Source: an uncultured Alphaproteobacteria bacterium
GTDB taxonomy: Bacteria > Pseudomonadota > Alphaproteobacteria > HIMB59
Direction: 5' to 3'
Assembly (NCBI GenBank): GCA_902522585.1
Contig: CABYWI010000006.1
Span: 1 to 37,705 of the forward strand
DNA length: 37,705 nt
Positions 1 through 37,705 of this stretch are shown piece by piece. The notes under the pieces are model-generated. The model had not been told where the DNA came from and made no database searches. It saw only the letters and a list, made by a program, of their open reading frames with translations. Each line of letters opens with the position of its first letter. Within the stretch, counting starts at the first letter, position 1. A program made the translations under genes and the position numbers.

Positions 1-920
1 GCGATTATAATAAAATTATTGGTAGGGAGGATCAAAAGTAAAAAAATTACAATACTTCTTGTAAAATAAATAAAAGATAAAATATATTTCTTTTTGACTA
101 TACCTGAGACACGGCCAGATATCAGAGTACCTATCATATTAAAGATACCAACCAAGGTTAGGCCTGTAGCTGCAATAGTGGTTTCTAGTCCTTTAATTTT
201 AGCAAAGACAGGAAGATAGTTAGATATTAAAGCAACATGAAGTCCACAAACAAAAAAGCCTAAGATTAAAAATTGATAACTTTTATCTTGAAAGGCTGTT
301 TTGATAACATCAGAAATCTTTCTTGAGGTGTATTCTTTTTTACTTTGCTTTTCTGGTTTTGGAATCAAAAAGATAAAAGACATTGGAATAAATAATAAAA
401 AGAAAATAGATACTATTTGAAATGATAGGCTCCATTGAAAAGTAGAAACTAAAAACTGATGTATGGGTGTAAATATAAACATGCCAGTTGCAGCGAGTGA
501 CATTAAAATTCCCGTTACTGTGCTTCTCGTTTTGTCATCCTCAAAATATTTGGAAACACCACCAATTATAACTGGAACAGAAATTATACCTGCTGATAAA
601 CCTCCTATAAACCCTAAACCAAAAAGGAAATGGAGGGGATTTATGGCAGAAGAAGTAATATAAAAACTGATTGAAATTCCAATAAATCCAACTATCAGAG
701 TTTTTACATAACCTTTTTGCTCAGCAAAAGCTCCTGCAATAGGAGACATGCACCCCCATAGTAAGTTGAAAATCCCATAAGTTAATCCAATCATTGATGC
801 CCCAAAAATTGTGGAACTTAATAAATCAGGAACATAGATTCCTAATGACATCCTAAATCCATTACCAACAGAGAGAATTAAACCCGCAACTAAAACGAGG
901 AAGAATGACTTCATTGGCAT
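1..920 (-). CDS. MFS transporter, partial (C-terminus runs off the left edge)
   Basis: Manual reverse-strand translation from ATG at 920 gives MPMKSFFLVLVAGLILSVGNGFRMSLGIYVPDLLSSTIFGASMIGLTYGIFNLLWGCMSPIAGAFAEQKGYVKTLIVGFIGISISFYI..., an open hydrophobic MFS-like frame to base 1. Not in the ORF track because it is truncated. Confidence 0.88.
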   Translation of the reverse strand, partial: MPMKSFFLVLVAGLILSVGNGFRMSLGIYVPDLLSSTIFGASMIGLTYGIFNLLWGCMSPIAGAFAEQKGYVKTLIVGFIGISISFYITSSAINPLHFLFGLGFIGGLSAGIISVPVIIGGVSKYFEDDKTRSTVTGILMSLAATGMFIFTPIHQFLVSTFQWSLSFQIVSIFFLLFIPMSFIFLIPKPEKQSKKEYTSRKISDVIKTAFQDKSYQFLILGFFVCGLHVALISNYLPVFAKIKGLETTIAATGLTLVGIFNMIGTLISGRVSGIVKKKYILSFIYFTRSIVIFLLLILPTNNFIII

Positions 921-987
921 AAAATATATTAAAGATATGAAAAAAATATGTTTATTTTTTTAACCAAAATCACTATAGTGCCTCGCT

Positions 988-1071
988 ATGGGATATCCAA
1001 AAAAGCATCGTGGACGCAGGAAAATTGGTTCACGTAAACGTAGAGCCAAAAGAAGAGCTAAAAAGAAATAA
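988..1071 (+). CDS. 27-aa very basic peptide, candidate bS22/mS38 (AURKAIP1/COX24)-like small ribosomal protein
   Basis: Manual translation MGYPKKHRGRRKIGSRKRRAKRRAKKK then TAA. Extremely Arg/Lys-rich, lies cleanly between two annotated genes, absent from the ORF track because of size. Confidence 0.5.
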   Translation: MGYPKKHRGRRKIGSRKRRAKRRAKKK

Positions 1072-1088
1072 TTATTTTTTCATAAAAA

Positions 1089-1598
1089 TTAGTTAAGCAA
1101 ATCGTAAAGTTCTTTATATTCATTGCTTGCCTCACCAGCTAACATACCTAATCTATCAAGTAAGGATCTAGCCATATCTTCTCGATTAGTTTCAAAGTAA
1201 AGTTCGCCTAAGTATTCTAGAGCCCCAATGTGATCCTCGTTTATGGATAAAGCTTTTAAGTAATAGTCTTCAGCATTCTCATAGTTAGGGTTTTGTTGTT
1301 TTCTAGATGCGAAGCCCATATAGTTATAAAGATCAGCTTTTGTATAACCAAAAGGTTTTTCACTCTCAATATTTTCAAGTATTTTTAGGCCTTTTTCATA
1401 TTCTTTTTTATAAATTAGTTTTTTAGCTCGGTGGTACTCGATATTTACATCAATGTTATTGTTTAAGGAGGGGCCTTTTGGGGAATTTGATGATGAACTA
1501 CTTCCGCTAGATGAGGAATTACTCCCACTATCAGTACCCGCAGAATAAGAAAGAGTAGAAGACAAAATAAAAATTAATGATAGTAGAGTTTTCATCAC
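1089..1598 (-). CDS. Secreted TPR-repeat protein with Ser-rich linker
   Basis: Signal peptide MMKTLLSLIFILSSTLSYSA, Ser/Gly-rich spacer, then TPR-like helices (AEDYYLKALSINEDHIGALEYLGELYFETNR). Confidence 0.75.
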   Translation of the reverse strand: MMKTLLSLIFILSSTLSYSAGTDSGSNSSSSGSSSSSNSPKGPSLNNNIDVNIEYHRAKKLIYKKEYEKGLKILENIESEKPFGYTKADLYNYMGFASRKQQNPNYENAEDYYLKALSINEDHIGALEYLGELYFETNREDMARSLLDRLGMLAGEASNEYKELYDLLN

Positions 1599-1620
1599 TA
1601 TTAATTATACTTTTTAATAA

Positions 1621-2088
1621 GTGATTAGATTAAGTAGAAGGAAGTTTATCTCTTTCATTGGATTGGGTATATTATCTTATTTTGAAAAAGCCATGGCGAT
1701 TGAAAAACTAAAATTATCTGACTCAGAGTGGCAAACACGTTTAAATGATGAAGAATATTATATCCTAAGAAATGAAGGAACTGAAAGACCAGGTACTAGT
1801 GCCCTCAACAATGAAAAAAGAAAAGGAATTTACCATTGTGTAGGATGTGAACAGCCTCTGTTTAGTTCTGATATGAAATTTGATAGTGGAACTGGCTGGC
1901 CATCATTTTTTGATTACCTCCCCAATGCGTTAGAGTTTAAAACTGATTTTAAGCTTGTAATTCCGCGTAAAGAGTACCACTGTTCACGATGTGAAGGTCA
2001 TCATGGACATGTATTCAAAGATGGGCCAAAGCCAACTGGACTGCGTTATTGTAATAACGGTTTAGTGCTAAACTTTGTTCCCGATTAA
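1621..2088 (+). CDS. msrB: Peptide-methionine (R)-S-oxide reductase with Tat-like signal
   Basis: MsrB motifs CVGCEQPLF, DSGTGWPSF, CSRCEGHHGHVFKDGP, GLRYCNNG. N-terminal SRRKFISFIG followed by a hydrophobic stretch ending AMA. GTG start. Confidence 0.9.
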   Translation: MIRLSRRKFISFIGLGILSYFEKAMAIEKLKLSDSEWQTRLNDEEYYILRNEGTERPGTSALNNEKRKGIYHCVGCEQPLFSSDMKFDSGTGWPSFFDYLPNALEFKTDFKLVIPRKEYHCSRCEGHHGHVFKDGPKPTGLRYCNNGLVLNFVPD

Positions 2089-2633
2089 TTTTTTTTAATT
2101 AACAAGTAAACTACAAAAATTGCGAGACCAATTTTTAAAAGTTCACTATATATAAATGGGATTAGACCAGCCATAACGGCTTTCTCGATACCAATAAAAC
2201 TAGCCAAGTGGATAATTCCGCATGCGAATGTGATCAAAGCACCTACAAAAACTGCAAATGAAATCTTTAGTATCTTCTTTTCAAATAAGTCTTTTGAAAA
2301 ATATGCTATTGTAAGTGAAGCCAAAATCATTCCATATAAAAAGCCAAATGTTGGTGACATGACATAACCTATACCACCGCCAGCAGCAAAAATAGGAAGC
2401 CCCATTAATCCTAAAATCACATAACTAAGTGTAGAATAAAAACCAATCATACCCATCGATGCAGCAATAAAGTAAACAACAAAAGTTTGAAAAGTCATGG
2501 GCACAGGATAAAAAGGTATTGATACTTTACTGGAAACAGACAAAAGAATTATACCTAATAAAAAGAATGCTATTTTGGAAATATTACTAGAGGAGTATTG
2601 GTCAAGGACCGAGATATTGGTTCTAAATTTCAT
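2085..2633 (-). CDS. bioY: Biotin transporter BioY family
   Basis: BioY-like sequence: VSIPFYPVPMTFQTFVVYFIAASMG, GLMGLPIFAAGGGIGYVMSPTFGFLYG. Confidence 0.9.
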   Translation of the reverse strand: MKFRTNISVLDQYSSSNISKIAFFLLGIILLSVSSKVSIPFYPVPMTFQTFVVYFIAASMGMIGFYSTLSYVILGLMGLPIFAAGGGIGYVMSPTFGFLYGMILASLTIAYFSKDLFEKKILKISFAVFVGALITFACGIIHLASFIGIEKAVMAGLIPFIYSELLKIGLAIFVVYLLIKKN

Positions 2634-2671
2634 AACTAATATTTATATTTTTGGTTCGGTTTTGGCAATAT

Positions 2672-3631
2672 TTATAATTGAGCTTGTATTAAATCTTTAA
2701 GTTTCGACATATCTTTATTAAAAAGTCTTATTCCTTCAGCCAATTTAAAAGAAGCCATTTGATTTTCATTTAAATGCCATCGAAATGAATTTTCATTAAC
2801 ATTTATTCTTGGAGAGTCTATTGTAGCTGCTTTTTCTAATGTTAATTTTGGCTGCAGCTCTTCGTTAGATTGACTAAGTTCTGCTAAAAGAGCTGGGCTT
2901 ATGGTGAGCTTATCGCAACCTGCTAAATTAAGTATTTCCTCTTTATTTCGAAAAGATGCTGCCATCACAACGGTTTTAAAATTGTATTTTTTAAAATAGT
3001 TATAAATTTTTTCAACACTTTCGACACCTGGGTCATTAGAGGAGTCATAGTCTCTAGATGTATTGGCTTTAAACCAATCTAGAATTCTTCCAACAAAAGG
3101 AGATATCAAAAATGCTCCTGCTTCAGCGCAGGCTACTGCTTGAGTTAATGAAAAAATTAGAGTGCAATTACATGAAATTCCCTCAGCCTCTAATTGTTTA
3201 ACTGCCTGTATTCCCTCCCAAGTTCCAGCTATTTTAATAAGAATTCTATTTCGACCAATACCTGATTGTTCGTAACTATTGATAATTTGCTTTGCTTTTT
3301 CTACCGTAGCATTAGTGTCAAATGAAAGGTCTGCATCGACCTCAGTTGAAACATATCCAGGAATAATCTTTGTAAGCTCAATTCCAAAAGCAATGGCTAA
3401 TTGGTCAGATATATAGTCAATTTGATCAGTATTTTTATTAAACTTTCTACTCTTTGAGTTCGAAATAACTTCTGAAACTAATTTATCATATTTCCCAGAT
3501 TGAACAGCTTTATAAATCAGTGATGGATTAGTTGTGCAATCATCAGGACTAAATTGCTGAATACTATCAATGTCACCTGTATCAGCAACTACGGAGGATA
3601 ATTTTTTGAGACTTTCTAATTGAGTTGTCAT
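2672..3631 (-). CDS. tal: Transaldolase
   Basis: TalB-type sequence TTNPSLIYKA, VSTEVDADLSFDT, RILIKIAGTWEGIQAVKQLEAEGISCNCTLIFSLTQAVACAEAGAFLISPFVGRILDW. Confidence 0.95.
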   Translation of the reverse strand: MTTQLESLKKLSSVVADTGDIDSIQQFSPDDCTTNPSLIYKAVQSGKYDKLVSEVISNSKSRKFNKNTDQIDYISDQLAIAFGIELTKIIPGYVSTEVDADLSFDTNATVEKAKQIINSYEQSGIGRNRILIKIAGTWEGIQAVKQLEAEGISCNCTLIFSLTQAVACAEAGAFLISPFVGRILDWFKANTSRDYDSSNDPGVESVEKIYNYFKKYNFKTVVMAASFRNKEEILNLAGCDKLTISPALLAELSQSNEELQPKLTLEKAATIDSPRINVNENSFRWHLNENQMASFKLAEGIRLFNKDMSKLKDLIQAQL

Positions 3632-3686
3632 GAAAATAAATAATCTTTCCTAATATATGTAAACCTATATATTAATAAATCTTAAT

Positions 3687-4193
3687 ATGCAAAAAACAAT
3701 TATCATTTGTGGTTTAGCTGATATTCAGAATTGTGTTGATAAATACAGTCCTGATAAAATGTTGACTATCATTAATCAAAATTTTTCTCCCGATACTCCA
3801 AAAGGTATGGATGAGAACAGACATTTAAAAATGCTAATTGACGATATTTCTGAACCTAGAGAAGGTTTTGTTTTACCTCAAAAACACCATGTTCAGACTT
3901 TATTAGATTTTACAAATGACTGGGATAATACAAAGCCTTTATTAGTTCATTGTCACATGGGTATCAGTCGCTCCACGTCCACTAGTCTTGGAGTGGCGGC
4001 AAAATATGATCCAGATAATATTGAATTAATTATTGAAAATTTAAAAGAAATTGCACCACATGCTAGCCCTAACAAGATTATGACTAGATATTATGATGAA
4101 ATACTTAATTTAAATAATCGATTATTTGGCTCTCTTGCATATTTTGACCCTGAACCTATAGATGAAAGTCGAGTGGTTGAATTAAAGTTTTAG
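3687..4193 (+). CDS. Dual-specificity/tyrosine phosphatase-like protein
   Basis: HCx5R signature in LLVHCHMGISRSTSTSLG. Confidence 0.75.
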   Translation: MQKTIIICGLADIQNCVDKYSPDKMLTIINQNFSPDTPKGMDENRHLKMLIDDISEPREGFVLPQKHHVQTLLDFTNDWDNTKPLLVHCHMGISRSTSTSLGVAAKYDPDNIELIIENLKEIAPHASPNKIMTRYYDEILNLNNRLFGSLAYFDPEPIDESRVVELKF

Positions 4194-4201
4194 ATTAATT
4201 T

Positions 4202-4363
4202 ATGGCCAATCAAGAATGTGAAGTATGCAAAAAAAAAATTATCGAACCCCTGTATTGGGCAGATCCGAAATTCTATGATATTCCTAAAAAAATCTTTTTC
4301 TGCAGCGCTCAATGTTCTTTAATTTACTACGAAAAAATCAAAAATTTATTCATAAATCCTTAA
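4202..4363 (+). CDS. 53-aa Cys-pair (putative zinc-binding) protein
   Basis: Manual translation MANQECEVCKKKIIEPLYWADPKFYDIPKKIFFCSAQCSLIYYEKIKNLFINP. CxxC...CxxxC spacing. Starts 8 nt after the phosphatase stop. Not in the ORF track. Confidence 0.65.
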   Translation: MANQECEVCKKKIIEPLYWADPKFYDIPKKIFFCSAQCSLIYYEKIKNLFINP

Positions 4364-4371
4364 TAACATAG

Positions 4372-4518
4372 CTTTTAGCTATGCTAAAATTGCACACCTG
4401 CCTTTAAATAAGTGCTATTTTCTTTTTTATGAAAAATAGGTATAAATCATCAATTCTAAAACTAGCTCCAACCTTATTCCTATCCTTACTTATTCCTCCG
4501 GGGCTAGTTTTACGATAA
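4372..4518 (+). ncRNA. Candidate structured RNA or leader element with 13-bp stem and CCU-rich loop; may also encode a 29-aa Leu-rich peptide
   Basis: CATAGCT-TTT-AGCTATG hairpin near 4374. 13-bp inverted repeat TAAAACTAGCTCC (4457-4469) / GGGGCTAGTTTTA (4500-4512) with a 30-nt pyrimidine-rich loop. ORF 4429-4518 would give MKNRYKSSILKLAPTLFLSLLIPPGLVLR. Confidence 0.4.
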
Positions 4519-4576
4519 TTTCCTTTCAGTTTACTTTCCACTTATATAACTTGCTAATAGAGTTTTTATTAAAAGC

Positions 4577-6004
4577 ATGAGTGATCAGTTCATTTTTTGG
4601 GATCTAGAAACAACAGGTCGAAACGATAAGTATGATCAAATTACTCAAGTTGGTGCGGTTCTCACTGATCAAAACTTTGAGGTAAAAGATAAATTAGAAA
4701 TTCATTCAAAGCTCCGTGAGGGAAAGTGGTTTGAACCAGGTGCTCTAATTACTACTGGTGTTGATCCAATAAATCTTTTTAAAAATAATTATCCAAACTA
4801 CTACGAGGCTAGTGCGCAACTCTATGAAACATTTCAACAGTGGTCTTCGCCATCAGCTATTTTTATTGGTTTTAACAATATAAAATTTGATGAACCTTTT
4901 TTAAGACAAACCTTATATCAAAATTTGATGCCTGAACTTTATATGACGGTAACTAGCAATAATACCAGAATGGATGTTTTTGAAATTTTAAGACTTGTAT
5001 CTGTTTATAGTCCTGAACATATAAAGTTTAACCAAGATGACCAGGGTTATCCAATTTTGAAACTTGATCAAATTTTTAAATTAAACAATATTTCTATAAG
5101 TTATGAAGCTGGTCCTCACGATGCTGTCTTTGATAGTTTAGTTACGCTTGAGCTAAATAAAATTTTAAGTATTCGGTGTCCTCAAATATGGAACTCTGCA
5201 TATGATTTTCGATTAAGAGAAACGCCAAAAAAATTCATGATGAGTAATTCTGTTTTTACAAACACAACGTTTTGGGGCAGAAGACCAACAATCAAAGCTC
5301 AAACCCTAATTGGAGGTATACCTGGTAAAAATCATCATTATTTAATCTATAACTTACTTTTTGACCCAAAAAAACTTCAAGATTTAGATGATAAAGAACT
5401 ACTAAAGAAAATGAACGACGGAGCAAAAAGAATTTGTGAGGTATTTGATGGCTCTAAATCAAAAACTTTGCTCAGTGAAAGTTACTGTTTTAAGGATAGT
5501 AAATTTGCAGAAATTGGGATTGATGAGCTTAGACTGAGAGCTAATTTTATAAAGACTAATGAAAAATTTTGCTCAAGATTAATTCAACTTCACTTGGATA
5601 ATCAAAAACAGTGGCCAGAACCTTTTAATATAGAAGAGAGAATATTTGAAAGCTTTCCCTCACCTCAAGATAAAAAGTTAATGATAGAATTTCATACTGC
5701 GCCAAACACAAAGAAATATGAAGTATCAAAACAATTTAAAGATGAAAGATACAAAGAATTAGCCATAAGAATTATATTCGAATTAGCTCCTCAGACTTTG
5801 CCTGAACAAGAAAGAAGAAATTATGAGTTAGAAATACAGGAAAGATTTAATGATGATGATAAATCTAAGTGGAACTCTAAAAATAGAATATTAGCAAGCC
5901 TAGAGACAGATTTAGAAAAAATGATTGAGGATGATAACGAAAGAGTACAATTTAAACAAAGAGTAATAACTTTTTTAAATAATGAATCAGCTAAGTGGGG
6001 TTAA
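4577..6004 (+). CDS. sbcB: Exodeoxyribonuclease I
   Basis: DEDD exonuclease start FIFWDLETTGRNDKYDQITQVGAVLTD, ExoI-specific SKLREGKWFEPGALITTGVDP, full-length 475 aa. Confidence 0.92.
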   Translation: MSDQFIFWDLETTGRNDKYDQITQVGAVLTDQNFEVKDKLEIHSKLREGKWFEPGALITTGVDPINLFKNNYPNYYEASAQLYETFQQWSSPSAIFIGFNNIKFDEPFLRQTLYQNLMPELYMTVTSNNTRMDVFEILRLVSVYSPEHIKFNQDDQGYPILKLDQIFKLNNISISYEAGPHDAVFDSLVTLELNKILSIRCPQIWNSAYDFRLRETPKKFMMSNSVFTNTTFWGRRPTIKAQTLIGGIPGKNHHYLIYNLLFDPKKLQDLDDKELLKKMNDGAKRICEVFDGSKSKTLLSESYCFKDSKFAEIGIDELRLRANFIKTNEKFCSRLIQLHLDNQKQWPEPFNIEERIFESFPSPQDKKLMIEFHTAPNTKKYEVSKQFKDERYKELAIRIIFELAPQTLPEQERRNYELEIQERFNDDDKSKWNSKNRILASLETDLEKMIEDDNERVQFKQRVITFLNNESAKWG

Positions 6005-6848
6005 AAAAAAAGATGAAATAATATTCATCCAAAAAATACTAAAAGAAATAACCAATCAAGATTTTCATATAAAATATATTGAGAAAACTTATTTAAAGAT
6101 TCTATTTAAATTAAAATCTAAAAACAAAATAATGATTGCTGGATCTCAAGGGTCTGGAAAATCATCATTATCAAAATTAATTAAGCTTTATTTAGAAAAA
6201 TTTCAAAATAAAAGTGTCATCATAATTAGTATTGATGATTTTTATTTATCCAAAAAAAATAGGATGCAACTCTCAAAAAATAAACATCCCTTGTTCCTCA
6301 CGAGGGGAGTTCCCGGCACCCATGATTGGGAGGCATTAAATCAAAAAATAAAACAAATTTTAAATAAAGAATTTCCTGTATATTTGCCAATTTTTGACAA
6401 AGTCTCAGATACAAGAAAAAGAACTTATAAGAAAATTTTGAAAGCTGATGTTATTATATTTGAAGGATGGTGTACTGGAGCTCAGCCAGTTGATCAAAAC
6501 TACCTTCAGAAAAATTTCAATAATCTTGAAAAGTGTGAGGATAAAAATTTTATTTGGAGAAAATCATATAATGAGTATTTAAATAAATACCAAAAAATAT
6601 TCTCACAATTTAATTATTTTATCTATTTTCAATTTAATCATTGGGATCATGTTCTAAATTGGAAGTATAAACAGGAATTACAATTAAGAGATAAAAATAA
6701 AGACTTAGCGCTTAAGAAAGATTTAAAAGAATTTATTCAACACTATGAAAAAATATCTAAATGGATGCATTTAAATGTCCCTAAATATTGTAATATTCTT
6801 ATTAAACTTGATGCTAATCAAAAAATAAAATTGGTAAAATTTAGATGA
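5982..6848 (+). CDS. P-loop kinase, D-glycerate 3-kinase (GLYK)-like
   Basis: Walker A GSQGSGKSS, IISIDDFYLSKKNR, LTRGVPGTHDW. Overlaps the sbcB 3' end by 23 nt. Confidence 0.78.
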   Translation: MNQLSGVKKKDEIIFIQKILKEITNQDFHIKYIEKTYLKILFKLKSKNKIMIAGSQGSGKSSLSKLIKLYLEKFQNKSVIIISIDDFYLSKKNRMQLSKNKHPLFLTRGVPGTHDWEALNQKIKQILNKEFPVYLPIFDKVSDTRKRTYKKILKADVIIFEGWCTGAQPVDQNYLQKNFNNLEKCEDKNFIWRKSYNEYLNKYQKIFSQFNYFIYFQFNHWDHVLNWKYKQELQLRDKNKDLALKKDLKEFIQHYEKISKWMHLNVPKYCNILIKLDANQKIKLVKFR

Positions 6849-6865
6849 AAAGTTTTTTAATTTTT

Positions 6866-7744
6866 TCAGATTAAGTAAACGTTTTTGATGTACTGACCGT
6901 ATTCTGATTGGCTAAATTTTTGAGCAATTTTTAAAAGCCCCTCTTTATCAATAAATCCTTTTTCATAAGCGGCAATTTCATAAGATCCCATTTTAATTTT
7001 ATTATCAATTTCATAGTTTTTTACTTTTTGAGCCGCTACAAGTAAAGCATCTGCATTTCCTGTATCATGCCATACAATAGTTTCATCAAGTCTTTGAAGG
7101 GCTAGTTTATTTTGAGATAAATAAATTTGAATTAAGTCAGTAATTTCTAATTCTCCCCTATCTGAGGGTTTAAGTGTTTTGGCTAATTCACACGCATTAG
7201 AGTCAAAAAAATACATTCCAGGAATTATTAAATTACTTTTTGGCTTTAAAGGTTTTTCTTCTATACCAACAATGTTTTCATTGTTATCTAATTCAATAAC
7301 TCCAAATTTTTCTGGATCAGGAACAGTAAGACCAAATACACTACTCCCAATTTGTAACATTTTATTCAATGCCTCTTCAGCATAATTAAAATATTTTTTC
7401 CCTAAAAATATATTATCGCTTAATGCTAATACTGATGGGCTGCCGTCTAAAAATTTTTCAGCAATAAAGTAAGCATCTGCTATCCCCCTTTGAATTTTTT
7501 GGATTTCATATGAAAAATTAAGACCAACCTTTGATCCTGTTCCAAATGTTTTTTTGAATATTGAGAGGTCGTCCTCTTGGACAATAAATAATATATCTTT
7601 AATTTCTAATCTTACTAGAGTCTCGAGTGGATAATAAATCATAGGTTTATCGTAAAGAGGTAACAAAGGTTTTGAGGCAGGTATTGTTGCGGGCATTAAT
7701 CTTGTACCCTTACCAGCAGCAAGAATAATACCCTTAGTTTTCAT
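6866..7744 (-). CDS. rmlA: Glucose-1-phosphate thymidylyltransferase (RmlA-type)
   Basis: KGIILAAGKGTRLMPAT, YDKPMIYYPLETL, LSDNIFLGK, EEKPLKPKSNLIIPGMYFFDS, RGELEITDLIQIYL, WHDTGNADALLVA, KGFIDKEGL...YGQYI. Confidence 0.85.
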   Translation of the reverse strand: MKTKGIILAAGKGTRLMPATIPASKPLLPLYDKPMIYYPLETLVRLEIKDILFIVQEDDLSIFKKTFGTGSKVGLNFSYEIQKIQRGIADAYFIAEKFLDGSPSVLALSDNIFLGKKYFNYAEEALNKMLQIGSSVFGLTVPDPEKFGVIELDNNENIVGIEEKPLKPKSNLIIPGMYFFDSNACELAKTLKPSDRGELEITDLIQIYLSQNKLALQRLDETIVWHDTGNADALLVAAQKVKNYEIDNKIKMGSYEIAAYEKGFIDKEGLLKIAQKFSQSEYGQYIKNVYLI

Positions 7745-8232
7745 ATCCAGCCAAATGACTTAACTAGAAATACTATCGGAATAATCATGCATATAAATGT
7801 AATTAAAATTATATTTAGTTTTGTGCTATCTCTAACAGAGCTTATGAGGTCTCTATGAGAAATAAAATTTATTAATCTATTTTGATCATCTACTACTGGT
7901 AGGTGCCTTATGTTATTTTCACCCATAATTTTTATTGCAATTTCTGAGGAAGTTTTTAAGTCTACGGTTATAATTTCTGATGTCATAATATCTGATGCTG
8001 TGACTAAATCAGGATCTCTTCCATCTTTGACACATTTTCTGACTATGTCTCTTTCCGAAACAACACCAAGCAATATTTTTTGTTCATTTAGTATAGGAAC
8101 AGCTCCTATATTTTTTATATCCATACTATCTGCAATTTCACTTACTATAGACTCTGGACCAAAAAATATATATTCATCATTAAGCTTAATCTTTTTAATG
8201 TCCTTAATACTTGACATGAAGATATTATACAA
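7741..8232 (-). CDS. CBS-domain pair protein with C-terminal TM helix
   Basis: Two CBS motifs (IGAVPILNEQKILLGVVSERDIVR; IRHLPVVDDQNRLINFISHRDLI) and a C-terminal hydrophobic segment. 4-nt overlap with the rmlA start. Confidence 0.82.
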   Translation of the reverse strand: MYNIFMSSIKDIKKIKLNDEYIFFGPESIVSEIADSMDIKNIGAVPILNEQKILLGVVSERDIVRKCVKDGRDPDLVTASDIMTSEIITVDLKTSSEIAIKIMGENNIRHLPVVDDQNRLINFISHRDLISSVRDSTKLNIILITFICMIIPIVFLVKSFGWI

Positions 8233-8305
8233 GCACAGGAGTCTTCAAATAAATTAAGCGTATTGTAGCACTTTTAGGCCTTCAAAAACTTATATTTTTC
8301 ACATA

Positions 8306-9316
8306 TTGTTGGGTTACAGTATGTTCAGATTTTTTAATTCAAAAAAATGGTTTTTTTGGGCTTGGGTAGGTTCCATTGCTATAGTGGGAAGCATTGGGGT
8401 GCAAGTTTATATAGATGTTCTAATAAATGATTGGTTTGGAACTTTTTATGACATGATACAAAAAGCACTTGCTGAGCCAAATGCAATTACTATTGAGGAA
8501 TATTGGAGCGGCTTGTTATCATTTATTACTTTGGCAGGAATATATATAGCTATTTATGTTGTAGTAGCATTTTTTACTCAACATTTTTTATTCAGATGGA
8601 GAACTGCAATGGTGGAGTGGTACCACAGTGTGTACAATTATGCTCGAAAAATTGAGGGAGCCTCACAGCGTGTTCAAGAGGATACAATTAAGTTTACAAG
8701 AATTATGGAAGGTCTCGGAACGAGCTTAATTGAGTCAATAATAACTGTTTTTATGTTTTTACCAGTGTTACTTACGGCAAGTGCGGGAATTCCCATATTC
8801 TTTTTTGGAGATTGGGAGTATGGTTTAGTTGTTGGTGCTTTAATTTGGTCAATTGGTGGAACAGTTTTCTTAATATTACTTGGTATTATACTAAGACTTG
8901 TAGGAGTTGAATATGATTTACAGAAACAGGAAGCTGCATATAGAAAAATGTTAGTAATTGCTGAAGATGATGAAACCGTTCGACCAAAAACAATTAATGA
9001 GTTGTTTGATGATGTTCGAAAAATAAATTACTTATCTTACATTAGGTATTTTTATTTCAACATCGGAAGAATTGCATACTTGCAAGCAAATGTTTTAAGC
9101 GCATATGTGTTTTTAGCACCAGCAATTGTTGCTGGCGCTGTTACACTTGGCGTTATGCAACAAATTATTCGTGCATTTGGTAGAGTTGAAGGTTCACTGC
9201 AATATCTCCTAAAATCATGGCCAACTATTATAGAGTTGGCTAGTGTAATTAAACGGTTGAGAGAGTTTGAGAGAGAGCTAAAAGCCTCTACAGATACTGC
9301 CAAGGCGCCTGAGTAA
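8306..9316 (+). CDS. SbmA/BacA-like peptide/vitamin transporter
   Basis: FNSKKWFFWAWVGSIAIVGSIGVQVYIDVLINDWFGTFYDMIQKAL, FRWRTAMVEWYHS, ASQRVQEDTIKFTRIMEGLGTSLIESI. The ORF starts at TTG; ATG at 8321 is an alternative start. Confidence 0.85.
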   Translation: MLGYSMFRFFNSKKWFFWAWVGSIAIVGSIGVQVYIDVLINDWFGTFYDMIQKALAEPNAITIEEYWSGLLSFITLAGIYIAIYVVVAFFTQHFLFRWRTAMVEWYHSVYNYARKIEGASQRVQEDTIKFTRIMEGLGTSLIESIITVFMFLPVLLTASAGIPIFFFGDWEYGLVVGALIWSIGGTVFLILLGIILRLVGVEYDLQKQEAAYRKMLVIAEDDETVRPKTINELFDDVRKINYLSYIRYFYFNIGRIAYLQANVLSAYVFLAPAIVAGAVTLGVMQQIIRAFGRVEGSLQYLLKSWPTIIELASVIKRLREFERELKASTDTAKAPE

Positions 9317-9425
9317 AAATTTTAGACATTACATAAATCGCACTTATTGCAATAACTAAAATAACTGCCCAAACCCACTTATTTTTGCTTTCGTAGTTTT
9401 CACCATTATTATTTGCATCAGCCAT
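9288..9425 (-). CDS. 45-aa single-TM small protein
   Basis: Manual translation MADANNNGENYESKNKWVWAVILVIAISAIYVMSKIFTQAPWQYL then TAG. Polar N-terminus followed by one TM helix. 29-bp convergent overlap with the sbmA-like 3' end. Confidence 0.5.
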   Translation of the reverse strand: MADANNNGENYESKNKWVWAVILVIAISAIYVMSKIFTQAPWQYL

Positions 9426-9460
9426 AAATTTTAATTAATACAAAAATTCAAAAAAATCAA

Positions 9461-9967
9461 TTAGGCTTTTTTGAAAAAACGAGTTCGAGATATTTCTTCA
9501 TAATTTATAAAAAGTTTTTGTGCTAATAAATTGCTTTTTTCTACACCTTTAATAACTAAATCGAGTTTATTTTCTTTAGAAATTGACTCAATTTTATTTA
9601 CCAAGGCACGTGCGACTCCAATTTTCCTAAAATCCGGCAATACAAATAGAACATCAAGCTCAATTATTTTTTGATAATAAGTTTCGTTTATTTTTGCCAC
9701 AATAATGCCCATGAATTTATCCTCATTTTTAGCTGCGAAAGCAAAGAAATCATCCTGAAAAATATTATTCCAAAACATATCAAAATTAATATTTTCATAT
9801 TGGAAATTATGAGAGGGAAGAGACAGCTCAATGATATTTTCCCAGCTTTTCATATGAATTTGTTTAGGTTTTTCAATGGTAAACATTAAATAGAATTCTA
9901 TCAATTTCGTGATTGCACTAAAAGTATTTATTATTGAGTATCTTGATCTAGAAGATATAGTCCCCAT
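9461..9967 (-). CDS. GNAT-family N-acetyltransferase
   Basis: [31 protein letters not shown] acetyl-CoA-binding motif and C-terminal [15 protein letters not shown]-like end. True start probably downstream of the listed Met. Confidence 0.75.
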
Positions 9968-9982
9968 TTCTTATATAAATAT

Positions 9983-10567
9983 ATGTTCGATCAGCTAAAA
10001 AAATATTTTGAGTCTATTAAATCACGTGACCCTGCTGCTACTTCTTTACTTTTAGTGCTACTAACGTACCCAGGTGTAAAAGCAGTTTTTTTTTATCGAA
10101 TAGCAAATTTTATTTGGGAACTTAATTTAAAAATTCTTGCCAGAATGATTTCACAGTTGGCACGTTTTTTAACTGGTATAGAAATACACCCAGCTGCCAA
10201 GATAGGTAAAAACTTATTCATTGATCATGGGATGGGTGTTGTCATAGGTGAAACAGCTCAAATAGGTGACAATGTAACATTGTACCATGGGGTAACTTTA
10301 GGTGGCATATCACCAGCAATTAAATCATCAGAACAAGTAGGTATTAAAAGACACCCTACTTTAGAAAATGATGTAATTGTCGGATCAGGAGCACAGATTT
10401 TAGGACCAGTAATAGTAAAAAATTGTGCACGCATTGGTTCCAATGCTGTTGTCACAAAAGATGTGCCTAGAGGTGGTATCATGGTTGGTATTCCAGCTAA
10501 AAATATCAAAACAGGAACAAAAAAGCCTGATACAAGTTTTGCTCCTTATGCAGTCACTAAAAAATAA
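9983..10567 (+). CDS. cysE: Serine O-acetyltransferase
   Basis: Left-handed beta-helix hexapeptide repeats, [44 protein letters not shown]. Confidence 0.9.
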
Positions 10568-10578
10568 AAGGAGTATTA

Positions 10579-11019
10579 ATGAGCATAGTAAACTTTACCC
10601 CAATGGAGTCTCTCCTTGGTGGATTAATTATAGGACTGGCTATTGCCATTCTCTATTTAACAAGAGGTAATTTCACTGGTATCAGTGAAATTTATTTCAA
10701 TGTAATCTCTATTAATAAATCTGGATTTCTATGGGGGTTTTTTTTCATTTTAGGATTAATTGTAGGACCCGTCATTTTGAGTTTTTTTTCCTATAATGAT
10801 TTAGGTTTTGAAATGCCAAACACTAATCCAATTATTGTGATTTTAGGTGGCTTACTCGTTGGATATGGAACCCAATTGGGTTCGGGATGTATATTTGGGC
10901 ATGGGATATGTGGTATTGGAAGATTGTCTGTTAGATCAATGGTCGGGGCTTGCATATTCATAGGTGCTGGTGTGTTGACAGTCCTCATTTCAAAATCACT
11001 TGGATGGGTGGCGCTGTAA
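10579..11019 (+). CDS. YeeE/YedE-family membrane protein (N-terminal half type)
   Basis: ILGGLLVGYGTQLGSGCIFGHGICGIGRLSVRSMVGACIF, the typical GxGCxxGHGxCG motif. Confidence 0.85.
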   Translation: MSIVNFTPMESLLGGLIIGLAIAILYLTRGNFTGISEIYFNVISINKSGFLWGFFFILGLIVGPVILSFFSYNDLGFEMPNTNPIIVILGGLLVGYGTQLGSGCIFGHGICGIGRLSVRSMVGACIFIGAGVLTVLISKSLGWVAL

Positions 11020-11435
11020 TGATGAAAAATATTATTGTACCCTTAACTAGCGGTATCATTTTTGGAATTGGGCTTGTGATTGCTGGGATGACTAATCCCA
11101 CTAAAGTAATGGGTTTTTTTAATATATTTGGAAACTGGGATCCATCACTGATCTTTGTGATGGTTGGCGCGATTGCTGTTAGTATGCCTGTTTTCTTATT
11201 ATTAAGTAAAAAAATGTCAGCCCCACTTTTTAATAAGGAGGGAGGATTTAACCAGCAATTAAATAAAAATATCGATAGTCCTTTAATCTTTGGTTCATCA
11301 ATTTTTGGAATTGGATGGGCACTGGTTGGATTTTGTCCAGGTCCTGCTATCTCTGCACTTACTCAAGTTGATGGCAATGTCTTTATCTTTTTTATTGCTA
11401 TGTCCATTGGCATGCTAATCAAAAAAAGATTTTAA
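11019..11435 (+). CDS. YeeE/YedE-family membrane protein (C-terminal half type)
   Basis: GIGLVIAGMTNPTKVMGFFNIFGNWDPSLIFVMVGAI, FGIGWALVGFCPGPAI. TAATG overlap with the upstream half; the longer ORF from 10950 is out-of-frame extension. Confidence 0.85.
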   Translation: MMKNIIVPLTSGIIFGIGLVIAGMTNPTKVMGFFNIFGNWDPSLIFVMVGAIAVSMPVFLLLSKKMSAPLFNKEGGFNQQLNKNIDSPLIFGSSIFGIGWALVGFCPGPAISALTQVDGNVFIFFIAMSIGMLIKKRF

Positions 11436-12421
11436 ATTTGATTAATTCGTTCAAGTAGCTGGTCAGTAATTTCAATATCTTGATTTTGGTTTTGCTGAAA
11501 AGCTGCTTGTCGCTTAGAGCCGGGTAATCTCGCACCCTCTTGTTCTGTGATTGAGTTTATTAGAGAATTTAATGACTCTTTGTAAGTAGGATTAAATTTT
11601 TCTGGATCAATAGCTATAAAGAATTGTCCTGTGCTTGGAGGGCCTCCATCTTCGCCCGCAAAAGAAGATGCTTGGGTTCCTAAATTTCCACCAGCAATAC
11701 AAGCAGTAAAAATTTCAACAAGTAAACCAGTTCCAAAACCTTTATACCCGCCGCTTGGTGCCATAGTTCCTTTGAGAGCTGCTTGAGCATCAGTTGTTGT
11801 ACGGCCCTCACTATCGAAAGCCCATCCCTCTGGTATAGGCTCTCCTGTTTTAGCTCTGACAGAAATTTCACTTTTGGCTACTACGCTTGCTGATTGATCT
11901 ATAATAATTTCAGCTCTTCCATCGAAAGGAACAGCTAGAGAAAAAGGATTGGTACCTACAACAGGTTTAACTCCGCCCAAAGGAGCAATGGAGGCTGGAG
12001 CATTAGTGAATCCAAGACCGATAAAACCCTTTTCCGCAATTCGCTTAGTATGAAAACCTAAAACCCCACAATTGTAAGAATTGTAAACTGACATACATGA
12101 AATAGCCTCTTTAGAGCACATTTCGAAAAATAAAGGGAGTCCTTTATTAATAGCACTATGAGCAAAGCCATTATCTGAGTTAACTTTGAGAGCAGAATTG
12201 GATAATTTTTCAAATGACGAGTTAGCTTTTCCTTTTATTTTTCCAATTTTCAGATGATTGCAGTAAATTGGCAAATAATGGAAACCGTGACTTTTAATCC
12301 CACTAAATTCTGCATCTAGTATTCCATCGATAATTCCATGTGTATTATCCTCAGAACAGCCTGATTTTATTAACTTTTCTTGAGCTAATTTATATGCTGT
12401 TGATTTGTCGAAATTTGGCAC
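11432..12421 (-). CDS. Ldh2-family malate/L-lactate dehydrogenase-like oxidoreductase
   Basis: SHGFHYLPIYCNHLKIG, GFTNAPASIAPLGGVKPVVGTNPFSLAVP, SGGYKGFGTGLLVEIFTACIAGG. Confidence 0.9.
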   Translation of the reverse strand: MPNFDKSTAYKLAQEKLIKSGCSEDNTHGIIDGILDAEFSGIKSHGFHYLPIYCNHLKIGKIKGKANSSFEKLSNSALKVNSDNGFAHSAINKGLPLFFEMCSKEAISCMSVYNSYNCGVLGFHTKRIAEKGFIGLGFTNAPASIAPLGGVKPVVGTNPFSLAVPFDGRAEIIIDQSASVVAKSEISVRAKTGEPIPEGWAFDSEGRTTTDAQAALKGTMAPSGGYKGFGTGLLVEIFTACIAGGNLGTQASSFAGEDGGPPSTGQFFIAIDPEKFNPTYKESLNSLINSITEQEGARLPGSKRQAAFQQNQNQDIEITDQLLERINQI

Positions 12422-12580
12422 ATCAGAATTAGATAACTTTTTTTGAGCTATTCAAGGAAAATCATAAAATTACTCAAAAAAAAATCCCATAAATAATTTG
12501 CATGATAAAAGCGTAAATGATTAACTAAACTTCTTAAGACTAATAAATATTTATTAATTATAAATGAGGAGAAAACAAAT

Positions 12581-13588
12581 ATGACATATTTGAGAAATAT
12601 ATTCTTCACAGTGCTTCTAGCTTTAGGCTTTAGTTCAATTACAACTACTGCCTCTGCTTGCTCGCTTACAGTTGCTAATATGAACTGGGCGTCAGCAAAT
12701 CTTATGGCAGAAGTTGATAAATTCATTTTAGAAAATGGATTTGGTTGTGAAGTTGAATTAGTAGAAGGTGCAACTATGCCTACTTTTACAAGTATGGCTG
12801 AAAAAGGTGAACCAGACGTAGCTCCAGAATTTTGGGCAAACGCTGCTCTAGTGCCTTTACAAGCTGCTGAAGCAGAAGGTACAATAGTATCTCTTAACAA
12901 AGCCCCTATTACAGGTCTTGGTGAGGGATGGTGGATTCCACCTGCAACTTTAGAAGCTCACCCAGAGTTAACATCTGCTGAAGCTATTTTAGCAAGACCA
13001 GATTTATTTCCACACCCTGAAGACTCATCAAAAGGAGCTTTTGTAGGTTGTCCAGCTGGTTGGGGTTGCCAATTAATCAATGCTCAACAATATAAAGGTT
13101 GGGACATGGAAGCAAAAGGATGGCTCTTAGTTGATCCTGGTTCTGCTGCAGGTCTTGATGGTTCAATGGCAAAAGCTGTTGAGAGAGGTGAGAACTGGTT
13201 TGGTTATTATTGGTCTCCAACTTCTATGATCGGAAAATATAACATGGTTTCTGTTGATATGGGAGAATGGGGTGGAGATGATAACTGGCACAACTGTGTT
13301 GTTAAGCCTGAGCAAGAGTGTGGCGATCCAAAGCCAACTTCATGGATTAAATCAGAAGTGTACACAATCGCATCATCAAATTTCGTAGAACAAGCTGGTC
13401 AAGACGGTATTTTCTATCTTAGAAGTCGTACATGGCCTGGTCCTGTTATGAACTCAATGTTAGTTTACATGGCAGACAACCAAGCTGAAGGTTCTGATGC
13501 AGCAATTGAATTCTTACTACAACATGAAGATGTGTGGAAAGATTGGGTTGGTGCAGATATGAGAATTAAAATTAAGAACGCCCTATAA
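12581..13588 (+). CDS. Glycine betaine/proline-type ABC transporter substrate-binding protein
   Basis: Signal peptide then NMNWASANLMAEVDKFILENGFGCEVELVEG, PDVAPEFWAN (OpuAC fold). Aromatic-rich sequence around the ligand site. Confidence 0.9.
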   Translation: MTYLRNIFFTVLLALGFSSITTTASACSLTVANMNWASANLMAEVDKFILENGFGCEVELVEGATMPTFTSMAEKGEPDVAPEFWANAALVPLQAAEAEGTIVSLNKAPITGLGEGWWIPPATLEAHPELTSAEAILARPDLFPHPEDSSKGAFVGCPAGWGCQLINAQQYKGWDMEAKGWLLVDPGSAAGLDGSMAKAVERGENWFGYYWSPTSMIGKYNMVSVDMGEWGGDDNWHNCVVKPEQECGDPKPTSWIKSEVYTIASSNFVEQAGQDGIFYLRSRTWPGPVMNSMLVYMADNQAEGSDAAIEFLLQHEDVWKDWVGADMRIKIKNAL

Positions 13589-13609
13589 TTTCTTAATTTT
13601 TAAAAATTT

Positions 13610-13639
13610 ATCGAACCCGTGTTTAACGGGTTCGATTTT
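13610..13639 (+). terminator. Hairpin between SBP and permease (attenuator-like terminator)
   Basis: ATCGAACCCG-tgtttaa-CGGGTTCGAT followed by TTT; perfect 10-bp stem. Confidence 0.7.
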
Positions 13640-13672
13640 CAAATAAAAAAGAATTAAAATAGATATAAAAAT

Positions 13673-14560
13673 ATGAGTTTTTTTAATGAAATCCCAGAAA
13701 TGGGCAGAGAGTCACTTCGTGACTTGAAAAAAGGTATAGATTTAAATTTCAAAGAATTTTCAAGAAGTTATGGAGATGGTATAGAGAATTTTTTTGATCC
13801 CCTACTTATGTTCTTAGTATGGTTAGAAAAATTACTTGTTAATTCACCCTGGCCATTGGTTATATTAGTTTTAGCAGGCTTGGCATGGATTGGTTCTAGG
13901 AACTTGAAGCTTGTTGCAGGAACAATAGTGTCCTTTATGGTTATAGGTTATTTTGGTATGTGGGAAGATACAATGTCCACCATAGCAATTATTTCAGTAG
14001 CTACCCTAGTTTGTATAGTTGTAGGAATTCCTCTGGGAATTTTAATGTCAAGATCTAGGAAAATTGAAGCGGGAATAACTCCTATATTAGATGTCATGCA
14101 AACTGTCCCTAGTTTTGTTTACCTTATACCTATTATTATGTTATTGGGTATTGGAAAAGTTCCAGGATTAATAGCTGTATGTATTTATGCAATTCCACCT
14201 ATTGTTCGTCTAACGAATTTAGGCATCAGAGAGGTAGACAAAGAATGTCTTGAAGCTGTTGATTCATTTGGCGCTACTAGCTGGCAGAGATTAACAAGAG
14301 TTCAAATGCCTTTAGCTTTACCAACTATATTTGCAGGTGTTAATCAAACAATAATGATGGCTCTTGCAATGGTTGTAATAGCCTCGATGATTGGTGTCAA
14401 AGGCTTAGGGGTTCCGGTTCTGAGAGCAGTGTCAAATCAATACTTAGCGCTAGGTATGTTAAATGGATTGGCCATCGTTGCTCTTGCAATTATTTTTGAT
14501 CGTGTCTCACAACAATATGGAAAAAGACTGCAGAAACATAGAGAAGGAAGAAATTTATGA
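13673..14560 (+). CDS. proW: Glycine betaine/proline-type ABC permease (ProW/OpuAB)
   Basis: GIPLGILMSRSRKIEAGITPILDVMQTVPSFVYLIPIIMLLGIGKVPGLIAVCIYAIPPIVRLTNLGIREV. Confidence 0.92.
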   Translation: MSFFNEIPEMGRESLRDLKKGIDLNFKEFSRSYGDGIENFFDPLLMFLVWLEKLLVNSPWPLVILVLAGLAWIGSRNLKLVAGTIVSFMVIGYFGMWEDTMSTIAIISVATLVCIVVGIPLGILMSRSRKIEAGITPILDVMQTVPSFVYLIPIIMLLGIGKVPGLIAVCIYAIPPIVRLTNLGIREVDKECLEAVDSFGATSWQRLTRVQMPLALPTIFAGVNQTIMMALAMVVIASMIGVKGLGVPVLRAVSNQYLALGMLNGLAIVALAIIFDRVSQQYGKRLQKHREGRNL

Positions 14561-15579
14561 GTGATATAAAAATTAAAATTGATTCACTCTATAAAATCTT
14601 TGGGAAAAATCCTAAAGAGGCCCTTGAGCATGTTAAACAAGGAGTTGGAAAAGATGAGCTTCTTGAAAAACACAATCATGTTTTAGGTTTAAGTGATATT
14701 AACATTGATATTGTTGATAAATCCATCCAAGTTATTATGGGATTATCTGGTTCAGGAAAATCCACTTTAATAAGACACATTAATAGACTAATTGAACCAA
14801 CGGCTGGAAATTTATTTGTTGAAGGCAGTGATGTGCTTAAATATGATGAAAATACCCTAAGAGAATTTAGAAGAACTAGAACCGCAATGGTTTTCCAAAG
14901 ATTTGCACTTATGCCTCATATGACTATCCTAAAAAATGTAAGTTTAGGATTAGAACTACAGGGCAAAGAAGAAGAAGAAATTAGAAATAGTGCAATGAAG
15001 TGGATAGAAAAAGTAGGTCTGAACGGCTATGAGGACAGATACCCTCAACATTTATCAGGTGGAATGCAACAAAGAGTTGGTCTGGCTAGGGCCCTTACAA
15101 ATGATACAGATATTCTTTTAATGGATGAGGCTTTTAGTGCATTAGACCCTCTAATTAGAAAAGATATGCAAGATATTTTGCTTAATTTACAAGAAGAACT
15201 TCATAAAACCGTTGTTTTTATTACTCATGACCTAGACGAAGCTTTAAAAATTGGAGACAGAATAGCAATCCTAAAAGATGGTATTATGGATCAAGAGGGT
15301 CTTCCCGTTGACATACTATTGAATCCAAAAACTGAATATGTCTCAAACTTTGTAGAGGATGTTAATAGATCTAGGGTTCTTAAAGCAAAACATATCATGA
15401 AAAAAGCAAATGGCACTGACCTTTCCAAAGGAATGCCTGTTAATGAAAATGACTTTATAGAGTCTTTCATCGATAAAGTTGTAGCTGAAAAGCCTGAATT
15501 TATTGTAGTCCAAGACTCAAATAAGAATAATATTGGTAGTTTAAGCACAAAAAGATTATCTGAAGTTTTAAAAAAATAA
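14557..15579 (+). CDS. proV: Glycine betaine/proline-type ABC ATPase (ProV/OpuAA)
   Basis: IVDKSIQVIMGLSGSGKSTLIRHINRLIEPTAG, LSGGMQQRVGLARAL, LLMDEAFSALDPLIRKDMQ. ATGA coupling with the permease. Confidence 0.93.
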   Translation: MSDIKIKIDSLYKIFGKNPKEALEHVKQGVGKDELLEKHNHVLGLSDINIDIVDKSIQVIMGLSGSGKSTLIRHINRLIEPTAGNLFVEGSDVLKYDENTLREFRRTRTAMVFQRFALMPHMTILKNVSLGLELQGKEEEEIRNSAMKWIEKVGLNGYEDRYPQHLSGGMQQRVGLARALTNDTDILLMDEAFSALDPLIRKDMQDILLNLQEELHKTVVFITHDLDEALKIGDRIAILKDGIMDQEGLPVDILLNPKTEYVSNFVEDVNRSRVLKAKHIMKKANGTDLSKGMPVNENDFIESFIDKVVAEKPEFIVVQDSNKNNIGSLSTKRLSEVLKK

Positions 15580-15588
15580 TTACTCTTT

Positions 15589-17040
15589 ATGTTTGGAAGG
15601 AAATCTAACTTCATCAATGGGAACTGGGTTGAAGGTGAAGGTGAGATAATTAATATAAACCCTTCTGATACAAATGATTTAATAGATAATAATTCTAACG
15701 CCACTTATGATCAATTAAACGATGCAATTAATGCCGCTCAGATAGCTCAAAGAAAATGGGAAGATGTTGGAATAGAAAAAAGAGCTAATATTTTGCACAA
15801 TATTGGAAGTGAGCTGATTAATCAGTCAAAAGAAATTGGCACTCTTTTATCAAGAGAAGAGGGTAAAACATTACCAGAAGGTATTGGGGAAGTTGTTAGA
15901 TCTGGTCAACAGTTTCAATACTACGCAGCGAGTGCTCTAAGACAATTTGGAGAAAACATTGCCTCTACTAGAGAAGGAGTATCAGTTGAATTAACCAGAG
16001 AGCCGATTGGAGTTTGTGGCATTATTTCTCCTTGGAATTTTCCAATTGCAATTGCTGCTTGGAAATCTGCACCTGCAATGGCTTTTGGAAATGCTATAGT
16101 TTTGAAACCAGCTTCTCAAACTCCTGCCAGTGCTATTGCCCTTACAAAAATTATAAGTGAACAAAAAGATATACCTGAAGGTTTATTTAACTTAGTTTTA
16201 GGTGGTGGTGGAACAATAGGCCATCAAATTTCAGAACATACAAATATTAACGCAATTAGTTTCACTGGTTCAGTTAACGTAGGACAAACTATTTACCAAG
16301 AAGCTGCAAAAACTATGAAGAAAATGCAGTTAGAAATGGGCTCTAAAAATCCACTATTAATAATGGATGATGCGGACTTAGAAATTGCTGTTACATGTGC
16401 AACTAATGGGGCTTACGGAGGAACAGGTCAAAAATGTACAGCTTCATCTAGATTAATTGTGCATGAAAAAGTTTATAAAGAATTTATTGAAAGATTAATA
16501 AATAGTATTAGTGCCTTGAAAGTTGGTCATGCTTTAAAAGAAGATTCACAAATGGGTCCTGTATCGAGTGAGAGTCAATTAAAGTCAAATCTTGATTATG
16601 TAGAGAAGGGGAAAAATGAGGCTAAACTTGCCTATGGTGGGAATATTATCAACTTGGATACGCCAGGATATTATATGGAGCCTACCCTTTTCATTGATGG
16701 TGATAATAAATCAACGATCAATCAAGAAGAAATGTTTGGTCCTATAGCTTGCGTCATTCCTGTAAAATCATATGAAGAGGGGCTCGAAGTATCAAATGAT
16801 ACAATATTTGGTCTATCTAGTGGGATCATTACTCAATCCCTTAGTATGGCTGCTGATTTTAAAAAAAATATTAAAACTGGAGTAACTACTGTCAATCTTC
16901 CTACTGCAGGATTAGATTATCACGTACCTTTTGGGGGACGTAAGGCCTCTTCTTTTGGCCCAAGAGAACAAGGAACATACGCACATGAGTTTTTTACTCA
17001 AGTTAAAACAACTTATGTAAACCCTGGCAAAATTAAGTGA
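15589..17040 (+). CDS. NAD(P)-dependent aldehyde dehydrogenase
   Basis: ALDH motifs GVCGIISPWNFPIAIAAWKSAPAMAFGNAIVLKPASQTPASA, FTGSVNVG, LEMGSKNPLLIMDDADL, GGTGQKCTASSRLIV. Confidence 0.92.
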   Translation: MFGRKSNFINGNWVEGEGEIININPSDTNDLIDNNSNATYDQLNDAINAAQIAQRKWEDVGIEKRANILHNIGSELINQSKEIGTLLSREEGKTLPEGIGEVVRSGQQFQYYAASALRQFGENIASTREGVSVELTREPIGVCGIISPWNFPIAIAAWKSAPAMAFGNAIVLKPASQTPASAIALTKIISEQKDIPEGLFNLVLGGGGTIGHQISEHTNINAISFTGSVNVGQTIYQEAAKTMKKMQLEMGSKNPLLIMDDADLEIAVTCATNGAYGGTGQKCTASSRLIVHEKVYKEFIERLINSISALKVGHALKEDSQMGPVSSESQLKSNLDYVEKGKNEAKLAYGGNIINLDTPGYYMEPTLFIDGDNKSTINQEEMFGPIACVIPVKSYEEGLEVSNDTIFGLSSGIITQSLSMAADFKKNIKTGVTTVNLPTAGLDYHVPFGGRKASSFGPREQGTYAHEFFTQVKTTYVNPGKIK

Positions 17041-18005
17041 ACTATAAAATAGACAATTTACAATATTGTAATTGGTCTAAAGAAATCTTTGAAATTAATC
17101 GTGAAGCAAATCTTGACGCTGTCCATGCAACTATTTGTTATCATGAGGATTATGACGAACTGCAAATTAATATTGATTTATGGAAAAAATATTTTGAAAA
17201 TTATTCTTCTTTAATTTTTCAAGGATTTAACTCTAAAGATATAGAAAGAGCCAAACAAGAAAATAAAACAGCAATTTTTTTTGGCCTACAAAATTGTTCT
17301 CCCATTGAGGATAATATTGAATATGTAGAAGTATTAAAAAAACAAGGTGTTCTTTTTATGCAGCTCACTTATAACAATCAATCTCTGTTGGCAACAGGTT
17401 GTTATGAAGAGAAAGATGCTGGTATTACGAGAATGGGAAGAGAAGTTATTAAAGAAATGAATAGGGTGAAGATGATTATTGATATGTCTCACTCAGCTGA
17501 ACTATCAACTCTTGAAGCTATAGAAATTTCTCAAGAACCGATTGTAGTTAGCCATGCCAATCCATCTTTTTGGCATAAAGGATTAAGAAATAAATCAGAC
17601 ACAATCTTAAAAGAATTAAATAATTCTGGAGGTATGATTGGTTTCTCTATTTATCCTCATCACCTCAAAGGTGCATCGGAATGTACTCTCGACTCTTTTT
17701 GTGAAATGGTAGCAGAAACTACTAAAAAAATATCAGTCAAACAAATAGGCATTGGCTCGGATCTTTGCATTCGACATCCTGATAGTATTGTGGAGTGGAT
17801 GCGAAATGGAACATGGACTAAAACAAAAGATTTTGGAGAAGGTAGCTCTAATAATCCAGGCTTTCCTCCTCAACCCTCCTGGTTTGAGGACGCTAGAGGG
17901 TTTAGCAATTTAGACAGAGGTTTGAGAAAAGTTGGTTTTAATGAAGAAGAGACTCGCGACATATTAGGAAATAATTGGTACAATTTTTATCGAAAGTTTG
18001 ATTAA
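17037..18005 (+). CDS. Peptidase M19 (membrane/renal dipeptidase)-like protein, variant N-terminus
   Basis: MIIDMSHSAELSTLEAIEISQEPIVVSHANP, RNKSDTILKELNNSGGMIGFSIYP, IGIGSDLC. Start region reads IDNLQYCNWS instead of the canonical DGHxD. GTG start overlapping the ALDH stop. Confidence 0.85.
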   Translation: MNYKIDNLQYCNWSKEIFEINREANLDAVHATICYHEDYDELQINIDLWKKYFENYSSLIFQGFNSKDIERAKQENKTAIFFGLQNCSPIEDNIEYVEVLKKQGVLFMQLTYNNQSLLATGCYEEKDAGITRMGREVIKEMNRVKMIIDMSHSAELSTLEAIEISQEPIVVSHANPSFWHKGLRNKSDTILKELNNSGGMIGFSIYPHHLKGASECTLDSFCEMVAETTKKISVKQIGIGSDLCIRHPDSIVEWMRNGTWTKTKDFGEGSSNNPGFPPQPSWFEDARGFSNLDRGLRKVGFNEEETRDILGNNWYNFYRKFD

Positions 18006-19660
18006 TGCAAATAGATTTAAGAAAACCTGAATTTATAATGAAACTGGATCGACTAGGTTCTTTTCATCAGTCAAAGTTGTCTTTTTTAAGAAGTTTTATT
18101 AGAGAATTTCAAGACTGGAAATTTGAAACACATGAAATTGTTCTTGATGAAAAAGGTTTCGGTCATTGTGTTTATGTTGTTAGCAAAGACAACAAAAGAT
18201 ACTCTTTAATTTGCTTTTCTAATGAATTAGATGATAGTGAGCGTTCGGATAGAGTAATCGCCACAAAATGGGATGCTTCTTTTGTACTATTTGATGGAGT
18301 TCCTATGACAAAGGATATTCAACGCTTAAAAAAGAATGTTCCTTTACAAGAACAAGGAAGAGTCACAGAAAAAGAATTATGTCTTTCCAGAGCTAACAAA
18401 TCAGTTCGTATATTTGAACATGTTGTAGATTTACTTTCTCAAGGTAAACAACCAGATACAAAACTCTTATATGATGTAGGTTATCTTTATCGCACAACTG
18501 CCGTCTATGGCTCAGGTAAATTTGGTCTTGCAGATCGAATTAAAATTCAAGATCGTGGTGAACTGAAAGGCCCATTTCGTCTTGAGATGATGTTAGTTTT
18601 CTTAGCTCGTCAATTTACTTTTGATATGGTTAACCATGTAGCCAAAATGCGATCTCCTAAATCAGCTGTAAAGTTAAATGATGATATAGCACGTAATTTA
18701 GGAATAGGTAATTCAACAGGTTTAGGAATGGCGCCTTTTATTGTCAATCATCCTGCTTTACTTAACCAATGGATATTATCTAAAGAAAAAGCCTTGCAAG
18801 CTATCCGCTCTATACCTGTAATATCTGAACAAGAAAAAGAAAAATTTCAATCTCTTCTATCAACTATTCAAGAAAATATTAAGCTTTGGAAAACAGATAG
18901 TGATTATCAAATCAAAAAAAATTCTCAATTAATACATGATTTAAAAAATTTTCAAAAATATTTTACCCAAATGAATTTAGAGAAATTTTTTTGGAATGCT
19001 GTATATGAATGGACAGAGAAAAATACGCAAGCTGAGTGCTGTGAATTTATAGTCTCTCTTTTAATGGAAATTTATCCAGAAATTGTTGAACCATTAAGCT
19101 ATGAAATGTCTATAGATGAAGAAGATTATTTTGATTTTGACTCATCTCGATCAATTGGAGATGTTTGTGCTTTAATTGAAAAAAGATATGCTTGGTTGAT
19201 TGATATAGATTTTGAAAAGAAAAATAATATTTATAACTTCTGGTATTACTCTAAAAATAAACAAGAGCCTAGAATGTCTGATCGATTTAATGAAGATGGC
19301 GCTGAACTTGAACTCCCTCTCGCAATCGCAAGAGATATAAATAAATTATACCTGGAACTTAAAAACTACTCTGAGAAAGATCAACTTTCATCATATCTTT
19401 TTAAAAATCAAGAATTTCGACATGTTTTAAGGCGAATTTTTATATGTGAAAAGCTTCCCTACTCAGAAATTCAGGATAATACAATTTCTAAATCATTAAT
19501 GCCTGTTGATATGCTTCGCTTGAAGTTGTCATTTTTTGGAGCAACTCGCTTTGACCCTAGATCAGATAGATGGGTGCGAATAACTATGTATCAAGGTGCG
19601 CCTCTAATGAAAGAAATTCATCAATCTGATGATACTTGGTCTTATAAAAAGATTGCCTAA
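18005..19660 (+). CDS. Uncharacterised 551-aa conserved-looking protein
   Basis: Long intact ORF coupled by TAATG to both neighbours; no domain recognised by eye. Confidence 0.85.
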   Translation: MQIDLRKPEFIMKLDRLGSFHQSKLSFLRSFIREFQDWKFETHEIVLDEKGFGHCVYVVSKDNKRYSLICFSNELDDSERSDRVIATKWDASFVLFDGVPMTKDIQRLKKNVPLQEQGRVTEKELCLSRANKSVRIFEHVVDLLSQGKQPDTKLLYDVGYLYRTTAVYGSGKFGLADRIKIQDRGELKGPFRLEMMLVFLARQFTFDMVNHVAKMRSPKSAVKLNDDIARNLGIGNSTGLGMAPFIVNHPALLNQWILSKEKALQAIRSIPVISEQEKEKFQSLLSTIQENIKLWKTDSDYQIKKNSQLIHDLKNFQKYFTQMNLEKFFWNAVYEWTEKNTQAECCEFIVSLLMEIYPEIVEPLSYEMSIDEEDYFDFDSSRSIGDVCALIEKRYAWLIDIDFEKKNNIYNFWYYSKNKQEPRMSDRFNEDGAELELPLAIARDINKLYLELKNYSEKDQLSSYLFKNQEFRHVLRRIFICEKLPYSEIQDNTISKSLMPVDMLRLKLSFFGATRFDPRSDRWVRITMYQGAPLMKEIHQSDDTWSYKKIA

Positions 19661-20256
19661 TGCATTCTCTTTATGAAATTGAGACTACTGTAAAAAGAGT
19701 TGCCCGTCATCAAGGCTTAAGTTGGGGTATTGCTGAAGAGGCAGGAAAAATTGTCCGCTCATTAGAACAGTCTGAATTACCAGGTCTTGAAAGTTTTAAT
19801 CGTTTAATAAGCTTCCCTTATAATAAATGTGAAACCGTTATTGATCTTACTAAAAATAATCATAAGAATTTATGTCCTATTCATTTTAGCTTATTTTTTT
19901 TAGATCAATCACATGCCACTGATTTACATCAATCTTTTAAATTTTTAAATATGCAAGAACCCCTTTTAGCTATTCCCTTATTAATTAAAGCGGCACAGAA
20001 GAATTTAATTAGTTTTGAATTTACCTCTACTGAGCTTAAATTCCTTATTAGCTCAGGAAATATTATGATATTGGATAAAAATCAAATCCCCCATCAATCT
20101 AACAACATCACCATGAAAATCTCTAATAAACGTCAACCACAATATTCTGAAGAAACATGGGATCGATTATACGAACTTTCATTAGAGACTTTTGTCGAAG
20201 AAAGTGAAGAAAAGAAACTCTCGGGCGCCGGTGCAGGGCTCACAGATAACGATTAA
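19660..20256 (+). CDS. DUF3726-like protein
   Basis: IETTVKRVARHQGLSWGIAEEAGKIVRSLEQSELPG resembles the DUF3726 N-terminus. C-terminus SGAGAGLTDND. Confidence 0.72.
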   Translation: MHSLYEIETTVKRVARHQGLSWGIAEEAGKIVRSLEQSELPGLESFNRLISFPYNKCETVIDLTKNNHKNLCPIHFSLFFLDQSHATDLHQSFKFLNMQEPLLAIPLLIKAAQKNLISFEFTSTELKFLISSGNIMILDKNQIPHQSNNITMKISNKRQPQYSEETWDRLYELSLETFVEESEEKKLSGAGAGLTDND

Positions 20257-20315
20257 TTTATCCAAAAAAAAGTTTGATTTACTTTTAGAATAAGGATTAA
20301 CTGACCCCAAAATTC

Positions 20316-21422
20316 ATGAACTCAACTATTGCAAAAAGTGCTAGATTAAGATCTACCCCCTTCACTCAAAGAATTGAAGAATATGGGGTTCAATCTTATA
20401 CTGTTTACAATCATATGCTCCTCCCTGCATCATTTCATGGAGCTATTGATGATTACAATCATCTCAAAGAAAATGTGCAAGTTTGGGATGTTTCTGTTGA
20501 AAGACAGGTTCAAATTAAAGGTCCTGATGCAGATTATTTAACTCAACTCATTACTTGTCGAGACTTATCTAATGCGAAAGATCATCTTTGCTATTACGCA
20601 CCCATTGTGGATGATCAGGGTAAAATTTTAAATGATCCTTTAATCATGAAAGTTCATCCTGATACGTGGTGGGTTTCAATCGCTGATACTGATATTCTTC
20701 TTTATGCTAAAGGTATTGCGATCGGAAAAAATTTAGATGTAGAGATAACTGAACCCAATGTGAATCCATTGGCTGTTCAAGGACCAAAATCCTTTGAATT
20801 GATGAGACGTGTTTTTGGAGAAGAAATTTTAAATTTAAAGTTTTTTCATTTTAAAAGATATAATTTTCAAGACCATCAATTTTTAATTGCTAGATCTGGT
20901 TGGTCAAAGCAAGGAGGATTTGAAATATATGTGGACCATGATGAAATTGGTTTGCAGCTTTTTGACAAATTAATTGAAAAAGGAAAAGATTTAAAAGTTC
21001 GACCAGGATGCCCTAATTTAATTGAGCGTATTGAGTCAGGCTTACTGTCATATGGAAATGATATGGATATGAATGATACTCCATTAGAGTGCAACTTGGA
21101 TAGCTTTGTAAGTTTCAATCCTGACATTGAATATTTGGGTAAAGCCGCTCTTCAAAAACAAAAAGATCAGGGGGTATCTCGATCATTAATTGGACTAGTA
21201 CTGGATTTGGATGAAATTTCTGTGACCCAATACATTCCAATTAAAAAAGATGGGCATTTGATCGGCTCATTAAGATCTGCCTGTTATAGTCCAGAATTTA
21301 ACAAATGTTTGGGTATTGCCATGGTTGATAAATCATATCAAAGCCTTGAACAAAATTTATCTTTAGAAATCAATGGCAATGAAATCAGTGCCAAAATGAC
21401 AAATCTGCCATTCCAAAAATAG
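20316..21422 (+). CDS. Aminomethyltransferase (GcvT)-fold methyltransferase, DMSP demethylase DmdA-like
   Basis: LRSTPFT...YTVYNHMLLPASF, VQVWDVSVERQVQIKGPDA, CYYAPIVDDQGKILNDPLIMKV, WWVSIADTDI, NPLAVQGPKS, ARSGWSKQGGFEIYV, RPGCPNLIERIESGLLSYGND, as recalled for DmdA-type sequences. Confidence 0.8.
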   Translation: MNSTIAKSARLRSTPFTQRIEEYGVQSYTVYNHMLLPASFHGAIDDYNHLKENVQVWDVSVERQVQIKGPDADYLTQLITCRDLSNAKDHLCYYAPIVDDQGKILNDPLIMKVHPDTWWVSIADTDILLYAKGIAIGKNLDVEITEPNVNPLAVQGPKSFELMRRVFGEEILNLKFFHFKRYNFQDHQFLIARSGWSKQGGFEIYVDHDEIGLQLFDKLIEKGKDLKVRPGCPNLIERIESGLLSYGNDMDMNDTPLECNLDSFVSFNPDIEYLGKAALQKQKDQGVSRSLIGLVLDLDEISVTQYIPIKKDGHLIGSLRSACYSPEFNKCLGIAMVDKSYQSLEQNLSLEINGNEISAKMTNLPFQK

Positions 21423-21460
21423 ATATTGCATTCCAATTTTAAAGGTTTAACTAAGCCCTA

Positions 21461-22732
21461 ATGATTGGAACGATATTAAATTCTTGGGCGCTATTTAGTG
21501 GTTTCGGGTTAATTATGTTAGCTCATGCCCTACAAGGCACATTGCTAAATATCAATGCGGTGCTCTATGATTTTTCAGATTTTGAAATCGGGTATACATT
21601 TACTGGCTATTTTATTGGCTTCCTATTTAGCTCTATTCAATGTCCTAAACTTATTAAAAATGTTGGTCATATAAGGGTATTTGCTGCTTTTGCCTCTCTT
21701 GGATCAATAGCTATTCTTCTTCATTGGGTAATTGTTCATCCAGTAGCGTGGTTGGGTTTTCGAATGATTACTGGTTTTTCATTTGCAGCAATTTATATCG
21801 TTTGTGAAAGTTGGCTTAATGATCGAGCTGACAACAATTCTAGAGGGCAATTGATTGGTTTTTATATGATTGTTCTTTATGTTTCAAACGCTGGAGGGGT
21901 GATGTTGATAAATTTAAAGACTACTACTGAAGCACATCTTTACATTTTAACATCCTTATTAATTTCAATAGCTTTAATACCTATCTTGTTAACTAAAAAA
22001 CCAGCTCCAGAATTTACAACACCAAAATTTTTATCTCTAAAAGAACTTTATAAAAAATCACCAATGGCATTTGTTGGGTCATTTGCTATTGGGATGATAT
22101 ACTCTGCATTATTTGGATTGTTAGCAGTTTTTGGAGCTAAAATTGGACTAAGTGTTTTTCAAATCTCAATCTTAGTTTTTGTGAACGTCTTAGTCGGGGC
22201 TATTTTCCAATATCCTGTTGGGAAAATTTCAGACAAATATGATCGAAGAACAATTTTATTTGTTTTAAATCTTATCGCTATTGCTTCTTTAATTTTTGCA
22301 TTTTTATTTGGGTCGCTTTCCTTTTATACGCTGATTTTATTTATTGGAATTCACTCTGCGGTATCTCTTCCTTATTATGCTGTGGTGATTTCCCATATGA
22401 ATGACTTCCTTGAAAAAGAAGAAATTGTCTCAGCTAGCTCAACTTTGACTCTGGTTAATGCTCTTGGGATGGTCACAGGTCCCTTACTAGCTTCTGGGTT
22501 TATGGCCTACTTTGGAGCTTATGGATATTTTATTTATATGATCGTTATATATTCAATAGTTGCTCCTTATAACTTTGCTCGTATTCGTGTTGGTCGAACA
22601 AGTGATATTTATGATGACAACACCCCATCTATGATAGTTCCAAGAACCGCTTCTCCTATTGGAATGCAGTTGGCAACTGATCAAATTATAAATAAGATTG
22701 AGGAAGAAGAGGAAAAATCTAATGACCTTTGA
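21461..22732 (+). CDS. MFS transporter, YcaD-like
   Basis: FRMITGFSFAAIYIVCESWLNDRADNNSRGQLIGFYMIVLYVSNAGG, VLVGAIFQYPVGKISDKYDRRTILFVL. Confidence 0.85.
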   Translation: MIGTILNSWALFSGFGLIMLAHALQGTLLNINAVLYDFSDFEIGYTFTGYFIGFLFSSIQCPKLIKNVGHIRVFAAFASLGSIAILLHWVIVHPVAWLGFRMITGFSFAAIYIVCESWLNDRADNNSRGQLIGFYMIVLYVSNAGGVMLINLKTTTEAHLYILTSLLISIALIPILLTKKPAPEFTTPKFLSLKELYKKSPMAFVGSFAIGMIYSALFGLLAVFGAKIGLSVFQISILVFVNVLVGAIFQYPVGKISDKYDRRTILFVLNLIAIASLIFAFLFGSLSFYTLILFIGIHSAVSLPYYAVVISHMNDFLEKEEIVSASSTLTLVNALGMVTGPLLASGFMAYFGAYGYFIYMIVIYSIVAPYNFARIRVGRTSDIYDDNTPSMIVPRTASPIGMQLATDQIINKIEEEEEKSNDL

Positions 22733-23183
22733 ACATAATATAGAAAAATTAGGCTTAAAACTTCCTACCCCAGCTAAACCAGCTGGGAGCTATAAACCTT
22801 GTGTTATTGTGGATAATCTAGCATATATTTCAGGCCAAGGTCCTTTGATGGAAGATGGGACTTTTGCTCAAGGGGTAGTAGGAAAAGATTTAGACCTTGA
22901 GACCGCACAAAATCATGCACAAAAATGTGGTCTTGCTATATTAGCGGCCCTAAAAAATGAAATTGGCGATTTAAACAAAGTTACACAATTAGTAAAACTC
23001 ACTGGATTTGTTAATTGTACGATTGACTTTACCCAACAGCCTTTAGTCATAAATGGTTGCTCTGATCTAATGAAAAATTTATTCGGTGAAAAAGGAGTCC
23101 ATGCTCGTGCAGCGGTAGGGGTAAATTCTCTTCCACTTGGGTTTTCTGTCGAAATTGAAGCCATCTTTCAAATTCAACGTTAA
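22722..23183 (+). CDS. RidA/YjgF-family protein
   Basis: DNLAYISGQGPLMEDGTFAQGVVGKDLDLETAQNHAQKCGLAILAALK, RAAVGVNSLPLGFSVEIEAIFQI. ATG at 22722 preferred over 22698; 11-nt overlap with the MFS gene. Confidence 0.9.
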   Translation: MTFEHNIEKLGLKLPTPAKPAGSYKPCVIVDNLAYISGQGPLMEDGTFAQGVVGKDLDLETAQNHAQKCGLAILAALKNEIGDLNKVTQLVKLTGFVNCTIDFTQQPLVINGCSDLMKNLFGEKGVHARAAVGVNSLPLGFSVEIEAIFQIQR

Positions 23184-23191
23184 TTTCTCGA

Positions 23192-23220
23192 TTGACAACT
23201 AAATTGTTTTAGCAAAATAT
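23192..23220 (+). promoter_or_regulatory. Possible internal promoter upstream of the dioxygenase
   Basis: Perfect TTGACA at 23192-23197, 17-nt spacer, weak AAATAT at 23215-23220. Confidence 0.3.
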
Positions 23221-23251
23221 CTTTATAGGAATATATTTTGAGGGTGGTGCC

Positions 23252-24358
23252 ATGAAGGTTCAATTTCAAAACAACTCACTAAACGTGAGTCATCTAAATA
23301 AATCTTACCAATTACATCCTGTTTGGCTTCGAGAGCGCTTACCAGGTGAAGAGTATTTTGATGTTGATACTCATCAACGTCTTTATGAACCCTCCTCAAT
23401 TGATTTAAATCTTCAAATTACATCGGCGATACTTTCTGATCATTTATTAAACATTGAGTTTAACGATGGTGTTAAAGGTTCATATAATATGGAAGATCTC
23501 CTTATGGAAATGGATGATCAAAAAAATAAAAAAGGACCTTTGCCTGACAGGGTTTTATGGAACTCTTCTTTAAATTCATTTCCTGAAGCTCAATTTGAGG
23601 AAGAAATGTCTGAAAAAAAATCTATGTATGATCTCTTAATTGATTTTTATAAATATGGATTTGTAATCATTAAAAATGTTCCTACAGAGGATAAGTATCT
23701 TCTCAAGTTTGTAAATTCAATTGGACCTGTCAAAATAACAAACTTTGGTGAATATTTTGATGTAATGTCTAAACCTAACCCCAATGATTTAGCCTATAAG
23801 CCGATTGCACTACCTCCACATACTGACAATCCATATCGAAAACCTACTGCTCCAGGCATTCAATTTTTGCATTGCCTTCAAAATGAGGTAAGTGGTGGTT
23901 TTTCAACTCTTGTTGATGGTTTTGCCGTAGCTGAGCATATCAAAATACATGACCCTGAAGCATTCCAATCACTCACAACAACAAACCTTCGGTATCAGTT
24001 TCGAGATAAAGATATTGTCTTAGAAAACTGGGGTGAATTAATTGAGCTTGACGAAGATGGAGATTACAAACAAGTTCGATATAGCACTCGAGTTGATTAT
24101 GTACCCCCTTTAGATAGTGAAAAACTTAGTACTTTTTATCGTTCTCGAAAGTTATTGAGTGAACTTTATTCTGCATCAGATTTTGAGCTAAAATTCAAAT
24201 TAAAGCCAGGAGATATTATGATGTTTGATAATCATCGTCTTCTTCATGGTCGAACTGCCTATGACTCCAATGAAGGTATGCGTCACCTTCAAGGATGTTA
24301 TTTAGAATTTGATGCTACTGATGGCAAGCTCCGCCACCTTGCTCGAAAGTTCAAGTAG
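23252..24358 (+). CDS. 2-oxoglutarate/Fe(II) dioxygenase, gamma-butyrobetaine hydroxylase (TauD/BBOX) family
   Basis: HPVWLRERLP, iron site LPPHTDNPYRKPTAPGIQFLHCL and DNHRLLHGRTAYD. Confidence 0.88.
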   Translation: MKVQFQNNSLNVSHLNKSYQLHPVWLRERLPGEEYFDVDTHQRLYEPSSIDLNLQITSAILSDHLLNIEFNDGVKGSYNMEDLLMEMDDQKNKKGPLPDRVLWNSSLNSFPEAQFEEEMSEKKSMYDLLIDFYKYGFVIIKNVPTEDKYLLKFVNSIGPVKITNFGEYFDVMSKPNPNDLAYKPIALPPHTDNPYRKPTAPGIQFLHCLQNEVSGGFSTLVDGFAVAEHIKIHDPEAFQSLTTTNLRYQFRDKDIVLENWGELIELDEDGDYKQVRYSTRVDYVPPLDSEKLSTFYRSRKLLSELYSASDFELKFKLKPGDIMMFDNHRLLHGRTAYDSNEGMRHLQGCYLEFDATDGKLRHLARKFK

Positions 24359-24365
24359 TTTTCAA

Positions 24366-25514
24366 ATGGCCGAGTTAGATATCATCTCGGCAGAGGTATT
24401 TGCATGTAAATCAAACGCACCTCAAATTATTTGGGCAAAAGACATGTCTCCAATGTTTGAGGCCAACATCATCGTCAAACTTATTACTGAATCTGGTGTA
24501 GAATGTGTGGGAGGAGTACTAATTCCAACAGAGCATTATTATGATCACTCTGTAGTCGAGTCCTGTCGAAATTTATTTCCTGAAATTCTAGGAAAAAATC
24601 TAGAACAACGATCTAAGCTAACTGAATTTATGTTAACTCGATGTGTTCCTTTAAATCCTCTAGCGGTGTCTTCTATTGATATAGCAATGTGGGACGGCTA
24701 TGCAAAGTCTTTACAAAAACCTCTTTGTGATATTCTGGGACGAAAAAGAGATAGCATAGCCTCTTATGCCTCTACTCCACTTTTTCATAGCATCGATGAG
24801 TATGTAGATTTTGTAAAAAATTTAGAAGCTGAATATTTCCATACTGTAAAGTTTCATACTTGGTGCGATGTTGAATTTGATCTTCAAATGGTCTCTAAAG
24901 TTTGTCCTCAATTTCCAAATATCAAATTTATGATTGATTGCGAACAGCGTTATAGCCGTAAAGATGCTCTGCTACTGGGCAAAAAATTAGATGAATTAAA
25001 TTTTATTTGGTTTGAAGCTCCTTTTAATGATTTTGATTGGGAGAGTTATCAATGGCTTCGACCGCAAATCCAAACACCTGTCATTGGCGCAGGAAACTCC
25101 ATTCTTAATCCCTTTCAAATTGAGCAATCTCTTAAATTAGATGTTTTTCATCATGCTCGAGTCGATTCTACCTATGTAGGTGGTATTACAAAAGTTTTGG
25201 AAGTGATGAAAATAGCTCAGAATTTCAATAAAAATGTCGAACTACAGTCATGGTCATACCCCCTAGGACAAGCAGCAAATTTACATATAATGCTTAGCCA
25301 CGATAATTGTGATTATTTTGAACAAGTCGTTCCCTTTGAAGGCCATGAACATGGAGCGAAAACCTTCATCAGAACCAATCAGAAGGGTGAAGTGACAGCA
25401 AACCCTGATTTTGGCCTTGGTATAGAAATAGACTGGGATGTTATAAATAGTGATTGGTACTCCTATCTAAAATTAGATCCAAACGGACTTAAGTCAGAAA
25501 TCCGATCAATCTAG
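24366..25514 (+). CDS. Enolase-superfamily (mandelate racemase/muconate lactonizing-like) protein with atypical active site
   Basis: LNPLAVSSIDIAMWDGYAKSLQKPLCDILGRKRDSIASYAS, MIDCEQ, WFEAPF, VDSTYVGGITKVLEVMKIA. ATG at 24366 chosen because the listed upstream start overlaps the dioxygenase. Confidence 0.85.
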   Translation: MAELDIISAEVFACKSNAPQIIWAKDMSPMFEANIIVKLITESGVECVGGVLIPTEHYYDHSVVESCRNLFPEILGKNLEQRSKLTEFMLTRCVPLNPLAVSSIDIAMWDGYAKSLQKPLCDILGRKRDSIASYASTPLFHSIDEYVDFVKNLEAEYFHTVKFHTWCDVEFDLQMVSKVCPQFPNIKFMIDCEQRYSRKDALLLGKKLDELNFIWFEAPFNDFDWESYQWLRPQIQTPVIGAGNSILNPFQIEQSLKLDVFHHARVDSTYVGGITKVLEVMKIAQNFNKNVELQSWSYPLGQAANLHIMLSHDNCDYFEQVVPFEGHEHGAKTFIRTNQKGEVTANPDFGLGIEIDWDVINSDWYSYLKLDPNGLKSEIRSI

Positions 25515-25540
25515 TTTCTTATCTTCTAGTATAAAAAGTC

Positions 25541-26065
25541 ATGAATTGGCTTATTCGAATTATAAGTATTATCGTATTTATGACAGGAACAAGTATGGCA
25601 CAAAATCTCTACAATTTTTCTATTAATGATATTGATGGCAACTTAATCAATTTTAATGAATTTCAAGGAAAACCTATTTTATTAGTGAATACCGCAAGTC
25701 GATGTGGCTTCACCAAACAGTACGCTAATCTATCTAACCTTCACCGAGAGTACTTAGATAAAAATCTAATTATCATTAGCACTCCATCAAATTCTTTTCG
25801 ACAAGAATTAAGTGATGAGGAAGATGTCAAAGAATTTTGTCTAGTAAACTATCAAACAAAATTTATTTTAACCGAAATCATTGAAGTAAAAGGAAATAAT
25901 GCTCATCCTCTGTACCAATGGATAGCAAACGATTATGGCAAAACTCCTAAATGGAATTTTTATAAATATTTATTTGATGGACAAGGGAAACTAGTTGAGA
26001 GCTGGCCCTCGATGACGAAACCCGATAGTGAGAAAATTACATCAAAAATTGACCAATTAATTTAA
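25541..26065 (+). CDS. Glutathione peroxidase family, exported (Cys type)
   Basis: Signal peptide ...GTSMAQ, then VNTASRCGFTKQYANL, KWNFYKYLFDGQGKLVESWPSMTKP. Confidence 0.9.
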   Translation: MNWLIRIISIIVFMTGTSMAQNLYNFSINDIDGNLINFNEFQGKPILLVNTASRCGFTKQYANLSNLHREYLDKNLIIISTPSNSFRQELSDEEDVKEFCLVNYQTKFILTEIIEVKGNNAHPLYQWIANDYGKTPKWNFYKYLFDGQGKLVESWPSMTKPDSEKITSKIDQLI

Positions 26066-26118
26066 TCTGTAATTTAATTCTGATTGTTTTTTTTAAATTA
26101 CTTTTTGTTTGCGATATT

Positions 26119-26148
26119 AAAAATAGGCGCCTTAAGGCGCCTATTTTT
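26119..26148. terminator. Bidirectional intrinsic terminator
   Basis: Perfect 30-nt palindrome AAAAATAGGCGCCTTAAGGCGCCTATTTTT between convergent genes. Confidence 0.92.
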
Positions 26149-26169
26149 AGTAGTTCTTATGTTTAGATA

Positions 26170-27477
26170 TTAATTGAATTCAGGGTACGCAACTGTAGTT
26201 AATTCAGCTTTGTCTAATCCTACTGCTTCAGTTTCTTCATCCACTCTTAAGCCAGTTGTTGCTTTTAGAATATAGAAGCCGATTGCACTTAAAGGTACAA
26301 CTAGAACTGCTGCAGCTAAGATACCGACAATTTGAACCATCAGGTCACCACCGCCAAAAATACCGACAGCTAATGTACCCCAGATACCCGCTACTAAGTG
26401 AGCAGAAATCGCACCGACTACATCATCAATTTTCATTTTATCTAACATTGGGATCGCGATTGTACACACGATACCTCCGATAGCACCGATGATCATTGAA
26501 ATAAAGTGATTGGTTAAATCAGGACCCGCTGTAATAGCAACTAGTCCAGCAATAGCACCGTTAAGAGCAATGGATAAATCAATCTTCTTATACATGATCT
26601 GAGATAAGATGATTGCCGCTACTACACCACCACATGCTGCAATATTTGTATTTACAACAACAATAGAAATTGCAACTGCATCTAATGCACTACCTAGGGC
26701 TAGTTGAGATCCACCATTAAATCCGAACCAACCAAACCAAAGAATAAAAGTACCTAAGGCAGCAAGAGGCATATTTGCTCCAGCGATTGGAGAGATTTTC
26801 CCTTCTTTACTATATTTACCAGCTCTTGGACCTAAAATGAGACAACCTACAACAGCTGCCCAACCGCCTACAGAGTGAACGATTGTTGAACCAGCAAAGT
26901 CGGAAAAGCCCATTTCAGCTAACCAACCGCCGCCCCATGTCCATGAACCATAGATTGGATAGATTATTCCAGTCATAATGGCTGCAAAAATCATAAATGG
27001 CCATACTTTAATACGCTCAGCACATGCACCAGATACAATAGAAATCGCTGTTGCACAGAAAACCATTTGGAAGAACCAGTCAGATGCAACTGAATAACCT
27101 GTATCTGCAATTGCAGCGACATTATCGGCACCATCTAGGAGGGCGAGTTCGTCAGATGAGGGATTATAGAAAGCCCCTCCTAGCGATCCGATCCAACCTG
27201 ATACGTCTACATACATTAAGCTGTAGCCGACTAGGTAAAACATAATTCCAGCAATAGAGTAAAGTGCAATATTTTTTAATAAAATAGCAGATGTATTTTT
27301 CTTACGAACAAAGCCTGCTTCTAACATTGCAAAACCTAAAGCCATAAACATGACAAGAATTCCACCAAATATAAAAAGGAATGTATTAAAGACAAATGCT
27401 GTCTCTGCGGACACTTCTGCACTAGCTATTCCTGAAACTAACAAAGATGGAATTAGAAATGATAATATTTTTTTCAT
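26170..27477 (-). CDS. amtB: Ammonium transporter Amt
   Basis: GFAMLEAGFVRKKNTSAILLKNIALYSIAG, DFAGSTIVHSVGGWAAVVG, ILWFGWFGFNGGS. Confidence 0.95.
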   Translation of the reverse strand: MKKILSFLIPSLLVSGIASAEVSAETAFVFNTFLFIFGGILVMFMALGFAMLEAGFVRKKNTSAILLKNIALYSIAGIMFYLVGYSLMYVDVSGWIGSLGGAFYNPSSDELALLDGADNVAAIADTGYSVASDWFFQMVFCATAISIVSGACAERIKVWPFMIFAAIMTGIIYPIYGSWTWGGGWLAEMGFSDFAGSTIVHSVGGWAAVVGCLILGPRAGKYSKEGKISPIAGANMPLAALGTFILWFGWFGFNGGSQLALGSALDAVAISIVVVNTNIAACGGVVAAIILSQIMYKKIDLSIALNGAIAGLVAITAGPDLTNHFISMIIGAIGGIVCTIAIPMLDKMKIDDVVGAISAHLVAGIWGTLAVGIFGGGDLMVQIVGILAAAVLVVPLSAIGFYILKATTGLRVDEETEAVGLDKAELTTVAYPEFN

Positions 27478-27486
27478 GGGATCTCC

Positions 27487-27858
27487 TTATTTAATTGCTT
27501 CCGCACCACGCTCGCCTGTACGAATACGAACAACATCAATGACATCAGTGACATAAATTTTTCCATCACCAATCTTACCTGACTTAACTGCTTCAGAAAT
27601 TGTTGTGATAACTTTTTCAACATCAGCAGATTCAACGAGAACTTCTGCTCTTGATTTTGGAAGAAAGTGTACCTCATATTCCGCGCCTCGGTACAATTCA
27701 GTGTGGCCTTTCTGGCGCCCATATCCTTTGGCCTCAACAATAGTCAAACCTTGGATATCCACACCAGTTAGTGCTTGTCTCAAGGCTTCAACTTTATCGG
27801 GCTTGATAATTGCTGTTACTAATTTCATTTTTACCTCACTAATTATTTTAGTATGCAA
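27487..27858 (-). CDS. glnK: P-II nitrogen regulatory protein (GlnK/GlnB)
   Basis: MKLVTAIIKPDKVEALRQAL, VEAKGYGRQKGHTELYRGAEYEVHFLPKSR, GDGKIYVTDVIDVVRIRTGERGAEAIK. True start probably MKLV at 27828, downstream of the listed Met. Confidence 0.95.
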   Translation of the reverse strand: MHTKIISEVKMKLVTAIIKPDKVEALRQALTGVDIQGLTIVEAKGYGRQKGHTELYRGAEYEVHFLPKSRAEVLVESADVEKVITTISEAVKSGKIGDGKIYVTDVIDVVRIRTGERGAEAIK

Positions 27859-27985
27859 AGGTTTATAAGGAGTGAATCAGAAAAAAAATAATGCTAAGAA
27901 GTGAGAGAAACTATGCGCTAAAGGAATAGTTCAAAAAAAGTCAATAAAATCAGCATTATAAGAACTTGCAAAAGATATTTTAAGC

Positions 27986-28675
27986 TTAAAGTTTTTTTTG
28001 ATTGATAACAACGTCAACTAAAATAGCTATTAGCAGGTTGAGCATCGTAATCCCACAGACAATGATAAAGCTAAAGAAATATATCCAAGCCCACCAATAG
28101 ATATCTTGAATCGGTAACATGACCTGCTCCCAAGAGGACAAGGTCAAAACCTGGAATAAAGTAATCATAGCTGTCCCTACATTTCCCCATCGACTAGGAA
28201 TATCCTCACTAAATAAAATTGATCCGATCGTAGAGTAAATATAGAGAATTATAAATAGAAGTAGACTGACATAAAAAACACGTTTTACAGATTGTAGTAG
28301 CGCCTCAATAATCATTTTTAATTCTGGAATGACAGAAATTATTCTTAAAACACGAAATACTCTCAGTAGTCGCAGTAAAAGAAAGCTTGAATTATTTGGA
28401 ATAGGAATCAAAGAGATACAAACTATTAAAGTATCAAAAACATTCCATCCACTTTTGAAAAATTGTGATTTTTTAGGTTCTCCTATAAATCGGATTGTAA
28501 TTTCGATTACAAAAAATATGGTGATTGAATAATCAAGTAAGTTAATTAAATTATTACTAAATTCTGATAACTCGTACGTATTGACACCGATAGTAAAGGC
28601 ATTAAAAATGATAATAGTTATAACTAAAAGTTGAAAAAATTTACTTTCTTTAATTTTAAAAAATGTTGTATTCAT
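27986..28675 (-). CDS. Single-domain voltage-gated ion channel (BacNav/NaChBac-like)
   Basis: Six-TM ORF, S4 LLLRLLRVFRVLRIISVIPELK, pore FQVLTLSSWEQVM. Confidence 0.88.
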   Translation of the reverse strand: MNTTFFKIKESKFFQLLVITIIIFNAFTIGVNTYELSEFSNNLINLLDYSITIFFVIEITIRFIGEPKKSQFFKSGWNVFDTLIVCISLIPIPNNSSFLLLRLLRVFRVLRIISVIPELKMIIEALLQSVKRVFYVSLLLFIILYIYSTIGSILFSEDIPSRWGNVGTAMITLFQVLTLSSWEQVMLPIQDIYWWAWIYFFSFIIVCGITMLNLLIAILVDVVINQKKL

Positions 28676-28732
28676 AGTTTTGAGAATAAAAGTTCACTCT
28701 ATTGTATTTTCCATCAAATCAAACTAATTAAG

Positions 28733-29881
28733 TTAAACCCTAAATAATAAGTTACTTAAATCTTTAATATCTTCATTCCAAAAAACATCATATTTAATAC
28801 GATCAAACTCCACATCGAAAACAGCAGACATCGCAGACGCATAAACAGATCTAGAGTCAATGGTGCTCTGTAAATCACGCCCTTGAAATAAGTTACTCTT
28901 TTTTAATCCAGGCCAATCTGTAAATACTTGAGATTTTTTTAATAAGCCCCCTGCCATTAAAATTGCTGAACCATAACCATGTTCTGTCCCATTACCTCCA
29001 TTTTGTTCAACGGTTCTGCCAAATTCTGTTAGTGTAAGTATTAGAGTATTTTCAAAATCACTACCCATACCAGCATGGAGGTTTTTGATAATTAAATCCA
29101 CATCTTGAAGGTTTTCAGCATGTTCTCCGTTATCTGTTCCCTGAGCTGTGTGTGTGTCAAAGCCCTCTAAATCAAATACAGCTACTTTTGGACCAAGTGG
29201 GTCCTTCAATATTTTAGCAGTTCTTTTGGAAAGACTCTCTAGTGACTCATCTCCTCCTTGCATTGTAAGAGGTCTGTTCATGATCACATTATATACTTCT
29301 TGTAGTTTATCCTGCTCAACCCCATCATAGGCCCTCGTTATTCTCTCAATAATTTCTCTTTTTGGAAGAGACATCCAAGTTGGGAAATAATTGTTATTTT
29401 TTTCTACTCCTCTTAATAAAAGAGGCATTGGTAAACTTAATGCTAGACTAGATCCATAAAGTCCTGCAGATTTCATTCCTCTTCCTAGCCATCCTGTTTT
29501 TTCGGTATAAGCTTTGAGTGCTCCTGTTTCCATAATATTTTGTCCATCAAAATGAGATCTTTCAGTATAAGGGATATTTGTTGCGTGAACGACAGAAGCT
29601 AAATTTTGAGACCATAAGATGTGAAGTGTTTTTAATTTTGGATGTAGTGAAAAATCTGAGTTAAGTTTTAGTTTATTTTTTAAGATCAGATCAGATCGAT
29701 ATTTGCCTATAAGACTATCGTTTACAGGAACAGCAGTTAATCCATCCATACCTCCACGAAGACTGATAATGACAATATTTTTTTTTGGGTTTTGAATAGA
29801 CCCATAGAGAGGAACATTGAAGTTTGAAAAGAAAATAGTAGCTAAACTACCCTTAAGAAAACTTCTTCTTGTGCAATTCAT
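28733..29881 (-). CDS. DUF1501 protein with Tat signal
   Basis: CTRRSFLKGSLATIF, ISLRGGMDGLTAVPVND, VFDLEGFDTHTAQGTDNGEHAENLQ, TLTEFGRTVEQNGGNGTEHGYGSAILMAGG. Confidence 0.92.
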   Translation of the reverse strand: MNCTRRSFLKGSLATIFFSNFNVPLYGSIQNPKKNIVIISLRGGMDGLTAVPVNDSLIGKYRSDLILKNKLKLNSDFSLHPKLKTLHILWSQNLASVVHATNIPYTERSHFDGQNIMETGALKAYTEKTGWLGRGMKSAGLYGSSLALSLPMPLLLRGVEKNNNYFPTWMSLPKREIIERITRAYDGVEQDKLQEVYNVIMNRPLTMQGGDESLESLSKRTAKILKDPLGPKVAVFDLEGFDTHTAQGTDNGEHAENLQDVDLIIKNLHAGMGSDFENTLILTLTEFGRTVEQNGGNGTEHGYGSAILMAGGLLKKSQVFTDWPGLKKSNLFQGRDLQSTIDSRSVYASAMSAVFDVEFDRIKYDVFWNEDIKDLSNLLFRV

Positions 29882-31335
29882 GCTCTCATCACCTCAGGGC
29901 TATTAGCAAATACAGCAAATCGATCAGCGCTAAATTTAGTCTCTTTTATGAGCTTTAATAAATTTTCTGGATGATCAAAATTTTTTTCAATTATATTTAC
30001 AAAATAATCTTGATTATAACTAACGTTAGGGTTTGCAATGTCATCCCATCTTCGGGCAGCCGCTAGTCTGCGAATAATCAATTCGGGTGATAGCCATTCG
30101 TCCTCTAAATCAATATAACCATTTGGTTGTTTAGCTCGATAAATCGGGTGACCAATTTCCCATAAAATATTTTTCACCAATTTTTGCGATCTATTTGGAT
30201 TTGATCCATTGAATTCAAAGCCTTTTGGATACTTATATAAATAATTTAAATCTAATATTTTTGCATTCTGTAATAGCCATAATTCAGGCATTGAAAATTT
30301 TTTTTGATTGAGTCCAAACTGGAATACCGTTTTCATAGTTGCTTTATGAATTTCAATTAAATTTCCGTCATTTTTCTCCCATGCTTTGACGATATTTGCA
30401 ATCATCTCATCTTTTGGATTGTCACAGATAAAATGCTGACAAAGTTTTTTTGCTACATGCTTTCGAGTAGAGGGATGGTTGGCTAGGTCCTTAATAACAA
30501 CCTTTAACTCTTTTCCTTTATTGACTGTATTGAAGTCTTTGATGTTATAAACTTTTCCTAAAATTTTATAAGGCCCTTGCTCATGATATTCAGGCTGAAA
30601 TTTAATGGGACCTGCTTCTAATTTCTTTTCACTCCACAAATGACGCCAACCCGTCATTACTTTTGCCATCTCGACAACATCCTCTTGAGTATAATTTGCT
30701 TCAGGTGATAAAGTATGAAGCTCAAGCAACTCTCTTGCATGATTTTCATTAAGGCCTACTTTTCGCTTGTTATTATCAGAATTTTCTCTTACTCCCTCTT
30801 TAGAGTTTGGTCCAATATTCTCTGCATTATCTAAATGATGAAGCATGCACCAAGAAGTTGTGACTGAATAAACTAAATCCTCAAAAGTATTAACCATATT
30901 AGGACGAATAACTTCTCTTTGATAAACACCAGTAGAAAAACTGGCTAAAAAATCTTTTTCACTAATAGCAAAAAAATTTCCCCAGAAATGCCACATCCTC
31001 TCAAATGCTGGTGAGCTTGAGGTAAGAGCTGTGGTGTGCCTTACAGATAGCTCCAAGGACTCAAAAAATTTCTCACCTGTAATCTTTCTGAGATGGTCTT
31101 TTTCCTTTTCATAAGCTAATCGATCATTTTTATGTTTTTCTCTTAGAACTTCTCTGTCCTGATAAACCCAATGGCCATATCTATCTCTTTGCTCATCTAG
31201 AGTTGGTAATTTTTTCTCCCAAACAAAATCAGGAACTGTATCAAATTGATTTTGAGCCCAAACTAATGGATCGCTAGGGATACTTTCTTCCACTCCGATT
31301 CCGAAAGCGACTTTTCTAAAATAATCCCTATTCAT
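29878..31335 (-). CDS. DUF1800 protein
   Basis: RMWHFWGNFFAIS, GLNENHARELLELHTLSPEANYTQEDVVEMAKVMTGWR, HPSTRKHVAKKLCQHFICDNP. 4-nt overlap with DUF1501. Confidence 0.92.
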   Translation of the reverse strand: MNRDYFRKVAFGIGVEESIPSDPLVWAQNQFDTVPDFVWEKKLPTLDEQRDRYGHWVYQDREVLREKHKNDRLAYEKEKDHLRKITGEKFFESLELSVRHTTALTSSSPAFERMWHFWGNFFAISEKDFLASFSTGVYQREVIRPNMVNTFEDLVYSVTTSWCMLHHLDNAENIGPNSKEGVRENSDNNKRKVGLNENHARELLELHTLSPEANYTQEDVVEMAKVMTGWRHLWSEKKLEAGPIKFQPEYHEQGPYKILGKVYNIKDFNTVNKGKELKVVIKDLANHPSTRKHVAKKLCQHFICDNPKDEMIANIVKAWEKNDGNLIEIHKATMKTVFQFGLNQKKFSMPELWLLQNAKILDLNYLYKYPKGFEFNGSNPNRSQKLVKNILWEIGHPIYRAKQPNGYIDLEDEWLSPELIIRRLAAARRWDDIANPNVSYNQDYFVNIIEKNFDHPENLLKLIKETKFSADRFAVFANSPEVMRA

Positions 31336-31369
31336 TCCCTTTTTAAGTTTAAAAAAGAATAATAATTTT

Positions 31370-31888
31370 TCAATTATTCCAGCTAACTAAAAACATCGCT
31401 TCATTTCTTCTGAGATTTGGGAGAGTAAATGGGCCATTATAGGTAGCTTTTATGGGCGGTTCTTTGAACTGAATATTTTCTTTTTTCAAACTATTTTTCA
31501 AAATTGATGAGTGCTTAAAAAAGTTTTTATCTGAAGCAAATCCTGAGTATCGGATAACTGCAAAATATCCAGCTTTAATGCTGGCGATCTCCACTGAATT
31601 GTTCAATGGCAAAGGGGCATTATTTTGATCAAATCGGTTAGGTAAGTAAAACTGCATTATTTGCTGATTGCCTGAGGCATATTGAGTGACAGGTGTGGTC
31701 ATTTCTATTTTTTCTGATTTTTGATTTTTTCCAGAAATATAGTTAAAAAGTTTTTGGAAACTCCCACCTTCATTGTTATGGCGAACTTGAATTACATAAC
31801 GCTCTTGATAATAGCGAATTTCAAAGTTTTCAAATTTTTGGACTACTTGATAACTAGTTTCCTCATAGGCCATAGTATTTTTTACCAT
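31370..31888 (-). CDS. SOUL heme-binding family protein
   Basis: YQVVQKFENFEIRYYQERYVIQV, EKIEMTTPVTQ, AGYFAVIRYSGFASD. Start MVKNTMAYEE chosen to avoid overlap with the next gene; the ORF extends to 31999. Confidence 0.82.
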   Translation of the reverse strand: MVKNTMAYEETSYQVVQKFENFEIRYYQERYVIQVRHNNEGGSFQKLFNYISGKNQKSEKIEMTTPVTQYASGNQQIMQFYLPNRFDQNNAPLPLNNSVEIASIKAGYFAVIRYSGFASDKNFFKHSSILKNSLKKENIQFKEPPIKATYNGPFTLPNLRRNEAMFLVSWNN

Positions 31889-31910
31889 GAAAAAAATTAG
31901 AAAAATATAT

Positions 31911-32462
31911 CTAATCAAAATCTTGCTGCGTTTCTTTAAGGTCATCGCCCCAAACACGATTATCACGAGGTATCCATCCTTTAATTTCTTTTCGATCACT
32001 AATACCGATACTGACTTTAAACATCTGTGGAGTAACCTCTAATAAATCAACTGTCTTTGGAGCTAAAATTTCTCCTTTTAAAATTGTCATCCATGACTCA
32101 GGGTCATAAGAATTTAAGGCATAGAGTTTTGTATTTTCTAATATCAACAATGTTCTTTTTCGGGTTAGTTGATTGTGATAAATCCACCCTTTGATCCCAT
32201 TAAATAATTCAATTCGATACCAGTCGATGTAATTGTTTCCAACGCTTTGATATTCTTCAATAACTTTAACAGGCATTCCTTGATGGGTAAGAAAGAATTT
32301 CTCTGTTTGTTCTTTGAAATCTCTTAAATCTGGATAATGGCGAAGCCAAGACTCTGATTTAGATAATGATTTATAATATGGAATATGTTTATCTGCAAAA
32401 GCTAAATAGGGAATTAGGATAAAAATTAATAATCGTATCACTATAAATAATTCTAAATTCAT
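31911..32462 (-). CDS. Bacterial SH3-domain secreted protein
   Basis: Signal-like N-terminus, GMPVKVIEEYQSVGNNYIDWYRIELFNGIKGWIYHNQLTRKRTLLI and a second SH3-like repeat. Confidence 0.8.
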   Translation of the reverse strand: MNLELFIVIRLLIFILIPYLAFADKHIPYYKSLSKSESWLRHYPDLRDFKEQTEKFFLTHQGMPVKVIEEYQSVGNNYIDWYRIELFNGIKGWIYHNQLTRKRTLLILENTKLYALNSYDPESWMTILKGEILAPKTVDLLEVTPQMFKVSIGISDRKEIKGWIPRDNRVWGDDLKETQQDFD

Positions 32463-32499
32463 AAAAATCGATTACAACGAGATTTTGAAAAAATAATTT

Positions 32500-33261
32500 T
32501 TAAAATTTAATTTTATAACCTTTAGAAAATATGTAGGCGATGGCCGATAAATTCATCAGACAGAAAATTGTAATCATTGAAAGACTTATCGCAATACTGA
32601 CATCTGCCATGTTGTAAAAACTCCATCGAAAACCACTCACTAAATATAAGACGGGATTAGCAAGAGATATTTTTTGCCAAAATTCAGGAAGCCAAGATAT
32701 GGAGTAAAGAGAACCTCCTAAGAAAACCATTGGTGTTATAATGATAGTTGGGATAAGAGATAATTGCTCCCAGTTCGTGGATAAAACTCCAATTAAAAAA
32801 CCAAGCAAACTAAAAGTTAGCGCTGTTAAAACAAGCATAAGAATCATTACCAAAGGATGAGCAATGGAGATTTCTACAAAAATACTTGCGGTACCTAAAA
32901 TCAATAAGCCTAAAACAATAGATTTCGATGTAGCAGCACCTACAAATCCCATCACAATTTCCCAAGATGATAAAGGCGCAGCATAAATCTCGTTAATAGT
33001 GCCGAGAAATTTAGGAAAAAATATTCCAGATGCAGCGTTTGATAAACTTTGAGTTAAAAGCACCAGCATCATCAGTCCAGGGACAATAAAAGATCCATAA
33101 CTTACGTCCTCAATTAAAGGGATACGAGAACCGATAGCGGAGCCAAAAACTACGAAATATAAGGATGTTGAGATAACCGGAGAGAGAATACTTTGAATGA
33201 TCGTTCGTCTCATTCGATCCATTTCATGAAGATATATTGCTTTGACACCAATCCAGTTCAT
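32500..33261 (-). CDS. ABC-2 type permease
   Basis: Six-TM ABC-2 protein, YGSFIVPGLMMLVLLTQSLSNAASGIFFPKFLGTINEIYAAPLSSWEIVMG. Confidence 0.9.
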   Translation of the reverse strand: MNWIGVKAIYLHEMDRMRRTIIQSILSPVISTSLYFVVFGSAIGSRIPLIEDVSYGSFIVPGLMMLVLLTQSLSNAASGIFFPKFLGTINEIYAAPLSSWEIVMGFVGAATSKSIVLGLLILGTASIFVEISIAHPLVMILMLVLTALTFSLLGFLIGVLSTNWEQLSLIPTIIITPMVFLGGSLYSISWLPEFWQKISLANPVLYLVSGFRWSFYNMADVSIAISLSMITIFCLMNLSAIAYIFSKGYKIKF

Positions 33262-34190
33262 GCGCTCTCCTTTAATAATTGTTCAAATATATTCTCTAGT
33301 GAGGTCTGGGCAGACTTGAGATCTTTCAGCTTAAGACCAGAGTTTTTCACTTCTTGAAGTAAAGCAGTAATTCCTGTGGTTTCAGCTTGAGAGTTATAAA
33401 TAAAGCATAATGCTTGCCCTTCATTAGTAATCGTTAGGTTATAATCTTTTAAGGAGTCAGGGATGCTCTCAATTTTTTCTTGCAGTTCAATAGTCAAAAG
33501 TTTTTGACCCATTTTTTGCATCAAGTCATCTTTATTCTCAGTTAGAATAATTTCACCATTATTGATAACAGACACTCGATCTGCAATTGCCTCAGCCTCT
33601 TCAATATAATGAGTTGTAAGAATAATAGTCACTCCTTTTTCTTGTAATTGCTTGACCACTCTCCACATATCTCTTCGCAATTTAATATCAACTCCTGCTG
33701 TTGGTTCATCTAAAAATAAGATTTGTGGTTCATGGCTTAGTGCCTTGGCGATTAGAGCACGTCGCTTCATCCCTCCTGAAAGCTCACGTAGTCGATTATC
33801 TTTTTTATCCCAAAGGCTTAAGTCTTTTAAAATTTTTTCGATGATTTCTGGATTATCTCTTTTTCCATATAGCCCTCTAGTATAAGAAACATTTTGAAAC
33901 ACCTTTTCAAATGCTTCTAGTTGTAATTCTTGGGGGACCAACCCAATCATTGAACGTGTTTTTCGAAAATCTTTAATGACATCGAAGCCGTCAACTGTAA
34001 TGCTTCCAGATGTAGGAATAACAACGCCACAGATGGCGTTGATAAGAGTTGTCTTGCCTGCCCCGTTAGGACCTAGAAGAGCTAGAATTTCACCTCGATT
34101 GATTTCGAGGTTTACTCCTTTGAGAGCTTCGAATTTGCCCGCATAGGTTTTTCGGACATTATCAATTTTAATTAAAGTACCAGATGTCAT
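33258..34190 (-). CDS. ABC transporter ATPase (exporter)
   Basis: LLGPNGAGKTTLINAICG, LSGGMKRRALIAKAL, LFLDEPTAGVD. Confidence 0.95.
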   Translation of the reverse strand: MTSGTLIKIDNVRKTYAGKFEALKGVNLEINRGEILALLGPNGAGKTTLINAICGVVIPTSGSITVDGFDVIKDFRKTRSMIGLVPQELQLEAFEKVFQNVSYTRGLYGKRDNPEIIEKILKDLSLWDKKDNRLRELSGGMKRRALIAKALSHEPQILFLDEPTAGVDIKLRRDMWRVVKQLQEKGVTIILTTHYIEEAEAIADRVSVINNGEIILTENKDDLMQKMGQKLLTIELQEKIESIPDSLKDYNLTITNEGQALCFIYNSQAETTGITALLQEVKNSGLKLKDLKSAQTSLENIFEQLLKESA

Positions 34191-34241
34191 GAATTAAATG
34201 AGGTACATTATATTATAAGTAATAAACAACAATATAGTTAT

Positions 34242-35129
34242 TTAAGTTGTTTTAGCCTTTTTACTTTTCTCTATTAAATAAGTGCTAATTAATACTGCAA
34301 CAAGAGCTACAATAATTTTATAAGTTATTTTTTCTCCTAAAAATAAATAACCAAAAATTAGACCAAATATAGGAATGATGTAGGCTACTTGGGACTGAAA
34401 CACCAAGCCATTATTTTTTAAAATGTAAAATCGCATCAACCAGGCAATTGCTGTGGCTACGACTCCTAAGTAGAACAAAGAGATCGTTGAAGACCATGAT
34501 GGTCGTAATTCAGTAGGATTATCAACGATAAATAAGATTGGCAGAAAGATGATTACTGCCCAAATGAGTATACTTGTAGTAACCGTCTCATTTTTTATAT
34601 GCTTTAGCTTCAATGAAAAGAGGCCTCCCAATGTATAGAAAAAAGGACCCAAAATAATAATTAGAGCATATAGAAAATTACTTTCATTAATTAAAAGGTC
34701 ATCAGAAAATAAATATATAATTCCCATAAAACCAATAGCAATACCTAAAAGTTTAAGAAGATTAATTCTTTCATCTTGAATAAAAAGCTGACCTAAAATA
34801 GTCGCAAAAATAGGAGCTGTCGACATTAATATCGCTGCCATGTTGCTTTGTACTTTTATTATTCCAAAAGAAATAAAAAAGAATGGAAGGATAAGATTCA
34901 CCACTCCAATTAGAGCATACATTTTCCAGTGTTCACCAAACGCTTCAATTTTAATTCCCTTCATCCAACAATATAAAACTAAAACTAGGGCTGCAAAAAA
35001 AATTCGACCAAATGCGAGAGTTATTGGAGTATAGGTATCGGAAGCAATCTTAATATTAAAAAAAGCACTTCCCCAGATCGCAGCTAGTGTAATTAGTAAA
35101 AAAAAGTCTTTGAGTGATGCTTTATGCAT
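34242..35129 (-). CDS. DMT superfamily (EamA) transporter
   Basis: Ten-TM EamA pattern, AAIWGSAFFNIKIASDTYTPITLAFGRIFFAALVL, GEKITYKIIVALVAVLISTYLI. Confidence 0.9.
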   Translation of the reverse strand: MHKASLKDFFLLITLAAIWGSAFFNIKIASDTYTPITLAFGRIFFAALVLVLYCWMKGIKIEAFGEHWKMYALIGVVNLILPFFFISFGIIKVQSNMAAILMSTAPIFATILGQLFIQDERINLLKLLGIAIGFMGIIYLFSDDLLINESNFLYALIIILGPFFYTLGGLFSLKLKHIKNETVTTSILIWAVIIFLPILFIVDNPTELRPSWSSTISLFYLGVVATAIAWLMRFYILKNNGLVFQSQVAYIIPIFGLIFGYLFLGEKITYKIIVALVAVLISTYLIEKSKKAKTT

Positions 35130-35812
35130 TAATCAAGGGTAAATTGAACACGCTTGTTCATTTTCCCTTTGCTCTCATATTTTAAAAATTTAAATTCACC
35201 AATCTCTTTTGTATTAGCCACATGGGTTCCTCCACAAGGTTGCAAATCTATAGTTCCTATTTTAACTAATCGAATTTGCCCATTAGTTCTAGGTGGTTGG
35301 ACAGAGAGAGTACGAACCAATTCTAGCTGTTGGTCAAGCTCCTCATTGGTAATCCATTGATAAGAAATAGGATGTTCTTGTTGAATAAAATCATTAATAA
35401 TTTGATTAAGTGTTTCAAAATCAAAAGTCTCCTCACCCAAATCAAAATCTATTCGACTTTTCTCCAAACCAATCGAGCCGCCAGTAACATAGTAAGGAAG
35501 AGCAGCACAAAGGAGGTGCATGCTGGTATGCATTCGCATTAGACGGAAACGATGGTCCCAATCAATGCTGCCTTGAATTTCACCAGAGGCCTCTTCGATA
35601 GCCTCTTCGAGGACATGGGCGATGCCTTTTTCATGTTTAATTGTATTGATAACATTGAATTTTTGGTCGTTAACCTCCAAAACTCCTTTATCGCCGGGTT
35701 GTCCTCCACTTTGAGCATAAAAACAGCTATCGGCAGTGATAATTTTTTCATCCTCAACGGCCACAATGGTAGCCTGAAATTCTTTAATATAACTATCGTT
35801 TAAATAAATCAT
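35129..35812 (-). CDS. Alanyl-tRNA editing protein (AlaX-like)
   Basis: ADSCFYAQSGGQPGDKG, RMHTSMHLLCAAL (HxxxH), QPCGGTHVANTKEIG (CxxxH). Confidence 0.92.
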   Translation of the reverse strand: MIYLNDSYIKEFQATIVAVEDEKIITADSCFYAQSGGQPGDKGVLEVNDQKFNVINTIKHEKGIAHVLEEAIEEASGEIQGSIDWDHRFRLMRMHTSMHLLCAALPYYVTGGSIGLEKSRIDFDLGEETFDFETLNQIINDFIQQEHPISYQWITNEELDQQLELVRTLSVQPPRTNGQIRLVKIGTIDLQPCGGTHVANTKEIGEFKFLKYESKGKMNKRVQFTLD

Positions 35813-35985
35813 TTTTTACTCTCTTCAATTTTATAATCCACACAAGCCTCTATACCTCCTTGTGAATTACTCTCGATTTTACACTCTTCATAGAAGCCAT
35901 AATACTCAAAAGTTGAAGCTACATAAAGGGCAACAACCATAATTGTAAAGACTGTGATGGCATAAATGGTTTGTTTAGATTTCAT
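35809..35985 (-). CDS. 58-aa single-TM small protein
   Basis: Manual translation MKSKQTIYAITVFTIMVVALYVASTFEYYGFYEECKIESNSQGGIEACVDYKIEESKK. Coupled by 4- and 3-nt overlaps to AlaX and helicase. Not in the ORF track. Confidence 0.75.
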   Translation of the reverse strand: MKSKQTIYAITVFTIMVVALYVASTFEYYGFYEECKIESNSQGGIEACVDYKIEESKK

Positions 35986-37286
35986 CAAATTAACCGGTCC
36001 TGAAATCCAATCAGCTGTCTGTTAACAATAACATCAGATTTTTTTAAAGGTCGAAGCAGCTCAATTCCCTCTAAGCTAATACATCTACTCAACGCCACAT
36101 AGAGTTGACCTGGAGCGAAGGAGCCCTGACTCATATCAATAATTACTTTTTCAAATGTTTGACCTTGACTTTTATGGATGGTAATTGCCCAAGCCAGTCT
36201 CATTGGATACTGCTTAAACGAACCTGTAACATTTTCTAAAACTTCTTGTTGATCATCATCATAAGAATATTGAATTCGATCCCACTTCTCTTTTTTTACC
36301 TCATAGATTTTATGATTAATTTTAACTTTAATCTTTTTTTCAGCAATTTCATGAATGGTTCCTATCGAACCATTAACCCACCTCTTCTCGGGATCGTTCT
36401 TGATCATAATCACTTGCGCCCCTTTTTTAAGTTTGAGTACCTCATCGGTTGGAAATAGTTCTTTGTAAAACTGTCCTGTGGCTTGGGCTCGATAAGAGAA
36501 TTCCTCACTACTTAATTGTTTCAAATAATTTTGATTAATGCTGCTAGCCCTTGCATTGGTTGTGGTTAGGATAATCTTTCCCTCGTCCATTTCAAAATTT
36601 TCCACCAATGAGTTATTAAGGTTATCAATTTGAGAACTAGTAATTGAACCGTCACGAACAGCATTCAAAAGATAGATAAAATGATCGTCTGTTTGTCTAT
36701 AAATGCTTTGTAATTCAAGAGTTTTAAACTGTGCATCTTGGAATATATTTGAATGGAAGAAAAATTGACCATTAGGGTAAATTCGCTCTAGTAAACTAGA
36801 CTCATCCATATTGACAACAGGGGGTAATTGAAAGAGGTCTCCAAAAACGACTAACTGAACCCCTCCAAAAGGTTGGGTTAATTTTTTGCGATGGACACGA
36901 AGAGAGTAATCAATTGCATCAAAGACATCGGCACGGACCATGGATATCTCATCAATAATCAGAGTTTCAAGATTTTGAATTAATTCTACCTGTCTTACTT
37001 TTTTAATATGACGAGTTTGAATGACCTTAGGGGGAAAGCCAAAGAAAGAATGAATAGTCTGACCTTTGACTCGAATAGCCGCTACGCCTGTGGGAGCAAG
37101 AACGGCAGTATTTTTTTGGGTGACTGATCGGAAATAAGCAAGGAGCGTAGACTTCCCACTTCCAGCTTTGCCAGTAATATAAAAATGATCTTTAGTATTT
37201 TCTATTTGTTCGACAATCGACTCAAACTCCTCACTGAGAATAAAGTCATCAGGAAGAAGACTGTTGTAATTTTTCTTATAACCCAT
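35985..37286 (-). CDS. PIF1-like / AAA superfamily-1 helicase
   Basis: YITGKAGSGKSTLLAYFR, VLAPTGVAAIRVKGQTIHSFF, LIIDEISMVRADVFDAID, VFGDLFQLPPV, MRLAWAITIHKSQGQTFEKVIIDM. Confidence 0.93.
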   Translation of the reverse strand: MGYKKNYNSLLPDDFILSEEFESIVEQIENTKDHFYITGKAGSGKSTLLAYFRSVTQKNTAVLAPTGVAAIRVKGQTIHSFFGFPPKVIQTRHIKKVRQVELIQNLETLIIDEISMVRADVFDAIDYSLRVHRKKLTQPFGGVQLVVFGDLFQLPPVVNMDESSLLERIYPNGQFFFHSNIFQDAQFKTLELQSIYRQTDDHFIYLLNAVRDGSITSSQIDNLNNSLVENFEMDEGKIILTTTNARASSINQNYLKQLSSEEFSYRAQATGQFYKELFPTDEVLKLKKGAQVIMIKNDPEKRWVNGSIGTIHEIAEKKIKVKINHKIYEVKKEKWDRIQYSYDDDQQEVLENVTGSFKQYPMRLAWAITIHKSQGQTFEKVIIDMSQGSFAPGQLYVALSRCISLEGIELLRPLKKSDVIVNRQLIGFQDRLI

Positions 37287-37705
37287 CCATAATCTCTTTG
37301 ATCATTAAAAAACACTCCTTGACTGTCCCTTTTTGAATTTGCAGTCGAGATAAACTCGATGAAAACTGAAGTTTTTTGACATAAATTATTTTTTGATAAC
37401 ACACCCCTGAATAAACAAGACCTACAGGCTTTGTTTTAGTTCCTCCTCCAGGTCCTGCCACCCCAGTTGTAGAAAGAGTTAGTTGGCATTTTGAAATTTT
37501 AGCTAAATTAAAACACATCTGAGCGCAAACTTGTCGGCTCACCGCTCCATTTCGACGAAGAGTTTCGGGGCTAACTTTTAAAAACTTGCTTTTCGCATCA
37601 TTCGCATAGGTAATCATTCCATTTTGATAGATAGCTGAAACCCCAGGATAAGAAGTAAAGGCTGCAGCCAGCAAACCCCCCGTACAAGACTCAGCTGTCC
37701 CTACG
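37276..37705 (-). CDS. CinA-family amidohydrolase (CinA C-terminal domain), partial at right edge
   Basis: Frame stays open to the edge: VGTAESCTGGLLAAAFTSYPGVSAIYQNGMITY...TGVAGPGGGTKTKPVGLVY. Confidence 0.9.
   Translation of the reverse strand, partial: VGTAESCTGGLLAAAFTSYPGVSAIYQNGMITYANDAKSKFLKVSPETLRRNGAVSRQVCAQMCFNLAKISKCQLTLSTTGVAGPGGGTKTKPVGLVYSGVCYQKIIYVKKLQFSSSLSRLQIQKGTVKECFLMIKEIMDGL

Follow-up and report, generated by a model that had tools for sequence, protein, structure and literature searches.

An undescribed 551-residue protein family and its near-obligate DUF3726 partner in a SAR11 cassette with a possible role in homarine degradation

Gene content and setting of the cassette

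The window analysed here, a stretch of 37,705 nucleotides, belongs to a genome treated as a Pelagibacterales (SAR11) MAG, whose assembly is fragmented (863 kb). Eight genes at 11432-20256 follow one another in the order Ldh, OpuAC, permease, ATPase, ALDH, M19, 551 and DUF3726, all on the plus strand except the first. The Ldh gene (11432..12421, minus strand) encodes an oxidoreductase of the Ldh_2 family (PF02615, 300.9 bits), is divergent from the operon, and its product matches PDB 1wtj, described as a delta1-piperideine-2-carboxylate reductase. Three plus-strand genes encode ABC transporter components: an OpuAC-type substrate-binding protein (12581..13588; PF04069, 153.9 bits), a permease of the ProW/ChoW type recognised by Pfam and NCBIfam profiles (13673..14560), and an ATPase of the betaine/proline/choline (ProV) type (14557..15579; TIGR01186, 352 bits against a cut-off of 326.6). 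The aldehyde dehydrogenase (ALDH; 15589..17040, plus strand) has its best NCBIfam models among the 2,5-dioxovalerate / alpha-ketoglutaric semialdehyde dehydrogenases, with scores below their cut-offs. It is followed by an M19-type hydrolase ('membrane dipeptidase'; 17037..18005, plus strand; PF01244, 230.7 bits), by the 551-aa protein, whose family is undescribed (18005..19660, plus strand, ATG start), and by a protein of 198 aa (19660..20256, plus strand, ATG start). The last of these matches PF12525, DUF3726, with 54.4 bits (cut-off 22.1; E = 1.2e-14), so that its assignment to this family in the preliminary description is borne out. The stop and start codons share a TAATG sequence both between M19 and 551 (18003-18007) and between 551 and DUF3726 (19658-19662); the one-nucleotide overlaps described earlier are thus present at both junctions.

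A fuller version of the cluster is seen in Rhodobacterales, Hyphomicrobiales, Roseateles and others. There the order is LysR (divergent)-ALDH-M19-(BCCT)-551-DUF3726-Ldh, and in some cases OpuAC-type ABC genes come next. The Ldh protein of the window shares 45-47% identity with its counterparts in the clusters of Rhodobacterales and Hyphomicrobiales, and its orthologues lie directly 3' of DUF3726 in many other bacteria. Within SAR11, the Ldh gene occurs in 18/18 of the 551-positive genomes versus 3/34 of the 551-negative ones (p = 3e-11), which shows that it is gained and lost together with 551. Four SAR11 genomes that lack 551 share the flanks of the cassette, with SbmA, GNAT and a hexapeptide protein at one end and DmdA, MFS and a BBOX-type dioxygenase at the other, but between them have only a transporter in a different gene order, OpuATP-OpuAC-permease, of 45 to 73% identity. 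The region 11432-20256 is therefore an exchangeable cassette. The genes for DmdA, MFS, the BBOX-type dioxygenase and MR/MLE (20316-25514) were considered as further members of the unit and set aside, because this block stands at the same place in 551-negative SAR11.

The 551-aa family, DUF3726 and the M19 partner

Homologues of the 551-aa protein are spread over Alpha- and other Pseudomonadota, the closest named relative being that of a Pelagibacteraceae MAG (87% identity over the 551-aa protein). A scan of genome contigs returned one relative (L002), and none was found in the viral contigs scanned. The single sequence belongs to no Pfam or NCBIfam family and has no usable match in the PDB; profiles of 17 and then 60 members likewise retrieved nothing usable from the three collections, in keeping with the earlier remark that the product has no recognisable domain. 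In particular, a flavin-monooxygenase domain of the TgnA/TgnB type was not found when the 60-member profile and family members were compared with Pfam, NCBIfam and the PDB. Two apparent similarities were rejected: one, to an outer membrane protein in the PDB (E = 0.0099), reflects a coiled coil and faded to 0.43 in the larger profile, and one to the DUF3726 profile is explained by a fused protein (L013) in the alignment. Structures of both proteins predicted from two-sequence alignments reached pLDDT values of 33 and 41 and were unusable.

Across 78 members, 57 positions are near-invariant (at least 95% conserved) and are spread over the whole protein; the conserved residues include many arginines together with W89, W413, Y160, Y414, D90, E347, E355 and E421. 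H249 is the sole near-invariant histidine, and there is no conserved cysteine, which speaks against an iron site of the 2-His-1-carboxylate type and against a cysteine-bound cluster. The pattern suits an enzyme whose substrate or cofactor is anionic, and it looks like that of a catalytic protein, not of a scaffold.

The distribution of the two families was compared over 288 alphaproteobacterial genomes, nearly all of them at least 85% complete. The 551 family is present in 41/288 and DUF3726 in 34/288, all 34 of the latter lying inside the 41 (Fisher p ~1e-37), and every DUF3726 match adjoins a 551 match. Co-occurrence had been put forward as a check on the proposed unit, and it holds throughout this sample, in which DUF3726 never occurs without 551. 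Of 78 loci, 77 have a match to a DUF3726 profile built here next to 551. At the junction itself, the downstream partner overlaps the stop of 551 by 4 nt in 47 of the 78 loci and by 1 nt in nine; taken with the presence of the partner and the co-occurrence among genomes, the overlaps place the coupling above chance. The two proteins are also found as a natural fusion of 814 aa in Mesorhizobium sp. 131-2-1 (DUF3726 portion, E = 8.8e-45), and a diverged DUF3726 part is probably present, on a weak match, in a distant member of 868 aa (L085) too. The pairing is close to obligate. The suggestion that the two proteins form a stoichiometric unit within the surrounding pathway is thus well supported by obligate co-occurrence, by overlap in most lineages and by the Mesorhizobium fusion. 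However, the unit is better drawn as a trio, as an M19-type hydrolase is encoded within ~5.5 kb of 551 in 71/78 loci, usually adjoining the 551 gene. The core unit is M19-551-DUF3726.

Pfam assigns no function to DUF3726, and a literature search returned no paper with 'DUF3726'. In addition to its tie with the 551 family, the comparisons made here connect it with Ldh_2 (PF02615), a family that comprises malate/L-lactate dehydrogenase, DpkA and ureidoglycolate dehydrogenase and with which it shares N-terminal sequence. Alignment of the DUF3726 profile with that of the neighbouring Ldh_2 family by hhalign gave a probability of 83% (P = 9e-6) and a score of 44.4 over 123 collinear columns, whereas the scores against all other neighbour families did not exceed 18.5, and those of 60 column-shuffled or reversed controls did not exceed 18.9. 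Three non-alphaproteobacterial DUF3726 proteins match positions 1 to 135-137 of the 333 in the PF02615 profile, one of them above the cut-off of 38.8 bits (L116, 41.4 bits) and two just below it (L118 and L121, 36.2 and 35.9 bits). The copy in the window has no direct Pfam match to Ldh_2. Weak matches also align the C-terminal helix of Ldh with the C-terminal part of DUF3726. The median length of DUF3726 proteins is 214 aa versus 338 aa for Ldh, a difference of ~120 residues, and the full NAD(P)-binding region of Ldh_2 is not found in DUF3726; neither, as a rule, is the SHG motif with the catalytic His, a tripeptide present in 2/50 DUF3726 versus 23/25 Ldh proteins. The tail of the protein is conserved, whereas its middle is not: the consensus reads SRxxGAGAGLxDND, and the window copy ends in GAGAGLTDND. 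On these comparisons DUF3726 is a truncated relative of Ldh_2 and, unlike the adjacent Ldh enzyme, is unlikely to be a dehydrogenase. We infer that the protein is a subunit derived from Ldh_2 and no longer catalytic, a step that goes from relationship to role.

The third core member departs from its own family at the metal site. Renal dipeptidase, which is a dehydropeptidase, provides the reference for the metal ligands of this family, and from alignments we take the positions in the M19 partners to be equivalent to its HxD and bridging Glu. All 69 M19 partners examined have T32 and Q85 in place of two canonical metal ligands, Thr standing for the Asp of HxD and Gln for the bridging Glu; the latter change is seen in the alignment with PDB 3id7. 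The remaining two His are retained, as are the Arg and the catalytic Asp. These M19 proteins share with the 'amidohydrolase' of PDB 2i5g and with renal dipeptidase 1itq the fold family, the second-half His ligands, the Arg and the catalytic Asp, but differ from both at these two ligands. The window product lacks the canonical binuclear zinc ligands HxD and bridging Glu, though it passes the PF01244 cut-off.

A possible route from homarine to N-methylglutamate

The types of transporter, the ALDH, the Ldh and the sox/mgd-like neighbours point to an N-methylated, betaine-like substrate that is converted to an N-methyl amino acid. In Ruegeria TM1040, Aliiroseovarius and Roseateles the cluster has sarcosine-oxidase-like soxBDAG operons and a GlxA/GbdR-like regulator as its neighbours, in the last together with purU and folD. 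The soxBDAG operons are contiguous with the cluster in L011, L017, L020 and L127, mgd and sarcosine oxidase being counted together here; mgd genes are usually annotated as sarcosine-oxidase-like. As soxA-like genes are found within ~12 kb in only 8 of the 78 loci, and as every SAR11 genome has them, 551-positive or 551-negative, the link with Mgd is statistically weak. The associations with RidA and Mgd were both counted and are too rare to carry weight.

Homarine (N-methylpicolinate) is a rather likely substrate of the cassette. Six homarine genes, homABCDER, with N-methylglutamate as the product, were reportedly described by Ferrer-Gonzalez et al. in 2026, in Nat Microbiol 11:1531, and the cassette is probably the homarine catabolic operon reported there. 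The set, one of marine and other environmental bacteria, reportedly has six genes with a LysR-type regulator; six conserved genes were also counted here. However, the SAR11 window has no LysR next to the cluster, and its Ldh gene is divergent. In the homarine route Mgd is placed downstream; it takes part in homarine catabolism, and its genes adjoin an AraC-type regulator (PMC13390433). The preliminary description had regarded the 551-aa protein and its partner as the most plausible undescribed component of the region. This stands for the biochemistry, but not for the operon itself, which has probably been reported already.

The logic of the scheme proposed here is that of the trigonelline pathway TgnABCDE, reportedly described by Perchat in 2018, in which an N-methylpyridinium carboxylate is opened oxidatively before an ALDH and a hydrolase act. 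TgnA/TgnB is a flavin oxygenase system. The present system differs in that the 551 profile has no such domain and the cassette no flavin reductase. The enzyme that opens the trigonelline ring is unlikely to act on homarine (PMC8269262), and homarine thus calls for another opener. Besides 551 and DUF3726, no recognisable oxygenase or ring-attacking enzyme is encoded in the cassette. Ring opening is thus the only step without a protein, and these two are the only proteins without a step, from which the pair is tentatively proposed to open the ring, an assignment we hold at somewhat less than even confidence.

By our own reasoning, homarine + O2 + 2H would give N-formyl-N-methyl-dehydroglutamate semialdehyde, 551 and DUF3726 opening the pyridinium ring such that C6 becomes the N-formyl group. 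ALDH would oxidise the C5 aldehyde to the acid, and deformylation of this N-formyl-N-methyl-dehydroamino acid by M19 would leave formate and 2-(methylimino)glutarate. The Ldh-type enzyme would then reduce the N-methyl imine to N-methylglutamate, in a manner akin to delta1-piperideine-2-carboxylate reductase, and Mgd (N-methylglutamate dehydrogenase) would demethylate this to glutamate. Of the two subunits, 551 would be catalytic, and DUF3726 would have a structural or substrate-delivery part, with the Ldh_2 fold minus most of its nucleotide-binding part and with the conserved tail, GAGAG(x)xDND, possibly reaching into the partner. The explanation as a whole, namely that 551 and DUF3726 form an obligate two-subunit enzyme with the non-canonical M19 as partner, in a cassette that imports and degrades a betaine-like N-methylated compound, likely homarine, to N-methylglutamate, falls a little short of an even chance.

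Companions of the core and competing readings

The core occurs in more than one setting. ALDH is found in the same cluster in 36 of the 78 loci, and in the other 42 the M19-551-DUF3726 core has no ALDH nearby. In Sinorhizobium and Neorhizobium the trio is accompanied by polyamine-type ABC, aminotransferase and RidA genes, and in two further loci (L137 and L138) by TMA-methyltransferase-like and FAD-oxidoreductase genes. Several genomes hold two copies of the core; in G189 and G276, at least, one copy is with ALDH and the other without. The trio is thus a reusable module, with homarine perhaps not its sole substrate. The same observations, together with the many betaines served by OpuAC and BCCT transporters, favour a stronger claim, that the trio is a general module for other N-methylated or quaternary compounds (proline betaine, carnitine, trigonelline analogues) and that the cassette is not for homarine. 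We consider this unlikely, as the arrangement with ALDH, LysR and BCCT or OpuAC is distinct: LysR accompanies 19/36 ALDH-positive versus 1/42 ALDH-negative loci, and BCCT 22/36 versus 0/42. This arrangement also adjoins sox/mgd-like operons in several bacteria, and the literature requires a non-Tgn homarine route in marine bacteria (PMC8269262). The ALDH-positive clusters are not one clade; as a label on the tree, ALDH needs 11 changes.

In another reading, the first step is not the work of 551 and DUF3726; they would catalyse a different one, or serve the M19 hydrolase or the Ldh reductase by activating it, assembling it or channelling to it. No companion is more constant than M19, a helper could matter to a site that lacks the two canonical ligands, and docking or channelling would be in keeping with the derivation of DUF3726 from the fold that the pathway reductase has. 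Against this, the near-invariant residues of 551 (arginines, W, Y, H, E) look catalytic and not scaffold-like, and DUF3726 cannot mainly serve Ldh, since no Ldh is found nearby in 50 of the 78 loci; such a role seems to us improbable. That chance operon structure accounts for the pairing, and that the two proteins act independently, would fit the general habit of streamlined genomes such as those of SAR11, in which operon genes without any relation often overlap by 1-4 nt. Yet the association is obligate over the 288 genomes, adjacency persists while the remaining neighbourhood changes, and a fused form exists in Mesorhizobium and probably also in L085, so that this explanation is close to refuted and has only a very slight chance of being right.

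To return to ring opening by the pair, 551 and DUF3726 could then represent a new two-subunit class that opens N-methylpyridinium rings without a known cofactor-binding domain, the small subunit being a former Ldh-type dehydrogenase without its nucleotide-binding region and the product passing to a re-purposed M19. The paralogous clusters would open other N-substituted rings, and the trio would have a part in several pathways of Pseudomonadota from the sea and from soil. This wider reading is speculative, and we would sooner doubt than endorse it.

A family missing from Pfam and NCBIfam is now shown to be the near-obligate partner of DUF3726, and DUF3726 itself gains an ancestry. The M19-551-DUF3726 trio recurs with varied accessory genes, which offers predictions for further pathways. 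Few cells in the sea outnumber those of SAR11. In one marine-particle survey, homarine exceeded every other measured compound in abundance (PMC8269262). If the pair opens the homarine ring, a missing step in the turnover of ocean carbon and nitrogen would gain its enzyme.

Cassette exchange and neighbouring genes

The flanks of one fixed SAR11 site are common to strains with and without the 551-aa protein family (551), while the cassette between them is exchanged (window 11432-20256 versus loci L149-L153). In 551-positive strains these flanks enclose Ldh/OpuABC/ALDH/M19/551/DUF3726, whereas 551-negative strains carry a betaine-type ABC transporter there, with a different gene order (L149-L153 compared with the window).

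The adjacent block (window 20316-25514) comprises DmdA, which scores above the NCBIfam cut-off, MFS, RidA-like, BBOX/TmpA-like dioxygenase and MR/MLE genes, and keeps its position in SAR11 both with and without the cassette. DmdA is accompanied here by a dioxygenase and an MR/MLE enzyme. DUF1501 and DUF1800 genes, a recurrent pair, are neighbours on the minus strand (window 28733-31335).

A predicted hairpin between two transporter genes

Pattern matching located a GC-rich hairpin of eleven pairs between the OpuAC and permease genes (window 13610-13636). It lies 3' of the binding-protein gene and is a likely candidate for a processing or attenuation element.

Relatives of the M19-551-DUF3726 core

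Roseobacteraceae contain a second paralogue of the core, lacking ALDH (L080, L083, L139-L144), which has conserved neighbours of its own (neighbourhood clusters c4, c5, c7 and c8). A distant 551 relative, at locus L085, is 868 aa long, and its C-terminal extension weakly resembles DUF3726; this protein may possibly represent a 551/DUF3726 fusion of independent origin.
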